Of a DNA stretch of 62,629 bases, positions 1 through 62,629 are shown in pieces (positions within the stretch are counted from its first letter, which is position 1; each line of letters begins with the position of its first letter). Under the pieces are notes generated by a model. That model had not been told where the DNA came from and made no database searches. It saw nothing but the letters and a program-made list of their open reading frames with translations. Location of the stretch: positions 1 to 62,629 of the IMG/VR virus record IMGVR_UViG_3300042691_021403; one strand, given 5' to 3'. The stretch is from a virus. A program made the position numbers and the translations under genes.

Positions 1-771
1 ACTTACTTTGGTGTTTGCTGTTGAATAAGCCGCATTAGCCGTTGCATAACCAGCATTAGCCGTTGCATAAGCCGCATTGGCGCTGGCATAACCAGCGTTA
101 GCAGTAGCATACCCAGCATTAGCCGTTGCATAAGCCGCATTAGCCTGATTAAAAGCCGGTTGAATTTGTGGTGTTACATTGTTGGCAGCCGCATAAGCGG
201 CATTAGCCGTTGCATAAGCCGCATTAGCCTGATTAAAAGCCGGTTGAATTTGTGGTGTTACATTGTTGGCAGCCGCATAAGCGGCATTAGCCGTTGCATA
301 TGCACCGTTCGCATAACTACCTATCGCAATCTTTTCAAAACCTGTGCCAGTATTTGTCAACAGCCATGACTTATCAACTTCAGACCACATAAGTAATGTG
401 TTTGGTTGATTACCCCTGGCAACTTCGATACCAGCATTTGCAATTGGAGTTCCATATGCATTCGCATTCAACGTAATAATATTATCGTTGATTAAAAGTA
501 TCTGTGTATTTGTATAAACAGTGTTACCATTAACAATAAAATCACCATTAATGGTTACATTGCCACCAATTGTACCACCAGAAGAATTGAATTTTAAATT
601 TGCTGTATTAAATGCGGCATTTGCATGTAATGAAACGGTGTTTATTTGAGAATAAACTGGACCCAATTCTTCACCAGCGGGAATATATTGTATATTCCTA
701 ACTTTTGTTGGGTTTTGTTGGCCACTTGATACTCTCACTGAGCCAATAGTTACTGTGTTACCTGTTGCCAT
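1..771 (-). CDS. Tail fibre / virion structural protein, 3' end beyond window
   Basis: An open frame runs leftward from an ATG at 771-769 and leaves the window without a stop, so the C-terminus is missing. About 257 residues are visible. Residues 70-150 read like the beta-rich domain common in T4-like fibre proteins (INGDFIVNGNTVYTN, then GIEVARGNQPNTLLMW). The remainder is an alanine/asparagine-rich repeat built on the unit AYATANA, typical of trimeric fibre shafts. The start lies directly against the stop of the preceding gene, so it is probably the last or a late member of the leftward structural operon. Role inferred: host-contacting fibre or its connector. The exact fibre type cannot be told. 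Confidence 0.8.
   Translation of the reverse strand, partial: MATGNTVTIGSVRVSSGQQNPTKVRNIQYIPAGEELGPVYSQINTVSLHANAAFNTANLKFNSSGGTIGGNVTINGDFIVNGNTVYTNTQILLINDNIITLNANAYGTPIANAGIEVARGNQPNTLLMWSEVDKSWLLTNTGTGFEKIAIGSYANGAYATANAAYAAANNVTPQIQPAFNQANAAYATANAAYAAANNVTPQIQPAFNQANAAYATANAGYATANAGYASANAAYATANAGYATANAAYSTANTKVS
151..318 (-). repeat. Two direct 84-bp repeats in fibre gene
   Basis: Two nearly identical 84-bp copies (151-234 and 235-318) lie in tandem and encode two 28-residue units of the fibre shaft. Further, more diverged AYATANA units follow toward position 1. Such in-frame repeats can expand or contract by recombination and change shaft length. Confidence 0.85.
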
Positions 772-1125
772 TTATAACATGCCCGCTGTTTTTGTTACCT
801 GTGGTGAAACATTAACAATTCCCTCCAAAACTCTCACTCTATTGCTTCCTCCAGCAGATGTAATATACACATCATAAACATATCTTCCGGCGTAAATGTT
901 TGCTGTATTTGCCGAGGTCATACTCATTGTTATTGTTCCATTAGCACCACCTGTTGTGATTGAAAATGTTGCCGATGCATTGGATGAATAATATGATTTT
1001 CTCATTTGAGAAGTTGATGTATAGCCTACGAGATTCATGGGCTCACCACTCACATCATCAAGTGTGATTGTCGTGTTAAAGTCTGCACCTTGTTCTAAAA
1101 ATAGTTCTGAATAACCTGCTGGCAT
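772..1125 (-). CDS. Small beta-rich virion protein (BppU N-domain-like)
   Basis: 117 residues, no cysteine, all-beta composition. The pattern near residue 20 (TITLDDVSGEPMNLVGYT) and the end (RVRVLEGIVNVSPQVT) resembles the Ig-like N-terminal domains found in phage baseplate and fibre attachment proteins (BppU type). A good ribosome site (AAAGGAAC) precedes the ATG, and an ATAAATAT stretch upstream is close to the late-promoter consensus. It sits between two fibre genes, which suggests a connector or accessory fibre role. The family match is by eye only. Confidence 0.7.
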   Translation of the reverse strand: MPAGYSELFLEQGADFNTTITLDDVSGEPMNLVGYTSTSQMRKSYYSSNASATFSITTGGANGTITMSMTSANTANIYAGRYVYDVYITSAGGSNRVRVLEGIVNVSPQVTKTAGML

Positions 1126-1169
1126 ATTGTTAGTTCCTTTAATGGTATATTTATTTGTTATTGGAACTT

Positions 1170-1203
1170 AATAACAGGACCAATACAACCTGGTCCCGTT
1201 ATT
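1170..1203 (-). terminator. Strong hairpin after collagen-like fibre gene
   Basis: Arms 1170-1182 and 1191-1203 pair at 12 of 13 positions around an 8-base loop. The hairpin begins on the stop codon of the 1203-5321 gene. It has only a weak U-run, so it may be a terminator, an attenuator or an mRNA-protecting stem between the fibre gene and the downstream 772-1125 gene. Confidence 0.5.
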
Positions 1204-4200
1204 TACGGCAGTTTCTTCTTCAACTCTTTGATTTCTTCCGAAAGTTCTTTTACGGCTTCAATCAAAATTGCAGTGATTTGTGAGTAACGAACGGCTTTAG
1301 AAGTTTCATCATTTTCAATATTCTTGGTTTCATAAACAAGTTCTGGAGCAACCTTCTCAAGTTCTTGAGCAATAACACCAATCATTTTATCGGTTTTACC
1401 GATGTAGTTGAAAGTATAACCGTTCAGGGACTCAATCATCTCTAATCCATTAGGAATACGAACTATATTTTCTTTGAGTTTGATATCGGATGGTGAACCG
1501 TATGCAGTAACATCCGCTACTGAAATAATTCCGTTTGCGTTTATTTGAGCCCAATTTGTACCAGTATGTGACGAAAATGTTACACCTTCATTAGATGAAG
1601 TTGCAATATTTGAGGGCACGGTGCTGTCGACCGCCGGAGTGAAAACAAATGTAGCATAATCACCATACAAAGTCACAAGGCCGCCGCCGTTGAGTATTTC
1701 ACCGGAAATAAACCCACCAACTGTTTTTAAATCGCCGGTGTTTGGATTTACTGTCACCGCTCTGGAACTAGAAAATGCTGTCTGAGCAACACCTAAGTTT
1801 TGAACGCCTACAATGTTCAATACTGGACCAGATCCGGTGCTTGTAGAATTAATTACAGTTGATGGTCCGCCTGGTCCAATAGGTCCAATTGGTCCGATAG
1901 GCCCTTGTGGTCCAAGAGGTCCGATGGGTCCAATAGGTCCGATTGGTCCTTGTGGTCCAATAGGTCCAATAGGTCCGATTGGTCCTTGTGGTCCAATAGG
2001 TCCAATTGGTCCAATTGGTCCGATAGGTCCCTGTGGTCCAATAGGTCCGATTGGTCCTTGTGGACCGATAGGTCCAATTGGTCCGATAGGTCCGATTGGT
2101 CCTTGTGGTCCTGTAGGTCCTGTAGGCCCTCTAGGTCCGATGGGTCCAATAGGTCCGATTGGTCCCTGTGGTCCAATAGGTCCGATTGGTCCTTGTGGTC
2201 CGATTGGTCCAATGGGTCCTTGTGGTCCGATTGGTCCAATGGGTCCTTGTGGTCCAATAGGTCCGATTGGTCCTTGTGGTCCTGTTGGGCCTATAGGTCC
2301 AATAGGTCCAATAGGTCCGATGGGTCCTTGTGGTCCAATAGGACCAATAGGTCCGATTGGTCCAATAGGACCTTGAGGTCCGATAACACCTCTTGCAGAG
2401 AAGTTAAGCATCAACACATCATTATTGGAAAACACACCAGTTGAAGACTGATAATTTACAGCAAGAACACCATAACCCGTTGATGTTGCAGAAGTGCCGG
2501 AATATATTACTGAATTGCTTGTGCCTAATGCGGAAATTCTAAGTGTGTATGTGAATGGTTCGCCTGGTAAAGCACCAAACAAACCAAACACACCTGTCAC
2601 ATCGCTTCCATTTGCATCTAAATTGTCAGCAAAAATTCTAGATACTGCTGTAAAATTTCCGTTTGCTGTGTTAGCATTGAAACGAATATTACCATTACCT
2701 GGATCTGATCCTGTGAGACCAGATTGCTGGAATGCGTTGGCCAAATTGTATTGGATGACTGTTGATGTTCCAAGATTTATTACGTTTGATGTAATTCTGC
2801 TATTAATAACCGAATTAGCGGATGCCGCATTAGCAGTAATCGAACCATTAATTGTGGATACGTTAGTCGAAATTTTCGCATTTATATCCAGCCTCATATC
2901 ATTTTGTGATTTGGCTGTGGCGGCTAATGTTGTGCTTGTGCTTGTATTCGAATCATTCAGTTGAACAATACCAGCATTGCTTGTGTTAGCAACATACTTT
3001 TCAGTAACGATTGTGTAGTATGTGTTCTGTTCTGCACCAGTTGCACCATGAATACCACGAATCTTCCATTGTTTGTTTGCGTTTTCAAACTGAATATATG
3101 CATTTGGTGTGAAGGTTGTTTCAGTGTTTTCACCACGGTTAATACCAAAACGACCAGTCTGTGATAAAGTAATTGGTGTTCCACCATACAAATCAAATTC
3201 TGCTGAGTTGTATACTGTACCACCATCAATAACGAAGTTGCCTTTAACTGTTAAATCTTTACCAGCAATAATAGAATTGTTAGCAAAGATGTTATTTGCA
3301 TTTAGAGATGGTGTATAAATGTCTGTATTAGCAGTCAAGAATTTCGTATTGATATTATCTACAACAGAAACGTATTGTACGTTTGCAGACTGTAAGTTAG
3401 CTATACCATTGGATGTTAATCTGTTTGTATATACATGTGTAACTGCTGAAAGGGAACCCGTGTTGATTGTATTTGCATTAGCAATACCAACAATATTAGC
3501 AGAAGCCGCATTGATTGCATTGATAATATTTGCTGAGCCACCAGAGAGTGTGGTGTTAGCTGTGATAGTACCACCAAGAATTGTTGTTACAGCCGATAAA
3601 GTTCCAACGTTGGCTGTGTTAGCCTGTGCAGTGCCGACAATGTTAGCCGATGCGGCGTTGATTGCACCAATGATGTTAGCTGAACCACCAGAGAGTGTGG
3701 TGTTAGCTGTGATAGTACCACCAACCAAAGATGTGTTGGCAATGATATTACCAATTCTAGCGGAACCAGCATCCAATAGACCAACAACGTTGGCTGTGTT
3801 AGTATTAAACTGTGTGTTAGCAGTAACGGTACCACCAACAAAAGCTGTTACAGCCCAAGCCGTGCCTGTATTAACAGTGTTGGAAGTCATTCTACCAACG
3901 ATGTTAGCCGAAGCCGCATTCAAATCTGTGTTGGCCGTGATAGTGCCACCAAGGATTGTTGTTACGGCAGATAATGTTCCAACGTTGGCGGTATTGGCTT
4001 GTACAGTACCAACAATATTAGCAGAAGCCGCATTGATGGCACCGATAATATTGGCTGAACCACCAGATAGTGTGGTGTTGGCGGTGATTGTACCACCAAC
4101 TAATGATGTATTGGCAATTATATTTGCAATTCTAGCTGAACCCGCATCCAATAAACCTACTACGTTAGCAGTGTTAGTGTTCAACTGGGTATTGGCTGTA

Positions 4201-5321
4201 ACAGTACCACCAACAAAACCAGTTACTGCCCACGCTGTGCCAGTATTGACCGTATTTGAGGTCATTCGGTTAAGAACGTTGGCTGAACCTGCATCTAATG
4301 TGGTGTTTGCTGTAATTGATCCTGCGATAACAGTCGTAACGGCAGATAATGTTCCAACATTACCGGTGTTAGCTTGCATTAGACCAACAATGTTAGCCGA
4401 AGCGGCATTGATGGCTCCAATAATATTGGCAGAACCACCGGACAATATTGTATTGGCAGTAATTGTACCACCAACCAAAGATGTGTTAGCGACTACGGTT
4501 CCAATTCTGGCTGAACCAGCGTCCAATAAACCAACAACGTTTGCGGTATTTGTATTGAACTGTGTGTTAGCAGTAACAGTACCACCAACGAAACCGGTTA
4601 CAGCCCAAGCTGTACCTGTGTTGACGGTATTTGAAGTTACTCTACCAACAACGTTGGCTGAACCTGCATTTAATGCTGTGTTAGCAGTAATAGTACCAGC
4701 AATAACAGTTGTGACCGCCGATAGTGTACCAACGTTACCGGTATTTGCTTGCATCAAACCAACAACGTTGGCTGTTGCCGCATTCAAAGCACCGTTGGCG
4801 GTTAATGTTGTTGCGAATGTTGTTGTAGTGTGTGCAAGTGGTGTTATAATCCATGTATTGGACGTTAAGTTTGCAACTCTTGTATTACCACCTACGACCA
4901 AGTTGTTCGCAAGTGTTACGTTACCATTTAATAATGTATTGTTTGCAACATAAAGGCTAGGGCCATTTGTTCCATTAAGACCTACACCATTAATTTGTAG
5001 GTTTGCAATGTTTGCTACACCATCAACACGAAGTCCTAGACCTGTGTTGTTCGCCACATAAATGAAACCTTGTGTACTAACAGTTAAACCATTTTGAATG
5101 GTTGCAGAAGAACCAGTACCAGTAACTTGGAAAGAACCTTGGATGATTGCATTGTTGGCAACCTGTAGTCCAGTTCCTGAAGAATTAATAATGAACGAAC
5201 CGGTATTTTTGGTGTAGTTGTTCGCACCAATATCATTGGTTTCAGCCAACACACTATTGGTTGTGGTTACCCAATCACCAAATGTGTTAGCATAATTTAG
5301 AGGTGTAATTTGATTAGCCAT
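1203..5321 (-). CDS. Large tail fibre: tandem repeats, collagen-like shaft, S74 chaperone
   Basis: 1372 residues. Residues 1-190 form the N-terminal region. Residues 190-690 hold three copies of a 125-residue repeat rich in the motif GGTxTANT. Residues 980-1152 are an unbroken Gly-Pro-X collagen-like tract (GPI, GPQ, with a few GPT and GPR). The last 100 residues are an intramolecular chaperone of the Peptidase_S74 family, with [11 protein letters not shown] near residue 1275. In this family the chaperone trimerises the fibre and cuts itself off just before the conserved serine. A coiled coil ([13 protein letters not shown]) ends the protein. The ATG has a ribosome site (AAAGGC). The product is very likely a trimeric receptor-binding or long fibre. 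Confidence 0.9.
1864..2381 (-). repeat. Collagen-like Gly-Pro-X coding repeat
   Basis: About 518 bp of nine-base units built on GGTCCNATN, encoding roughly 57 Gly-Pro-X triplets. Proline is in the X position and Ile or Gln in the Y position in nearly all triplets; lysine is absent. Because GGTCC and GGACC are reverse complements, the opposite strand is also open and also encodes Gly-Pro-X, which explains the spurious rightward frames here. Confidence 0.95.
3586..4715 (-). repeat. Tandem 375-bp repeats in fibre gene
   Basis: The same segment recurs at 3586, 3961, 4336 and 4711, an exact spacing of 375 bp (125 residues). The copies are diverged at the nucleotide level but strongly conserved in protein, so they are old duplications kept by selection or gene conversion. 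A partial unit continues toward 3480. Confidence 0.85.
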
Positions 5322-5541
5322 TGCTGCCTTTGCCTATTAATTGCTTCAGTAGTTCTTTGATATCATTTACGTCAGATTTCATTGACGCAATCTCTGTCTT
5401 TATGTTATTTATTTCTTCTTTTTGGGCATCCATCATTCTAACTTTGGAATAATACTCATCTCTAGCGGCACTGTCTTTGTTAATCAGTGCCATAGATTTC
5501 GTATCACGTAAAAATTTAGAATCTCTAACTTCAACTAACAT
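5314..5541 (-). CDS. Small coiled-coil protein between baseplate and fibre genes
   Basis: 75 residues from the ATG at 5541. A GTG three codons upstream is possible but would overlap the preceding stop. The second half is a charged helix with heptad spacing ([20 protein letters not shown]), predicting a coiled coil. It lies 1 bp after the DUF4815 gene and overlaps the fibre gene by 8 bp, so the three are translationally coupled. It may be a fibre chaperone or adaptor; no family was recognised. Confidence 0.7.
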
Positions 5542-5542
5542 A

Positions 5543-8500
5543 TTAAACACCTGATGGTAGTGCTAGAACACGAAGATCATGTACGATTGGTGTTTTGGTT
5601 GTGTCTGAAGTTGCCAAAACAATCTTGATCGCAAACTGACTAAATGTGGTAAATGTTGAACCGTCAGTGCTTGTGTAAGAAATTTGATTGTCCGCTTGAC
5701 CGCCAGTACCAGGTGCGGCAACATACTCTCTAAGATCATCTCTACTCAATGAGAAAGAGTTTGGTGATTCACCAACATTTGTCATCAGTACCCAGTTTTG
5801 GTCATTCAGATTTGCAGTATCATTATTATTTAGAATTTTATAATAAACATATACCTGTGAACCTAATGGTTTGTATGCTGTGTAATAAACTCTTAAGTCG
5901 CCAGATATATTTTCTGGAGACAATACAACAGGCTTAGTTATGTATCTTGCAAGTCCATTACCACCCTTAGCTGATGTTTCACCTGAAACTACTGCTGTTG
6001 CGCTAACAGTTCCGTTAGAAGCAATCGTAATTGTTGGTGTTTGGATATAACCAGAACCTGGAGTTGTAATATTAATCTTGTCAACATAAAAACCAGTTGT
6101 TGCAGGATTATACACCAAGTTTGCAGTAGCATATGCTTGTGAACCACCAGATGCTGTTGGTGCGGAGATTGTAACTGTTGGTGGTGTTGAAGAATAGTTT
6201 GCTGTCACACCAACAGTGTTACCGGATGTCACATTAATATCTGTATTAGCCAACGACATGTTGTTAATCGAATACTTGATAACATATACAGAAGTTCCAT
6301 CATCTGCTATAACCGGAGAAACATATTTGTCTGTTGTAGCCATAGATGCTGCCAATACAAAAGAGGTGGCCGAATTGGAATCAATAACTCTTGAACCTTT
6401 TCCATCATCCAAATAGATATGGTCGGGCATTGTTGTAGCGTATCTGCCTGGTTGCACATCCCTAGTTGAGTCAATGGAATAATCTGAATATAGTTTTGGT
6501 GTATAAGTATATGATAGTGATGTTCCTGTTGGTGTAAAATCTGTAACAGTTACGTTGAAAGCATCTGCACGAACATCTCTACCAAAATAATTACCGTCCA
6601 AGTTTGTAAGATTGTTTGCGTTGTTTGCAAAATATTCTAAATCGGAGTTAACCAACTTTCTCATTGGTACCTGTTTTGGTACAATGTATTGAACTGTTGG
6701 TGCTGCCAAAGTATTGAACACACAGTTATCAATAACAAACATCATTTGTTTTGTTTGGTCGGCAGACCAAGTAATACCGTTTTGAGACTCGAACAACGAA
6801 CCAATATAAGGTGTTCCACCAATTTTTGTTAGTGTTGTTGGTGTAGCATCTGTTGGAAGGTTTTTAACTGAAGAAGGAACAGCAATTGCATTCTGTGCGG
6901 CAACCCAAATTTCATAATCAGGTGTTGTTGTTTGAAGCACGAAAGCATACAAATTACCAGACCTAATATACACTGGAGCATCAAATGTAAATTCTGTGTA
7001 TGATGCTGGATCCAGATATTGTGGTGTGCTTGATACATTAATTTGTTGTGCAGTTTTCACCACCAATGTACCATCAATTGCTTGACCATCAGGATAGCCA
7101 TTCACCGTATCTGTGATAAACATTTTTACTGCTGGTGAATTTGTTGCAGTTGGTTTTGTTTTAAAGTAAACCTTAATTGATTTAATAAATGCACCATTTG
7201 GATATGTTGATTTATCGATAATAAAGGTTTGTGCAACAGGGTCAACAGTATATGAGAATTGATTAATCAAAACGTTGTCACGATTTTGTATTGAAGTAAA
7301 CACAGTGGACTTAGCGGCCGCTTGCACTGTTGCACCAAAATTCAGAGATTGGCTTTTTGTTGCAAGTGAAGAAGCGGTAAAAATGCCTTGTGCAAATGTT
7401 GTAGCAGAATCTGGATCAAAGTCGGTTGACCTATTATCAACTCTTAATAGTCTATCACCCGTTTTGAATGTATTGGCAGGTACTTCAAAAATACCAGAGA
7501 AGTTACCTTGTTCATCAGTAGATAGTACGGGAACTTTAGCTGAACTTCCCGCCTGTGAAATAAGGAATGTTGTTCCTGTAATCGAATAGCCAGAATTAAT
7601 TCTACTTCTTACGGAAGGTTGGCCATAAACTGTTCCATTTGTACCTATAGAAACATTTACTGGATTACCAAGTGTTGCTACCTTTGTTGTTCCATTGTAT
7701 GCAGTAATTGTGGCAGTGTAATATTCATTTTTATTTTCCCATGAAAATACGTCACCATAAAGGTCTTCCAACCAAAAACCCCATTCCCAATCACCAACCC
7801 ATTGTTGACCAATTACAGCTTTGGTGGCTGTCTGCCTTTGATTCCCGGTTGTAATTTTGATTGTTGAACCAACATAAAAATCTGTCACTGATGACGCCGC
7901 CGGTCCTAGAGTGAGTGATGTTACACCTGAATAGTAGAAACCACCACCTGGAAGGGTTGATAATGTTCCTGATGACGCTTGAAGTTCACCACTTAAACTA
8001 ACTTGTGTAGATGTTGCGTTAGAATAGGTACCAGACGCTGTAAACCCACTGTATACACCTGTTTGGTCAAATGTTGCATTCTGCAACGTTGCTGTGGTAC
8101 TGTACGTGGAGGTTTTTTTGTCGGAAGTGAGATACAATCTGACAGAAGTTGAACTTAGTTTTGTTACAGAAACCACACGTGCGGTTGGAGTAAATGTTCC
8201 TGCCGTGAAGAAACCTACAACATCACCATCATTAAATGTTCCAGTAACGTTTGTTAATGTCACTGAATTTGGTTGAATGAAATAATCATTTACTTTTTGA
8301 TTATCAAAGAACACGGAAACAGGAGTATTAATCTTCATGCCTTTGGCACGAACGATTAAGTTTTGACCACGAATGTATGGTAACAAAGTCACATCGGTTA
8401 AATAAGTTCCATTCAAGGAAGAAACTTTGTCATAATTTCCAGAAATTGTTTGTCGTGCTTGACTTTGATAAGTGCTTACTGTAACAGTTCTACCGGATGC

Positions 8501-11500
8501 TGATGTTGTGTCGTATGTTGTTCCCGAAATAGCTTGCCAATCTGTTGCGGCCAACTGATTAAGAGTTGTACCTGCTTGATAGATTGACATATTTGGATCA
8601 GTGATAAGAATATCTGGATCTCTTGTTGAGGAAACCCACATGTCCATTGGAGGATTAATATCAAGTAAGCCTTCACCAATAGTAACTGCAAATGGATTCA
8701 AACTGATTGTATTACTTGCCAGTTTTTGCACTGCCAAATTGGCAGATGTGTATGGTAGAGTAATTAATGTTGATGCACCACCAGTTGATGTGTGATACTT
8801 GTAACCCAATGCTGTTTGTGCGGCCGCAGATAGGCTACCATAAGAGTTGAATCCATCTTTAGCAAACAGAGGAGCGTTTAGTACCCAATCTGTTGCGGTC
8901 ATAAATGAAAGACGCTTATTAATCTTTGCAGAATAGTCTGCATTTCCAGTATCTGCTGTTGAGAAACTTGTAAAGTTATCAACAAGAATACCATTTTTGA
9001 AACGATTCAATCCTCTCGCATCAGGAATTTGGAGATCCGCCGCTTGTTTCTCCAACAAACTCAATGAAGTGTAATACTCAATATTATTTACACGTGTTTG
9101 TAAATCAGAAATGTCAGACATAGCCCAACGTCTGTGTTGCACCTTTTCAAATGAAAGGTTCGGCATAACACGAGAATTATATTCGCCAGGCAAATACGCT
9201 GTATATGGATCGAGTGTAATTTTTCCTAACAACAAACTTCCATCTGGTTCAGATGGGAACGTTGGAGTGTTAGCTGGTTTTCCTTGTATAATTTTAAAGT
9301 TATTATCTTTCGTCAATACGAGATAGTCTTTTCTACCAAGATAATGTGTGTAGTCTGTAATAAAGTTCGTCAAGTCTTGTGGTAAAAGAGCACCACCGGT
9401 TGTTGAGATAGAACCAGAATAACGGAAAGCAAAAGTTGATTGTGCATTCACTTGTGAAAGTCTAAAGTCAACAGCATCTCTAAGTAAATAAGACGTACCG
9501 GCTTTACTTGTGTATGTTCCAATTTCAGCATAGTTTTCGGGCTTAGTTGACACACCACCATCACCAGCACCAAGGTATGAATTCACTGAGAAGTAACCAT
9601 CACCACCGGAATGTAGATAATAATCCAGTAGTACAAGTAATGCACCTTTTGGTGGTGGTGCACCAACTTTTAGACGTATTGATGAATGTCCATAATATGT
9701 GTCTGTTTGACCATTATCAAACAAGAAATTATTGGTAACATCATATGCAGAATTCGTCAACATTGCATTTGTTGGAACAGTAGTTGGTGTTCCAGTATCA
9801 ATGATTTTAACAATGCGTTTAACATCAGAGATGTACAGAGATTGTTTTGAACCTGGAGTAACCAAGTTTGCATATGGAATATAAACTTGTGAGTTTACCA
9901 AATCAACACGAATGCCACCAACGTTTGTGCCGGAAAGGTTAACACCAGTTGTGTTTGCTGTAGTCAAGTTCTTCGACTTCAATGCAAGTGATGTTGTACC
10001 CGCATTTGTAACAGCAACCTTTGCAATGATTGTAGCAGTAAAGGTTGAAGAACCTGCTGTAAGTGTTGCAATTTTTTTGGTTGAATCGAGTTCAATCTTA
10101 CGTGTTGCAGAACCTGTAGTAAAGTTGATAACGTTACCTGTACCGAATCCACTGGCCGCACCGTCAGTTACAACAACAATCCAATTAGCTTGTACTTCAG
10201 CCGCTGATTGTATTGCAGATGATGTACCGTTGAAAGTTAAGTCTGCCGTACCCAAGTTAAACTGTGCAATACCTGATGCAAACGAAACTGTTCTTGTTGT
10301 TTTCCAAGAACTGTAAGAAGTGTCAGATAAGTTAAATAGATATGGATAACCTACATTGAACAATAGTTCAGGTGATACACCGTTCAAAAGAACTGTATTT
10401 CCATTGCTTACGTTGTTCGGAGTTTTACCCAGAGCAGGGTCAATACCCGCAGAAGCAGACCTATTAAATCCTGTGGAGGTTGGAGCCACCATCATGTTGT
10501 AATTTTTAGTGTCAAATCTGAGTGAGAACGTTGAACTTGACGTTGGTGTAACGGCAAAAGCTGTATCGACTGTTGCAGTTTTAGTTGAATGGTTATAACC
10601 AACAATTCTTCCAGCATAACCAGCACCTGGACCCGAATCGATTGTCAATGCTACATTGAAATATGAGTTTGCAACAGTACCATTAAACTTTCCGGTTGTA
10701 TCTGTGAAAGTAACGGTGCTTGTTGTTGCAGAAGCTACAGTGCCTGTCAACACAGCATTTTGAAAATCAGAAACGTATGCTTTGTACACATATGTTTGTG
10801 TGTTTGCGGCATCTGATGCAGAATAGTGTGACAATCCACGTAAGTATCCTGAACCAACTTTAGTTGAATTATAAGTTGTTGTGTTTGTTGTTACAAGTGA
10901 ACTGTTTGCATTGATACAATGGAAATCCACGGCAACAACAGACGAAGTATCAAATACCCCGTTTGCGTTATTGATGTAGAGAAAGTTACCATAATCAACA
11001 GACAAAAAGTTGTTGTTGATGGCTTCAGTTGTTCTCGCACGGGGGGCTTCTAGTGTAACATCAAGTGTATTTTCTACACGATAACCCTTGTTGTATGCTA
11101 CACCTTTACCAATTTGTAATTGATATGTTGTGTTTGAACTACCTGGAGTTGTGTTTGCTTTTGGTATAACTCTGAAATCCTGAACAACGAAGTCACCGTT
11201 CGTATCGTAGGTTCTCTTAGCAAAGTAATCATTGATAACACCATATACTGTACCATCAACAAGACGTTGAATTATACCGGAGGTGATACGTGTGAGTTCA
11301 ATGAAACCAGAATCTGAACCAAGTTCGATTGGCCTTGTATCAAGTGTGAGTGTAATTGTATAACGGTCTGCACCTGGCGCTTGATAGTTTGTAGCGCCAA
11401 CTGCTGGATCCAATAAGTTTGGATCAGTCACATAATCGGAAACATATTCTGAAATTGAAAGGCCGATACGTTTTGTTGGTGTGTTACCATACTTCTGTAC

Positions 11501-12103
11501 AATAATGGTTTGTGGTTGCAATGACACAAAGTTACCAATTGAATAACGTGAATATGTTCCGTCATCATTTTGTATATCAGAAAAAGAATAACCATTAACA
11601 ATATAAAAAACACCTTCAGAAATAGAAGCTGTTGTAGAAGTGCCTGTAAAGTTAGTTGCATTAAGTTGTGCAACTGAAGCCGTATCAGTGGAGTAAATTA
11701 CATCACTACCCGAAAATTGTTTACCTGACAAGTAAGTAACAACCAAAGTTGGTGCGTCTGTTGACGTAGCTTCTTCCGTTGCGATAACCTTCGCATAAAT
11801 TGTACCAGTACTGTCAGTAATAATTTGATTTAGAAAGTCAGATGCTGTAATGTCGTTATCATTATAGGTTGCATTCAGTTTCAAATAGATTGCGTTCGTA
11901 TTAACTGTGACCTGTCCACCGGATACAGGAGTATTCTGTTTGAAAATGTGATTAGCAAATTTACTAATCTGGTCCTGTAGAATGGTCTGAGATTGTGTTA
12001 ATTCTCTAGCCTGAACCGCACGACCTGGACGGAATAAAATTCTGTGGTAGTGGTTATTTGGGTCGAAATCGTCATAGTATGGATCGACATTGAAGTTAAG
12101 CAT
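5543..12103 (-). CDS. Giant virion protein with N-terminal DUF4815 domain
   Basis: 2186 residues, the largest gene in the window. The first 60 residues (YYDDFDPNNHYHRILFRPG, then AVQARELTQSQTILQ) are the hallmark of DUF4815, found in tail proteins of large myoviruses. The rest is beta-rich with many Thr/Ser/Asn residues, as expected of a fibre or baseplate-peripheral protein. It follows gp8 by 9 bp and has a clear ribosome site (AAAGGACA). Position between gp8 and the fibre genes suggests that it links the baseplate rim to fibres, perhaps the functional counterpart of T4 gp10. That equivalence is inference. Confidence 0.85.
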   Translation of the reverse strand: MLNFNVDPYYDDFDPNNHYHRILFRPGRAVQARELTQSQTILQDQISKFANHIFKQNTPVSGGQVTVNTNAIYLKLNATYNDNDITASDFLNQIITDSTGTIYAKVIATEEATSTDAPTLVVTYLSGKQFSGSDVIYSTDTASVAQLNATNFTGTSTTASISEGVFYIVNGYSFSDIQNDDGTYSRYSIGNFVSLQPQTIIVQKYGNTPTKRIGLSISEYVSDYVTDPNLLDPAVGATNYQAPGADRYTITLTLDTRPIELGSDSGFIELTRITSGIIQRLVDGTVYGVINDYFAKRTYDTNGDFVVQDFRVIPKANTTPGSSNTTYQLQIGKGVAYNKGYRVENTLDVTLEAPRARTTEAINNNFLSVDYGNFLYINNANGVFDTSSVVAVDFHCINANSSLVTTNTTTYNSTKVGSGYLRGLSHYSASDAANTQTYVYKAYVSDFQNAVLTGTVASATTSTVTFTDTTGKFNGTVANSYFNVALTIDSGPGAGYAGRIVGYNHSTKTATVDTAFAVTPTSSSTFSLRFDTKNYNMMVAPTSTGFNRSASAGIDPALGKTPNNVSNGNTVLLNGVSPELLFNVGYPYLFNLSDTSYSSWKTTRTVSFASGIAQFNLGTADLTFNGTSSAIQSAAEVQANWIVVVTDGAASGFGTGNVINFTTGSATRKIELDSTKKIATLTAGSSTFTATIIAKVAVTNAGTTSLALKSKNLTTANTTGVNLSGTNVGGIRVDLVNSQVYIPYANLVTPGSKQSLYISDVKRIVKIIDTGTPTTVPTNAMLTNSAYDVTNNFLFDNGQTDTYYGHSSIRLKVGAPPPKGALLVLLDYYLHSGGDGYFSVNSYLGAGDGGVSTKPENYAEIGTYTSKAGTSYLLRDAVDFRLSQVNAQSTFAFRYSGSISTTGGALLPQDLTNFITDYTHYLGRKDYLVLTKDNNFKIIQGKPANTPTFPSEPDGSLLLGKITLDPYTAYLPGEYNSRVMPNLSFEKVQHRRWAMSDISDLQTRVNNIEYYTSLSLLEKQAADLQIPDARGLNRFKNGILVDNFTSFSTADTGNADYSAKINKRLSFMTATDWVLNAPLFAKDGFNSYGSLSAAAQTALGYKYHTSTGGASTLITLPYTSANLAVQKLASNTISLNPFAVTIGEGLLDINPPMDMWVSSTRDPDILITDPNMSIYQAGTTLNQLAATDWQAISGTTYDTTSASGRTVTVSTYQSQARQTISGNYDKVSSLNGTYLTDVTLLPYIRGQNLIVRAKGMKINTPVSVFFDNQKVNDYFIQPNSVTLTNVTGTFNDGDVVGFFTAGTFTPTARVVSVTKLSSTSVRLYLTSDKKTSTYSTTATLQNATFDQTGVYSGFTASGTYSNATSTQVSLSGELQASSGTLSTLPGGGFYYSGVTSLTLGPAASSVTDFYVGSTIKITTGNQRQTATKAVIGQQWVGDWEWGFWLEDLYGDVFSWENKNEYYTATITAYNGTTKVATLGNPVNVSIGTNGTVYGQPSVRSRINSGYSITGTTFLISQAGSSAKVPVLSTDEQGNFSGIFEVPANTFKTGDRLLRVDNRSTDFDPDSATTFAQGIFTASSLATKSQSLNFGATVQAAAKSTVFTSIQNRDNVLINQFSYTVDPVAQTFIIDKSTYPNGAFIKSIKVYFKTKPTATNSPAVKMFITDTVNGYPDGQAIDGTLVVKTAQQINVSSTPQYLDPASYTEFTFDAPVYIRSGNLYAFVLQTTTPDYEIWVAAQNAIAVPSSVKNLPTDATPTTLTKIGGTPYIGSLFESQNGITWSADQTKQMMFVIDNCVFNTLAAPTVQYIVPKQVPMRKLVNSDLEYFANNANNLTNLDGNYFGRDVRADAFNVTVTDFTPTGTSLSYTYTPKLYSDYSIDSTRDVQPGRYATTMPDHIYLDDGKGSRVIDSNSATSFVLAASMATTDKYVSPVIADDGTSVYVIKYSINNMSLANTDINVTSGNTVGVTANYSSTPPTVTISAPTASGGSQAYATANLVYNPATTGFYVDKINITTPGSGYIQTPTITIASNGTVSATAVVSGETSAKGGNGLARYITKPVVLSPENISGDLRVYYTAYKPLGSQVYVYYKILNNNDTANLNDQNWVLMTNVGESPNSFSLSRDDLREYVAAPGTGGQADNQISYTSTDGSTFTTFSQFAIKIVLATSDTTKTPIVHDLRVLALPSGV

Positions 12104-12112
12104 TTTTGTCCT

Positions 12113-13489
12113 TTAGTATCCTAAAACCAATTTAAAAAGTTCAGAACCATCAGCATTTCTTTGAACAGGTTCTCTGTTTTCTAAGTAGGTCAAATAACCC
12201 GAGAATGGTATAAAATCTGGTGTTTGTTGTTGTAATACCACTCTTGATGTGCCTGATGTGGCACCATACAAGAGCGCACTGTTGTTTGCAGTACCTTGTG
12301 TATTTATTAACTTTACCGTATTGGTTCCAACATCAAAACTTAAAACTGTTGCAGTATATGTTGCAGAAGCCAACAAACCGTTTGTTGATTGGAATACTGT
12401 TTCATCTGGTGTATATGCACCAAAACCTTGTGACACAACAAAATCTGTGGTTGTTTTGTAAATGACAGCATTTGCACGGCCAATTGATGTACCAAAATAA
12501 GCATATGGATTTACTAACAGACCAATTTGTCTGAAATCTATGTCTGTAGGTAGTTTCCCACCTTCATCTTTAGTAAATTTGGCCGTCATCATAATGTGTC
12601 TGACACCCAATTCTGAAACTGGATTATAACCGTGCCCGCCAATTGGTGATGCTGGCGCAATAGCAACTGCATTGGAACCTAGAGTTGAACTGATTGTTAC
12701 GTTTGCATACGAATAATTTGAACCAGTATTTGCAACCACAATATCGGTGATAGAACCAGAAACTACAGTAGCGTTTGCTGTAGCATATTGCCCGTCACCT
12801 GTGACTGTTACTGTGATGGTTGCATTCGATGGATCATATCCGGTTCCACCATTCGTCACGTTAATTACATCAACGCTTCCACGACCAGCAAAAGTATATA
12901 CTGGATTAGGTATGGTAGTGGCGATTGGTACTGGCATCCATGCATCATCCATAAACTTCATTTTGCTACCTGAAGTAATAGTGTACATATATTTCCACTT
13001 GTAATCATCGGCACCTTGGAAAATCTGGTTCGCATTGAAGTTTCCAGGCTCAAAGAATGGCTCTGTGCTTACTACACCTCCATTATTGTTCCATAGGCAC
13101 TTAAACACTTGGTCGAAACGATTCTTAACATAGAAACGTTTCAGAATAGTTCCGTTTGTGTCGAGTGCAAACATGTCGATATCATCTCGATAATAATCAT
13201 AAACTTCACCAGAAGTCCAGTTTATTCTTTCGATGACAGGAGACATATCAGAAGACGTAATCTTCTTAGCAACGAACATGTTTTTAAAAGTATCTTTAAG
13301 GTACTTTTGGTCTTCAGTTGGTGCTGGAGGAACTGTCTCAGAGGTCCACGCTTTTACACGTGATAGGAAACAATAGAACGTACCGAGATATTCACCTGTT
13401 GTTGAAATCGTGGATGATGGCGAATAATACATCGCCGATGACTGGTAATATCCGTTCGTGTTGGTTAGAATACCTGTATTTGCTGACAT
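12113..13489 (-). CDS. 8: Baseplate wedge protein gp8-like
   Basis: 458 residues. The N-terminal half follows the gp8 pattern of marine T4-like phages: a short leader, FYCFLSRVKAWTSE, a run ending SPVIERINWTSGEVYDYY, then a DDYKWKYMYTI segment near residue 165. gp8 forms a dimer in each baseplate wedge and binds gp7 and gp10. The rest of the protein contains Gly-rich beta repeats (VTNGGTGYDPSNATI). Located between the fibre at 13502 and the DUF4815 gene, in the expected baseplate neighbourhood. Confidence 0.75.
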   Translation of the reverse strand: MSANTGILTNTNGYYQSSAMYYSPSSTISTTGEYLGTFYCFLSRVKAWTSETVPPAPTEDQKYLKDTFKNMFVAKKITSSDMSPVIERINWTSGEVYDYYRDDIDMFALDTNGTILKRFYVKNRFDQVFKCLWNNNGGVVSTEPFFEPGNFNANQIFQGADDYKWKYMYTITSGSKMKFMDDAWMPVPIATTIPNPVYTFAGRGSVDVINVTNGGTGYDPSNATITVTVTGDGQYATANATVVSGSITDIVVANTGSNYSYANVTISSTLGSNAVAIAPASPIGGHGYNPVSELGVRHIMMTAKFTKDEGGKLPTDIDFRQIGLLVNPYAYFGTSIGRANAVIYKTTTDFVVSQGFGAYTPDETVFQSTNGLLASATYTATVLSFDVGTNTVKLINTQGTANNSALLYGATSGTSRVVLQQQTPDFIPFSGYLTYLENREPVQRNADGSELFKLVLGY

Positions 13490-13501
13490 TATATAATCCT
13501 A

Positions 13502-15103
13502 TTATGCGTATGTGACTGCACAGAAAGTGTTTGCCAAGTCGCCATTGATACTGAAGTATTGTAGCTTTGCTGATCGACCCGATGCAACAGAGAGTGCTGT
13601 ACCACCTGTTGTTGAATTGTTTGCAAGGCAACCCAGATTTATTGTTTGTCCGTTACCTGCGGTGTTTGTTAGCCATACCTCAACAACTTTACCATAAGTA
13701 TAGTTTGAGAACGACATAGTAAGTGTTGAACTGAATGTAGCTCTAACCATTGAATCTGTTGCAAAATCGATTGTGATTGCGGTCTGTGCGCCAGTTAAAA
13801 TTTTTGGTGTATAAATGAAACCTTTTGCTGGATTTACAACACCATCAAATGTAACAGAATCTCCATTAAAAGTTGCAATTTCATTAACAGTATTTGTACC
13901 GGTTGCTACGTTATAGAAAACAATTTTTGAGCCACGGTTCGTATCGCTGTAGTTCTCAGTAGCAACAATATCAACACGGGCAACACCAAGTGGCGCAAAG
14001 CCTGTTGTGCCCCAACCATTGCCAGCCAAACGCATTAAAACGTCATTGTTTTGTGTCGCTGTTGGTGATACTACTGTACCACGTGCTGTTCTTCCTGCTA
14101 TAATACCATAAGCTGAACCATCGGTACTAAACGAATCAAAAATAATTCTGGATGGCGTGTTAGCTTTTCCAGTAATATGCAACATTGTTCCGGACTGTGA
14201 AGGTGATTGAACTGTTGCAGTCGCTTTGATTGTCAACGCCGCTTCTGTGGCACCAAAAGTGGAGTTAGCCAGTGTGAATGTTCCATTAACGAAACCATCA
14301 CCAGAGATGTAAAAATCACCGGAAGTTGCAACTCCAAATGTATTTGCGAGTGCAGAGTTTGCCTTGTTGAATGCGGCTTGCGTGAATACGTTTGCTGTTG
14401 AGATGTTCGATGTAATTTCACCACGAAGTATTGCAACGTTAGATGTGATTTCACCACGCAATGTCGCAACGTTGCCTGTAATCTCGCCACGGAGAGTAGC
14501 AACGTTTGCAGAAATTCTGGTGTTAACAATAGAGTTGGCAGAAACCGCATTCGCTGTGACAACTGAGTTGATTGAGTTTGACCAGATACCAGATGAGTCT
14601 ATGTAGCCAACAATGTTTGCAGTTTCAAGGCCACCAACCACAAAGTTAACCTTACCTGTTGAGTTGGTTGTACCAATGGCCAAGTTACCTTTGTTTGTTC
14701 CCGAAGATGAAATATACAAGTAACCATCATGTGCTTGTGTCGATGAGTATGCTGGATCGGAGTAGGTTGATCCGTTGATACCCATATCGATGAAATGATC
14801 TGTGTCATTACCATCATTGGCCGTAACAACAAAGTCTCCTGAACCCGAAGATGTTTGGTTCTCTAAGTTGACTTGAATGTATGTTGCAGAATTACCTGTA
14901 AACTGACCTACAACGTTTGGTAAAATTGTAAAATTGTTACCCACAACCAAGTTATTATTTGAATAAAGTCCTGCGGCCAATGTGGTAAGTGTAATCTTAC
15001 CAGTGATGTTGGTTGGAATGTCAACACCAACCAACACGGTATTTGCCGTGTTGGCATTGATTGAAGTGATTGATGGTAAATCGGTTATTTTTACTGTTGA
15101 CAT
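13502..15103 (-). CDS. Fibre-like structural protein
   Basis: 533 residues, beta-rich and low in charge. It starts MSTVKITDLPSI, an N-terminal anchor motif frequent in phage fibre proteins. A heptad-like segment with repeated RGEITxNVATL units occurs at about residues 205-235 and suggests a short triple-stranded shaft. The C-terminal part (from about 420) looks like a compact beta tip domain. The ribosome site is AGGAT. It sits between the gp7-like and gp8 genes, so it is probably a baseplate-attached short fibre. No specific receptor-binding domain was recognised. Confidence 0.75.
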   Translation of the reverse strand: MSTVKITDLPSITSINANTANTVLVGVDIPTNITGKITLTTLAAGLYSNNNLVVGNNFTILPNVVGQFTGNSATYIQVNLENQTSSGSGDFVVTANDGNDTDHFIDMGINGSTYSDPAYSSTQAHDGYLYISSSGTNKGNLAIGTTNSTGKVNFVVGGLETANIVGYIDSSGIWSNSINSVVTANAVSANSIVNTRISANVATLRGEITGNVATLRGEITSNVAILRGEITSNISTANVFTQAAFNKANSALANTFGVATSGDFYISGDGFVNGTFTLANSTFGATEAALTIKATATVQSPSQSGTMLHITGKANTPSRIIFDSFSTDGSAYGIIAGRTARGTVVSPTATQNNDVLMRLAGNGWGTTGFAPLGVARVDIVATENYSDTNRGSKIVFYNVATGTNTVNEIATFNGDSVTFDGVVNPAKGFIYTPKILTGAQTAITIDFATDSMVRATFSSTLTMSFSNYTYGKVVEVWLTNTAGNGQTINLGCLANNSTTGGTALSVASGRSAKLQYFSINGDLANTFCAVTYA

Positions 15104-15106
15104 TTT

Positions 15107-18064
15107 TTATCCTAAAATAATTTCTCTGTTATCTTGCGTTACGATATTCATACCATTTTGTGTTATCAGTTCTGGGTAGTAGACTGTACCAAGTGAGTTG
15201 TAGAATTCGACATTCGTTGTTGCTATTGTTCTTCCAATTGAAACGTTTGCTGTATTCGATGAGAATGGTATTGTTGTATTAGCAAAGATGACATTGTTAG
15301 AATAACTAACATATGTTACTGTACCATGGAACGTGCTTGCACCATTTACAACCCTAATTCTATCTCCAATGAATACAATATCACGCATTTTGTTTGCGGT
15401 GTTACTGTACCGACCGTCATTGATAACATCATATTGACCTGTCGCAGACAATATATTTATTCTATTATTGGAGGTCAATACGTTTGCAGTTGCAACGTTT
15501 GCAAATGATAAGAATACGTTGTCACGAATCACTGCTGTATTGCCTACGTGATTTACCGAAATAATCTCAGAGAATACATTTGGACCGTATGGATATATCA
15601 AAGAAATGAGTGAACCCGGTAGTGCAATGTTTGCAATGTTTGCACCAACAAGCGCATCAAATTTAATAATGTTATTACTTGCATTTTCAAACGTAGAATA
15701 CATCGATGCATTTGAACCTGGATCACCAGTATAGAAACCTAATGTGTGCGTATTCGATTGATGTGTTTCCACATCAACCAACATAGTTTGCTCAGATTTT
15801 AATGCATTGATTGGAATAACTTTTGTTCCTGATGGATGCAATAGTTTAAACAACACTTCTTTGTATGCTTCAAAAGATTTTTGTACAGTTAAATCATATG
15901 TGAAGTTATTGTAATCTTCATTCTCAAGAATCTGGTTAGAACTTGCAAAACCATCATCGTTTAGGTACTGACCTGTACCAATAATCAAACCGTTCAAAAA
16001 CTTTGCTGTTGCAACTGCGGCACCGTTACCATATGTTCTAATACCATTTTGGTAAATATATTCACCTGTTTCGGCATTTGTTGTCGTGAAGTTGGTGTCG
16101 AGGTCTAGGTAAAGGTTTGCACCAATTGCACGTTCGGTTGATTTCAACTGAAGGTTGGTTTTTGTATTTGATGTGTAGTTATAAACCCTCAAAACATATT
16201 TTGAGTTTGCCTGCACTGCATTAGACTCATATAGTGAAATCGAATCTACATATGCTCTGAACACGGCCGAATTTACATTTGAACCCTGATAAATCAAATC
16301 ACCATTTTTAATAATGTTTGAGGGGGAAACGTTTGTAACCATGAGGTCACGTACTTTAAGGGAAACTCTTGGTGCTTCAATATAATCTTCACCAAAATTC
16401 TCAATGATGAAAGATGTGATAGCACCAATACCACGTTCATCTGCAACAGGTGTCAAGTCTGCACCGTCACCAAGAACCGTATTGACACGGAGAGATGCAC
16501 CTGAACCACCTGAAGTTGTTACTGTGAGTGTTGGTAAGTTTGTTTGTTTATAACCCAAACCATTTTTAGGGTATGTAACAACCTGATTGGTTGTATTTGA
16601 GTAGATATATTCTGTTGATGTAATTGAACCAGTTGCATTCACACTCACATTAGCCCTAGCACCTACACCACCGGCAGAGTCTGTAAAGTTAATGATATCA
16701 CCGTTCGCATATCCAGTTCCGGGTGTAACAATTTGAATAGGACCTAACATGCCCAATGATCCTAATATACCCTTGATTTTTAAATTTTCTGTAGTCTGTG
16801 GGTCTGTTGTGTCATATAATGAAAATGCTTTTACTGAGGGGAGTGTTTTGTATCCACCGCCACCGTTATTTAATACTACTGATTGTATAGGATATGTGGA
16901 AAATCCAACAAAAGTAAATGCATTTGCTAAAGAACAAACTGAGTTTGCCGATGTGTTTGCTGGAAAAAATGGATAAGAAGATGCACCAATTTGTGTTGCC
17001 GCAAACAGAGACAGACTCATGTAATTTTGTGGAACGAATGCCACATTAATTTCACCTGATGGATTAACAGTACCAACGTTAGCGATAGCACCAGAACCTC
17101 CACCACCAAGTATCCTGATGTATGTGTTCGGGTCTGGTCTATAACCATATGATCCATTTACAACCGTAATATCACGGAGGGAACCTGTCGTTGTTTCATA
17201 TACATATGCTGTTGCACCAATGCCGTTTGCAGAGTTTAAACCACCATAGAATACAACTGGATCACCAGAATATGTTGGTGATCTACCATTATAAAGTTGT
17301 CCACGTTTGGTTGAGTTGATGTTAACTGCTGAAATGGAACCAAGAATCTTAGCCCGTAATACGGTTGCACCTACAGTTCCTTCTGAAACTACTTTTGAAT
17401 CTTTAAAATAAAGCGTTTGATTGTTATTGTCAACTACTATTACATCTTCACCCGAAACAAATAGACGTTCGATGTTGGCGATGTAAACTTCTGTTCTATT
17501 TCCAACAGCAACACTTCTTTCAACTGTTGCAATAGATTTTGATGTTTCACCAAACAATCTGTAGTTGTTGATTGACAACCATTGTTCATCATTAGTTGCG
17601 AGTCTCAGACTCTTAGAAACGTACCACTTACCATCGGATGCTTTGAAAATAACATCACGTGTTAGAAAAATTTCAGCATCCGAATTGTACAATGCACGGA
17701 ATAAAAATTGATAAGAAGCTGGTGTACCCTTGCGTGAGTACAACTCTTTAGCCATTCTAATCAGTTTGCTTTTATCTGCAAGACAATCTGCTGGAAAATT
17801 TGGTAAAAATTGGTTGATATAATAATCAATAAATTTATTGAATGTTTCACCAGGCTCCACAAAATCTATGTCTTGATAGTTCAAAAGATTTTGTGTTCCG
17901 TAAATAACACCTTCTTTACCAGAACCAATGTTCTGTTGTTCCATCCATTCATAGTATGCCTGAATGAATGCAACGAAAGTTTGGTAGTTATCATCAGACC
18001 TGATAAACTCAGGTAACTGATAAGGAACTTTTAACGAGGTTTTTTTGGCGAAATCAGTAGTCAT
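15107..18064 (-). CDS. Baseplate wedge protein, gp7-like
   Basis: 985 residues, close to the length of T4 gp7 (1032). Residues 10-130 match the conserved N-terminus seen in this slot in T4-like marine phages: YQLPEFIRSDDNYQTF, YYEWMEQ, YQDID, and RMAKELYSRKGTPASYQFL. Later regions carry many YGYRPDPNT-type Gly-rich beta repeats. The start codon overlaps the stop of gp6, as in other T4-like baseplate operons. gp7 starts wedge assembly by holding gp6, gp8, gp10 and gp53 together. The gp7 label rests on position, length and remembered motifs. Confidence 0.65.
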   Translation of the reverse strand: MTTDFAKKTSLKVPYQLPEFIRSDDNYQTFVAFIQAYYEWMEQQNIGSGKEGVIYGTQNLLNYQDIDFVEPGETFNKFIDYYINQFLPNFPADCLADKSKLIRMAKELYSRKGTPASYQFLFRALYNSDAEIFLTRDVIFKASDGKWYVSKSLRLATNDEQWLSINNYRLFGETSKSIATVERSVAVGNRTEVYIANIERLFVSGEDVIVVDNNNQTLYFKDSKVVSEGTVGATVLRAKILGSISAVNINSTKRGQLYNGRSPTYSGDPVVFYGGLNSANGIGATAYVYETTTGSLRDITVVNGSYGYRPDPNTYIRILGGGGSGAIANVGTVNPSGEINVAFVPQNYMSLSLFAATQIGASSYPFFPANTSANSVCSLANAFTFVGFSTYPIQSVVLNNGGGGYKTLPSVKAFSLYDTTDPQTTENLKIKGILGSLGMLGPIQIVTPGTGYANGDIINFTDSAGGVGARANVSVNATGSITSTEYIYSNTTNQVVTYPKNGLGYKQTNLPTLTVTTSGGSGASLRVNTVLGDGADLTPVADERGIGAITSFIIENFGEDYIEAPRVSLKVRDLMVTNVSPSNIIKNGDLIYQGSNVNSAVFRAYVDSISLYESNAVQANSKYVLRVYNYTSNTKTNLQLKSTERAIGANLYLDLDTNFTTTNAETGEYIYQNGIRTYGNGAAVATAKFLNGLIIGTGQYLNDDGFASSNQILENEDYNNFTYDLTVQKSFEAYKEVLFKLLHPSGTKVIPINALKSEQTMLVDVETHQSNTHTLGFYTGDPGSNASMYSTFENASNNIIKFDALVGANIANIALPGSLISLIYPYGPNVFSEIISVNHVGNTAVIRDNVFLSFANVATANVLTSNNRINILSATGQYDVINDGRYSNTANKMRDIVFIGDRIRVVNGASTFHGTVTYVSYSNNVIFANTTIPFSSNTANVSIGRTIATTNVEFYNSLGTVYYPELITQNGMNIVTQDNREIILG

Positions 18065-20133
18065 TATTGTACACTAACATTTACTGTGATTGCTTCGGGG
18101 TCAAAATCGTCAACTGCTACAATTTTATTATATGTTGATGATATAATCGTGGAATCTGGAACGACAGAAATTGTAAACTGACCTAACGCATTGTTCACTT
18201 CAAGTGGTGCAAAATCTGTGAGTGTTACTTTACCAGTTAAATAATCAATTGTTCCTGCATCTGCATTCAAGATTGTTTTGACGTTGTTGAGATAAAAATA
18301 AGACCTAATAATACCTTGTGAACCTTGCAAAACTGGTGCGGCATATGCTAATGCACCAGATGTATCACCATCTTGTGGAGTAATTGTCACAAACGCTTCT
18401 GTGTAATTGTAACCAGGATTTGTTACAACAATACTATTAACACGACCAGCAACAAGAACTGCATAAGCAGCCGCATCTAGTCCATCACCAGAAATAGTTA
18501 CTGTCGGCACTTTGGTGTAACCGAAACCTTGATTCACAACGTTAATTGTTGCGACACCACCAGTTGTTGTTGGAACTTCTTCAAAATATACTCCTCGTCT
18601 AACACCAGAAATGGCACTAGCATCTGCTTGCGAGAAGTCTGGTGAAGATGTTAGACCCGCATTGAAGTAATTTCTTTTGAGTGCAACACCAAAATCCAGA
18701 ATGTAAGTTGTTCTTGAATTCAATCTCGGATAGAATTTTTTCTGTAATTTTACGGTTGATTCATTTGTAATGATTGATGTATCTGCCGTTTGTATGCTAG
18801 AAATTAACTCTGGTAATTTAAACACAGAGTTAAATGTGTTCAGTGTTGTTGAAGAAAACGTATTGATTGCGGAAACGACAGCACTTTGAATTTGATTACC
18901 GGTCAGTGTGGTCTTCTTTGGATCATACAAAACTTTTGTATTTATTTTTACAAATGTATAATCCGCATCAACAACAGTTGGCACAACAGTCAAAACTGAA
19001 ATTGGTTTAATAACTTCAGATATAAGTTTTTCTTTTTGTGTTGGTGTCAATGTGTATCCACCAGAAGGCTTAACTGCACAGAAGATTTGCCCATAAACTG
19101 GTGGATTATTTTCCTCTCCACCCCATACTGATACAGAATCAATTGGTAAATTGGTAGAATTATTCTGGATTAGATAGATGTAATCGTCTTTTGTCACAGC
19201 ACGACCTTGTGCGGCATAAGCCTTAGGTGCTGTAAATTTAATGGAATCTATTGTTTCTTTATTAGAACCTTGTGTCGCAGATGTAACAGAATTTACTACT
19301 GTGTTAGAAAAACCACCGATGCTAGTCATGGCGGTAAAAGAGTTTGCACCAAAGGCCGAGGTACCTGATGTTGTAATGTATGTTAGATTAACGATGTTTC
19401 CGTTTATGAGAGATTTTCCTAATAGTCCGTCACCAAAATAAATCTTATATTTTCCATTCATTCCTTCTTCTAAGAAATATACTGTGCTTGATGGTGTTAA
19501 ATCAATATAATTTGTGGAAAGATTGTATGTTACTGATGCTGTATTAGAAGATGATTCTTGTACTGAAACGATTAGTGTTGAAGTGTCGATTGCTGAATCT
19601 GGTATTTCAAATAGTTGTTTTGGATTACTTGTGTTATCATATGCATAACTGTATGAAGATGCTATACCCTGAGAAATAATAACGTCTATGAAGTTTGCGG
19701 TGTTCGATGTTACGTTTACTGTAGTTGAGTCTGTAGTAAGGAATGTATAGTTTACGGTATCAATTGCTTCGGAAATGAAAGAGGTGAACTTTGGTAATGT
19801 AAGTGTAGGTGTTGTTACGTTATTTACTGTGATATTTACTGTAGCCTTTGGTGCAACTGCTGATTGTGGAATATAATTCAATAATTTTGCATGTGAAACA
19901 ACTGAACTACGCTGAATTGCGGAGTCTAAGAACATTTCATTTGCAACCATGTTTAGGTAGTATGCATTGTATTGTGTATTGTATGCTAACAAGTCAACAA
20001 GAACAGAAAGTGCAGAGCCATCAAAGTTGTAATCTTTGAGTGTGTCTTGTTGCGATAGAAAAGACTTTAGACTTGCTTTGATACCACCAAAGTCAAGGTT
20101 TGTTATTTGTAGACCTGAATTAGCTGTTGCCAT
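18064..20133 (-). CDS. 6: Baseplate wedge protein gp6 (J-like)
   Basis: 689 residues. The N-terminus (LKSFLSQQDTLKDYNFDGSA, then LVDLLAYNTQYNAYYLNMVA) is the signature of gp6/baseplate J proteins, which form the continuous inner ring of the baseplate and join neighbouring wedges. It lies directly after gp25 with an overlapping stop/start, the same order as in T4. The C-terminal domain contains Gly-rich repeats (VVNQGFGYTKVPTVTISG) shared with neighbouring wedge genes. Confidence 0.9.
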   Translation of the reverse strand: MATANSGLQITNLDFGGIKASLKSFLSQQDTLKDYNFDGSALSVLVDLLAYNTQYNAYYLNMVANEMFLDSAIQRSSVVSHAKLLNYIPQSAVAPKATVNITVNNVTTPTLTLPKFTSFISEAIDTVNYTFLTTDSTTVNVTSNTANFIDVIISQGIASSYSYAYDNTSNPKQLFEIPDSAIDTSTLIVSVQESSSNTASVTYNLSTNYIDLTPSSTVYFLEEGMNGKYKIYFGDGLLGKSLINGNIVNLTYITTSGTSAFGANSFTAMTSIGGFSNTVVNSVTSATQGSNKETIDSIKFTAPKAYAAQGRAVTKDDYIYLIQNNSTNLPIDSVSVWGGEENNPPVYGQIFCAVKPSGGYTLTPTQKEKLISEVIKPISVLTVVPTVVDADYTFVKINTKVLYDPKKTTLTGNQIQSAVVSAINTFSSTTLNTFNSVFKLPELISSIQTADTSIITNESTVKLQKKFYPRLNSRTTYILDFGVALKRNYFNAGLTSSPDFSQADASAISGVRRGVYFEEVPTTTGGVATINVVNQGFGYTKVPTVTISGDGLDAAAYAVLVAGRVNSIVVTNPGYNYTEAFVTITPQDGDTSGALAYAAPVLQGSQGIIRSYFYLNNVKTILNADAGTIDYLTGKVTLTDFAPLEVNNALGQFTISVVPDSTIISSTYNKIVAVDDFDPEAITVNVSVQ

Positions 20134-20528
20134 TATCGTGTTCTCTCAAGAATTAAATTGATTGCTGTGGGTTGTACATTATTTCCAATAAAAAACTCTA
20201 TTCCCACGCTATAAGAATTATTGTCCACTTGTTCCTGGATGGTAACCTGTGTCAATCTAACCCTAGGCTCATGGTTATTGATAGTAGTTTCTATCTCAGT
20301 TTTTAAATCTTGTGCTGTTAAAAAACTAATAGGTTCGAACAACATTTGTTCAATCCTGCTACCAATATTTGGTTGGAAAGGCCTCTCATAGTTTTTGGTC
20401 AACAAAAGGTAACGCACGGAACGAATGACCGCCATTTCATCATAACTCAAGGCGATATCATTTCTACCAGGAGTCCTAGTAAAATTGAAATCTATATCTG
20501 AATATAATTTTTTAAGTGTTTGTACCAT
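20133..20528 (-). CDS. 25: Baseplate wedge protein gp25
   Basis: 131 residues, matching T4 gp25 (132). The family signature NHEPRV, which holds the wedge core, is at about residues 91-96, followed by strands ending EFFIGNN. gp25 bundles with gp6 and gp53 and contacts the sheath. It is coupled to gp6 by a 1-bp overlap. A GATAAATA box lies just upstream of the ATG and is one mismatch from the late-promoter consensus, but it is too close to the start to be certain. An 89-bp gap upstream holds nothing else that can be recognised. Confidence 0.92.
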   Translation of the reverse strand: MVQTLKKLYSDIDFNFTRTPGRNDIALSYDEMAVIRSVRYLLLTKNYERPFQPNIGSRIEQMLFEPISFLTAQDLKTEIETTINNHEPRVRLTQVTIQEQVDNNSYSVGIEFFIGNNVQPTAINLILERTR

Positions 20529-20617
20529 TTTATTATTTATCGTAGGAGTAAAATGACTTTTTCAAAACCAAGGACATGCTCGAAAAAAATCTAGGGCCGG
20601 AACGAAATTTTCGAATT

Positions 20618-21484
20618 TTAGGAAGTATTAGTGTTCGCAGTATTAGATGTAAGTTTTTGCTTATAACTGTCCGTACCTATGAGATTGTTAATGAGATATA
20701 GTTGTGTATTTCCAACATTTTCGAGGTTATCAATCTTATTAGAATCTTCCAGTAATATTAGACCCTGTTGATAAAAGTTCCAATCATGGAGTCTTCGTGT
20801 GCTTAACATTCCACTAGCAGTTTGTAAGTGGGAAATTATCGAATTTGCTTGTGTGGTGGTTATGTTTGATGCCAAATTTCCAGTGCCATCCAAATAAATT
20901 GAAGAATTTAGTGTCGGATAGTCATTTGTAATAATCACTGTATTTGCGGCAATATCATCACCCATGAATAAACTTGTCATGCATCCTAGCAACGGAGTTG
21001 AATCTTGAATACCATCGGTGTTATTCAACAACATCAACAAGTTTTGACCCACCTGTACAGAGGTATCATAGTCTGGATATTCAATCACAGGAGAACCGTT
21101 TTCTGGAACGGTAGATTCGGCTCTAGTCACTCCAGCGACATTTGATGTGTGTTGCTTGAATAGATTTATTTCCGATAAAAGTGTGGTTGCTGATGATTGC
21201 AGACCTGCTCCATTAGCTGTATCATATGAAACAATCGTCAGCATTAGGTTGTATAGGTTCTGTGTACTCGATTGAAGTTCATTACATACATTCAATACTG
21301 GATTTTTGTAGTAATTTGTTGCTATGATTGTACCATTGGCCAGGTCACTTTTTTGCCATGGCTCAAGTGATATTGGTTGTGTGTTTAGAAAGTTTTTTGT
21401 ATCCTGACTCAAGTAAATTGCATCACCGAATTTACTTGTATCGAAACTGAAACTTAATCTGTTAAATACGTTTGCGCCTGACAT
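20618..21484 (-). CDS. Unknown virion-associated protein
   Basis: 288 residues, mixed helix and loop, rich in Asn and Thr. No known domain was recognised. It lies between the central spike and gp25 in the baseplate operon, with 11 bp to the spike gene, so it is probably a structural or assembly factor of the hub or wedge. A PAAR-type spike tip is unlikely because it lacks the expected short beta fold and metal-ligand pattern. Confidence 0.6.
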   Translation of the reverse strand: MSGANVFNRLSFSFDTSKFGDAIYLSQDTKNFLNTQPISLEPWQKSDLANGTIIATNYYKNPVLNVCNELQSSTQNLYNLMLTIVSYDTANGAGLQSSATTLLSEINLFKQHTSNVAGVTRAESTVPENGSPVIEYPDYDTSVQVGQNLLMLLNNTDGIQDSTPLLGCMTSLFMGDDIAANTVIITNDYPTLNSSIYLDGTGNLASNITTTQANSIISHLQTASGMLSTRRLHDWNFYQQGLILLEDSNKIDNLENVGNTQLYLINNLIGTDSYKQKLTSNTANTNTS

Positions 21485-21495
21485 TCAAATCTCCA

Positions 21496-22275
21496 TTATA
21501 ACATTTTACGTAAAGGTGTGGAAGTTGGACCCTTTGGTGCTTTATGTATATGCGAATTGTACTGCATTCTCATAGTCATCATTGTACCTAAAGTGTCTCT
21601 CACCATAGCACCTTGTGTAAGTGGTGTCCAAAGGCTTACAGCACCAAAAATTGGTCCGAGTGTGTCGATACCAAGATTGGAACTGAGTTTCATACCTGCC
21701 GTTACGTTTTCAACCGCAGAAACTGATTGTTTAGAAATGATTGAACCGGAGACGTTCAAATCACTGTTAATATTCACGGCTGATGCCGCTCTGATACTGA
21801 CTGTACCAAGTTCTCCACCAGCAAAAAGTGAAATGTCACCACCTGAGGTTATCTCCACTTTTTCACCTGAATTGATTTTTGTTTTTCCGTTTACCTGTTG
21901 ATATGAGTCACCATTAACTTGACTATAACAATCACCAACTACATTAAAAACGGAATCTCCTTGCACCGTGATATTACAAACACCATTGATAAGTACATTA
22001 TTGTTACTTGCAATAATTTCGTATTTGTCACCAAGAATTTTAACGATTTGTTGACCGTTCGCTTGTATTTCCGTGAAAGTACCGGTTCTATGTTGAATTC
22101 GAACCCTCTCAAATTCTGGTGTGTCATCCATTTCTATAAAATGACCTGATTCCGAGCCAATTACTCTATTGAGTGGTGGGGATACATTCCAGTCTGATGG
22201 TGGTTCTGTCCAAGAATAATCAGGACCAGGTTTTTGAGCAATAAATTGCTGTTCGATTTGTGCTTCTGTTGCCAT
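21496..22275 (-). CDS. Central tail spike (gp5 C-terminal beta-helix-like)
   Basis: 259 residues. Residues 75-170 are a run of short Val/Asn/Gly strands (NVLINGVCNITVQGDSVFNV) like the triple-stranded beta-helix of T4 gp5. The C-terminus carries SHIHKAPKGPTSTP. An HxH pair close to a GP(S/T) turn is how many contractile-tail spikes bind an apical iron ion. It follows the OB-fold protein gene by 3 bp. T4 has OB fold, lysozyme and spike in one polypeptide; here the spike is a separate gene. The Fe-binding tip is inferred from the motif. Confidence 0.75.
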   Translation of the reverse strand: MATEAQIEQQFIAQKPGPDYSWTEPPSDWNVSPPLNRVIGSESGHFIEMDDTPEFERVRIQHRTGTFTEIQANGQQIVKILGDKYEIIASNNNVLINGVCNITVQGDSVFNVVGDCYSQVNGDSYQQVNGKTKINSGEKVEITSGGDISLFAGGELGTVSIRAASAVNINSDLNVSGSIISKQSVSAVENVTAGMKLSSNLGIDTLGPIFGAVSLWTPLTQGAMVRDTLGTMMTMRMQYNSHIHKAPKGPTSTPLRKML

Positions 22276-22278
22276 AAT

Positions 22279-23295
22279 TTAAATTCTTCCTGAATATGAT
22301 TTTGGATTAAGAGTTGCTTGTGTTGTTGCTACGAGAGATTGTGCGCCTGCGACTGTTGATGTTGTTGCACTTACTGTCTTGTTAACATCGTTAATTAAAC
22401 CTTTAACTTCACCTACAAGCCCACCAGAACTGGTTGCTATTGATAATGCAGATTTCAATGAGTTGTAAAGTGCCGCCAAACAATCTTGAAACATTTGTAA
22501 TAATCTTGCAGGTAAACTTAAAATCCATGCAATCATTTTTTGCACATATGCAACATATCTTGCAATTTCAAGTATAACATTGTTGATAAAATCTAAAAAA
22601 TCCCTAATATCTTTCAATATACCCCGAATAACTTTGATTGCACCAATGATCTGTGTGACCAATGGAGAACTTGAGGCTCCTGAAGTGATTGCTTCGATTC
22701 CTTTTCTTATAGCTTGAAATAAAGTTGAATTTTTTAGGTCTTCAAGTGCCTGTTTGAATCTTATGTTATTGGCTATATCACAAACGTGCGCCCTCGACTT
22801 GTCAGACTTTTCAATTCCGGTACCCTTATATGTATTCGATGTAGCTGGCGCTGTTGATTCACCCACACGCACAGGTTTCATTGCTGGTGTGTCGGAGTAA
22901 ACAACTGGTGTTATCGCATTCGACTCATTTAATGAAGAATTTGTATATTTTGCTTTTGCAAAAAAACCTCTACCTTCTACCTCATCCGCTTCTTGTTGCG
23001 GTATGGCAGGAAACACACCAAGCATGGCTGGTGCCTGTGATGAAAGACCATCCATAAAGAAACCAAAAACATAGTCACCTTCCATTGGTGTGGAAAATGT
23101 CCTAGAATCATTTACAGGATACAATGGTGTTGCCCAAGGTAATTCAGATGTTGGAATTTCCTGTAAGTTATCGGTGTGAGAACCAAAAATCCTAACTTTA
23201 CAACGACCCACGTTCAATGGATCAACACGGTCTTCTACGACACCAATCCACCAAACGAAATCGTCGTGTCCGAGTCTATTTTTAAATTCTGTCAT
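22279..23295 (-). CDS. Baseplate hub OB-fold protein (gp5 N-terminal part)
   Basis: 338 residues. Residues 12-110 match the gp5/VgrG OB fold: FVWWIGVVEDRVDPLNVGRC, then HTDN, LPWATPLYPV and GDYVFGFFMDG. The second half is predicted helical with a hydrophobic stretch near 225-270 (LLQMFQDCLAALYNSL). No lysozyme motif is present, unlike T4 gp5. It is translationally coupled to the hub gene upstream and to the spike gene downstream, so the two products probably assemble into one hub-spike unit. Confidence 0.8.
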   Translation of the reverse strand: MTEFKNRLGHDDFVWWIGVVEDRVDPLNVGRCKVRIFGSHTDNLQEIPTSELPWATPLYPVNDSRTFSTPMEGDYVFGFFMDGLSSQAPAMLGVFPAIPQQEADEVEGRGFFAKAKYTNSSLNESNAITPVVYSDTPAMKPVRVGESTAPATSNTYKGTGIEKSDKSRAHVCDIANNIRFKQALEDLKNSTLFQAIRKGIEAITSGASSSPLVTQIIGAIKVIRGILKDIRDFLDFINNVILEIARYVAYVQKMIAWILSLPARLLQMFQDCLAALYNSLKSALSIATSSGGLVGEVKGLINDVNKTVSATTSTVAGAQSLVATTQATLNPKSYSGRI

Positions 23296-24746
23296 TATAC
23301 ATCACCTTTTATTGCTTTTTGCATGTCACCTGAATTGTCATAATTATCAACCGATGCACTGTAACTATCTTTAACAACTTCAAGTATAGTTTCATATTTA
23401 CCCGCAAAATCAATAATATGGCGAACGGCTGTAATCATATAAATTCCTGAGTGAAATGGATCTTCTTCACCGGCATCATAACCAGATTCATTCTTACTTC
23501 TGCTTGATGGTAAAGACACACCCACTAACATACCAACAGTTAAGTTTGGATCACCTGAAACTGAAAGTTTAATTCTAGAATAATGTGAAAGAGAAAGCTG
23601 TGCAGTTCTGTTTGGTACATAATCTTCTACTCTAACATCATTGGCAACATTCCACGGTTCTTCACTGATTCCCAATGCTTTCTTTTGATCGGAATTAGAT
23701 ACTGTAACTTTCAATACTGCATCATAATTCTCATTAGCTTTTTTACCAAGTCTATTTTTCAATTCTGGTATTAAAGAGTTTTCATTTAGTTTTTTTGAAT
23801 TTTGAAAATATGCTGAATAATCAAATTTTGTGTCTTTGAAGGTTCTTGTTAGAGGATCAATTGAAATCAATCTATTAGCAAAAGCACCGGATATAGTTCC
23901 ATACAAAGTGTCGAAAGTGTCGAGAAACACATATGATTTTATACCAATAAGGTTTCTACCCAACTCCGCACTTTTAATTTCCCAACCAACACCATTTATT
24001 TTATTACCAGCACTTCTCGGTATGTAAATAAATTGTATGTATGGTTTTTGTGAAAAGAGATTTTGTAATGAGTAAAAATTGAAACCCTCAGCGTTTTCAT
24101 AAAAAAGAAAATCAGCACCTTTTTTGCCAATAGGTTTCGCATAATTTGACAACCAATTAATAGCTTCGAATGGCTTCTTATATGGTATTACAAAATCGTA
24201 AAGACCATCTGTTTCCTGCATTCTAATAAACTTTTTATCAATTTTTAATTTGTCCGAAAGTATGTCGTATATAATTTCTGATATTTTTTTACCTGAATAT
24301 GATTTGCTAACTTTTGTTTGCTCGGATAATAATAATTCTTCTGAGCAAAAATGTAGTGCATATGTTTCTGTTGCACTATTGTTTAATACTCTTTCAGAAA
24401 CACGATAAATTCTAAAATATTTTTCAGTTGTTAATTCTTCATTTGATTTTATAGTTTTCTTAAATTTTAATTTAAGATAATCGAATCCTGACATTCCGAG
24501 TCTGTCAATTAAACTTATTGAATCGTTGATTAATATACTTCCGCTTGTTATTCCTTTAAAAATGTCTTCATAATATGATAATTCAACCATCATCATTTTG
24601 ATGTTTGTGTTATCTTTTGCAGTAATAATGTATGCTTCATCAAGACTGTAATCATCAGCCGTAATTAAACCACGGGTTTGTACGACAGGTGCTTCTTTCG
24701 GTGCCAAAATTGAATTTTGGCCAGCAACTTCAATATTTTGTAACAT
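23295..24746 (-). CDS. Baseplate hub protein, gp27-like
   Basis: 483 residues. The pattern of a central hub (tube-like fold that carries the OB/spike protein) is visible: SYYEDIFKGITSGSILINDS near residue 55 and the start of a second barrel at NAKPIGKKGADFLFYENAEG-like sequence near 215-235. It lies between gp53 and the OB-fold gene with overlapping starts and stops, the expected gp27 slot. The product should form the trimeric ring that joins the tail tube to the spike. Assigned from context and general pattern. Confidence 0.75.
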   Translation of the reverse strand: MLQNIEVAGQNSILAPKEAPVVQTRGLITADDYSLDEAYIITAKDNTNIKMMMVELSYYEDIFKGITSGSILINDSISLIDRLGMSGFDYLKLKFKKTIKSNEELTTEKYFRIYRVSERVLNNSATETYALHFCSEELLLSEQTKVSKSYSGKKISEIIYDILSDKLKIDKKFIRMQETDGLYDFVIPYKKPFEAINWLSNYAKPIGKKGADFLFYENAEGFNFYSLQNLFSQKPYIQFIYIPRSAGNKINGVGWEIKSAELGRNLIGIKSYVFLDTFDTLYGTISGAFANRLISIDPLTRTFKDTKFDYSAYFQNSKKLNENSLIPELKNRLGKKANENYDAVLKVTVSNSDQKKALGISEEPWNVANDVRVEDYVPNRTAQLSLSHYSRIKLSVSGDPNLTVGMLVGVSLPSSRSKNESGYDAGEEDPFHSGIYMITAVRHIIDFAGKYETILEVVKDSYSASVDNYDNSGDMQKAIKGDV

Positions 24747-25396
24747 TATGCAACTTTCATTAATACTTTAAGTTGTTGTTCCATTTCACCTGCATATGTA
24801 CTATTCAATAACTTAATTTGTCTCCTAGACTCATTTAATTCTTCTTCGTAATCATATAACGTTACAATATTTTTTGTTGTTGATACAATACATTGTGTTC
24901 CGTTTGCAACTGGAGGATCGGGTATATCATATGTTACCGTAGATTCTGTGAGCGTATTATATTCGCTTTGTGTTATTGAAACTTCTTTAATAGTTTCTGT
25001 TCTGGTATAAACATCAGTTGTTGTTATAATTTTTTTATATTCATATACGGTTGTTTGTGTATATTCAAAAGGTGTTTTTCCTGCATCCTCTGCTTCTGTT
25101 GCATATTTTGAACCCAGGTATTCCAGGAAAGATGCATATGGCATTGGCCATTCCCAAACAGGATCTAAAATTTGATTTGAGAATAAAACTATCCAATATT
25201 TGAATGGATCACCATAATATTTTTCAGCAACAATCTCCGGTGTATCACCTTCTTGTATCGCATACTCATAGAATTGCATTGGATTGTTTATCAATTCTTG
25301 AACTAATGCCGCACGTGCCAACAAATTGGTCATCAATATAGGATAACCATTTTGGTCTGGTGTAATTATTTTAGGTAATGTTTTGAAATAGTACAT
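24746..25396 (-). CDS. 53: Baseplate wedge protein gp53
   Basis: 216 residues (T4 gp53 has 196). The conserved core is clear: YAIQEGDTPEIVAEKYYGDP near residue 45, WIVLFSNQILDPVWEWP, and YASFLEYLG. This is a LysM-like segment that binds gp6 and gp25 in the wedge. The C-terminal 90 residues are Thr- and Tyr-rich (YEYKKIITTTDVYTR) and probably form an extension specific to this phage group. It is coupled to gp48 by a 1-bp overlap. Confidence 0.88.
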   Translation of the reverse strand: MYYFKTLPKIITPDQNGYPILMTNLLARAALVQELINNPMQFYEYAIQEGDTPEIVAEKYYGDPFKYWIVLFSNQILDPVWEWPMPYASFLEYLGSKYATEAEDAGKTPFEYTQTTVYEYKKIITTTDVYTRTETIKEVSITQSEYNTLTESTVTYDIPDPPVANGTQCIVSTTKNIVTLYDYEEELNESRRQIKLLNSTYAGEMEQQLKVLMKVA

Positions 25397-26487
25397 TAGT
25401 ATCCCGCTTTAATTCTATTTTTATCGATGATAATAGTCTCTTTAAATTGAAGGGTCATCTTTATTTGTACAGGAGAACCATCATTAAAAGTTGACCAACC
25501 ATTTGGACCGTAATCGACACTTATATTTTCTAAAACAGTTCCACCAGTGTCGTCACCTATTCTAGGTACATATTCGTTTCGTTTACCTTTGTAAAGGAAT
25601 TCTATTTTGAAGGGGTAAGGAACTTCCATAAACAAACCTTGTGAAAAGTAACCTAGGGGTTTCAGTTCTGGTGCGGCCGCAAATTTAAAATGTTCAATAA
25701 TTTTTTTTACTTCTTCACTTTCTTCTTTACTGTAAGGAGTGAATACAAAATCAAACTGAAAAGTTCTAAAGCCAACACCTCTAAACAAAACTTGAAGTTG
25801 TGGGTTTATTGCTTGACCCAAACCTCTTGCGGCAAGGTCACCAAGGTTGTTCATACCAAGTGCTTTTCCTGCCGCATTTGCGAGAGTATATCTGATAAAT
25901 GGATCTGAACCAGCTTTGTTTGCCAGTTGTTCAATAGTTTTATCGGCTGAACCATTGAATAGGTCAAGCATTGATGTTCCAGCTTGCGCCAAGAAATATG
26001 CTTTACCTAAAGATTCTGTTAAACTAATATCATCATAAGATGCACCGTATGTAACATTTACAGTATCCGGAATATAAAGTGCAATAGATGTATCAGGTTT
26101 TCTAGGAACATCTGCGGCCGCAATTTGTCTACTAAGGTTAGTTAAAGATTTTTTAAAATCCTCTGGGGCTTGAGGTAATTCTACCGTAGGTTTACCCTCT
26201 AACACATTTTGACCACTTTGAGCGATAGAACTACCCACGGCACCTGCATATCGAGCCCCTCCTGTAATCACATTAATAGTGTCTGTTACAATTTCCGGTT
26301 TGTAGTCGGGATCGGGTCGCATAGATGTGAATTTAATCACATGACTACGTGTTGCGTCTGATCCCAAATTGCGAGGATATTTTAATCCGGTAAATTCGAA
26401 TTTATTTCCATACAGTAACTGTAGTGGACCATTTATGGTTCCCGGTACTGAAATACCCGCTATTGAGGTTGGGATAGATATTGGCAT
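25396..26487 (-). CDS. 48: Tail-tube cap / baseplate protein gp48
   Basis: 363 residues from the ATG at 26487. An upstream in-frame ATG at 26532 is rejected because a late promoter (26519-26526) lies inside that extension. The motif FRTFQFDFVFTPYSKEESEE at about residue 245 and the C-terminal beta strands (YGPNGWSTFNDGSPVQIKM) are characteristic of the gp48/gp54 proteins that cap the baseplate and start tube polymerisation. First gene of the long leftward structural operon. Confidence 0.85.
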   Translation of the reverse strand: MPISIPTSIAGISVPGTINGPLQLLYGNKFEFTGLKYPRNLGSDATRSHVIKFTSMRPDPDYKPEIVTDTINVITGGARYAGAVGSSIAQSGQNVLEGKPTVELPQAPEDFKKSLTNLSRQIAAADVPRKPDTSIALYIPDTVNVTYGASYDDISLTESLGKAYFLAQAGTSMLDLFNGSADKTIEQLANKAGSDPFIRYTLANAAGKALGMNNLGDLAARGLGQAINPQLQVLFRGVGFRTFQFDFVFTPYSKEESEEVKKIIEHFKFAAAPELKPLGYFSQGLFMEVPYPFKIEFLYKGKRNEYVPRIGDDTGGTVLENISVDYGPNGWSTFNDGSPVQIKMTLQFKETIIIDKNRIKAGY

Positions 26488-26518
26488 GGTTTTTGTTATT
26501 TTAAGAAGGTAATATACA

Positions 26519-26526
26519 TATTTATA
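26519..26526 (-). promoter_or_regulatory. T4-type late promoter for the baseplate operon
   Basis: A perfect TATAAATA on the minus strand, with the expected start site at about 26513, some 26 bp upstream of the gp48 ATG. It overlaps the start codon of the divergent gp4 gene. T4 late promoters consist of this box alone and need gp55 and gp33; a gp33-like gene is present at 36498-36719. Confidence 0.7.
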
Positions 26527-26963
26527 TGGCATACAGCGGCAAATTCACACCAAGAAACCCACAAAAGTATCGTGGAGACCCAAGAAACATCATTTATCGT
26601 TCGACATGGGAATGCCGAGTGATGAATTGGCTTGACTCGAACGATACCATTCTAGAATGGGGTTCTGAGGAGTTCTCAATACCATATAAATCTCCGGTAG
26701 ACAACCGTGTTCACCGTTATTTTCCTGATTTTTACGTGAAAGTTAAGCAAAAAGATGATACAATCCGAGTGATGATTATTGAAGTAAAACCAGCAAAACA
26801 GACTAAACCACCAGAGAAAAAGAAGAAAGTCACGAAACAATACATCCAAGAAGTGGTTACTTGGGGTATTAATGAAGCAAAATGGAAAGCCGCAACCGAG
26901 TTCTGTCTAGACCGTGGATGGGCTTTCAAAGTATTAACAGAATATGATTTAGGATTAAAATGA
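26526..26963 (+). CDS. 4: Head completion protein gp4 (nuclease fold)
   Basis: 145 residues, matching T4 gp4 (150). Conserved segments: FTPRNPQKYRGDPRNIIYRS, the E in STWECRVMNW, HRYFPDFYV and IIEVKP. The D (FPDFYV) and ExK (EVKP) make a PD-(D/E)XK-type nuclease core. gp4 finishes the packaged head so that a tail can join. First gene of the rightward operon; its stop overlaps the next start (ATGA). The origin of its own promoter is unclear. Confidence 0.92.
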   Translation: MAYSGKFTPRNPQKYRGDPRNIIYRSTWECRVMNWLDSNDTILEWGSEEFSIPYKSPVDNRVHRYFPDFYVKVKQKDDTIRVMIIEVKPAKQTKPPEKKKKVTKQYIQEVVTWGINEAKWKAATEFCLDRGWAFKVLTEYDLGLK

Positions 26964-28723
26964 TTAGATTGCATGTGTTGTCGGTTCCGCATACGGCATC
27001 GACAAAAGAGTATACGGTTTGCGCCTTTACTCAAAAAGTGATTAACTTTTGCAAAATGTACAAAGACATGGGTATGCATGTCATTCATTATGGACGTGAT
27101 GACTCCGATGTTATCTGTGATGAACATGTCACAGTAACAACACGTGCGCTGAATGAGAAGGTTTATGGTATATATGACTGGAAGAATCAAGGCCTAAAAT
27201 ACAATCAACAAGATGAGGTTTTCAAAACATTCAACGATAACTGCATCAAAGAAATCGAAAAGCGTAAACAGCCGCACGATATTATTCTGTGTTTCTTTGG
27301 GCTGGCGCAGAAACCAGTTTGTGATGCACACTCAGATTTGATTTGTGTTGAACCTTCTATTGGTTATCCGTCCTCCTTTGCACCATACAAAGTATATGAA
27401 TCGTATGCTGTGATGCATGGTCTCCAAGGTCCAGACAAAGTAGCAACTGCCGAATATAAGTTCTATGATGTTGCGATTCCATCTGGTTTCGACCTGAGTG
27501 AATTTGAATACACTGAAAAGAAAGAAGATTATTTCTTAATGTGTGGTCGTATGGTGTGGTCTAAAGGTGTTGACATTGCGGCTCAAGTGTGTGAACAACT
27601 TGGTGTGAAGTTGGTGTTGGCGGGCACCACTTTTGGTCCAACCGATTGTAATGTCGGTGATACATGGCCTGCCCACGTTGAATATGTCGGTTATGCTGAC
27701 GTTGAGAAACGAAAGAAACTCATGGCTGGTGCAAAAGGTTTGTTCTGCCCAACAATCTACAATGAGCCGTTTGGCTACGTAGCAATTGAAGCAATGTTAT
27801 CGGGTACACCAGTCATCACAGTTGATTGGGGTGCATTCACAGAGACTGTACAGCACGGAGTGACTGGTTTCCGTTGCCGCACGTTTGAACAGTTTGTTTG
27901 GGCCGCTAAGAATATTGATACAATTTCTCCACGTGCATGTCGTGAATGGGCTGAAAAGAACTACAACTTCAATAAAATCGGTTCAATGTACAAAGAATAC
28001 TTTGAATCGATTATCAACCTTTCCAAGGGTAGTGGTTGGTACACCAAGAATGATGAAAGAAAAGAACTTGAATGGCTTACCAAGACACAACCCACACAAC
28101 CAAAGACGTTCAAAGAGATTCTAAACCAATATAACAGAATCAAAGATGGCAAAGTGCATTTTCTTCAGATTGGTGCCATGGATGGTGTAAAGCACGATGA
28201 TCTATATCCGTATGTAATGAGTTACGATTGGACTGGTGTTTTGGTTGAACCTCTACCAGATATGTTCGATAAACTGGTTGAGAATTATTCACTCAAAGAT
28301 GGTCTAAAGTTTGAAAATTCCGCTATTGCTAACTCTGAAATCGTAACGATGTACCGTGTACCATCGGAATTGGTTGGAACTGATGGTATTCCCGATTGGG
28401 CTGAAGGTTGTTCTACGATGGTGCCAAAAACACATATTGAAGACATAGTACCACATATGGTTGAACAAGAAGTTAGGGGCATCACAATCTCTAAATTGTA
28501 TGAAAAATATGGTAAACATTTCGACTTTATTCAGGTTGATACAGAGGGCTATGACTATGAAATATTCTTCCAGTTCCTTGAGAATGGATTCACAGCAGAA
28601 TTGTTAAAGATTGAGATTGCACATATAACTTATACAAAAGCGGTGTGGATGCGCTGGAAACTGGAACAAAGCGGTTATAAGACATTCATTGACGGATACG
28701 ATTTAATAGCCTACCAGTTCTAG
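26960..28723 (+). CDS. Glycosyltransferase (GT4) fused to FkbM-type methyltransferase
   Basis: 587 residues with two domains. Residues 1-360 are a GT-B glycosyltransferase: GRMVWSKGVDIAAQV near 193 and the acidic Ex7E motif EPFGYVAIE near 268-276 that binds the sugar nucleotide, followed by SGTPVI. Residues 400-587 match FkbM methyltransferases: FLQIGAMDGVKHDDLYPYV, then VEPLPDMFDKL and DFIQVDTEGYDYEI. It sits between gp4 and tail genes, so it is expressed with virion genes. It probably makes a methylated sugar on a virion or surface glycan; acceptor and sugar are unknown. Confidence 0.85.
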   Translation: MIRLHVLSVPHTASTKEYTVCAFTQKVINFCKMYKDMGMHVIHYGRDDSDVICDEHVTVTTRALNEKVYGIYDWKNQGLKYNQQDEVFKTFNDNCIKEIEKRKQPHDIILCFFGLAQKPVCDAHSDLICVEPSIGYPSSFAPYKVYESYAVMHGLQGPDKVATAEYKFYDVAIPSGFDLSEFEYTEKKEDYFLMCGRMVWSKGVDIAAQVCEQLGVKLVLAGTTFGPTDCNVGDTWPAHVEYVGYADVEKRKKLMAGAKGLFCPTIYNEPFGYVAIEAMLSGTPVITVDWGAFTETVQHGVTGFRCRTFEQFVWAAKNIDTISPRACREWAEKNYNFNKIGSMYKEYFESIINLSKGSGWYTKNDERKELEWLTKTQPTQPKTFKEILNQYNRIKDGKVHFLQIGAMDGVKHDDLYPYVMSYDWTGVLVEPLPDMFDKLVENYSLKDGLKFENSAIANSEIVTMYRVPSELVGTDGIPDWAEGCSTMVPKTHIEDIVPHMVEQEVRGITISKLYEKYGKHFDFIQVDTEGYDYEIFFQFLENGFTAELLKIEIAHITYTKAVWMRWKLEQSGYKTFIDGYDLIAYQF

Positions 28724-28731
28724 TATAAATA
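28724..28731 (+). promoter_or_regulatory. T4-type late promoter before tail genes
   Basis: Perfect TATAAATA on the plus strand, only 4 bp before the ATG at 28736. Transcription from it would start at or near the ATG and give a leaderless message for that gene and a normal leader for the downstream tail tube gene. The match is exact but its use is inferred. Confidence 0.5.
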
Positions 28732-28735
28732 CTGG

Positions 28736-29338
28736 ATGGCTTCAACACTCACACAACTCACTCAACAAAAAACGGCTCTGGAACAAGATTTTTTGTCCAG
28801 AAAATCCGTCACGTGGTTACAAGACCAAATGCGTGACCTAAAGGCGCCAATCAAATTGGCGAGAGAAATAGCAAAAGAAAAGAGTAGACAGGGTGGTCAA
28901 TTTCAGATGGGTGGTCTCTACCACTTTTTCTATGATCCACTGACCAAGGGAGATTTGCCTTACTATGACATATTCCCTCTGGTGATACCACTTAAACGTG
29001 ATGCCGATGGATTTATAGGTCTAAACCTGCACTATTTACCACCTAGGTATCGTGCTGTGTTTATGGACAAACTCATGAATTTTGCCATTACAAATGAAAA
29101 TAATGAGCCTAAACGCCTTCGTGTAACTTATGATATTTTGACGGCAACAAAGAACTTCAAAGAGTTTAGGCCTTGTTTGAAGCGTTACCTGAATAGTCAA
29201 ATTAAATCAAAGATTTTGACGATTCAACCACCAGAGTGGGAGGTTGCATTATTTCTTCCCACAGCCGTTTTCAAAGGCGCACCCGTTTCTAAAGTTTATG
29301 CTGAATCGGTTGCCAAAGCACAAAGTAGGACATACTAA
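28736..29338 (+). CDS. Conserved T4-like phage protein of unknown role
   Basis: 200 residues. The central segment YHFFYDPLTKGDLPYYDIFP followed by GFIGLNLHYLPPRYRAVFMD is strongly patterned and I recall similar text in other T4-like marine phages, but no function is attached to it. The N-terminal 35 residues are helical and charged. The gene overlaps the tail-tube start by 1 bp and follows gp4 and the fused glycosyltransferase, so a tail or head-tail joining role is plausible. Start choice is uncertain because there is no ribosome site; see the promoter just upstream. Confidence 0.7.
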   Translation: MASTLTQLTQQKTALEQDFLSRKSVTWLQDQMRDLKAPIKLAREIAKEKSRQGGQFQMGGLYHFFYDPLTKGDLPYYDIFPLVIPLKRDADGFIGLNLHYLPPRYRAVFMDKLMNFAITNENNEPKRLRVTYDILTATKNFKEFRPCLKRYLNSQIKSKILTIQPPEWEVALFLPTAVFKGAPVSKVYAESVAKAQSRTY

Positions 29339-30012
29339 TGGCAGGCTCAATCGCAGATTTTAAAGCAAGTTTTAATACAGACTTAGCACGACCAAGTAGG
29401 TTTGATGTAAACATTCCAATTCCTATTGGTCTTCTCCCATACAGAGAAATCGGAAGAACACTTAGAATGCGTTGTGAGAACGCAGAACTTCCAGGTCGTT
29501 CAATCTCAACAACAACGATGAAAATTTATGGTGTCGAGGAGAAGTTTCCGTATCAAACAACATACAGTGATATCAGCCTCACGTTTATTGTTGGTGATGA
29601 TATGGCTGAAAAGAAATTCTTTGATGCATGGTTGAACTGGATTAATCCAACAATCAATTACAATCTGAAGTATAAAGCAGACTATGCTGTTCCACTCACA
29701 GTAAATCAATATGATGTGAGGAATGAACTTTCATATTCTGTGACAATGTTGGACACTTTTCCAATTGCAGTAAATCAGCTTGACCTTGATTGGTCCTCAG
29801 ATGGTCACCATAAACTGACTGTTACGTTTGCATACACAAGCTGGAGAAACAATTCAGTTGAAGCACTTGGAATGGAACTCTTGGAAACAACTATTGCAGA
29901 GTCGTTGGACTTCCCTACTTTTCCTACTGGGTTCTTAAGATTACCATCAAACTTAGGAAAAGATTTAATTCCACCTGGAGAAAGTTTGTCACCAGGTGAA
30001 AAATTTATATAA
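29338..30012 (+). CDS. 19: Tail tube protein gp19-like
   Basis: 224 residues. Follows the tube-protein pattern: RFDVNIPIP near 20, CENAELPGRSISTTTMKIYG, FPYQTTYSDISLTFIVGDD, then FFDAWLNWINP and the closing strands LDLDWSSDGHHKLTVTFAY. Tube proteins stack as hexamers from the baseplate hub. T4 gp54 and gp48 are structural relatives, so a gp54 (tube-initiator) role cannot be excluded. Coupled to the previous gene. Confidence 0.82.
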   Translation: MAGSIADFKASFNTDLARPSRFDVNIPIPIGLLPYREIGRTLRMRCENAELPGRSISTTTMKIYGVEEKFPYQTTYSDISLTFIVGDDMAEKKFFDAWLNWINPTINYNLKYKADYAVPLTVNQYDVRNELSYSVTMLDTFPIAVNQLDLDWSSDGHHKLTVTFAYTSWRNNSVEALGMELLETTIAESLDFPTFPTGFLRLPSNLGKDLIPPGESLSPGEKFI

Positions 30013-30031
30013 TAAAATGGAGATATAAATC

Positions 30032-30757
30032 ATGGCTTTACCAAAAATCGATACACCGATTTATGACTTGGAATTACCATTATCAAAAAAGAAAATTCGT
30101 TTCCGTCCTTTTCTAGTGAAAGAGCAAAAGAATCTTCTAATGGCAATGGAATCTGGAGACAGAGAATCGATTGAACAAAATATAAAACAGGTTCTAAACA
30201 ACTGTACAGTTACAGAAGGCATTGATATCGAAAAACTTCCAGTTATCGATATTGAATATTACTTTCTGCAACTCCGTGCAAGGTCTGTTGGAGAAGTTGT
30301 CGAAAACAAATATCGTTGTGATAACACGGTTGATGAAAAACCATGTAATAACATCATGGAAACATCACTGAACCTACTTGATATCAAAGTTGAGGGTGTT
30401 GTTGAAGGTAATGATGTTATCGAACTTACCAACACAATTTCAATCAAACTGAAATATCCAGAATTTTCTGTATTAAATAAACTGTCGAAACTCACAAGCG
30501 TTTCTGATATTGCATTTGAAATGATTGCCGAATCTGTAGAGTATATCTATGATGGTGAACAGTTTTATTATGCAAAAGAAGTTGATTCAAAAGAAATTGT
30601 TGAATTCATTGAATCTCTCAATCAACAACAGTTTGCAAAGATTGAAGATTTTTTCGCAAATCTTCCGAAGATTGAAAAGAAAATTGAAATGAAGTGTTCA
30701 CGTTGCGGTTTCGAACACAAACTTGACGTTGAAGGACTGGAAAGTTTTTTCGGTTAA
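30032..30757 (+). CDS. gp26-like tail/baseplate hub assembly protein (zero frame)
   Basis: 241 residues. Matches the T4 gp26/gp51-type family of hub assembly proteins: LELPLSKKKIRFRPFLVKEQ near residue 12, EQKNLLMAME, then IDIEYYFLQLRARSVGE. Two Cys pairs at either half (YRCD and MKCSRCGFEH) can make a zinc-binding site. A ribosome site (GGAG) lies 10 bp upstream. The last codons hold a T TTT TTC slippery heptamer (30745-30751), so part of translation probably shifts to the -1 frame and yields a longer product. Confidence 0.82.
   Translation: MALPKIDTPIYDLELPLSKKKIRFRPFLVKEQKNLLMAMESGDRESIEQNIKQVLNNCTVTEGIDIEKLPVIDIEYYFLQLRARSVGEVVENKYRCDNTVDEKPCNNIMETSLNLLDIKVEGVVEGNDVIELTNTISIKLKYPEFSVLNKLSKLTSVSDIAFEMIAESVEYIYDGEQFYYAKEVDSKEIVEFIESLNQQQFAKIEDFFANLPKIEKKIEMKCSRCGFEHKLDVEGLESFFG
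30745..30751 (+). other. Programmed -1 frameshift site (T TTT TTC)
   Basis: The zero-frame codons TTT TTC, preceded by T, form a canonical X XXY YYZ slippery heptamer four codons before the gp26-like stop (GGT TAA follow). In the -1 frame, translation stays open from 30751 to the stop at 30949-30951. Tail assembly chaperones of lambda, P2 and other phages use the same layout (short and frameshifted long forms) just upstream of the tape-measure gene. Confidence 0.75.
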
Positions 30758-30951
30758 CATTTGGTCATGATAATTTGAGAAATTATTACAAAACTAATTT
30801 CTCTTTGATGCAACACCATAAGTACAGTCTTACGGAACTTGAGAATATGATACCGTGGGAACGTGATGTATATGTTGGTATGCTTATACAATATATTGAG
30901 GAAGAAAATCAGAAGATTAAACAAAAGATAAACGAGAGCAAAATTAGATGA
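30751..30951 (+). CDS. -1 frame extension of the gp26-like assembly protein
   Basis: 66 codons that become joined to the 240-residue gp26-like protein (total about 306) if ribosomes slip at 30745-30751. The extension is highly charged and helical: NYYKTNFSLMQHHKYSLTEL, ENMIPWERDVYVGML, then a Glu/Lys-rich tail. An internal ATG at 30808 could also give a free 47-residue protein, but no ribosome site precedes it. The stop overlaps the start of the tape-measure-like gene (ATGA). In lambda and P2 the frameshift part binds the tape measure. Confidence 0.75.
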   Translation, partial: RLTFGHDNLRNYYKTNFSLMQHHKYSLTELENMIPWERDVYVGMLIQYIEEENQKIKQKINESKIR

Positions 30952-32987
30952 ACTACTACGATGCCGCCAGAATAAGAAAAAAAGGCTTCGCTAATTTAAT
31001 GACAGATAAACTGACTTCAGGTCAGGGTATTTTTTCATCTAGACGAGATGCTTTGTCTGAAATGTCAAAGGCAAATTCTTTGGCTATGAAAGAACGTTTC
31101 GATCCAATGAATATTGCCAAGTTTCTCACTGGCGGTAGCACTTTAGCACCAGCAATCGTTGGTCGCCTCACAGGCAGAAGCAAAGAAGATATTGGTTACT
31201 TTGCAGGTAAAAGACAATACCAATATACACCAAGACAGTCGAACTACTGGCAAAAGTTTAATAGTCCAAATATGGGTGGAGGTGGCTCAAAGAAAGCTAC
31301 ACAGATTCTGGAAAAGATGGTCTCATTTATGGAAAAGACCAGATATGATGATGTGAAAGAGCAAGATACACTTGATTCTTATAATGAACTCAATGAATAC
31401 ATGAGAGCAGAGAACCACAAAGAAGTGGTGAATGTATTCAAAGAGGCAATTAAGAACAAACGCAAAGTCATGAAACACATGGCTAAAGAAGCAAAGAAAC
31501 GTGCGGCTTACGAAAATTCTGTGAGTAAAAGAACACAAGCGGCGGAACGAAAGGCTCCTGCGCCTTCGGCTCCTTCAGCACCAACACCAGTTCCAGTACC
31601 CAGACCACCAGCACCGGCTCCTGCACCGGCTCCTAGACCACCAGCACCGGCACCTGCACCGGCACCTGCACCGGCACCTGCACCAGCACCAGCACCGGCT
31701 CCAGCACCGGCTCCAGCACCTAGACCACCAGCACCGGCACCTGCACCGGCTCCAGCACCTAGACCACCAGCACCTGCACCGGCACCTGCACCGGCTCCAG
31801 CACCTAGACCACCAGCACCGGCTCCTGCACCGGCTCCTGCACCGGCTCCAGCACCTAGACCACCAGCACCGGCTCCTGCACCCAGACCACCAGCACCGGC
31901 ACCCGCACCAGCACCTGCACCGGCTAGACCACCTACTGCGGCACCTGCACCCCCAGCACCGGCTAGACCACCTACTGCGGCACCTGCACCTCCAGCACCC
32001 GCTAGACCACCTACTGCGGCACCTGCACCACCAGTATCAATTCCACCGAGTGCCGCAATAGTTGGTGCCTTTGGGGTTGGAACTGTTGGTGCCGCTATTG
32101 CTGAAAAAATGGCCAAAAAAGAATCTGCCGGAGGTAAACCGGATTCTTATTATATGGCCAACATAGTAAGAGGAGGAACCAAAAGTGACACATCCAATTC
32201 ATTTAGAATAATAAAAGGAAATATTGATGTGACAACTGGCCAACCTTATCCAAAAGATTTGACTGATATGACCATAGCTGAAGTAGTTGAACTTGCCAAT
32301 AGGAGGAGCCAACATTTTGACAAAGCAGGAGCCGGAGCGGCTATGGGTAAATATCAATTTATGCCACAAACGCTTGCCGGTAGATACGATAGGAAAACAA
32401 ACACCTTTTTGCCGGGAGTAGCACAAAAAGTTTTCGGTCCTTGGGCAATGTATCAACCTTTTTCTAAAGAAAATCAAGAGATAATGCAACAGTTTTTGAT
32501 GCGGGCAAATGCAAGAGCATTAATGAAAGATAATTTACCAATAACTGATGCAAATTTGTACATGTTACATTTTTCAGGTAATACAAGCATGGTGAGAAAA
32601 ATGATGGCCGCAAATGATACTGATAGTATGTCCACCATATTATCACCTGCTGCCGTCATAGCGAATAAAACAGTAGCGAATATGACTGTTGGTGAGTATA
32701 AAAGAAAAATTTTGAATATTTTTGACTCCAAAGTTATAACCTATCAGCAACTCACAGAAGGTATTAATGTTCCCACACCAACAGGAACACTTGAAGATTA
32801 TCAGGCTGGAATGAGACTACAACAAGCTGAAGAAAAAAGGGCTGAAATGAGGTCAAGATTCCGAAGATCCGAAATACTACAACAAAACGGTGTTATGGTC
32901 AATCAAAACAACATTACAAATAGACAAAGAAATGTGAATGTGAATTCGGCACCTTTACAAGAATTAAATCCAAGAATAGGACACTAA
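30948..32987 (+). CDS. Tape-measure/hub protein with lysozyme-like domain
   Basis: 679 residues. Residues 1-75 share a domain with the next gene (ERFDPMNIAKFL, APAIVGRLTGRSKEDIGYFA). Residues 90-190 are charged helix. Residues 204-364 are a Pro/Ala-rich linker. Residues 390-590 look like a lysozyme or transglycosylase fold: a Glu in KKESAGG near 394 and AAMGKYQFMPQTL near 463-475, the GxYQFxPxTL motif of phage muramidases. The gp5-like hub genes here lack lysozyme, so this is the probable virion-borne cell-wall enzyme. It follows the frameshifted chaperone-like gene, where tape-measure genes usually lie. Confidence 0.7.
   Translation: MNYYDAARIRKKGFANLMTDKLTSGQGIFSSRRDALSEMSKANSLAMKERFDPMNIAKFLTGGSTLAPAIVGRLTGRSKEDIGYFAGKRQYQYTPRQSNYWQKFNSPNMGGGGSKKATQILEKMVSFMEKTRYDDVKEQDTLDSYNELNEYMRAENHKEVVNVFKEAIKNKRKVMKHMAKEAKKRAAYENSVSKRTQAAERKAPAPSAPSAPTPVPVPRPPAPAPAPAPRPPAPAPAPAPAPAPAPAPAPAPAPAPAPRPPAPAPAPAPAPRPPAPAPAPAPAPAPRPPAPAPAPAPAPAPAPRPPAPAPAPRPPAPAPAPAPAPARPPTAAPAPPAPARPPTAAPAPPAPARPPTAAPAPPVSIPPSAAIVGAFGVGTVGAAIAEKMAKKESAGGKPDSYYMANIVRGGTKSDTSNSFRIIKGNIDVTTGQPYPKDLTDMTIAEVVELANRRSQHFDKAGAGAAMGKYQFMPQTLAGRYDRKTNTFLPGVAQKVFGPWAMYQPFSKENQEIMQQFLMRANARALMKDNLPITDANLYMLHFSGNTSMVRKMMAANDTDSMSTILSPAAVIANKTVANMTVGEYKRKILNIFDSKVITYQQLTEGINVPTPTGTLEDYQAGMRLQQAEEKRAEMRSRFRRSEILQQNGVMVNQNNITNRQRNVNVNSAPLQELNPRIGH
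31556..32030 (+). repeat. Pro-Ala-rich linker-coding repeat
   Basis: Degenerate hexanucleotide repeats coding for Pro-Ala and Arg-Pro-Pro units (for example APAPAPRPPAPAP). It is an extended, flexible spacer between the N-terminal and lysozyme-like domains, and length variation by slippage is likely. A rightward coding repeat only; the minus strand is open too but codes for Gly-Ala and is a shadow. Confidence 0.85.
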
Positions 32988-32988
32988 A

Positions 32989-34401
32989 ATGGATTACAGA
33001 GTAGCAAGCAATATCAGAGGTAAATCTCTATCGTCAATGATGGCGGATAGAATCGCATCCGGTGGTTCTATTGGATCATCCATTAGAAGTTCCATCTCCG
33101 ATAAACTGAAAGCAAGGGCAACCGGTGTCAAAGAAAAGTTTGATCCAATGAATATTGCACGTGCAATGACGGGTGGCGGTAGACTTGCTCCCGCAATTCT
33201 CGGTAGACTCACTGGTCGTTCACAGTCTGACATAAATTATTTTGCGGGTGATAAGAACAAAAAGGGTAGAAGTTACACACAAATTCCAACCTACATGAAC
33301 ACACCAGGTGAAGGCCTTGGTGGTTCAGCCGTTGATGTATTAAATAAAATGCTTGCATTCATGGTTAATTCCCGTGCAAGTGACTTAAAGAAAAAAGAAA
33401 CGGCAAAACAATTTCTCGAAGAACAAAAGGTTGAAGAACAGCGCAGACAAGATGAATTCTTAGAGTTATTGAAAGTATATACCTCTTTAGGCACATCCAC
33501 AGTGATAAAAGCCGAAGAAGGTGAAAACATGATGGATAAGTTTAAGAGAATGCTGGATGCTCTTGCATATAAATTTCAAAAGATGTTGGATGCAATCAAT
33601 GTCTTTAAAAATGCTAAAGCATTGGCTTCTCTTGTTGGTCTTCTAACTAATCCTCTCGGTTTGGCCATAGGTGCAATTATAGCCGCAACTTATGGATTGC
33701 AAAAATTAGCCGATAAAACACCAAACTTCTCCGTTCTTACACCACAAGAAGCACAGAATGTTTTGAACAGTAAAGATCCATTTGCAATTCAGCAAGAAGG
33801 TGGATATGATAAACTTGCCAACATAATACGAAATGGACCAGCAGAAGCACAGAAAGCATTGGACGATTTTAAGGCTGGAAGAATAACAGAACCTGAAATC
33901 AATAAATTGGGTGGTGTAACAAAACTTGAAGAAATTGCCAAACAAACCGGACTTGCGGTTCCCGAAAACGTAGCACTTCCAGATAAAGTTCAACCCAGAC
34001 CTATAAGCCGTGGCCAAAGTCAAATGATGTGGGACCAAAGATATGGTAAAGATTACAATCCAGATGGAACAAGAAAACCAACACAAGTTCCAAACACTGG
34101 CACATCACCGGCCGCCACGCCCGTACCTAATACACCACCGCCACCGCCAGCATCAAATCAATCAAGCGCAGAACCGGTTCAACAAACACCTGTTTCTGCA
34201 AGAATGAATAATGCTGTAGGTGAAAATCAAGATTTGAATTTGATGGTAAATATGGACACACAAACGCCTGTGGCACCTATCATAACAACAAACACAAGTT
34301 CTGTTGATTTGCCTGATAGACCTATTCCTGCTACTGCATTAGTACGTGACAGGACTCCGATTCTTGCTCATGTTCTTAACGCATCTTTAGCACCAGTATA
34401 A
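32989..34401 (+). CDS. Second tape-measure/hub-like protein, paralog N-terminus
   Basis: 470 residues. Residues 1-85 repeat the N-terminal domain of the 30948 gene: KEKFDPMNIARAMTGG, LAPAILGRLTGRSQSDINYF. Residues 180-245 include amphipathic helix and a hydrophobic stretch (LLTNPLGLAIGAIIAATYGL) like the membrane segments of tape-measure proteins. The C-terminus is Pro/Thr-rich and disordered. It starts 1 bp after the previous stop. A gp29/gp28-type hub or tape-measure role is inferred from position; T4 gp29 has 590 residues. Confidence 0.7.
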   Translation: MDYRVASNIRGKSLSSMMADRIASGGSIGSSIRSSISDKLKARATGVKEKFDPMNIARAMTGGGRLAPAILGRLTGRSQSDINYFAGDKNKKGRSYTQIPTYMNTPGEGLGGSAVDVLNKMLAFMVNSRASDLKKKETAKQFLEEQKVEEQRRQDEFLELLKVYTSLGTSTVIKAEEGENMMDKFKRMLDALAYKFQKMLDAINVFKNAKALASLVGLLTNPLGLAIGAIIAATYGLQKLADKTPNFSVLTPQEAQNVLNSKDPFAIQQEGGYDKLANIIRNGPAEAQKALDDFKAGRITEPEINKLGGVTKLEEIAKQTGLAVPENVALPDKVQPRPISRGQSQMMWDQRYGKDYNPDGTRKPTQVPNTGTSPAATPVPNTPPPPPASNQSSAEPVQQTPVSARMNNAVGENQDLNLMVNMDTQTPVAPIITTNTSSVDLPDRPIPATALVRDRTPILAHVLNASLAPV

Positions 34402-34424
34402 AAAAAGCCCGCACAAGGCGGGCT
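34400..34424 (-). terminator. Rho-independent terminator of the gp32 unit
   Basis: Perfect 6-7 bp stem GAGCCCGC / GCGGGCTT on the minus strand followed by seven T's. It lies between the convergent ends of the rightward tail operon and the leftward gp32 gene, and would also slow transcription from the right-going side. Confidence 0.9.
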
Positions 34425-34448
34425 CAAAACTTTCGGTCAAGGAGAGTT

Positions 34449-35330
34449 TTATTCTTCGGCTAGCTTAGAGAAATAAGCCAAATCATCATCATCTTCAGCA
34501 ATACCGGCATCCGCCATCACTGGCGCAGGCTTACGTGGCATTGCTTTAGCTTGTTCAACTGTAGTCTTTGCGGCTACTGGTGAACCATCAAGGCCGAGAA
34601 CTTTATCAAGGCGTGCCTTCAACTCATCATAAGACTTGAAGTTTTCTGGTGCAAGGAACTCTTTGAGGGAGTATTCTTTCTTCCAGATTGCTTCTAGCTT
34701 CTCATCGTCATCCAACAATGCGGATGGAGATTCGAATTCAGACTTATCATAGTTCTGATAGCCCTCAACTTTACGAATCTTGAGTTTGAAGTTTGCACCA
34801 GCCCACATATCAAAAGGATTAATTGGCTTTTCATCCTCAAAAGCAGGATTCATTGCTTCGTTAATCTTATCAAAGATTTTTTTTCCGAACTTGTAAAGGA
34901 AAACTTTACCTTCGTTCTGAGGATTCTTAGAATCTTCAACAACGTAGATGTTAGCCATGTAAGACAGGCGGCGCTTTTGCTTACGTGCAACTTCCTTGTT
35001 TGCTTCGATGCCAGAGTTCCACAACTGAGAGTTGTATTCAGAAACTGGATCTTTCTGACCAAGAGTGGTCAGTGAGTTTTCGATGTACCAGCCACCAGGT
35101 CCCTGGAAGCCGTGATTGAAAACTTTCACCCATGGTAGGGCGTCATCACCATCAACGGAAGGTTGAGGAAGAAAACGAATAACTGCATAACCGTTACCAG
35201 CCTTATCGACTTCGGGTTTCCAGAAATTATCTTCTTTGGTTGGGGATTCGGTCGTATTGAGTTGCTCAATAGCCTTTGCGAGTTTGTCCAGGTTGCTGGA
35301 GTTACGCTTGAGATTTGCGAATGAAGACAT
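34449..35330 (-). CDS. 32: Single-stranded DNA-binding protein gp32
   Basis: 293 residues (T4 gp32 has 301). The OB-fold core is clear: NFWKPEVDKAGNGYAVIRFL near 35, GGWYIENSLTTLGQKDPVSE, then QNEGKVFLYKFGKKIFDKI near 140, and NPFDMWAGANFKLKIRKVEG. The C-terminus is acidic (EDDDDLAYFSKLAEE) as needed for partner binding. The T4 zinc ligands (three Cys and one His) are absent in the equivalent region, as in several marine T4-like phages. It coats ssDNA in replication and recombination. Ribosome site AAGGAA; a terminator follows the gene. Confidence 0.95.
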   Translation of the reverse strand: MSSFANLKRNSSNLDKLAKAIEQLNTTESPTKEDNFWKPEVDKAGNGYAVIRFLPQPSVDGDDALPWVKVFNHGFQGPGGWYIENSLTTLGQKDPVSEYNSQLWNSGIEANKEVARKQKRRLSYMANIYVVEDSKNPQNEGKVFLYKFGKKIFDKINEAMNPAFEDEKPINPFDMWAGANFKLKIRKVEGYQNYDKSEFESPSALLDDDEKLEAIWKKEYSLKEFLAPENFKSYDELKARLDKVLGLDGSPVAAKTTVEQAKAMPRKPAPVMADAGIAEDDDDLAYFSKLAEE

Positions 35331-35413
35331 AGTATTTTCCTTGTATAAACGTTGTATTAAATGTATTTCGAATTATCCACATATATCATAATGTATGAAG
35401 TATATAGGCGAAA

Positions 35414-35896
35414 TCAAAGATACATCTTCAGCATTGCGATAGTAGAAACGGCATCTGTGTGAAGTATGCCAATACCACCGGCTTTGTTCCAATCATCGAT
35501 AACGGATTTAGTGTCATCGATAATGATGGAATCTGGAGTAGCATACTTGTATTTCAGGGATTTACCTGGAACAAAGTTTGCTTTGTAGTGAATGTTGTGC
35601 TTGTTCAACCACATTTGTTTTTGTGGTGCAATCATTCCGTGATTTTCAGGTCGTGCAGTTGACGAAAGGATTTCTTTAGGTACATCAAAACTGTTCAAGT
35701 AACTCAGGAGTTCAAGTGCATCAGGCATGAGGTCAAGTGTACTGAATTCACCATCTTCAATGAACTTTTTGAAGAACCCATTAAATTCTTTATTGCTTCG
35801 TGTTTCCTCTGGTGTCGCACGGAACTTTTCCTTGTAACGTTTAGAGAAATCTGCAATCACGCCATCCATATCAACGTAAACGGTTTGTATTTTCAT
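35414..35896 (-). CDS. HAD-superfamily 5'(3')-nucleotidase
   Basis: 160 residues. The HAD signature DMDGVIADF is at 9-17 (two catalytic Asp), the Ser in SSTARPENHG gives the second motif, and SIIIDDTKSVIDDW the fourth. The arrangement resembles the NT5C 5'(3')-deoxyribonucleotidases common in phages, which dephosphorylate nucleotides during host DNA turnover. It sits in the gp32-gp59 cluster, and its start overlaps the stop of the upstream gp59 gene. Confidence 0.82.
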   Translation of the reverse strand: MKIQTVYVDMDGVIADFSKRYKEKFRATPEETRSNKEFNGFFKKFIEDGEFSTLDLMPDALELLSYLNSFDVPKEILSSTARPENHGMIAPQKQMWLNKHNIHYKANFVPGKSLKYKYATPDSIIIDDTKSVIDDWNKAGGIGILHTDAVSTIAMLKMYL

Positions 35897-36501
35897 GTTG
35901 TAGTCAGATTTAAGTTTTTCTTAAGTATTGCAAGCATCTTGGGTTTATCAAAGTTTAAGAATGGTTTATACTTCTCACAACTCTTGACGAATTCTGGAAA
36001 GATAATGTCATCATCAACTTTTTTAACCCACATGGGCAAGAAGTTTAATAACTCATTTAAGATAATTAAAGTCTCTTTAGCACACATATCTTGCATATAA
36101 AGATTATACAACAACGGGTACTGTTTGTCAACCACCCTGAGCAATTCTTCCGGATTGTTTACCGAATCGAATAGCCTGTGGAGGTCTTGTTCAAAAACAT
36201 AGGAGAGGGACTGTTGGGTTTTTTGCCACACCTTGTATTCGGACTCCGCATCCTCGGACAGAAGGTCACCCACCCATATTTTTGGATTCACTAGCATATT
36301 GGCAACAAAAAAACCAAAGAGTTCATCACGCTTGTATTTTCTGGACAGTTTATAGAATTGAAACTTGTCCTTACGGAGCATGAATTGGTCTTTGGTTACA
36401 TTTGTTTTGCCAGAATACTTCACATAATCATACTTTGAAGTGAAATGTAGTTTCAATGCATGAAACAGAGCATACGCTTCAAAACCACCGGCTTCACTCA
36501 T
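35893..36501 (-). CDS. 59: Helicase loader gp59
   Basis: 202 residues (T4 gp59 has 217). The N-terminal motif GFEAYALFHALKLHFTSKYD with Y and K residues that contact forked DNA, followed by KRDELFGFFVANMLVNP, fits the gp59 family, which loads the gp41 helicase onto gp32-coated forks. Gene order gp33-gp59-gp32 (in transcription direction) is as in T4. Starts and stops overlap by 4 bp with gp33. Confidence 0.85.
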   Translation of the reverse strand: MSEAGGFEAYALFHALKLHFTSKYDYVKYSGKTNVTKDQFMLRKDKFQFYKLSRKYKRDELFGFFVANMLVNPKIWVGDLLSEDAESEYKVWQKTQQSLSYVFEQDLHRLFDSVNNPEELLRVVDKQYPLLYNLYMQDMCAKETLIILNELLNFLPMWVKKVDDDIIFPEFVKSCEKYKPFLNFDKPKMLAILKKNLNLTTT

Positions 36502-36719
36502 AATGGCAACTTATTCACTTTCTTAATCATATTTGCGGCTTGTGCTTCATCAGAAATTTTGGCTTTGATTGGTGCAGTGAGAAGTGTTGCGGCAATCTCT
36601 ACTTCAAAACCAGTTTCTTCACAGTGTAGAATAATAGCATCCATATAGGGTATTCTTTTCTTTTGCACAATTTCTTCAATAATGGCTGAGAACTTTCGTT
36701 GTTCTTCCTTAGTGGCCAT
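36498..36719 (-). CDS. 33: Late transcription coactivator gp33-like
   Basis: 73 residues, shorter than T4 gp33 (112). The core YMDAIILHCEETGFEVEIAA, then KAKISDEAQAAN and the terminal LPL fit the gp33 family, which binds the RNA polymerase flap and the sliding clamp to activate TATAAATA promoters. Position next to gp59 supports it. The four exact late boxes noted elsewhere in this window agree with the presence of this system. Confidence 0.78.
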   Translation of the reverse strand: MATKEEQRKFSAIIEEIVQKKRIPYMDAIILHCEETGFEVEIAATLLTAPIKAKISDEAQAANMIKKVNKLPL

Positions 36720-36934
36720 TATTTCTTACCCATTGAATAAGCAATGCAAACAGCATTCGTGGCAGTTTCATACGCACACTTAACGGAGATTGGATCGATA
36801 CCTTTTTGGATAGCTGATTCAATATTCTTTGCCATGTTGTTACGATCATTGATGTTGTAAATTGTAAATGCGGCGATAGATGAACACACTGCAAGTGTGA
36901 TACAAACAATAACCGTGATAACTTCTTTTTGCAT
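36719..36934 (-). CDS. Small single-span membrane protein
   Basis: 71 residues from the ATG at 36934. An ATG 22 codons upstream is in frame, but the chosen one has AAAGGAG at the right distance and lies 1 bp after the upstream stop. It has one N-terminal transmembrane helix (VITVIVCITLAVCSSIAAF) and an exported tail with cysteines at the end. Following a cell-wall hydrolase, it could be a holin- or spanin-type lysis factor, but no class was recognised. Confidence 0.72.
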   Translation of the reverse strand: MQKEVITVIVCITLAVCSSIAAFTIYNINDRNNMAKNIESAIQKGIDPISVKCAYETATNAVCIAYSMGKK

Positions 36935-36935
36935 T

Positions 36936-37490
36936 TTAGATGACTCCTTTGTTTCTGTCAATTTCGTCTTTGTTGCTTCTGTAGAAGATGTGTCTGCCAA
37001 TTTGGTCTACCTTTTTTAATTTCCATTGTGGATTAACATAGTCTGCATGGTAATATGTTGCACCGTTTGTTACATCGGTTTGATGTTCAAAGTTGATGAC
37101 CATATTAATTGCTAACTGACGAATCTCATTATACAACGAGGTGCCTCGAATTGTCAACTGTTTATCGGTACTTTTCTTCTCACAATACCAAGAGAATTGA
37201 CATACACCACCGGTTTTCTGATACACTACTCCGCAAATGTCATTCGCATAATTACCTGTTCTGAGCCTATTAAATGTAACGAAAGCAACGGCTTTCTTGC
37301 CATCGAGTGGCTCATTTGCGGCTTCAAAATAGATATTATCAGCTAGGCAAGTTATTTGTTTCTGTGTCTCCTTATCTAAGGAATGAAAACTTGCCTTGAA
37401 TGGTAAATTATATAAATCTATATTTACCATTGACAGTGATATGATGACTGCGGAAAATAGTATGCTTAAAAGTATTGGTTTACTTTGCAT
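36936..37490 (-). CDS. SleB-family cell-wall hydrolase (probable endolysin)
   Basis: 184 residues. N-terminal hydrophobic helix (PILLSILFSAVIISLSMV) can serve as a signal or signal anchor. Residues 45-180 match Hydrolase_2 (SleB): LADNIYFEAANEP, KKAVAFVTFNRLRTG and GATYYHADYVNPQWK. The Glu of NIYFEAA is the expected catalytic acid of this lysozyme-like fold. The export signal favours a secreted or membrane-anchored endolysin rather than a cytoplasmic one. Ribosome site AGGA; it lies 28 bp downstream of the end of the tmRNA and may share its transcript. Confidence 0.85.
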   Translation of the reverse strand: MQSKPILLSILFSAVIISLSMVNIDLYNLPFKASFHSLDKETQKQITCLADNIYFEAANEPLDGKKAVAFVTFNRLRTGNYANDICGVVYQKTGGVCQFSWYCEKKSTDKQLTIRGTSLYNEIRQLAINMVINFEHQTDVTNGATYYHADYVNPQWKLKKVDQIGRHIFYRSNKDEIDRNKGVI

Positions 37491-37517
37491 TTTTATTTCC
37501 TATGTGTTGAACATGGT

Positions 37518-37807
37518 GGTTGGTTATTCTGTTACGAGGAAACCAACCGAAACCCTAGTCAGCGTTTAGGCTGCCAATGCGAACTTTTCATCGTTTGCGT
37601 TTACTTTGATTTACTTTTAACGACTCTCTGTGTCGAGTTGTCCACTTCTGTACTTGTTGCCCTGTCGAAACCTGGTCATCCCCATCAAAAACACACCCCA
37701 TTACAGCCCTCAGAGGTTTCTTTCATGTAAGACATGTGTTTTTGGTGGAGATGGGCGGAATCGAACCGCCGTCCAGAACACTTTTCTAGTTGCTTCATAC
37801 AACCATA
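37518..37807 (-). ncRNA. ssrA: Circularly permuted (two-piece) tmRNA
   Basis: The minus strand first encodes the acceptor piece (about 37807-37743): T-arm GGCGG/CCGCC with loop UUCGAUU and a 3' end CAUCUCC-A-CCA. Then comes a 59-base intervening segment, and then the coding piece from 37683: GGGGAUGACCAGGUUUCGAC, the standard tmRNA 5' end. GGGGAUG pairs fully with CAUCUCC and includes a G3.U70 pair, the alanine identity element. The tag frame is 37598-37566. A 9-bp helix AAAACACA/UGUGUUUU closes the intervening loop. An 8-bp perfect hairpin (37541-37548 with 37518-37525) marks the 3' end. tmRNA rescues stalled ribosomes. Confidence 0.93.
37566..37598 (-). other. tmRNA proteolysis-tag reading frame
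   Basis: Starts at the resume codon GCA (37598-37596) after AAAGTAAAC and encodes ANDEKFALAA followed by TAA. With the alanine carried by the tRNA-like part, the peptide is AANDEKFALAA. The ALAA end is the classic ClpXP/Tsp-type degradation signal; the tag resembles betaproteobacterial tags such as AANDERFALAA. Confidence 0.95.
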
Positions 37808-37813
37808 GCCTCT

Positions 37814-37842
37814 ATTATAGAGGTTTTTTATTTAGGTGTCAA
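37814..37842 (-). promoter_or_regulatory. Consensus sigma70 promoter of the tmRNA
   Basis: TTGACA (37842-37837), exactly 17 bp, TATAAT (37819-37814), predicted start about 37807. This perfectly matches the start of the acceptor piece. It is the best host-type promoter in the window. Confidence 0.92.
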
Positions 37843-37868
37843 GCGTTTTTGTAGTTTAAATGGTAAAC

Positions 37869-38522
37869 TTATGATTTTGGTTTAATACATTCCACACAGA
37901 GTGATTCAACTGCTCTTAGTGGATCATCGAAACGTAATTTGTCGTTCTGGTGTAAATCATAGTTTCCATCAGCATAGCTTGTTCTTCGAACATTTTCAAA
38001 TCCAATCGAACTGAGAAGCCAGAGAAGTGTTTCAAAATCATATGTAGCTTTATGGTCGTGGTCATGCATGGCTGAGTTGAACAAAGAACCGCTTGTTCTC
38101 ATCAAATGGGCCTTTTCTCTGAATCCTTCCATCTTCATGTAGGTTTCGAAAAAATGCATCTTTTTTGTTTTATATGCATCAATCCAGAACTCTAAATCTG
38201 GAACAATCAGTCTCATTTTTCCTCCAGGTTTTAATGCTCTGAAACATTCCTGTAGTATGAATAGGCCGTCCAGATAACTAACATGTTCTAAGAAGTGTGA
38301 CTGATATATTCCCTCTAAAGAGTTGTCTGCGGCAGGAATGTCTTTAGTTAAATCGAAATTTAGATAGAACTTTCCGCTAGGCAGTTGAACAAAATCTTCA
38401 TGTGGTCCATTAGGTTGAAAATCAATATTCAAGTATGGTTCATCTTTATCGTCCGGACCTGAACCAAGATTGTAGTGAGAAAAACGGTCCGAATATTTTT
38501 TATATTTTATTGCATTAGTCAT
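37869..38522 (-). CDS. Class I SAM-dependent methyltransferase
   Basis: 217 residues. The Rossmann motifs are recognisable: HYNLGSGPDDKDEP near 16 (motif I region), IDFQPNG, then SHFLEHVSYLDGLFIL and LKPGGKMRLIVPDLE near 93-110. The family includes glycan, lipid and small-molecule methyltransferases; the substrate cannot be told. It ends the oxygenase cluster that begins at the 40.5-kb late promoter and is separated from the next gene by 1 bp, so it is probably co-expressed. Confidence 0.8.
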   Translation of the reverse strand: MTNAIKYKKYSDRFSHYNLGSGPDDKDEPYLNIDFQPNGPHEDFVQLPSGKFYLNFDLTKDIPAADNSLEGIYQSHFLEHVSYLDGLFILQECFRALKPGGKMRLIVPDLEFWIDAYKTKKMHFFETYMKMEGFREKAHLMRTSGSLFNSAMHDHDHKATYDFETLLWLLSSIGFENVRRTSYADGNYDLHQNDKLRFDDPLRAVESLCVECIKPKS

Positions 38523-38523
38523 A

Positions 38524-39189
38524 TCAATACTGTAGTGCTGTCATATATTTAAATTCAGTTAGGTTTGTGATATCACCATAACCACCAACAGGCATGAGAT
38601 TAAATGCTAAACTATAACGGGACTTGTTCGTATCATTCTTCGGAACAAAGTGCGGTAGATGAGATGGAAATATGATGAGCCTACCTTTAGATGCAGGTAC
38701 AGCAAAATGATAGATAGAAAAATCATTTTGTATTTTATGATTCTTTTTTGGAATCATCTGAAACATTGCAGAAGTACCTGCATTTTTTTCGAATATTAAT
38801 GCCGAATTTTCATCATATTCATCGTCAAAATACAACACACCTGAAATAAAACTATTCGGATGCACATGTGTTTTGTGTTCTTGTGAGTTAGTCTTGTTGT
38901 TGACCCACGATAACACATCAACCAAACCTTCAACTTCAAAACCCATAACTTCTGTTGCAAATTTTTTGGCATTTATCAGAATGTTATTTCTAATTGACGA
39001 AAGTTTTTCTAAACGAAGCACTTGCTTATTCTCGGTATTTTCACCCCATATATCGCATACCTTTTCTCCACTTGGGAGTAGTTCTTCCACTCTATTTGTT
39101 TTTAATGAATACAATTCATCCTGAATTTCTTTGGTGATCTCCAGGTTTTGTATAAAAATTGGTGTTGGGAAAATAGGAATAACATTCAT
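38524..39189 (-). CDS. 2-oxoglutarate/Fe(II) oxygenase (2OG-FeII_Oxy_5 type)
   Basis: 221 residues. Motifs of the TIGR02466/PF13759 family: HKTHVHPNSFISGVLYFDDE near 107-126 with the first His pair, LIIFPSHLPHFVPKN near 180 with the distal His, and RYSLAFNLMP with the Arg that binds 2-oxoglutarate. Such enzymes hydroxylate proteins, sugars or small molecules. Next to a close paralog and upstream of a methyltransferase; overlapping start/stop with the paralog. Substrate unknown. Confidence 0.85.
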   Translation of the reverse strand: MNVIPIFPTPIFIQNLEITKEIQDELYSLKTNRVEELLPSGEKVCDIWGENTENKQVLRLEKLSSIRNNILINAKKFATEVMGFEVEGLVDVLSWVNNKTNSQEHKTHVHPNSFISGVLYFDDEYDENSALIFEKNAGTSAMFQMIPKKNHKIQNDFSIYHFAVPASKGRLIIFPSHLPHFVPKNDTNKSRYSLAFNLMPVGGYGDITNLTEFKYMTALQY

Positions 39190-39884
39190 TATAAAACATC
39201 CCTATAATTAAATTGAGTAAGTTCTTCTGCTGAACCTAGACCATCTTTTGTTAGCAAATTAAATGCAAGGCTATATCTGTTAAAGGGTGTGGTGTTTAAA
39301 TCAACTTGATGCACCAAAGTGGCCGGAAATAACACCAAAGTTCCCTTGGAAACTTTAACAGTGGCGACTCGCCTAGTACTGAAAGGTGCTTCAGCAATTC
39401 CTGATATACATTCTGGAGGTAAATATTTCGGACGTAAAATAAATTCACTCTCTGAATCTGGATGCATTTTATTCGAAAAATGTAGCGGCATATTTTCCGT
39501 GTGTTCATCGAAAAAATATACTCCCGAAATTATACTGTTTGGATGACTATGTGGCATGTGTTGATTATTCGGACGTTTTACTGTCACCCATGATAGCACA
39601 TCTATCATTTCATTGGTGTCGATACCCAATAAATCACGTGCAAATTCTTTTCCGGCGTATAGAATTTTTTTCCTCAAATCTTTACAAATGTCATCACGCA
39701 AAATCATAACATTTGTGGATACTGCACCATAACCAGCAGGTTCTGTTCCTATAGGATGATTTAGTTCCGTATTCGTTAGATAATTTTGTAATTCATTCGA
39801 TGGTTGATATTCGCCAATTGCAATAGGTTTAGCTAACACGGGATGCACTATTAAATTCAACATTTCATCATTATTTTCACTCAT
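39189..39884 (-). CDS. 2-oxoglutarate/Fe(II) oxygenase, paralog
   Basis: 231 residues from the ATG at 39884, chosen because the GGAG inside an upstream ATGGAG gives correct spacing to it. Motifs: HMPHSHPNSIISGVYFFDE near 110-130, LVLFPATLVHQVDLN near 195, and RYSLAFNLLTK. It is similar to the neighbouring gene in all metal-ligand regions, so a tandem duplication is likely; the central region differs, which suggests different substrates. Confidence 0.83.
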   Translation of the reverse strand: MSENNDEMLNLIVHPVLAKPIAIGEYQPSNELQNYLTNTELNHPIGTEPAGYGAVSTNVMILRDDICKDLRKKILYAGKEFARDLLGIDTNEMIDVLSWVTVKRPNNQHMPHSHPNSIISGVYFFDEHTENMPLHFSNKMHPDSESEFILRPKYLPPECISGIAEAPFSTRRVATVKVSKGTLVLFPATLVHQVDLNTTPFNRYSLAFNLLTKDGLGSAEELTQFNYRDVL

Positions 39885-39902
39885 CATTTTCTCCATTTAA
39901 AA

Positions 39903-40466
39903 TTAAAAAGCCCAAGTAACAAATGACCATCTCTCACCTTTGGTCACAGTTTCAACTCTATGTCGATACATAAAAGCTGAGGGAAAAATTAGAACATCTC
40001 CCTTTTTCATGTTTATTTTCAAATCATCAAACATTATAAATTCACCGCCTTCATAATCATCATTTAGACAACCAACAATAGATAGTAGAGGACTGCCAGA
40101 ACCTTTTTCGAAAATACTCACAATATTATCACTGTGTTCCGACATACTTGTTCCTGTCACATATCTATTTATTCTGAATTCAGATGTGTGTCTTAACTGG
40201 ATATGAACGGGATGGCGATTCATATAGGAATTTATCCATTCAATACATTTTTTTGCCAGATAGTCGAGATGTTCACCTTCAAATACCAAATTCAAAAGTT
40301 CCTTATCCCTTCTCGTTGAAATATTCATTGTTTTATTTGGATCATAACTTGTCCATGCATGTTCAATCCAGTCATCTCTTACGGAGTATTTTTTGATGGC
40401 ACTGTCGCAAAATTCTTCAGGTAATACACCCTTCATCAAATGAATATATTCATAAAGTTGTTTCAT
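39903..40466 (-). CDS. Prolyl 4-hydroxylase-like 2OG/Fe(II) oxygenase
   Basis: 187 residues, a different 2OG subfamily: MSEHSDNI (HxD metal ligands) near residue 112, DDYEGGEFIMFDD near 135-147, YRHRVETVTKGERWSFVTW at the end (distal His and the Arg/Lys binding 2-oxoglutarate). The pattern fits the P4H/PKHD fold seen in many cyanophages. First gene of the leftward cluster, behind a perfect late promoter (40499-40506). Ribosome site GAGGAA. Substrate unknown. Confidence 0.85.
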   Translation of the reverse strand: MKQLYEYIHLMKGVLPEEFCDSAIKKYSVRDDWIEHAWTSYDPNKTMNISTRRDKELLNLVFEGEHLDYLAKKCIEWINSYMNRHPVHIQLRHTSEFRINRYVTGTSMSEHSDNIVSIFEKGSGSPLLSIVGCLNDDYEGGEFIMFDDLKINMKKGDVLIFPSAFMYRHRVETVTKGERWSFVTWAF

Positions 40467-40498
40467 GTTTCCTCACTAAAAAAATTAAAATCACGAAT

Positions 40499-40506
40499 TA
40501 TTTATA
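40499..40506 (-). promoter_or_regulatory. Late promoter for the oxygenase cluster
   Basis: Perfect TATAAATA on the minus strand, back-to-back with the plus-strand copy at 40507. Predicted start about 40493, giving a 27-base leader with the ribosome site of the 40466 gene. Confidence 0.72.
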
Positions 40507-40514
40507 TATAAATA
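40507..40514 (+). promoter_or_regulatory. Late promoter for the S74 fibre
   Basis: Perfect TATAAATA on the plus strand, 33 bp before the fibre ATG. Together with the minus-strand copy it makes the 16-bp palindrome TATTTATATATAAATA. A GGAG ribosome site precedes the ATG at 40548. Confidence 0.72.
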
Positions 40515-40547
40515 GGAGGGTTAGTTATAAAATAACGGAGAAATTAT

Positions 40548-41729
40548 ATGCCATTGACATTATCCACGGACAATCTTACTGCATCGGGACTTAGCCTAAG
40601 CGGTTCTGTCCCCACACCTTTCATTCCTGCACCAGGACCACAGACTTCAACTTATAATAGTACGTATGCAGGTGCCACCAGTAGAATAAGGCTTTTAAGT
40701 GCTCCGGTACCGGGAAGTATATATCCCCAGGCCTTTTTGGAAATTCCTATTCCAACACTTACTGATAATCAGTCTTATCCAGGTATTTCCGCAGGTCGAG
40801 TTCAGGGTGGTGACGGTGGAATCAGATTGATATCTAATTTAAACACATCGAATGATCCTGCCGCCAATCAAAACCGCTCCAACTTTTTAATGGGCGTTTA
40901 TACTGATACTCCTGCGTCTAATACATATCCTTTGCAAGTCGGCCGTAGATTCTCTCCTGGTGTTTCTGGACAGTCATCTTACCTTGGTGGACTTGCCGTT
41001 CTTGGTCAGACAACTATGGACTCCACTCCAATTGGCACAGCCGCCCAACCCGGCGGTGCATACACGCTTGATTTAGTTAGAAACGCACCTGCACCTATTT
41101 CTGCTCCAAGTGGAGCGGTGATGAGGATGAGCGCCGGTGCACCAGGTGTAACAGCTTATTACGTCACTTTTCAACAAGGCGCAGAAAGAGGCTCAATATT
41201 TACTCCAGGATCAACAACAACTTATGCAACCAGTTCAGACTATCGATTAAAAGATAATATTACTCCACTTGATTCTGAAGAAGAATTACAAAGAATCAAT
41301 CAGTTACGTCCCCGTAAATGGAATTGGAAAACCAACCAAGATCCTGGAGTGGGCTTCATCGCACATGAACTTCAAGAAACATTTGAAGATGCGAATAAAC
41401 TAGGTATGGTTTCAGGAAGCAAAGATTCTGTCACACGTAAGGGTAGAATTGTTGACGTTACAACAGGTGAACCAATTCATAGAGTGCCAAAAATAGATGA
41501 AACGACTGGTGAAGAAACTATAGAATACTTTTACGTAGATGAACCAACTATTGAAGACGCCGCAAATCTGGCTGCCGATGGTAAAGAATGGGTATATCAT
41601 CACGATGAACCACTCTATCAAGCAATCGATACATCTTTCTTAGCTTCATCCACAGTAGCGGCTATTCAGGCTTTAACAAATAGAGTCACATCACTTGAAT
41701 CTAGAGTTGCGGCACTTGAATCCATATAA
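40548..41729 (+). CDS. Short tail fibre with S74 chaperone domain
   Basis: 393 residues. The first 220 residues are beta-rich and Gly/Ser/Pro-rich (receptor or structural part). SSDYRLKDNITPLD near 229 starts the S74 intramolecular chaperone, the same family as at the end of the 1203-5321 fibre. The chaperone has an insertion (from about 280 to 345) and ends in a short coiled coil (VTSLESRVAALES). After trimerisation the tail is probably cut before the conserved Ser. The gene lies alone on the plus strand; its 3' end overlaps the convergent glycosyltransferase by 64 bp. Confidence 0.85.
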   Translation: MPLTLSTDNLTASGLSLSGSVPTPFIPAPGPQTSTYNSTYAGATSRIRLLSAPVPGSIYPQAFLEIPIPTLTDNQSYPGISAGRVQGGDGGIRLISNLNTSNDPAANQNRSNFLMGVYTDTPASNTYPLQVGRRFSPGVSGQSSYLGGLAVLGQTTMDSTPIGTAAQPGGAYTLDLVRNAPAPISAPSGAVMRMSAGAPGVTAYYVTFQQGAERGSIFTPGSTTTYATSSDYRLKDNITPLDSEEELQRINQLRPRKWNWKTNQDPGVGFIAHELQETFEDANKLGMVSGSKDSVTRKGRIVDVTTGEPIHRVPKIDETTGEETIEYFYVDEPTIEDAANLAADGKEWVYHHDEPLYQAIDTSFLASSTVAAIQALTNRVTSLESRVAALESI

Positions 41730-42406
41730 CGAATTCTACTTGATTTCCTATCAAATATAATCATAAATTGATCTAAACGAATCATAACCTCAAGAGGGTC
41801 CACAAGACCCTCTTCCATTACCTTATTGAAAAGTCTTTTAGCCGAGTGATTGTCAACGGAATATGCAAAAGGTTCTCCCATGCATGGCCAGTTGCTATTG
41901 TGAAACAAAGGCTTATCATCAGAAAGGCAATGAATTGAATTTCTGGGAACATGTTCCTTTAGAGGTTCCATCAAAATTGCATCGTGTTCTAAAATAATAC
42001 AAGGTTTACCCATACTCATGCATTTACTCCATGCCGCCATGTGAGTAAGTATTCTACAAACCTGATTGTGATTTAATCTCGATTTGAGTCTAACTTGATT
42101 AGTCCATTCCTGTGACTCATAATAAAGTGGTGGAAAAACTTCCTTGATTTTTACATTATCATAAGCATGTGGTGACACTTCAGTACGATCTAGAAAGTTG
42201 AAAGATTCAATAAGATGCAAACTGTAACCAAATCTTTCCGCAGATGAGGTTGCTCTTTTATGCATGGGTCCTTGCAATACAATAACATCCGAAATACCAA
42301 AATCACTATAGTTTGGAACAAGATTCATCCCTCTTGTATCCAATCTATGAAAAAGTGGTAGATGTGCATTGGGATTATTTCTGTAGTTATCTGTTCTGTA
42401 TGTCAT
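41666..42406 (-). CDS. GT25-family glycosyltransferase
   Basis: 246 residues from the ATG at 42406 (an upstream TTG is possible). Signature of GT25 (LPS beta-1,4-galactosyltransferase and collagen galactosyltransferase family): CRILTHMAAWSKCMSMGKPC directly followed by the acidic IILEHDAIL, near residues 115-145. It transfers a hexose from a nucleotide sugar. It is coupled (ATGA) to the methyltransferase/GT25 fusion and overlaps the plus-strand fibre at its end. Acceptor unknown. Confidence 0.8.
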   Translation of the reverse strand: MTYRTDNYRNNPNAHLPLFHRLDTRGMNLVPNYSDFGISDVIVLQGPMHKRATSSAERFGYSLHLIESFNFLDRTEVSPHAYDNVKIKEVFPPLYYESQEWTNQVRLKSRLNHNQVCRILTHMAAWSKCMSMGKPCIILEHDAILMEPLKEHVPRNSIHCLSDDKPLFHNSNWPCMGEPFAYSVDNHSAKRLFNKVMEEGLVDPLEVMIRLDQFMIIFDRKSSRIRYMDSSAATLDSSDVTLFVKA

Positions 42407-43776
42407 AATGAAACACCCGGACAAGTTGTAATTTCTTTTCGAACTTGTATTGAATCATATTTTGTGCATATTGTTGACACTTTTTCACAATCAAATAACT
42501 GTGTTGCATAAAGTTTTGTGTATACGAATTCGAATTTAGATGAATCGCAAAAAACATCATTTACATTTTTAATTCCTTCTAACAGACATGCGGTGAACAG
42601 TCTTTTCGCCATAGCAGGATCTATGGCATACGCATGTTGGCCCATTGGAAAGAAATAATTTTCACTTCCATAATTTAGCATTGCATTGTCTAATTTTTCT
42701 TTTTGTGTATTTTCATTTAGATAGTCGATAAGATAACAGTAGTCGTTTTTTAAGTTTTTATCACTTATCATTTCTTGTGCAATATAATTGTGTCCAAGAT
42801 AGTGTAAACAATTATAAAAAGGAAAATGTGTGTATGGTTGAAGCATAACAGCATCATGTTCCAAAATCACAATTGGTTTATTAATTGTTATGCAATGTGC
42901 CCATAATGCCACGTGGCTTAACGTACAACCAATCTCAGGATAAGACATTTTCGAATCGACAACTTTGATCCATTTCATATAATCATTATTCTTCAGATGA
43001 TCTGGTGTTTTTATTTGTTTCCTGTCTGAGCCATCATATCCATGAAACAATTTATATTTCATTCCGGCTCTCTGGAGTGACTGTATACACAACTCCAACC
43101 TTGTATCCGATATGATGTTATCTTTCAGACAAATTATATACGCACCTTCAATCTCAGAATTGTAATTGCTGTTTAGATTCACTCCATCATCATGTTTAGT
43201 ATGAAATTTGTGTTTAACACTTTTTGGTATTTTTGAACACCAAATTTGACCAAATTGAGTTACATCAGATAGGCATGTTGTAACTGCCTCTACTACACCC
43301 GGAAAGTCTTTTACACCAAAGTCATCACCGGCTATGACACCACCTTCTTTCATTTTCGGTAGCCACGCTTGAATGTCTTTCATAACACCCTCGAAAGAAT
43401 GATCTCCATCTATAAACAAAAAGTCGATTGACTTATCTGGATATCTTGATGCTAATGAAGAACTGTCACCAACAATCGGATTGACGATGTGTTTGACCGG
43501 CTCAATATTAGCCAGAAATTCTTTTTGAAGTGTATTGTTCTGAATGGACTCATATGCTTGATGTTCACCTGAACCCATAAAAGAATCTATGGCATCAAAC
43601 TTGATTTTTTTACCTGAGTTGTTAATCTCAACTCCCATCATAACTGTGGATTTACCCTTCCAACAACCAATCTCAACAAAATGGGCGCCGTCAGAAGCGG
43701 TGTCAACCATTCTTTTGTATAATTTGGTTTGCTCTACAGTTAACCATCCTTCAATATCCCAATGATAGTATTCCAT
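42403..43776 (-). CDS. Methyltransferase (type 24) fused to GT25 glycosyltransferase
   Basis: 457 residues. Residues 25-190: FVEIGCWKGKSTVMMGVEI, DSSSLASRYPDKSIDFLFID and GDHSFEGVMKDIQAWLP make a Methyltransf_24 domain. Residues 215-457: EIGCTLSHVALWAHCITINK followed by PIVILEHDAVM make a GT25 domain like the neighbouring gene. The ribosome site is GGAG at 10 bp. The fusion suggests sequential addition and methylation of a sugar on one acceptor. With the 26960 gene this is the second GT-methyltransferase fusion in the window. Confidence 0.82.
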   Translation of the reverse strand: MEYYHWDIEGWLTVEQTKLYKRMVDTASDGAHFVEIGCWKGKSTVMMGVEINNSGKKIKFDAIDSFMGSGEHQAYESIQNNTLQKEFLANIEPVKHIVNPIVGDSSSLASRYPDKSIDFLFIDGDHSFEGVMKDIQAWLPKMKEGGVIAGDDFGVKDFPGVVEAVTTCLSDVTQFGQIWCSKIPKSVKHKFHTKHDDGVNLNSNYNSEIEGAYIICLKDNIISDTRLELCIQSLQRAGMKYKLFHGYDGSDRKQIKTPDHLKNNDYMKWIKVVDSKMSYPEIGCTLSHVALWAHCITINKPIVILEHDAVMLQPYTHFPFYNCLHYLGHNYIAQEMISDKNLKNDYCYLIDYLNENTQKEKLDNAMLNYGSENYFFPMGQHAYAIDPAMAKRLFTACLLEGIKNVNDVFCDSSKFEFVYTKLYATQLFDCEKVSTICTKYDSIQVRKEITTCPGVSL

Positions 43777-43804
43777 AATTACTCCATAATATATTAATCT
43801 GTTT

Positions 43805-44464
43805 TTATCTATTATTCTTATAGAAAGAAATATGTTCTATTAGGTTATGTATATGGTCTTCCGTACTCTCAATAAAAATAAGTGGACTTTCATTCTCAAC
43901 CGCCATAACAATCACAATCTGGTCAATCGGAACACCAACATGTTCTTCATACATGCCAGAATATGCAGTACATTGTGCAAAATAGTCCTGTATGTCTTCC
44001 TTCTGTTTAATCTTCTTTGAAGTTTTAAAGTCAATTACAGATAGTACACCGTCCCATTCAGCAATCAAGTCAACACGACCAGCCATACCGATGCGTTCAG
44101 ACCAGAGTGCCTGTTCAATGTAGTGTATATTATCGATTCTTTGTATCGATGGAATTAATGTGCGGAACATCTCCACAGCATCAGGCATTTCCCGTACCCA
44201 ATCGATCTTTTCATTCTTTAGATACCGTTCTGCTAGGTCATGCACACGATTACCACGACCTGTGGCAAGTTTGGAAATACGGTTGGCTTCAACTTCACCA
44301 ACCCTATTTCTCCACTCCATGATTGCCTGTTTTTTCATTGCACCAACAACAGTCGTAACCGATGGCAAGCGTTTACCGCTAGGTGAAGTGTAATAGCGTT
44401 TGCCGTCTGAGTGTGTTTCCGATTTTAGGTCAGGAAGGACCATTGGTGAGCAATGTGTAAACAT
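43805..44464 (-). CDS. PD-(D/E)XK exonuclease
   Basis: 219 residues. The nuclease core is GMAGRVDLIAEWDGVLSVID followed by FKTSKKIKQKEDI near residues 125-150, that is D...(D/E)xK, plus GNRVHDLAERYL near 75-87 for the upstream Glu/His region. The gene resembles the RecB-type exonucleases common in T4-like cyanophages, which act in DNA degradation or recombination. An internal ATG at residue 8 could be the true start; neither has a clear ribosome site. Confidence 0.8.
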   Translation of the reverse strand: MFTHCSPMVLPDLKSETHSDGKRYYTSPSGKRLPSVTTVVGAMKKQAIMEWRNRVGEVEANRISKLATGRGNRVHDLAERYLKNEKIDWVREMPDAVEMFRTLIPSIQRIDNIHYIEQALWSERIGMAGRVDLIAEWDGVLSVIDFKTSKKIKQKEDIQDYFAQCTAYSGMYEEHVGVPIDQIVIVMAVENESPLIFIESTEDHIHNLIEHISFYKNNR

Positions 44465-44465
44465 A

Positions 44466-44714
44466 TTATTCTAATTCAACCTCAACTTGTTTGAAACGTT
44501 TTTCCTGAATCGTTTCTTCTTTCCATATTTTTCGTGGATTGCCACACATGATACAACCAGGACGACCACAATCTAGTGCATGGTGTTTAGCCAATTTGTG
44601 TGGCTCTTTCACTTCAATTCCATGTGATTTTGCAATCTTTACCTGTTTCTTTATAGCCGTTTCATCAGCATGAATACGTTTGCTGTGTTTGATTTTGTCA
44701 TATTCTGTACTCAT
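44466..44714 (-). CDS. Small Cys-rich protein with putative zinc site
   Basis: 82 residues, very basic. The central CGRPGCIMCGNPRK has three cysteines in a CxxxxCxxC arrangement, preceded by HALD, which can bind one zinc ion. Similar short proteins occur in phages and proteobacteria; their role is unknown. It overlaps PhoH by 4 bp and may be a small RNA- or DNA-binding partner. Confidence 0.65.
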   Translation of the reverse strand: MSTEYDKIKHSKRIHADETAIKKQVKIAKSHGIEVKEPHKLAKHHALDCGRPGCIMCGNPRKIWKEETIQEKRFKQVEVELE

Positions 44715-45481
44715 TCTGCATCCTCATATTTTAGTTTGGCGATAATGTAGTCCTTAACGAGAGAACTACGGACAATATCATCAACAGTAAACTCAATCTT
44801 TGTAAATGCTTTCATGTGATATGCAACATCAAAGAACTTAAGAATACCTGATACATCATTTTTCTTTTTGTTCAAGTCTGTTTGGCGGTAATCACCACAC
44901 CAAATAATCTTTGAACGGTAACCAACACGGGTCATTACAGTATCAATCTCCTCAAATGTCATGTTCTGCATTTCATCAACAATAATGATTGCATCATCAA
45001 ATGACATACCACGAATGAATGATGTAGAAATGAATTCAACAAAACCTTGTTCAGAGAGCCTTTGATATGCATCTTTTCTTCCGAAAAGCGTGTCTGCAAT
45101 TTGAACATATGGTTGTTGATAAATCTCCATCTTCTCCGTTACATCACCAGGTAAATGCCCAATTTCCCTAGATTGTACGGCTGAACGTACAATAATAACT
45201 TTCTTAAACGGATTGTTTTTATCGAGAACTTCTTCCAGTGCTTTATAGAGAGCACAGAATGTTTTACCGGTACCTGCTACACCGTGAAGTGCTAAGAAAT
45301 AATCTCCCCTTTTATATGCATCAAAGAATATTCTTTGATTCTCTGTTAATGGCTCAAATGTTTTTAGGTGATCTAATTTGATTCTTAGTGTATTGTTTAT
45401 TACAGGTTGATGTGTATGCGTATATTCATCCATACTAATAACATCATTCCTTTTTTGAACTGGAGATTTTCTACTAGCCAT
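44711..45481 (-). CDS. phoH: PhoH-like P-loop ATPase
   Basis: 256 residues. Walker A GVAGTGKT at 67-74, Walker B region IIIVDEMQNMTFEEID near 165-180, and the C-terminal RSSLVKDYI. PhoH is nearly universal in large marine phages; it is an ATP-binding protein of uncertain role, possibly an RNA helicase or phosphate-stress protein. Upstream is a 93-residue protein found in the same setting in other phages. Confidence 0.92.
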   Translation of the reverse strand: MASRKSPVQKRNDVISMDEYTHTHQPVINNTLRIKLDHLKTFEPLTENQRIFFDAYKRGDYFLALHGVAGTGKTFCALYKALEEVLDKNNPFKKVIIVRSAVQSREIGHLPGDVTEKMEIYQQPYVQIADTLFGRKDAYQRLSEQGFVEFISTSFIRGMSFDDAIIIVDEMQNMTFEEIDTVMTRVGYRSKIIWCGDYRQTDLNKKKNDVSGILKFFDVAYHMKAFTKIEFTVDDIVRSSLVKDYIIAKLKYEDAE

Positions 45482-45504
45482 TAATACCTCTTATTGTTAG
45501 TTGA

Positions 45505-45786
45505 TTACCATTCTCTGCCCATTTTCGTTTTGTGTGATTTCGCCAACGTATTTCCTGGAACAGTATCCTTAATTCTCTGAATAACCCCTTTCTCGAATGC
45601 TGAATCGTAAGACTTGGTTCCTGGAACGCTCATACGAGCCGCATCTGAGAACCTAGGCAAATCTTCTGGTGCAAAGTAACGCTCCAGATGTGTGTTATCT
45701 TCTTTGAATTTATCGTATTCGGATAGTTTAAGAACATGTTCTTCAACTTCTCCGGTGTTTGCATTTTTAAATGTGTAAGTAGGCAT
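45505..45786 (-). CDS. Conserved phage protein near phoH
   Basis: 93 residues. The start MPTYTFKNANTGEVEEH resembles the first strands of FmdB-type zinc ribbons, but all cysteines are missing. The C-terminus IQRIKDTVPGNTLAKSHKTK is basic. The position next to phoH is conserved in T4-like marine phages as far as I recall. No function can be given. TAATG-type coupling with the oxygenase upstream. Confidence 0.65.
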   Translation of the reverse strand: MPTYTFKNANTGEVEEHVLKLSEYDKFKEDNTHLERYFAPEDLPRFSDAARMSVPGTKSYDSAFEKGVIQRIKDTVPGNTLAKSHKTKMGREW

Positions 45787-46367
45787 TATAAGTTAAAAAC
45801 AATTGAAATTCGTGGATCGGTAGATTGATTTGGCATCACTTCGTGATATAGCCATGCAGGCCACATCATCAGTAAACCTGGATATGGTTTGTAATCAAAG
45901 TGTTTGTATGCATACCAGTTTGTTGGATCTTTCACGTGAAACATGTAATCGAAAAAATCTCTAAATGGTTGATTAGGTGAAAACCTAATGTCGGCGGAAC
46001 CTGGTGGAGTTTGCAGGTAGAAAATACCTGAGATAGTACATTGTGAGTGTACGTGTTTTCCGTGTGCAGAGCCTTCTTTGAAGTAATTCAGGAAGAAGTA
46101 TGGATTAAATTTGATTGGACCTGGGTCATAACCTTGTAGTTCCAAAAAGTTGCGACCCTTACCCATAATGAATTGACAGAATTCAGCATAGTCCGGATGC
46201 GTAGGCAAATCTAAGTTCATGTTATGCGTGGTTTTACCATTCGCATAAAAATCTTGATTCGATGGTTGTGTTTCAAAATAGTTCTTTACTTTGGGTAGAA
46301 GAACATCAACCCATTCTAGATGGTCTTCTCGGCCAATCGTAGATGGGAAAAAATTATCAAGTATCAT
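45786..46367 (-). CDS. 2-oxoglutarate/Fe(II) oxygenase (fourth)
   Basis: 193 residues from the ATG at 46367 (an upstream TTG would overlap the MazG gene more). Motifs: HGKHVHSQCTISGIFYLQTP near 100-120, LLMMWPAWLYHEVMPNQ near 165-180 with the distal His, and RISIVFNL at the end. It belongs to the same PF13759-like group as the genes at 38524 and 39189, but lies in another operon with phoH. Substrate unknown. Confidence 0.82.
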   Translation of the reverse strand: MILDNFFPSTIGREDHLEWVDVLLPKVKNYFETQPSNQDFYANGKTTHNMNLDLPTHPDYAEFCQFIMGKGRNFLELQGYDPGPIKFNPYFFLNYFKEGSAHGKHVHSQCTISGIFYLQTPPGSADIRFSPNQPFRDFFDYMFHVKDPTNWYAYKHFDYKPYPGLLMMWPAWLYHEVMPNQSTDPRISIVFNL

Positions 46368-46629
46368 ATGGTAAAAATACCTCAAGTTTCTTAAGTTTGG
46401 CCTCGATGGCGATATTTAAATCGTTCTCAGTAATATTTATATCGGTTTCTTCCATCAGAACTTTGATAATTGCTAAAACATCACCAATCTCTGTAATAAG
46501 TGACTGTCTATTGGTAACACCTTGCCATTCACCCTGCATTCCAAAACGATTGATTTTGGATACTGCTTGAATCACTTCTGCACATTCTTCTTGGAGAACG
46601 GCCATTACTGTTTGTGTATTACGCTTCAT
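46357..46629 (-). CDS. MazG-like nucleotide pyrophosphohydrolase
   Basis: 90 residues. The metal-binding pattern EECAEVIQAVSK near residue 14 and LITEIGDVLAIIK near 45 make the ExxE...ExxD site of MazG/all-alpha NTP pyrophosphatases. It would hydrolyse (d)NTPs or alarmones. T4-like phages commonly have short versions like this. Overlaps the genes on both sides. Confidence 0.82.
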   Translation of the reverse strand: MKRNTQTVMAVLQEECAEVIQAVSKINRFGMQGEWQGVTNRQSLITEIGDVLAIIKVLMEETDINITENDLNIAIEAKLKKLEVFLPYDT

Positions 46630-47090
46630 TCAATTCTTTCTTTATATTCTTTGGTTGGTGTATAAGGAAAGGTGATTGGAACACAACTCTCTTTACATGT
46701 AAAATATGATTTACCTGTATTACCATCCTCATCTGTATAATAGTCATAGAAGATAATACCATCAATATCATATGCTTGACCATCAAAACGGTCTGCCTGT
46801 TTGAATACGTGAGAACACCGTTTGTTTTGGAATACACCATCATGTACTTCATTCCATTCCCAATCTTCACCGGTCAAGGGAACAAGTGGTTCAAACATTG
46901 CAAGAGTTTTAAACACATTAACGGCATATGGTGCAGAAGAACCAGAATGACCTTCATCAGCAAACACTTCAAGCAACTTCAATACATGGTTGCAAATTGC
47001 CTCCTGCATTTCATTATCGAATTTACCATTCTCATCACACCAGCCTGCGGCTCTGAATTCCATGAGAGCATGATTTTTCAAATTACTCAT
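46626..47090 (-). CDS. Conserved phage protein of unknown role
   Basis: 154 residues. Highly characteristic strings such as FADEGHSGSSAPYAVN and LTGEDWEWNEVHDGVFQNKR occur in many phages and prophages, but no function is known. Mixed alpha/beta with scattered Cys/His. TAATG overlap with its neighbour and an overlap with the MazG-like gene show it belongs to a tight operon. Confidence 0.75.
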   Translation of the reverse strand: MSNLKNHALMEFRAAGWCDENGKFDNEMQEAICNHVLKLLEVFADEGHSGSSAPYAVNVFKTLAMFEPLVPLTGEDWEWNEVHDGVFQNKRCSHVFKQADRFDGQAYDIDGIIFYDYYTDEDGNTGKSYFTCKESCVPITFPYTPTKEYKERIE

Positions 47091-47311
47091 TATTTTTTTA
47101 TCCTTTTACCAAATTCATCTGTTTCTTCTGCCCAATGTACTACACACCAATCATCAATACAAAGTTCTCTACTAATTTTATCGTGTTTATTCGATTCAAC
47201 CATTTTACTATACCAATATTTGTAGTATGATTCGATGATTTGGTCTTCACTCCATGTTTCTTGTACATGCTGACCAAATTCACCTGGAAAAACTATAGTC
47301 CAATACTTCAT
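47090..47311 (-). CDS. Small conserved phage protein
   Basis: 73 residues, rich in Trp and Tyr (SYYKYWYSKM). Contains CIDDWCVVHWAEE, a pattern repeated in several phages. Overlaps the genes on both sides by a few bases. Unknown function. Confidence 0.68.
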   Translation of the reverse strand: MKYWTIVFPGEFGQHVQETWSEDQIIESYYKYWYSKMVESNKHDKISRELCIDDWCVVHWAEETDEFGKRIKK

Positions 47312-47877
47312 ACAGAGTACCAGCTTGGAGTTGGACGTGAATTGATTTTACCTTGCCATGATGCAAAGCCACGTTTGTTTTTGTTGTAGTAATTATGGTA
47401 AGATGCAAGTTCATCACCTGAAACTTTCACATCATCAGGCATTGCTGGTGTTGGTGGAGTGAAAGGTTTCTGAGTGATGTTTTTGGGTGCAACTTTTAGT
47501 GGTTCTAGCAATTTAGAACATGCATGAATTTTACCATAACGATAGGTGTATTCGTCTAGCAGGTGTACCCACATTTTGTATAGCCATGCATAGTTTGCTT
47601 CTGATTGGCGGCACCAGATAGCAGACGGATGGTTCATGTGTGTTGCTTTGTAAAGCGTGGTGTCACGTGCATCAGTTAGACGCCAGACTTTTGTGTTGCG
47701 GTAACGTGCAGGTAAAGAACCATGCACATAACGTTTTTCAATTTCTTCGTAGCCATCAATAACACGGTGTGCAGTTGACATGAGTTGTGCATACTCGATA
47801 ATCATTTTGACAACGTGTTTCGAGATATGCATTTCAGCACAAGTTTGTGGGTCAGAATCAAGATAGAAGATGTTCAT
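47308..47877 (-). CDS. Conserved phage protein (MNIFYLD family)
   Basis: 189 residues. The start MNIFYLDSDPQTCAEMHISK, then HVVKMIIEYAQLMSTAHRV and HPSAIWCRQSEANYAWLY, is a conserved phage family. The His and Cys spacing suggests a metal site, and a DNA-repair or nuclease role has sometimes been suggested, but I cannot support one. Part of the same tight operon as its neighbours. Confidence 0.75.
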   Translation of the reverse strand: MNIFYLDSDPQTCAEMHISKHVVKMIIEYAQLMSTAHRVIDGYEEIEKRYVHGSLPARYRNTKVWRLTDARDTTLYKATHMNHPSAIWCRQSEANYAWLYKMWVHLLDEYTYRYGKIHACSKLLEPLKVAPKNITQKPFTPPTPAMPDDVKVSGDELASYHNYYNKNKRGFASWQGKINSRPTPSWYSV

Positions 47878-47881
47878 GTTT

Positions 47882-48064
47882 TCACCAATGGCGGATTACG
47901 CCTGCAATAATAAAAAAGTTTGTGATGATATACAATAATACAATAAGAGTGCGTATGATGGCAACCTTATCGGCTTTGTGGTCATTGGGATGGGCCTTTT
48001 CACCTAGTGCTTTCGCCCATAGTGTCCACCAATAATTCAGGTATTCTTTAAGTTTGTACCTCAT
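47882..48064 (-). CDS. Small membrane protein
   Basis: 60 residues with one clear C-terminal transmembrane helix (TLIVLLYIITNFFIIAGVI) and a basic N-terminal part (WWTLWAKALGEKAHPNDHKA). Similar short proteins are found in related phages. Overlaps the glycosyltransferase gene by 17 bp and ends 4 bp before the next gene. A membrane adaptor role is only a guess. Confidence 0.7.
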   Translation of the reverse strand: MRYKLKEYLNYWWTLWAKALGEKAHPNDHKADKVAIIRTLIVLLYIITNFFIIAGVIRHW

Positions 48065-48860
48065 CTACAATGTATCCTTTTTCTTTAAGGTTTTCAACAT
48101 CCATTTCGAAATATGGATACAATATTGTAGCAGGTACAACTGGTGTTGTCAATATCATTTCTTGAATATTTTCAGGCCATGTACCTTCCATTTCGGCAAA
48201 TCTCCATTTGTACAGGAAATTAGCCCATGATAGGCCTCGGAATTTATGTGAACGGGATTGTTCTTCATACCGTTCTGATTGTGGTTCTGGTCGTTTTGCA
48301 AGGTGTAATGTTGGCTCCCACACACGACCATGTGCGAAGTCATTGATTGACGATTTTTCTGGTAGGTGTTTGATTGCTCGAAGAAAATAATCACCTTCAC
48401 CAAAGCCATAATGAAAACGTTCATCCCACATGCCAATCTTCTTTACTGCGTTTGGTGTATATGCACACACCATATCACCAGCATCATCGGCATAGAAATC
48501 AAAGTCTTTCATTACCTTCAACAGTTGTGGAATCCAATCATAGTTCCAAACTGTATCATCTTGCACAGTTACAACAATATCAGCATCAGGTTCATTTAGA
48601 TTTTTGAAACCATGAATGAGTGCCATGTTCCACATACGTGCAAGCATGGCAGTTGCAAAGTCTGGAGTTCCACGATTGTGTATCACATTTACATGTGGTG
48701 CAAATCGTGGATCAATTGAAAAGTTTGTGTGATTGTTGATGATGTTAACGTGAATGTCAACACCTTCTGGTAGTAATTTGAAACCTTCAAAGAGTGTGTG
48801 AAGGTTCATGTTCAATGCTTCTGCATCTTGCCATGTTACAACAAATATTTTAATTTTCAT
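48048..48860 (-). CDS. GT-A glycosyltransferase
   Basis: 270 residues. IFVVTWQDAEALNMNL at the start binds the nucleotide; VVTVQDDTVWNYDWIPQL near 95-112 carries the acidic metal-binding residues; FHYGFGEGDYFLRAIKH near 148 resembles the GT2-type ED motif. It probably transfers a sugar to a cell-surface, virion or DNA acceptor. Coupled to a membrane protein gene upstream and to a small membrane protein downstream. Confidence 0.78.
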   Translation of the reverse strand: MKIKIFVVTWQDAEALNMNLHTLFEGFKLLPEGVDIHVNIINNHTNFSIDPRFAPHVNVIHNRGTPDFATAMLARMWNMALIHGFKNLNEPDADIVVTVQDDTVWNYDWIPQLLKVMKDFDFYADDAGDMVCAYTPNAVKKIGMWDERFHYGFGEGDYFLRAIKHLPEKSSINDFAHGRVWEPTLHLAKRPEPQSERYEEQSRSHKFRGLSWANFLYKWRFAEMEGTWPENIQEMILTTPVVPATILYPYFEMDVENLKEKGYIVDEVQT

Positions 48861-49144
48861 ACAACCATTCTAATCAAACCAACCGAATCAATTGTCACAA
48901 GTAACATGTAGTTAGCCAACATGCCAAATGATTTCCGAGTATAACTAGCCCAAGCATACATAGCACAACCAGCAATCCAGATAGGATATAGAACAAGTAG
49001 TGGAGGACTGGGTACAGTAAGAGCCATGGTGATCGAACAGCCGATGCTAATAGCCCAAGCCAGCAACTCAATAACAAAGCGAAAACGATTAGAACGCCAA
49101 TCATCTTTAATCCACTCAAAAATACCTATCAATAAATCATTCAT
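48857..49144 (-). CDS. Multi-span membrane protein
   Basis: 95 residues from the ATG at 49144. Three hydrophobic segments (FVIELLAWAISIGCSITMAL, LLVLYPIWIAGCAMYAW, MLANYMLLVTIDSVGLI). Conserved in related phages with the same length. Overlaps the glycosyltransferase by 4 bp. It could be a membrane anchor for that enzyme, but no family function is known. Confidence 0.7.
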   Translation of the reverse strand: MNDLLIGIFEWIKDDWRSNRFRFVIELLAWAISIGCSITMALTVPSPPLLVLYPIWIAGCAMYAWASYTRKSFGMLANYMLLVTIDSVGLIRMVV

Positions 49145-49149
49145 CAATA

Positions 49150-49458
49150 TTAAAGTTTAGGAATGTCAAACTCAACACCCTTACCTTCCTCTTGTGCTTT
49201 GATTGTTGGTGCATCTTTTTTTACCTTAGGGAAACGTTTTGCAATGTCATCAGCAGTTACTGTGGTCATGGCAAATTGCATGAATTGTGTGTAGCTGTCA
49301 GATACGGTCATGGTGCGTGGACCACCCGCCTCAGTTGCGGAGAAATAGAGAACACAACCACCAGCAACGAGTGGTGCAATCTCAATAATATTGTCCAGAT
49401 TGACAATAAGTTTGCATTGTTTAGGTGCAACGGAATTAACTTCAACGAATGTAGCCAT
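49150..49458 (-). CDS. Conserved small phage protein
   Basis: 102 residues. LIVNLDNIIEIAPLVAGGC then LYFSATEAGGPRTMTVSDSY is a beta-rich stretch with a helical C-terminus (ADDIAKRFPKVKKD). No family was recognised. Ribosome site AGAGG upstream. Ends 5 bp before the membrane protein gene. Confidence 0.65.
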   Translation of the reverse strand: MATFVEVNSVAPKQCKLIVNLDNIIEIAPLVAGGCVLYFSATEAGGPRTMTVSDSYTQFMQFAMTTVTADDIAKRFPKVKKDAPTIKAQEEGKGVEFDIPKL

Positions 49459-49467
49459 AATAACCTC

Positions 49468-49605
49468 TTAATAAAAAAAATAAAAACCAATCAACATCAT
49501 AAAACAAAAAACGCCAAAAGTCAAGGCGTATACCTTTTTCTTTCGGCGTTCTTCGATTTCTTGATATATCTTTACCTGTTCCAGGAATAACTCAAAATTG
49601 TCCAT
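49468..49605 (-). CDS. Small predicted membrane peptide
   Basis: 45 residues; the coding stretch is short and has no strong ribosome site. A charged N-terminal helix (EQVKIYQEIEERRKKK) leads into a hydrophobic segment (VYALTFGVFCFMMLIGFYFF). A possible terminator hairpin (49501-49529) lies inside the frame, so the peptide may not be expressed in full. Low certainty. Confidence 0.4.
   Translation of the reverse strand: MDNFELFLEQVKIYQEIEERRKKKVYALTFGVFCFMMLIGFYFFY
49501..49529 (-). terminator. Possible rho-independent terminator inside a small gene
   Basis: Minus-strand ACGCC / GGCGT stem with a 9-base loop followed by TTTTT-G-TTTT. It would end transcription from the 50.18-kb promoter. It overlaps the small frame 49468-49605, so one of the two calls may be wrong. 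Confidence 0.5.
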
Positions 49606-49632
49606 AATAAAACCAGAATTGTTTCAGATAGT

Positions 49633-49797
49633 TTATTTAGCAGTCACGGTATCAATCTGATTCTTTAAAATTTCAACTGTTGCGGCCAATTCTTCGTTCA
49701 CACGAATGCCTTCTAAATTCAGTTCTTGGATTCTATTTTCCAATTGCTTCATTTCGGCAATCATCTTATCAAATTCTTGTTCAATTACATTTTGCAT
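49633..49797 (-). CDS. Small coiled-coil protein
   Basis: 54 residues, almost entirely heptad-patterned helix (FDKMIAEMKQLENRIQEL). It starts 1 bp after the stop of the 28-residue gene upstream, so it is coupled. Dimeric coiled coil likely; function unknown. Confidence 0.6.
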   Translation of the reverse strand: MQNVIEQEFDKMIAEMKQLENRIQELNLEGIRVNEELAATVEILKNQIDTVTAK

Positions 49798-49798
49798 G

Positions 49799-49885
49799 TT
49801 AGTACATTCCTGTATTCTTTGGATTCTTACGAATTTCTAATAGAATTTCGTAAAACATTTCCAGTGCTTGTTTAATTAAAGACAT
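49799..49885 (-). CDS. Very small phage peptide
   Basis: 28 residues (SLIKQALEMFYEILLEIRKN). A GGAG ribosome site lies 8 bp upstream of the ATG. It precedes the coiled-coil gene directly. An amphipathic helix; a short regulator or translation-coupling leader are both possible. Confidence 0.5.
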   Translation of the reverse strand: MSLIKQALEMFYEILLEIRKNPKNTGMY

Positions 49886-49900
49886 GTTTGTCTCCAATAT

Positions 49901-50119
49901 TTAGACAGCCTTGGCGGCTTTTTGCACTGCGTTTGTTGCTTCTTCTGAAACGTGTGTGGAAATATCAGTGAATGATTTTACGATTTGTTTTGTGAATGCG
50001 GTTTGTGCATCAACAAATGCGTTGAGTGGCTTACGAATCTTTTCATCAGTGATGAAAGCGGATACGAAATACTTTTTGGAACCTTGGACGGTATCGATGA
50101 ATGTGTCTGTTGCGAACAT
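49901..50119 (-). CDS. Small helical protein, phasin-like
   Basis: 72 residues, all helical. The segment FVDAQTAFTKQIVKSFTDIS resembles phasins, proteins that cover polyhydroxyalkanoate granules in bacteria, but the match is short. A strong ribosome site (AGGAG) and a sigma70-like promoter (50183-50211) precede it, so it is well expressed early. Whether it truly binds granules is unknown. Confidence 0.65.
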   Translation of the reverse strand: MFATDTFIDTVQGSKKYFVSAFITDEKIRKPLNAFVDAQTAFTKQIVKSFTDISTHVSEEATNAVQKAAKAV

Positions 50120-50182
50120 TGTTTTCTCCTAAATTTAGCGAGGGTTAATAAAAGCGGTAACCATATTAGCGTTACTACTTAG

Positions 50183-50211
50183 ATTATATAGGAGTTTTTG
50201 TTGCAGTGCAA
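50183..50211 (-). promoter_or_regulatory. Sigma70-like promoter with palindrome at -35
   Basis: TTGCAC (50211-50206), 17 bp, TATAAT (50188-50183). The -35 region lies in the 15-bp perfect palindrome TGTTGCACTGCAACA (50199-50213), which looks like an operator. Predicted start about 50176; drives the genes 50119 to 49468. Confidence 0.8.
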
Positions 50212-50235
50212 CATGTATTTCATAGAATACCAAGT

Positions 50236-50493
50236 CTAAAGTTTCTCAATGTAATTGTATTGTAGATGCCGCTTAGCCTCATTCACCGAATGAGTTTTAT
50301 GACCATTGATATAGATGACCTTCGGTGAATATATCAGAATTTCACCATGAGTCATTTTCAGCCGATAAAAGGTTTTACCCTTAGAATCAACTTCTTTTGT
50401 TCTAATATCACGGAAATTCTCAGCGAGACCAGCCCACATGATAGTTTCACGAATCTCATCCGAGATTAACATACGAAAATAATTTGCGTTCAT
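50236..50493 (-). CDS. Small protein of unknown role
   Basis: 85 residues, mixed helix and strand (KTFYRLKMTHGEILIYSPKV). No family recognised. The promoter just upstream places the transcript start at or next to this ATG, so translation would be leaderless unless the internal ATG at residue 8 is used. Confidence 0.6.
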   Translation of the reverse strand: MNANYFRMLISDEIRETIMWAGLAENFRDIRTKEVDSKGKTFYRLKMTHGEILIYSPKVIYINGHKTHSVNEAKRHLQYNYIEKL

Positions 50494-50498
50494 AATAT

Positions 50499-50527
50499 AT
50501 TATAACATAATCACATCAAAATGGCAA
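50499..50527 (-). promoter_or_regulatory. Sigma70-like promoter
   Basis: TTGCCA (50527-50522), 17 bp, TATAAT (50504-50499). Predicted start 50492-50493, on the ATG of the 50493 gene. Confidence 0.75.
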
Positions 50528-50587
50528 GTGTTATTTCACGTTTGTTGCAAAAAAACAACAGTCTGGAACGCTCTAGGAGTGCCTAGG

Positions 50588-50788
50588 TCACTTGGCACTG
50601 TTCACGGCTTCTACAAGGCGCTTCCATTCGTCCTGATTGAGGAAAAACTCAACCTTAGACTGTATGGCATCTGGAAACTTAGCGCCTTGGTATTTGGTCG
50701 TTAGTTTCACATGTTTTAATTCACGTATATCATCTACTTCTAGGAAGTATTGATATTGTTGATATTCATCAGAAATTTGAAATCTCAT
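50588..50788 (-). CDS. Small protein of unknown role
   Basis: 66 residues; N-terminal beta part (MRFQISDEYQQYQYFLEVDD) and a C-terminal helix (NQDEWKRLVEAVNSAK). Overlaps the AAA+ ATPase stop by 4 bp, so it is coupled with it. No family recognised. Confidence 0.6.
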   Translation of the reverse strand: MRFQISDEYQQYQYFLEVDDIRELKHVKLTTKYQGAKFPDAIQSKVEFFLNQDEWKRLVEAVNSAK

Positions 50789-52014
50789 ATAAACCCCATT
50801 TTACGTTCGGTTGTTTTTTTCATATTTGTATTCTGTTCAAAGAATACATCGGCAATGGACCATGAAGAACGTTCACGATTCAATTTTGTTCCAACTTTAG
50901 TTGCCAATTTTTCTGCCTGTTCTTGATTCAGTTCATCAAAGTGCAGAATGTCATAGCAACGACCTGGACGGATCAGTGCAGAATCAATGTCACGAATAGA
51001 TGGCAAGTTTGTGGAGAAAATCAGTTTCTTGTTTCGTGTAGTCACAAGACCATCACCAACGTTTAGAAACTTGTGCATCATTGTATTACCTTCGGAACGT
51101 GCCTTCAGGAACATATCAGCATCTTCTAGAACAAGAACGTTCTTCTCACCTTCAATGAAGTTGGCGAACACATAATCTTTCTCCAAAACATTTGAATCAT
51201 AAGACACAATAGCAGATGCTTCAGAGTGTTGTAGGAGACCACGAATGAATGTGGTTTTACCGGTGCCTGGTGGTCCAATCAACAATAGAATAGATGCAGA
51301 TGAGTGCATGAAGCCATCATAGAATTCGGCGAGTGTTTGACCCTCAAGGAAAGGATACATTTCCTCAACTGGCATACGGTCGTGCCGTAGTGGAATTTCA
51401 ATAGAAGAACCATCAGAGGAATAAATCCATTCGATTTGGTTTGTTACAAACTCAAAATCAGTTTCAAATTGCTTTTCGTATTTCTCAACGAAATCTTCAT
51501 CACCCACAAGTTCAACAGAAACGTGTGTAGAATGAATGTTGAAGAACAAATAAGAAAAAGAATCATCATCAAAGAAATAACCTGTTCCATTTTCATATTG
51601 GAAGCGGCGGATGTCCTGAATCGTGTCAATGTAATCCAACCATTCTTTTTTGGTTGCGTACATGCTCAACCGAGTTTGGAATGTTTCGAGTTGACGATCA
51701 GAACGTTCATGTAAAATTTTGCTTGTGATTAGGTCTGCAATATCATTTGCACCCAAGAAAATTTCACCATTAACATCATTCATCTTTATACCTTCATTTC
51801 TCCACCATTGTGGTCTTTTACTACGTCTGTTTATGTTTCTTCTTGCAATTGCTCTAACTGACATATTTTTAATACCTGCCCATATAACATGTTTCTTTCT
51901 GGTTTTCCTTGAACCACTCCGTGATTCGCTTCTGCCAATTTCGGCAAGCCACTTATCAATTCTTTTTGAAACAGCCGACCCGCTTTTAATAGTTTTAAAC
52001 CTTCTCCGTCTCAT
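50785..52014 (-). CDS. AAA+ ATPase with basic N-terminal extension
   Basis: 409 residues. Walker A GPPGTGKT at 247-254, Walker B VLVLEDAD at 293-300, a sensor-1 FSTN, and ALIRPGRCYD near 346-355 with arginine-finger residues, as in Bcs1/FtsH-type AAA domains. The N-terminal 77 residues are very basic (for example RRRRFKTIK). An internal ATG at 51783 with ribosome site GAAGG would give a 332-residue protein lacking that extension; the longer form leaves no gap in the operon. Function unknown; a host- or DNA-remodelling role is possible. Confidence 0.75.
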   Translation of the reverse strand: MRRRRFKTIKSGSAVSKRIDKWLAEIGRSESRSGSRKTRKKHVIWAGIKNMSVRAIARRNINRRSKRPQWWRNEGIKMNDVNGEIFLGANDIADLITSKILHERSDRQLETFQTRLSMYATKKEWLDYIDTIQDIRRFQYENGTGYFFDDDSFSYLFFNIHSTHVSVELVGDEDFVEKYEKQFETDFEFVTNQIEWIYSSDGSSIEIPLRHDRMPVEEMYPFLEGQTLAEFYDGFMHSSASILLLIGPPGTGKTTFIRGLLQHSEASAIVSYDSNVLEKDYVFANFIEGEKNVLVLEDADMFLKARSEGNTMMHKFLNVGDGLVTTRNKKLIFSTNLPSIRDIDSALIRPGRCYDILHFDELNQEQAEKLATKVGTKLNRERSSWSIADVFFEQNTNMKKTTERKMGFI

Positions 52015-52123
52015 CGAATTCTACCACCCATGTTGCCCAATCATTCCGTTTGATTTTACTCATGTCAATAGAATTATCTTTGCAAAACTTCCATGCATCA
52101 AGATAAAAGTGAAAAAATTCCAT
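51995..52123 (-). CDS. Small protein, overlapping AAA+ start
   Basis: 42 residues (FYLDAWKFCKDNSIDMSKIK, then NDWATWVVEFDE). It overlaps the AAA+ start by 20 bp and the amino-acid pattern looks coding rather than random. No family recognised; too short for a firm call. Confidence 0.55.
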   Translation of the reverse strand: MEFFHFYLDAWKFCKDNSIDMSKIKRNDWATWVVEFDETEKV

Positions 52124-52124
52124 A

Positions 52125-52316
52125 TCATTTGTCCTTTGCTTTGTATTCGAAATTCCAATACTGACGACCCTCTGGAGTGTACTCTATGTTACCCCGTCTG
52201 TCAACAGTTTCAAGCCATCGACAGTCATTGTTTGCCACAGTAACAGGAAACCATGCGAACCAATCGTGCCATTGCATTTTACCAGAATAGTCTTTTGGTC
52301 CGCATTTAAGTTTCAT
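52125..52316 (-). CDS. Small Trp-rich conserved protein
   Basis: 63 residues. QWHDWFAWFPVTVANNDCRW is a pattern repeated in many phages and bacteria; the Trp-rich stretch followed by beta strands suggests a small binding domain. It lies between the prohibitin gene and the 42-residue gene. Unknown function. Confidence 0.7.
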   Translation of the reverse strand: MKLKCGPKDYSGKMQWHDWFAWFPVTVANNDCRWLETVDRRGNIEYTPEGRQYWNFEYKAKDK

Positions 52317-53129
52317 TTATTTACCTACGTTTACGTTAGGATTCGCACCAATCACAAGAGTGTTGCCTTTGAATGATGCAATACCTTGAGCCTGAATCTT
52401 AGCGGCTTCTGCAAGTGTCATACGAGTTTGAGCATCCATGTATTGAATAGCGCCAGCGTTTGAGTTCAAAGCGGCAATACGTTCAGCTTCTTTCTTGGCA
52501 GTTTCAACTTCAACAGTCTTTTGCTTGAATTCATTCTTTGCACGAACCAAATCATTGGCAGATGCAACAACAGAATCAGCCGGCACAACATTACGAATCA
52601 TAACTTGGCTGATAGTGATTGAACCGTCCAGTTTTTCTTCTGAAAGGTTACGGACGATTTCGTCCTTGATAAAGTTCTCCATGTCAGAACGGGCGTCTGC
52701 CATGTCCAAGGCCTCATACTTACGTGCGGCTTTGTAGATAGCATTACGGGCATTTTGCACCACATAGTTGTACATCACATATGTATCACCTTTAAACTCA
52801 GCGTGAAAACTCTTGTTCTTTGTGGAGTACAATTCAGCAACAGTTTGCGGATTGATGTTGTAAACAACTACAGCATCAAAGTCTTTCATTGTAGAATTAT
52901 CTTTTGCAACGGGTGTCATATTCTCCAATACAACGTTCACATCCTTAATTGGGAACGTAAGCACAGTACCAACCAATGTTTGGTTGAAAGAACCTGGAAG
53001 CAATTCACCAGATTGTACCTGTTTATCAAAGCCAACACGAACACCAACTTCACCAGTTTCAATACGAGTACAAGCGGCAGTCATTGCAACAGCGGCGGCG
53101 ATAACAGAAATTTTCAGAAAGCGAGACAT
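52317..53129 (-). CDS. SPFH/prohibitin-family lipoprotein
   Basis: 270 residues. Lipobox MTAAC at 16-20 predicts lipidation of Cys20 and membrane attachment outside the cytoplasm. Residues 22-200 are an SPFH/Band7 domain (VGVRVGFDKQVQSGELLPGS, then FDAVVVYNINPQTVAELY); residues 205-255 are a charged helix (KQKTVEVETAKKEAERIAAL) typical of prohibitins. Band7 proteins cluster membrane proteases such as FtsH; phage versions may change host protein quality control. Ends one base before the small gene downstream. Confidence 0.85.
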   Translation of the reverse strand: MSRFLKISVIAAAVAMTAACTRIETGEVGVRVGFDKQVQSGELLPGSFNQTLVGTVLTFPIKDVNVVLENMTPVAKDNSTMKDFDAVVVYNINPQTVAELYSTKNKSFHAEFKGDTYVMYNYVVQNARNAIYKAARKYEALDMADARSDMENFIKDEIVRNLSEEKLDGSITISQVMIRNVVPADSVVASANDLVRAKNEFKQKTVEVETAKKEAERIAALNSNAGAIQYMDAQTRMTLAEAAKIQAQGIASFKGNTLVIGANPNVNVGK

Positions 53130-53138
53130 AACAATCCT

Positions 53139-53327
53139 TTAAAAGAGAACAACAATAGAAATGAGAAACACAGTGGTGATTATAGCACAGACCAGACTAT
53201 ATGCAAGCAGTTTAGTTAGAATCCATTTTTCTTTACCACTTAGTTGAGTAAACACTTTGATACCAAAAAAGGTAATCAAGAATACAATAACGAATGCAAG
53301 AATAATACGTATCATGGAAATTTCCAT
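53139..53327 (-). CDS. Two-span membrane protein
   Basis: 62 residues with two hydrophobic helices (MIRIILAFVIVFLITFFGI and LVCAIITTVFLISIVVLF) and a short loop. The ATG at 53315 (residue 5) has the better-spaced AAAGGA and may be the true start. Sits just upstream of the prohibitin gene in transcription order, so it may be its membrane partner. Confidence 0.65.
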   Translation of the reverse strand: MEISMIRIILAFVIVFLITFFGIKVFTQLSGKEKWILTKLLAYSLVCAIITTVFLISIVVLF

Positions 53328-53869
53328 CCTTTAGAAGTGTATTTTTCAACACGTTTTTGTGAAAGTGCAAAAGCATTCTTATGCTCATTCTTAATCAGGT
53401 GTTTGTTAAGAATAGCATTGTATTGCTTCTGTGAAATGTGAAGTGAATTGTTTGAAATTTTATACCACGGCATACAATGCACAAAATCAAATGTGCTTCT
53501 TGCATCAGCCGTATGAAGTGTAATCACTTGGAGTTTATTGATAAAGGTTGTGGCATTAGCAGTGACCAATTTACCTTCAATTTGAACCTCAACATACTTT
53601 TCATCGGCATCTTGAATGAGATTTTTATCCATGCCAGTAACATATTGTTTGAAAGACATGATATCATTTGTATTGTTTAAATACAAATCGTAGTCTTTAG
53701 GTGGTTCATTGTGCATTAGTGAAGAAATGGCACCACCACTAACAATAGCCTTATCTCTAAGAAAATCCCTAAGGGCTTCTGGAAGTTGATTCAACAAAAC
53801 GGACATATTTGCAAACAGAGCCTTTTTTGCATCCAGCACATGTTCTTTGTCAATATCTTTAAGTGTCAT
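53312..53869 (-). CDS. Nucleotidyltransferase-fold protein
   Basis: 185 residues. AIVSGGAISSLMHNEPPKDY then DLYLNN near 41-65 is the GGxx...DxD site of the nucleotidyltransferase superfamily (polyA polymerase/CCA-enzyme type). The rest is a mixed alpha/beta body. T4-like phages carry such genes of unknown substrate. Overlaps its neighbours by 10-16 bp. Confidence 0.75.
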   Translation of the reverse strand: MTLKDIDKEHVLDAKKALFANMSVLLNQLPEALRDFLRDKAIVSGGAISSLMHNEPPKDYDLYLNNTNDIMSFKQYVTGMDKNLIQDADEKYVEVQIEGKLVTANATTFINKLQVITLHTADARSTFDFVHCMPWYKISNNSLHISQKQYNAILNKHLIKNEHKNAFALSQKRVEKYTSKGWKFP

Positions 53870-54185
53870 TGTAGTGCATTCTCAAAATCTTAACTTGGTC
53901 ATTTGGTGCAAGATAACACCTTGCATTTACAAGTGTGTCTAGTGTGATGTTATCTCGCATCTGTGTGAATTCAACAAGACCATTAGAAATCATGAATTCG
54001 GCAAGTTGTGTTGCCATAGAAGTTCTAAGGTATTGTTTGAATTCATGGTCCGCATACAACATTTTGTGTTCAGGCACACGAATTGTACCACGGACCATCT
54101 TACCACCAATTGCAACATCCTTATAAGTAAACTTGAAGTCCTCATAAGGATTAAAATCCCAATTTAGTGGGGTTTTATAGGACAT
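53859..54185 (-). CDS. Small protein of unknown role
   Basis: 108 residues; strand-rich start (WDFNPYEDFKFTYKDVAIGG) and helical middle (RTSMATQLAEFMISNGLVEF). No family recognised. Coupled to the winged-helix-like gene (1-bp overlap) and to the nucleotidyltransferase gene. Confidence 0.6.
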   Translation of the reverse strand: MSYKTPLNWDFNPYEDFKFTYKDVAIGGKMVRGTIRVPEHKMLYADHEFKQYLRTSMATQLAEFMISNGLVEFTQMRDNITLDTLVNARCYLAPNDQVKILRMHYNDT

Positions 54186-54532
54186 TACACAATTTCAGGT
54201 GCAATGTCGTTGGTCTCAGTAGCCTTTTGCTTTTCACGTTTAACTGGTGCAACAGGCGCAACAGGCTGAACACGACCGATGTAGCGACCTTCAGGAGAAA
54301 ACTCTTGGAAGTTCACCAACTGATATGCAGTCACTTTGCGACCATCTTTGTGGACACGGACAATACCACCATCTTTGCGGATGTTGTAAATGTTAGTGGA
54401 CAAACGATAGAGAACACCTTCTTGGTCGGAACCCTTGAAGCAAGCCTCAATCTCTGCGGGAGAGATAGGTTTGCCAGAGAGCATAACGCAAGCAATTTTT
54501 TCGTGACGGTTGATTTTAGTGGTAGTACGCAT
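54185..54532 (-). CDS. Winged-helix-like small protein
   Basis: 115 residues. IYNIRKDGGIVRVHKDGRKV then TAYQLVN near 46-70 looks like the third helix and wing of a winged helix-turn-helix; the first 45 residues can supply the other helices. The C-terminus is Pro/Lys-rich. Ribosome site AAAAGGAT; a sigma70-like promoter (54568-54596) precedes it. A DNA-binding regulator is possible but not shown. Confidence 0.6.
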   Translation of the reverse strand: MRTTTKINRHEKIACVMLSGKPISPAEIEACFKGSDQEGVLYRLSTNIYNIRKDGGIVRVHKDGRKVTAYQLVNFQEFSPEGRYIGRVQPVAPVAPVKREKQKATETNDIAPEIV

Positions 54533-54567
54533 AATATATCCTTTTCAAAAGAGAATTACCAGATTCA

Positions 54568-54596
54568 ATTGTAACAGAGTGGCAGTCTGGTGGCAA
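54568..54596 (-). promoter_or_regulatory. Sigma70-like promoter overlapping a hairpin
   Basis: TTGCCA (54596-54591), 17 bp, TACAAT (54573-54568). The -35 box lies in the loop and the -10 box borders the 3' arm of the hairpin at 54573-54606. Predicted start about 54561. Confidence 0.65.
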
Positions 54597-54606
54597 CCAC
54601 TCTGTT
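54573..54606 (-). terminator. Hairpin after the CobS-like gene
   Basis: A perfect 10-bp stem AACAGAGTGG/CCACTCTGTT with a 14-base loop begins 17 bp after the CobS-like stop. The run after the stem is only TTACAATT, so it may be a weak terminator or an operator-like element. Confidence 0.5.
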
Positions 54607-54622
54607 GTTAAAATACCACAGT

Positions 54623-55783
54623 TTAGAATGGTATTTCTTCATCAGGTGAGGTAGGCATCACAGGTGCGGTGTTTGCCTCCGCCACTTTGATATCAACCTT
54701 CGCATACAGGTCAAGGAACGAATCCTTGGTCTCTTGGTCAAAACGATTCACACACAGTTGAATTGCCTTCTGACGGTCTTTGAAGATTGAATAGGTCTTT
54801 GCAATGTGGACCAAACGGCGAGTGGAAACAATCTCATCAACACCGCCTTCGGCAAATGTTTTACGAATAACATCAGCCCACTTCACAAGGTTCTCGGCAA
54901 ACTCATCATCATTCAACAATGGTTTCAGAATCTTGAGTTCGACTTTGGACTCAGGATATTCCTGTTCCACGGTAATGTTGAAACGTTCAAGGAACGCATC
55001 ATCAAGAATCTGTGAAAGGTAACGACCTTCTTCAGAGCCACGACCTTTAGTGTTTGCAGTAGCAACAACGTTGAAGCCACGTTTTGGATAGATGTATTCA
55101 CCAGACTTTTTGTTGAAGTAAGGTTTGCCTTCGAGAATACCTTGGAGGCACATCAGTTTGTTAGAACCACGGTCAACTTCGTCAATCAACAGGATTGCAC
55201 CACGTTTCATGGCAGTCATAACAGGACCATCACGGTACACCACGTTACCATCAATCAGTGTAGGACCACCAATCAGGTCAGATTCATCGGTTTCAACGGA
55301 GATGTTAACACGGATGCATTCACGTTTGAGTGTAGCACACACTTGTTCAACCATCAGCGTTTTGCCATTGCCTGACATACCAGTGATAAACACGGGAAAG
55401 AATTCCTGTGATAGTACAATCGAGGTCAGGTCTTTGTAGAAACCAAAGGGCACATAGCCTTGGTACTTTTCGGGAATGGATGTGTCTGCATGGTCTTCGA
55501 GTTTCTTTTGACGGAGAACATGGACGGTTGCAGTTTGTGCCATTTCGACAACAGCAGGTTCTTCCATAACCGTTGCAGTCATGGCAGGACGCACAGCATT
55601 AGGTGCATCAGGAAGGAGGTACTGACCACGATTCGCACGGAATTCTTGGCGAGTAACAAACCAGAAGGGATACGGGACTGACCGTTCATCAACGACACGT
55701 TGAATTTGGTCACGATTCAAAATTGCATTCTCACCGAAAATCTCAGTAGCGGCTTGGACGAATGCTTTTGCATTACGATTCAT
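54623..55783 (-). CDS. CobS/MoxR-type AAA+ ATPase
   Basis: 386 residues from the ATG at 55783. The upstream ATGGAG supplies the ribosome site GGAG for this start. Walker A GMSGNGKT near 135-142, Walker B ILLIDEVDRG near 197-206, and TANTKGRGSEEGRYL near 246 fit MoxR/CobS-like ATPases; cobalt-chelatase-like cobS genes are frequent in cyanophages, although their role in phages is unclear. The N-terminal 100 residues are a separate domain. It is followed by a hairpin and driven by its own promoter (55810-55838). Confidence 0.8.
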   Translation of the reverse strand: MNRNAKAFVQAATEIFGENAILNRDQIQRVVDERSVPYPFWFVTRQEFRANRGQYLLPDAPNAVRPAMTATVMEEPAVVEMAQTATVHVLRQKKLEDHADTSIPEKYQGYVPFGFYKDLTSIVLSQEFFPVFITGMSGNGKTLMVEQVCATLKRECIRVNISVETDESDLIGGPTLIDGNVVYRDGPVMTAMKRGAILLIDEVDRGSNKLMCLQGILEGKPYFNKKSGEYIYPKRGFNVVATANTKGRGSEEGRYLSQILDDAFLERFNITVEQEYPESKVELKILKPLLNDDEFAENLVKWADVIRKTFAEGGVDEIVSTRRLVHIAKTYSIFKDRQKAIQLCVNRFDQETKDSFLDLYAKVDIKVAEANTAPVMPTSPDEEIPF

Positions 55784-55809
55784 AAAGTTCTCCATAACAA
55801 GGTGTTTCT

Positions 55810-55838
55810 ATTATATCACAGTTTCTGCCACATGGCAA
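55810..55838 (-). promoter_or_regulatory. Sigma70-like promoter of the CobS-like gene
   Basis: TTGCCA (55838-55833), 17 bp, TATAAT (55815-55810), predicted start about 55803, 20 bases before the chosen ATG. A small inverted repeat TGCCA-TG-TGGCA overlaps the -35 box. Confidence 0.85.
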
Positions 55839-55946
55839 CCATTTTTTGGTAGACATGTTGCATGGAAACAACAATCATGTACCAGTTTATATCCATATTT
55901 ACCTCTTTCCATTCTTGTTTGTTGCATAAGTAGGTATGTCCATCCT

Positions 55947-56198
55947 TCAAATGAGGTTCACCTGGACATCCACCTTAGTTACATTCATCTTATCATCATA
56001 ACTGGTATAGGTCTTACCAAAACCAGTGATGTTTTCTCTAGCACAGGTTTCCAATGCCATCCACACCGCAACACGTTGAGAAGTGAATACAAATTTATTC
56101 TGAAGGTCTTTCACATCCATAATGAAACCAACACCATTTACAATGGCACGGAACTTCTGAGTGTTATTGAGACCCCAAATGATTTGCTTAGTACGCAT
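55947..56198 (-). CDS. Small protein of unknown role
   Basis: 83 residues (KFRAIVNGVGFIMDVKDLQN, then VDVQVNLI at the end). Strand-rich, no family recognised. Ribosome site AAAGG; promoter 56228-56255 lies just upstream. About 130 bp to the next gene downstream hold only that gene's promoter and a doubtful 26-codon frame. Confidence 0.6.
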   Translation of the reverse strand: MRTKQIIWGLNNTQKFRAIVNGVGFIMDVKDLQNKFVFTSQRVAVWMALETCARENITGFGKTYTSYDDKMNVTKVDVQVNLI

Positions 56199-56227
56199 TA
56201 CGAACCTTTCACATTGAATAAGACTCT

Positions 56228-56255
56228 ATTATACCACAGGCCAAAAAAAAGGCAA
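56228..56255 (-). promoter_or_regulatory. Sigma70-like promoter inside a terminator
   Basis: TTGCCT (56255-56250), 16 bp, TATAAT (56233-56228). The -35 box is part of the 3' arm of the terminator at 56243-56273. Predicted start about 56221. Confidence 0.7.
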
Positions 56256-56273
56256 CCATAAAGATTGCCCTTT
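56243..56273 (-). terminator. Rho-independent terminator
   Basis: Stem AAAGGGCAA/TTGCCTTTT with loop and T-run of eight on the minus strand, just downstream of the 56293 gene. It would end transcription from the large early operon while the next promoter begins within it. Confidence 0.75.
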
Positions 56274-56292
56274 GTTGTTTTTTTACAACACT

Positions 56293-56526
56293 TCACCAAT
56301 AGCCATCGGAACAGCCAAGGACGTATTCGTACACACGTTTCCGTCCTTCCGCACCAGTTTGGTACACTTCATCAGGTGTTTTCAAATCAAATGCTTTGTT
56401 TGGTGAATCCCACCAGCCATCGACCAATTGTGGTGAACCTATCATAGCATACAGATAGCGATTGATATCAGATTTTATAATCACATTTTCAATTTGGCGT
56501 TTGCGCCAGCCTTGTGCAGTCATCAT
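56293..56526 (-). CDS. Small protein, weak resemblance to ParS/MbcA-type domain
   Basis: 77 residues. WWDSPNKAFDLKTPDEVYQT then GAEGRKRVYEYVL resembles the C-terminal antitoxin domain (Xre/MbcA/ParS), whose motif is WL...PN..L...TP.E....G...V. No toxin is adjacent, so the function is uncertain. Start overlaps the upstream stop (ATGATG). Confidence 0.6.
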   Translation of the reverse strand: MMTAQGWRKRQIENVIIKSDINRYLYAMIGSPQLVDGWWDSPNKAFDLKTPDEVYQTGAEGRKRVYEYVLGCSDGYW

Positions 56527-56765
56527 TTAACTCCGAAAAGACTTTTAATCAATATTGCACCAAAACCAGGATCATACGGAAAAGGTTCATCTTTCCATTT
56601 GAGTAGTTCATTTGCACATTCTTTAACCAGAAGTTCAGTGAATACTTCAAACTCTTTTGAGTAGTCAGAAGACCAATCAATCACAGCACCTTCTGGTTTC
56701 CATTCCTCAGAACCCCAAAATACAAAGCCAGCTTTTTCGGCTAAGAATCTAATTCTCTCATTCAT
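56523..56765 (-). CDS. Small conserved protein (MNERI family, copy A)
   Basis: 80 residues from the ATG at 56765 (the longer frame begins five codons earlier). MNERIRFLAEKAGFVFWG and FTELLVKECANELLKWKDE are shared with the 60026 gene. A short phage family of unknown function; the C-terminal helix suggests a helical adaptor. Confidence 0.7.
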   Translation of the reverse strand: MNERIRFLAEKAGFVFWGSEEWKPEGAVIDWSSDYSKEFEVFTELLVKECANELLKWKDEPFPYDPGFGAILIKSLFGVK

Positions 56766-57222
56766 TTTCCACCCCATCATTCAAATCTTCTTCACGTGTG
56801 TGTACATCACATGCGGTGTAAATCCAACCACGACCACGCATTTTACCTGGTGCTCCACATTTTTCACAAGTAAATGCACTCATAGATTCCGCCATACGCA
56901 CCATACCATCGATAGTATCATCACCACCATGATAATAGAATCTGAGTGTGCCAAACTTTTCTTTCACTTGGTCAACCACAACCTGCGGCACTTCATCACG
57001 AATTTTTTGATCGTATGGATTATCCTTCAAAAGACGTTCACGTTGGCCATTCTTCCAATCAATGTGGTGTTGCATGTTTGCACAGAGTGCATTAATGATA
57101 TTGAACCATCCATCACCATGTTCAAAACCCCAACACATGGCAGTTTCTCTCATGTCTGCATTACGATTCACAAACATTCTAGGATACTTTTCACAAAGTA
57201 GTTTATCTAGTTCTTCACGCAT
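56758..57222 (-). CDS. Conserved phage protein with C-terminal zinc ribbon
   Basis: 154 residues from the ATG at 57222. CWGFEHGDGWFNIINALCAN near 30 and EKFGTLRFYYHGGDDTIDG near 88 are conserved in many phages. The end CEKCGAPGKMRGRGWIYTAC then DVH contains CxxC...C.xH, a zinc ribbon. It is coupled to its neighbours by ATGA overlaps. Unknown function. Confidence 0.72.
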   Translation of the reverse strand: MREELDKLLCEKYPRMFVNRNADMRETAMCWGFEHGDGWFNIINALCANMQHHIDWKNGQRERLLKDNPYDQKIRDEVPQVVVDQVKEKFGTLRFYYHGGDDTIDGMVRMAESMSAFTCEKCGAPGKMRGRGWIYTACDVHTREEDLNDGVENE

Positions 57223-57416
57223 CACCAGTCCTTCACATCAGTAATATCAACAGTCGTATCTTTATTATCAAACAAATCAAACTTCACACGAACATTTGCA
57301 CCAATGCCGGATGAATGGTCAGCTTCAACCTCAAAGTGTTTAATGTCTTTGAAGTGTTGTGCAATCTCATACAGTTTTTCAATCTGTTCATGGTTTAAAA
57401 TAATACTCTTAGCCAC
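57222..57416 (-). CDS. Small protein of unknown role
   Basis: 64 residues, helix (LNHEQIEKLYEIAQHFKDI) then beta (NVRVKFDLFDNKDTTVDITD). No family recognised. TGATG coupling with the next gene. Confidence 0.6.
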   Translation of the reverse strand: MAKSIILNHEQIEKLYEIAQHFKDIKHFEVEADHSSGIGANVRVKFDLFDNKDTTVDITDVKDW

Positions 57417-57418
57417 AA

Positions 57419-57610
57419 TTAACCTCCGTAATATTTGATAACGGTATCCAATGCTTCAAGCAAGCGAGTGTTATACACCACATCTTCCGGATGCAGATAA
57501 CTACCTTTTTTGAATTGTTTCAATTCCTTTTTGATATATTTCTGGTGGTCTTTCAATGATATCAATGCAAGACGTTCAGCGGTTTCAATATCGATTTCAA
57601 GTTTAGCCAT
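57419..57610 (-). CDS. Small helical protein
   Basis: 63 residues from the ATG at 57610 (TAATG coupling to the kinase stop; the longer frame supplies the GGAG ribosome site for this ATG). Helical and Lys-rich (ISLKDHQKYIKKELKQFKKG). Unknown. Confidence 0.62.
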   Translation of the reverse strand: MAKLEIDIETAERLALISLKDHQKYIKKELKQFKKGSYLHPEDVVYNTRLLEALDTVIKYYGG

Positions 57611-58083
57611 TATGTTCTCCAAATTTCTTTAAAGCCTTCATCTTCGGTTGGTTCATCCCAACCATCAATCATAGATTGAAGTACATCAGATGGTATCACC
57701 TTTCCTGGTCTGTTGGCAAGTCTTTTTTGAAGTTCTTCGGGCTTTGGGATCCGAAAAACCACAGCAATCGCATAATATTCCGGTAACATTCGGAATTTCT
57801 TCGCCCTTGATGCAATAGTGGTGGAGGTTTGGTCCCAAATGATATCCTTACCAGCATCACGTGCGCCATTTACAGCACCAGCCATTCTTGCAACGGCAAT
57901 AGGCATATATTCTTCAAACACCTCAGTGTAGGTTTTACCAACAGTTTTAGCCCATTCTTCAACATACGTATCAGTTGAAATATATGCACAATCTTTCATC
58001 CAAAACTGTTGGTTTTTTACCCATGTGGACTTACCAGAACCTGGTACACCAATCAGCATGTAGAGTTTAGGTTTTTCGTTCAT
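57610..58083 (-). CDS. Polynucleotide kinase-like P-loop protein
   Basis: 157 residues. Walker A GVPGSGKS at 12-19, ISTDTYVEEWAKTVGKTYTE resembles the Asp-containing acceptor site of T4 PNK-type kinases, and IIWDQTSTTIASRAKK near 80 the second motif. The 3'-phosphatase domain of T4 Pnkp is absent. It would phosphorylate 5'-OH ends of DNA or RNA; broken-tRNA repair is one known use in T4. Substrate inferred. Confidence 0.78.
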   Translation of the reverse strand: MNEKPKLYMLIGVPGSGKSTWVKNQQFWMKDCAYISTDTYVEEWAKTVGKTYTEVFEEYMPIAVARMAGAVNGARDAGKDIIWDQTSTTIASRAKKFRMLPEYYAIAVVFRIPKPEELQKRLANRPGKVIPSDVLQSMIDGWDEPTEDEGFKEIWRT

Positions 58084-58213
58084 TCAATACCTTTCGACAA
58101 TCAATCAATAAATCTCTTACTGCATCATGGTTAGCGAGTTCGGGATTAAATAGACCACCATTGGACAAATATGCCGTGATTCTATCAATCAGTTCTTGTG
58201 CTTTATCGTTCAT
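58067..58213 (-). CDS. Small conserved protein (DUF-like)
   Basis: 48 residues (RITAYLSNGGLFNPELANHD, then VRDLLIDCRKVLNE). It overlaps the kinase gene by 17 bp and the next gene by 11 bp; such overlaps and the well-formed helix argue for a real gene. Similar sequences occur in many phages. Confidence 0.68.
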   Translation of the reverse strand: MNDKAQELIDRITAYLSNGGLFNPELANHDAVRDLLIDCRKVLNERKT

Positions 58214-58403
58214 CAGGTTCTTTCTCATAACATGTTAAACACACAGCATCATACCGTGGACCACCCATAGAAGCAATAGCACCTCGGCAATACTTACACA
58301 TGATAAAAGCACAGGTAGTAACAAAGTCACGTTTAGCTTCGTACATCGGATAGAATCCTTCTTCACGTTCTGTATAACCTATTAGCTTACGGTCTTCATT
58401 CAT
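58203..58403 (-). CDS. Small zinc-ribbon protein
   Basis: 66 residues with CAFIMCKYCRGAIASM and a second pair AVCLTCYEK, a CxxC...CxxC zinc ribbon. Probably a small nucleic-acid or protein-binding factor. Overlaps its neighbours by 8-11 bp. Confidence 0.68.
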   Translation of the reverse strand: MNEDRKLIGYTEREEGFYPMYEAKRDFVTTCAFIMCKYCRGAIASMGGPRYDAVCLTCYEKEPDER

Positions 58404-58587
58404 CTTGAATTTCCCTCAGTTTTTCTAATGCTTCAATCAATGCGGGTATAGTGCGTCTATCGAATTCGAATTTAATAGGTGTACCCAAGAAATCATAATC
58501 GTGAATGTGCATTGACACCATCATCAATCTATCATCACTCAAAGTGATATACGGAGAACCGTCCGGTTTTTCTAAAATAACTTTCAT
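58396..58587 (-). CDS. Small protein of unknown role
   Basis: 63 residues; strand-rich start (MKVILEKPDGSPYITLSDDR) and a C-terminal helix (IPALIEALEKLREIQDE). Overlaps the next gene by 4 bp. No family recognised. Confidence 0.6.
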   Translation of the reverse strand: MKVILEKPDGSPYITLSDDRLMMVSMHIHDYDFLGTPIKFEFDRRTIPALIEALEKLREIQDE

Positions 58588-58901
58588 ACATTTCCCAATC
58601 CAATTCTACTATAACCTAACTTGCTTTTAATCTCTTTACGGTACGTGTTCTTCTCTGGTTTCCACGCTCTTGGATCAACTGTTTCACCAGTAAGCACATA
58701 GCGAAAGTCTGGATCATATATCATGCGGCCTGATAATTTCCATATTGGTTCACCGTTATATGGAAAAATACAACCACGGCACATACACCAACTCCAGCCA
58801 CTGTCAGTCATTACATTACCGTTTACAGTGCCAACGTATTTGACTACGTTGCCTTTGTGCATTTCTTTGATAGCTTCGTGATAGTCAATCATTGTTTTCA
58901 T
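58584..58901 (-). CDS. Small protein of unknown role
   Basis: 105 residues. Contains GWSWCMCRGCIF (three Cys) and WKLSGRMIYDPDFRYVLTGE; the first part may bind a metal. No family recognised. Overlaps its neighbours by 4 bp. Confidence 0.62.
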   Translation of the reverse strand: MKTMIDYHEAIKEMHKGNVVKYVGTVNGNVMTDSGWSWCMCRGCIFPYNGEPIWKLSGRMIYDPDFRYVLTGETVDPRAWKPEKNTYRKEIKSKLGYSRIGLGNV

Positions 58902-59239
58902 CTTGATACACTCACTTTGGCATCAGGGTCATCCCAACATGCATTACGATACTCATACACGAACTTTTCAAGGTTATTGTATGTACCCCATCCGTTTTCA
59001 GGATTGAACGTCATGTAGTGGTAAGGGTCTGACAATAGAATATTCCATCCTTCATCCAGAAGTTCGGAAATATCTTTCGCATACTCCAGACCGTGCTCAT
59101 CAGGTCGCCAAAGTACATCATACAATGTCAGACCATTTGCCAGTTTGACCTGTGCGGCCATTTTACCTAGATTGTGTGTGATGTTTCCAGAATATACAGA
59201 AGTTGGTTGCACCACCATCAAATCAACATCGAGGCTCAT
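58898..59239 (-). CDS. Conserved phage protein
   Basis: 113 residues. MSLDVDLMVVQPTSVYSGNI and LLSDPYHYMTFNPENGWGTY are conserved in several phages; no function known. Overlaps its neighbours by 4 bp. Confidence 0.68.
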   Translation of the reverse strand: MSLDVDLMVVQPTSVYSGNITHNLGKMAAQVKLANGLTLYDVLWRPDEHGLEYAKDISELLDEGWNILLSDPYHYMTFNPENGWGTYNNLEKFVYEYRNACWDDPDAKVSVSR

Positions 59240-59577
59240 CTCACAGTCACCATGAATTCGTTTGGCTTTTTAGTATCTTGAATTGATGCAGTAAAACCAA
59301 CAGTTTTGAATGCACCATAAATTGTTTTCTTATTGTTTGCGGTGAGTAAAATCTTTTTACCAACCTTCAAATTCGATTCACGCAAGAATTGAGTTAAGCC
59401 ATTTGGTGCCCTAGTTTTCATGGCTTTTGTGGCTTTGATCTTGGCTACCTTGGGTTCTTTGATTGCTTTTGGTTTACCATAGCTTGCAGTATCAATCATG
59501 AGTTTACCTTGAATGATGTGCATGTCAACGGGTGAATCAAAATAAATGGTTGCGTTGTTAAAAATCACAGAGTGCAT
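59236..59577 (-). CDS. Small Lys-rich protein of unknown role
   Basis: 113 residues with a Lys/Ala-rich middle (KEPKVAKIKATKAMKTRAPN), probably flexible and nucleic-acid binding, then a compact C-terminal domain. Start MHSVIFNNATIYF; ribosome site AGGAT. Unknown function. Confidence 0.6.
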   Translation of the reverse strand: MHSVIFNNATIYFDSPVDMHIIQGKLMIDTASYGKPKAIKEPKVAKIKATKAMKTRAPNGLTQFLRESNLKVGKKILLTANNKKTIYGAFKTVGFTASIQDTKKPNEFMVTVR

Positions 59578-59588
59578 AATATATCCTA

Positions 59589-60029
59589 TCAGTTGTTACG
59601 GGTTTCACGTTTTATATAAAAATCACGAATTGCTCTCGCATCATGGAGTGCATTGTGCGGAACTAATGATTCATATTCAATACCAAAGTCTAATTCGAAT
59701 TTGATATTTGGTAGCAGACCGAGGCGCATACCTGGTCCTGTGATAATGGACTCACAGAAGTGTCGAATGTCATCAGGCCAATCGGCAATGATAATCGTTT
59801 CACTTTTGTTATTCCACAGATAGTTCGCCAATTCTTGTTGGAATTGATGATGGGTACATGGAACCAAAAACATATGTGGTGCAACATTCTCACGCACCCA
59901 AGGGTCCAATTGGTCTTTGATTTCCAATTCTTTATAGAATTCGGGAAATGTAGTGTCCTCTGGTACCAATGCCATAGACATTAGTTTACCACCAAAGCCA
60001 TTGAATTCAGTATCTAGAAAAAATCTCAT
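59589..60029 (-). CDS. DEDDh-type 3'-5' exonuclease
   Basis: 146 residues. FFLDTEFNGFGGKLMSMALV carries the first Asp and Glu of the DEDD site, DWPDDIRHF near 83 the second Asp, and HNALHDARAIRDFYIK near 124-139 the terminal His and Asp. The fold matches the short DEDDh exonucleases in phages and proteobacteria that trim RNA or DNA 3' ends. Substrate unknown. Confidence 0.82.
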   Translation of the reverse strand: MRFFLDTEFNGFGGKLMSMALVPEDTTFPEFYKELEIKDQLDPWVRENVAPHMFLVPCTHHQFQQELANYLWNNKSETIIIADWPDDIRHFCESIITGPGMRLGLLPNIKFELDFGIEYESLVPHNALHDARAIRDFYIKRETRNN

Positions 60030-60232
60030 TTTTTAACTTCAAAATCTCGCCTGATAATTTCAGCAATATCAACATCACCATCCCGTACATATTTGTCGGC
60101 AACCTCAGCACACCGTTTCACAATCAATTCAGTAAACTTTTCCAGTGTGGATTTCCATTTTGCATGGTCCTTACCCAATGCATACACATCGAGGTGTGAT
60201 TCTCTTGCAAATTCCATAATTCGTTCGTTCAT
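60026..60232 (-). CDS. Small conserved protein (MNERI family, copy B)
   Basis: 68 residues from the ATG at 60232. Shares MNERIMEFARESHL and FTELIVKRCAEVADKY with the 56523 gene, at about one-third identity. Two copies of this family in one phage suggest duplication. Function unknown. Confidence 0.68.
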   Translation of the reverse strand: MNERIMEFARESHLDVYALGKDHAKWKSTLEKFTELIVKRCAEVADKYVRDGDVDIAEIIRRDFEVKK

Positions 60233-60459
60233 AGGTAACTTTTCCCAAATACTTTGTGAATACACATTTTGTTACCAACACCATCCTCACGGTCAGCAAT
60301 CATGCTCATATCAAATTCTGTTGGATAATGACGGAGTAGATGTAGAGCCTGTTTCCGTACACCGGATGGCACACGTGGTGTTTTCTTTGGATCAAGGAGT
60401 TCCAATAGGAATTTCTGTGTGTTAATCACAGCGTTTGTGCGTTCTACAGGTACAGTCAT
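60229..60459 (-). CDS. BPSL0761-like small protein
   Basis: 76 residues. ERTNAVINTQKFLLELLDPK, then VPSGVRKQALHLLRHYPTEF fits the short BPSL0761 family described in Burkholderia; function unknown. Overlaps both neighbours by 4 bp. It could have come from a proteobacterial host. Confidence 0.65.
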   Translation of the reverse strand: MTVPVERTNAVINTQKFLLELLDPKKTPRVPSGVRKQALHLLRHYPTEFDMSMIADREDGVGNKMCIHKVFGKSYL

Positions 60460-60869
60460 AGTTTTTCCACTACAATTTTATTTCCAAAATCTTCACCAAA
60501 CGAAATGTTTTCGTGGTACACTTTCACCAAGCCCTTCCGTGAGAGTCCTTCAATAGCAAGAAACGCACAGAATGCATTCATTCTTTCAGATACTTGTTCA
60601 GCATCTTTTGATTGTTCGAGTCCTTCACCGGTGGCTAGCATCTCGGAGATGAGTAGGACTTCATCAAGGCGTGAGTTTTCCTCATTATCGGCAATCTTTA
60701 GGAGTGTGTCCACATCCGAATCAGATAGTGCTTTCAGAAAATCACCAGGTCGCATATAACCAGAATCGGATAGGTCCATAGCAAGGGTACGGGTAAGGGG
60801 TAGGAAGTCCTTGCATTTTATCACCTTATCGTATGAAATGGCAATAGGTCCTTCATCAAAATCATCCAT
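60456..60869 (-). CDS. Conserved phage protein
   Basis: 137 residues, mostly helical (GDFLKALSDSDVDTLLKIAD). C-terminal EGLSRKGLVKVYHENISFGE ends in strands. Ribosome site AAAGGAG. No function known; common in phages with this early region. Confidence 0.65.
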   Translation of the reverse strand: MDDFDEGPIAISYDKVIKCKDFLPLTRTLAMDLSDSGYMRPGDFLKALSDSDVDTLLKIADNEENSRLDEVLLISEMLATGEGLEQSKDAEQVSERMNAFCAFLAIEGLSRKGLVKVYHENISFGEDFGNKIVVEKL

Positions 60870-60881
60870 AATATGCTCCTT

Positions 60882-61103
60882 TTAAAGAATTTTACCAATA
60901 CCGTGGTAAATCAGGTCATCAAGTTCTTTTTGATAATCTTTACCTTCCCTACGTTTCTGCCAAATCGCACTGATAATCTCATTCATTTGTTCGGAAGTGG
61001 CATAATCACCAATGGACAGATTCCGATATTTAACTTCATTCAGCAGGTCATCATCTTCAATTTGGTCCAAATCAACATCAACATCAACAGTAACATAAGC
61101 CAT
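60882..61103 (-). CDS. Small acidic protein
   Basis: 73 residues. VDVDVDLDQIEDDDLLNEVK gives an acidic N-terminus, helix follows. 1-bp overlap with the next gene. Unknown, perhaps a DNA-mimic or adaptor, but that is speculation. Confidence 0.6.
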   Translation of the reverse strand: MAYVTVDVDVDLDQIEDDDLLNEVKYRNLSIGDYATSEQMNEIISAIWQKRREGKDYQKELDDLIYHGIGKIL

Positions 61104-61510
61104 TATTCAGTCTCCTTTTCTGTGCAAAACTCTTTAAAATAACTCCATGGTCCGGTGAATAGGTGCTCACCTTCCCAGCCAAACACGGTGATACGGTCAG
61201 AATAAATGTGGTACTCATATTCTTGACCACAATCTTTGGTTGTCACTGGGTAGATATAGAAACCACCAACACCGGTTTTAAAATGTGCAATCATTTGTGC
61301 GGCGAGGCAACCCATACCGTTAGCCACTTTCCGCTTTTCATCAAACGGAATACCATTTACAATCGCATTAAATGAATTCAGAAATTCAGCCAGTTCAGCA
61401 CCGTGACCGGACGGATAACCATCAAACTGGCGGTACATATTGATAATCGGTTCAGGTGATTCACCTTCATAATGGTCAGTGTAAACAAAGGTAAGAGAGC
61501 GAGTTCCCAT
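61103..61510 (-). CDS. Conserved phage protein
   Basis: 135 residues. GTRSLTFVYTDHYEGESPEP and INMYRQFDGYPSGHGAELAE are conserved in many phages; function unknown. Ribosome site AAAAGGAA. Confidence 0.72.
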   Translation of the reverse strand: MGTRSLTFVYTDHYEGESPEPIINMYRQFDGYPSGHGAELAEFLNSFNAIVNGIPFDEKRKVANGMGCLAAQMIAHFKTGVGGFYIYPVTTKDCGQEYEYHIYSDRITVFGWEGEHLFTGPWSYFKEFCTEKETE

Positions 61511-61524
61511 GATATAATTCCTTT

Positions 61525-61929
61525 TCAGTTTGTTTTAAATGAGTCAAACCATGCGAGTAGAATATCCCTAGCTTCCGAGCGGGATATTGCAAACTCACGT
61601 TCCAGATAGGGTGCCGCACCCCACATATTAGTTTCACCAGAATCCCGTAGTTCAACGAGATAATCAAAATATTCTTTCATTTCATTTTCCTTATCAAAAC
61701 CAAGTGCAATATACACACATTCACGCACGGCTGTATCTGTAGCCTCACCGAAATCATTGGGAAACCTTCGTGACAGGCTTTCCAATTCATCATATACTTG
61801 ATTCCAATTCATTTTGAGATTCCGTGCCATACGGACAATGGAATGAACGGCATCATTACCAAAATCGGTATACATTGCATAATAGGGTGTAGGAAAATCA
61901 ACGGGGTTATTTGTATTTGTGGAGTGCAT
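61525..61929 (-). CDS. Conserved phage protein
   Basis: 134 residues, helical (YYAMYTDFGNDAVHSIVRMA; WFDSFKTN end). Contains a Trp-rich middle. Function unknown; typical early phage protein. Confidence 0.65.
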   Translation of the reverse strand: MHSTNTNNPVDFPTPYYAMYTDFGNDAVHSIVRMARNLKMNWNQVYDELESLSRRFPNDFGEATDTAVRECVYIALGFDKENEMKEYFDYLVELRDSGETNMWGAAPYLEREFAISRSEARDILLAWFDSFKTN

Positions 61930-61938
61930 AATGTTCTT

Positions 61939-62157
61939 TCAATATGGATAAGCCGAGAAAGTCTTTGCGTCCTTCATTAGACAATATGATGCACGGTTCA
62001 TCCATCCGTCATTCTTCCGATGTGCCCGTGGTCCACGGAAACGGATTTTGTATTTACCAGGGTAAACAGAACGAAACTCATTCAGAAGATGAATTGGTAT
62101 GTTAGTGAACACTGCGGCAGTATTCATCCGAGAATAGAATCGAAAAATATTAGACAT
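61939..62157 (-). CDS. Small conserved protein
   Basis: 72 residues from the ATG at 62157 (coupled TAATG to the previous gene; an in-frame ATG lies four codons upstream). Basic and strand-rich (IRFRGPRAHRKNDGWMNRAS). No family recognised. Confidence 0.65.
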   Translation of the reverse strand: MSNIFRFYSRMNTAAVFTNIPIHLLNEFRSVYPGKYKIRFRGPRAHRKNDGWMNRASYCLMKDAKTFSAYPY

Positions 62158-62327
62158 TATGCCATCCATGGTTCATCAAAAGTATATGCATCAGATGCCA
62201 GATTCATCTCCTGAATTACAATAGAGATATGATATTCAGCATCAGTCCGAGAATAAAAGGTTTCTACAAGGGTTCCAGAATAGAATACCTCATAGAGTCC
62301 ATCATCATTTTCAATAATATCAAACAT
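62157..62327 (-). CDS. Small acidic protein
   Basis: 56 residues (MFDIIENDDGLYEVFYSGTL, then VETFYSRTDAEYHIS). Its stop and the start of the next gene overlap as TAATG, and its start overlaps the upstream stop. Probably real despite its size; unknown function. Confidence 0.65.
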   Translation of the reverse strand: MFDIIENDDGLYEVFYSGTLVETFYSRTDAEYHISIVIQEMNLASDAYTFDEPWMA

Positions 62328-62515
62328 TATTCGTCCTCATCAACAGTAGCAAAGAGTTTAGCACCTTCGTCCATAAAGACAGAGAATGCCATCATAGTCT
62401 TTTCAGAATAGATCATTCTCCCATGCTTTTGAATGTCCTGAAGTAACTCCAAGAAACCAATTCCAAGAAAATTACGTTCTTTATCCAAGATAGAAATTGC
62501 AGTAGTGATTTTCAT
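62327..62515 (-). CDS. Small protein
   Basis: 62 residues from the ATG at 62515, chosen because GGAG lies 8 bp upstream. MKITTAISILDKERNFLGIG then helix. Unknown function. Confidence 0.6.
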   Translation of the reverse strand: MKITTAISILDKERNFLGIGFLELLQDIQKHGRMIYSEKTMMAFSVFMDEGAKLFATVDEDE

Positions 62516-62528
62516 AGTAACTCCGTCA

Positions 62529-62629
62529 TTAAACCTTATAAACCTTTTCTTCAACAACGGGATAAACTGCCCTGAATGTAATCTTAGAACAATCAGAATA
62601 ACGTTTCTTCAAGAAATTCCGAATTGCGG
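62529..62629 (-). CDS. Partial gene leaving the window
   Basis: 33 codons of an open frame (RNFLKKRYSDCSKITFRAVY) end at TAA 62531-62529; the start lies beyond the right edge. Short, so the call rests on its position in the operon and lack of other frames. Confidence 0.5.
   Translation of the reverse strand, partial: AIRNFLKKRYSDCSKITFRAVYPVVEEKVYKV

Follow-up and report, generated by a model that had tools for sequence, protein, structure and literature searches.

The tmRNAs of mycobacteriophages Bxz1, Wildcat and others and of Bacillus phage G are, as far as is known, of the one-piece form. Like the gene described here they are phage-borne ssrA genes, but they come from unrelated hosts (PMC4131195). 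Two-piece (permuted) phage tmRNAs were described in 2022, when they accounted for 53 of 133 phage tmRNA structures, mostly aquatic, together with that of Methylophilales phage Melnitz (MZ577097; PMC9004378), and the current database holds 79 bacteriophage sequences in the tmRNA family (PMC11915505). We report an intact betaproteobacterial-type (beta-type) two-piece tmRNA in a T4-like phage. The gene lies on a 62,629-base virus record, analysed in full and referred to as the window, which has structural and replication genes of T4-like type. Two-piece tmRNA genes had been found in aquatic phages before; what this analysis adds is inheritance, since the tmRNA is a regular, vertically inherited gene of one T4-like phage lineage.

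Melnitz is likewise T4-like, and its permuted ssrA precedes gp33 and gp59. Its RNA groups with the alphaproteobacterial type (a label given to the bacterial genomes from their tags and from how the phylum was sampled), with the tag ANDNYVPVDYALAA and a 142-nt spacer, whereas the window has a beta-type RNA, the tag ANDEKFALAA and a spacer of 59 nt. Melnitz was published with a glutamine riboswitch (PMC9004378); in the window none reached the Rfam cut-off. Synechococcus phage BUCT-ZZ01 (ON615601) shares with the window a permuted beta-type tmRNA on the same viral branch and is the closest coding-piece match in the public phage collection, at 75% identity across a portion of that piece. It differs in its tag (ANDETFSMALAA), its spacer of 111 nt and its neighbours, which are annotated just as hypothetical proteins. 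The BUCT-ZZ01 tmRNA (L002:3774-4174) is unannotated, and its beta type is odd since the listed host is a cyanobacterium. With the betaproteobacterial two-piece tmRNA (RF01850, RF04321) the window gene has in common a full-length match, the piece order, the core helices and an ANDxxFALAA-type tag; the former is bacterial, whereas the latter is found on a phage.

Structure of the tmRNA gene

An initial annotation, made from the letters of the window, had placed a complete two-piece tmRNA on the minus strand at 37518-37807 and proposed a check against the Rfam two-piece models. Two Rfam models matched in a covariance search: beta_tmRNA (RF01850) at 37856-37508 (minus strand), scoring 152.7 bits where the cut-off is 84 (E 5.4e-47) and covering model positions 1-331 of 331 and thus its full length, and tmRNA_permuted (RF04321) at 37804-37566 (minus strand) with 135.2 bits (E 2.3e-26). 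ARAGORN independently called a permuted tmRNA with the tag ANDEKFALAA*. The location therefore stood, but the extent was slightly short in view of the beta_tmRNA match and of a predicted promoter at 37842-37814. The parts are as follows.

37814..37842, minus strand: predicted sigma-70 promoter upstream of the tmRNA, TTGACA-17-TATAAT, 12/12 consensus matches
37743..37811, minus strand: acceptor piece, comprising a 5' extension pairing with the coding piece, T-arm, acceptor 3' strand and CCA (Rfam and ARAGORN; approximate 5' limit)
37684..37742, minus strand: intervening segment of 59 nt, which should be absent from the mature RNA, with a hairpin beside the acceptor stem
37508..37683, minus strand: coding (5') piece, comprising the GGGGAUG acceptor 5' strand, resume site, tag ORF and 3' helix (Rfam, ARAGORN; approximate 3' limit)
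37566..37598, minus strand: tag frame GCA AAC GAT GAA AAG TTC GCA TTG GCA GCC TAA, ANDEKFALAA* (ARAGORN and sequence)

The acceptor piece precedes the coding piece, and the acceptor stem pairs across the spacer at 7/7 positions (G-C, G-C, G-U, G-C, A-U, U-A, G-C). The alanine identity pair G3.U70 and the CCA end are both present, as read from the sequence only. With the encoded CCA ending at 37743 and the 5' piece beginning at 37683 with GGGGAUGACCAGG, the spacer between them (37742-37684) measures exactly 59 nt; the tag reading frame contains the resume codon GCA and a stop. ARAGORN and the sequence thereby bear out the CCA, the spacer length, the start of the 5' piece and the tag given in the initial annotation, as well as its exact 7-bp acceptor stem with G3.U70. 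Folding of 37811-37508 gives z = -2.8 relative to shuffles. A chance match or pseudogene was ruled out by the full model match, the intact tag and the covariation reported below.

In several respects the gene departs from its bacterial counterparts. The terminator-like 3' hairpin of the beta_tmRNA model is deleted in the window's alignment to that model, so the 3' end must arise another way; this hairpin is terminal and belongs to neither the tRNA-like nor the tag parts, and we do not consider it a defining feature. The window encodes the full CCA, whereas six of 12 genes from the order Burkholderiales, as called by ARAGORN, read CACC with no encoded A. Acceptor pairing below 7/7 in some bacterial genes reflects ARAGORN's placement of the acceptor-piece end and not broken stems. 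The spacer of 59 nt compares with 25-43 nt in 11 betaproteobacteria. A viral set picked by tag, with no length limit in the pattern, has a median spacer of 84.5 nt, while the pattern of the first viral scan itself demanded 42-72 nt. The spacer hairpin of the window (-14.6 kcal/mol, 14 closing-end pairs versus 3.6 in shuffles) was considered as a phage novelty and rejected: betaproteobacterial spacers fold end to end too (11.6 pairs versus 5.8 shuffled), so that only spacer length differs.

Genomic setting and transcription

The tmRNA sits among gp32, gp59, gp33, baseplate and tail genes, and this phage surrounding agrees with its earlier attribution to a phage genome. The genes downstream of it, all on its strand, are a SleB-type hydrolase, a 93-aa ORF, gp33, gp59, a nucleotidase and gp32, of which the following are used below.

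36936..37490, minus strand: SleB-type cell wall hydrolase (Pfam Hydrolase_2, 78.1 bits)
36498..36719, minus strand: gp33 late-transcription coactivator (Pfam Trans_coact, 62.1 bits; phrog_254)
35893..36501, minus strand: gp59 helicase loader (phrog_269; Pfam T4_Gp59 N and C)
34449..35330, minus strand: gp32 single-strand DNA binding protein, the lineage marker for the survey (phrog_224, 396 bits)

The hydrolase gene is the next one downstream, starting 18 bases past the end of the tmRNA model, and has a relative in Melnitz (34%). The nearest relatives of gp32 are in cyanophages and marine T4-like phages (about 61%).

Among 183 viral relatives, 26% have a sigma-70 match of at least 11/12 upstream of the tmRNA, in most cases at a single fixed position; the figure for shuffles is 0%. 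No minus-strand terminator was found between the tmRNA and the SleB gene, so transcripts may continue into the hydrolase gene. A T4-type late promoter (TATAAATA) for the tmRNA operon was rejected, the window having five sites against 4.5 expected, none of them near the tmRNA. Three 12/12 sigma-70 matches lie on the same strand within 1.8 kb, before the tmRNA (37814-37842), inside the hydrolase gene (37128-37157) and inside gp59 (36103-36131, all minus strand).

Distribution and conservation in related phages

A phage carrying a permuted tmRNA had been described as rare in the initial annotation. That view is not upheld, since such genes were published earlier (PMC9004378) and a single strict permuted-tmRNA signature finds at least 120 stretches in IMG/VR; in the IMG/VR scan at least 120 viral stretches also match the ANDEKFALAA tag pattern. 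Because both scans select on the tmRNA itself, loci were also chosen by gp32 alone, and these were surveyed with ARAGORN and Rfam since the recall of a regular-expression search for permuted genes was only 84% (155/185).

Among 32 gp32-picked loci with at least 6 kb upstream, 23 carry a permuted tmRNA (18 by ARAGORN and five more by Rfam), although the inclusion of near-copies (e.g. L384/L386, L402/L403 and L419/L420) means fewer independent cases. The examination of related phage contigs that had been recommended earlier thus gave a positive result. In the others, nothing rose above the cut-off. The tmRNA is present in 16/16 loci whose gp32 is at least 71% identical and in 7/16 below that value, and in the carriers it lies upstream of gp32 on the same strand. 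When loci are picked by tmRNA, a SleB relative is found within 4 kb in 148/187 and a gp33 relative in 116/187. The slot is kept across relatives, with the tmRNA upstream of the SleB hydrolase, gp33, gp59 and gp32 in conserved order and strand, even where neighbouring proteins share just 40-60% identity. L384 and L386 have permuted tmRNAs of long span (351 nt, 5947-6297) that were matched by RF04321, missed by ARAGORN and below the cut-off for the alpha and beta models.

Covariation was assessed in 103 non-redundant viral sequences, under about 90% alike, whose helices show many compensatory changes. The acceptor stem is 100% paired and the T-stem 99.8% paired with compensatory changes, but both ARAGORN and the pattern of the first scan are biased towards a paired acceptor, and ARAGORN towards a paired T-stem also, so the 7/7 acceptor is partly selected. 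The better evidence comes from the inter-piece P2 outer helix (95.3% paired versus 80.5% shuffled) and the 3' helix (86.6% versus 64.3%); P2a is 98.7% paired versus 87.9%. As the sequences are related and the shuffles ignore kinship, the significance of these contrasts is overstated. The two-piece tmRNA is accordingly a retained, covarying gene of a lineage and no curiosity of a single isolate, from which it follows that the phage probably gains from supplying its own ribosome-rescue RNA. The many viral sequences, some of them missed by ARAGORN, could extend the bacteriophage listing of the tmRNA family (PMC11915505).

Phylogeny and origin

A tree of 144 permuted tmRNAs (165 columns, short search) has many weakly placed branches. 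The viral and most betaproteobacterial tmRNAs fall on one side (SH-aLRT 99), versus those of alphaproteobacterial type, and the window falls in a set of 37 rows, all viral (SH-aLRT 95), inside the beta-type group. Melnitz is on the alphaproteobacterial-type side on a long branch; since it has the other type at a comparable position, one type may well have replaced another there. Two genes from the order Burkholderiales (L251 and L252) are placed inside the mainly viral group. L252 adjoins chromosomal genes, namely an apparent ubiG and a phosphoglycolate-phosphatase-like gene by our reading of the translations. The simplest reading of these sequences would be that the phage lineage acquired the gene from a betaproteobacterium and has inherited it since, and the beta type suggests that the host is a betaproteobacterium.

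Might the gene instead be a passenger, a host ssrA recently captured by chance, for example through imprecise excision, and not a maintained phage gene? Its betaproteobacterial type and an acceptor stem identical to that of L251 would fit such an event, and ssrA is a prophage integration site, fragments of which occur in prophages (PMC9004378). A recent passenger is hard to reconcile with a slot shared by relatives whose neighbouring genes have diverged so far, with the presence of the tmRNA in all 16 nearer relatives, or with helices that covary among the viral copies. Chance capture is already disfavoured by these results, and we regard it as highly unlikely.

Tag sequences and proposed function

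In 107 viral loci picked by signature, 49 different tags were found, with ANDEKFALAA in 10 of the 107 loci; all 107 tags end in AA and 94 in LAA. The tag thus varies across these phages while its protease-facing end is mostly fixed. Two tags were called with a VA ending, ANDSRFLMVA (L393:4020-4357) and ANDNSFRQVA (L429:6823-7218), and their degradation might be altered.

A phage tag unlike that of the host might divert tagged proteins, by protecting them or directing them to another protease, or might let amino acids from host proteins be recycled; recycling was proposed for Melnitz (PMC9004378). The ANDEKFALAA pattern, searched in codon-degenerate form with the first codons and the TAA stop fixed, occurs in only five bacteria among 84,980 bacterial and archaeal genomes, all five with a one-piece tmRNA, against the much larger number of viral matches given above. 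However, the phage tags vary widely while mostly keeping their AND...LAA ends, and a single substitution separates ANDEKFALAA from ANDERFALAA, a tag common in hosts. Retagging is on balance very unlikely.

A gene for SmpB, the candidate phage-encoded partner, was found neither in the window nor in 19 related or reference phage records, most of 125-190 kb, so host SmpB would be needed. The earlier proposal that the tmRNA replaces or reprograms host rescue is not indicated, the tag being LAA-ended like host tags and no SmpB being encoded. Dependence on host SmpB would also suit a decoy that competes for this protein or for alanine and so inhibits host trans-translation. Mycobacteriophage DS6A has a tag-less tRNA-like RNA that was proposed as such an inhibitor, and a DS6A-like RNA inhibits tmRNA in E. 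coli (PMC11915505; PMC4131195). Unlike DS6A, the window retains a resume site and a full LAA-ended tag, and none of the 107 signature-picked viral copies has lost the AA ending, which makes a decoy highly improbable.

We consider it very probable that the locus is a complete, probably functional beta-type two-piece tmRNA, inherited vertically by a T4-like phage lineage and acting by the steps of trans-translation. Ordinary trans-translation during infection is its most likely function. Host RNA polymerase would transcribe the tmRNA from its own predicted sigma-70 promoter. By analogy with known two-piece tmRNAs, host tRNA-processing enzymes would then excise the 59-nt spacer hairpin to leave two base-paired RNAs. 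The product would be charged with alanine via G3.U70, bind host SmpB and carry out trans-translation on ribosomes stalled in infection, adding the LAA-ended ANDEKFALAA for host ClpXP-type proteases. The most likely benefit is that ribosomes are kept free while host and phage mRNAs are broken. Perhaps the lineage even holds a virus-specific branch of permuted tmRNAs, near-universal in one T4-like clade, at a constant position next to the lysis and late-transcription genes and distinguished by its own tags and longer spacers. Phages of this clade would then always supply a rescue RNA tuned to infection; this broader proposal is tentative, and we lean somewhat against it.

Other genes of the window

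The 93-aa ORF at 36719-37000 (minus strand) overlaps the hydrolase gene, contains a hydrophobic segment and has a relative in 89/187 loci. It has no Pfam or PHROG match, and its position suggests a spanin or holin. Upstream of the tmRNA, at 37869-40466 (minus strand), are three consecutive 2OG-Fe(II) oxygenase-like genes and a methyltransferase-like gene. The phage also encodes an SPFH/Band 7 protein at 52317-53129 (minus strand; Pfam Band_7, 58.5 bits).
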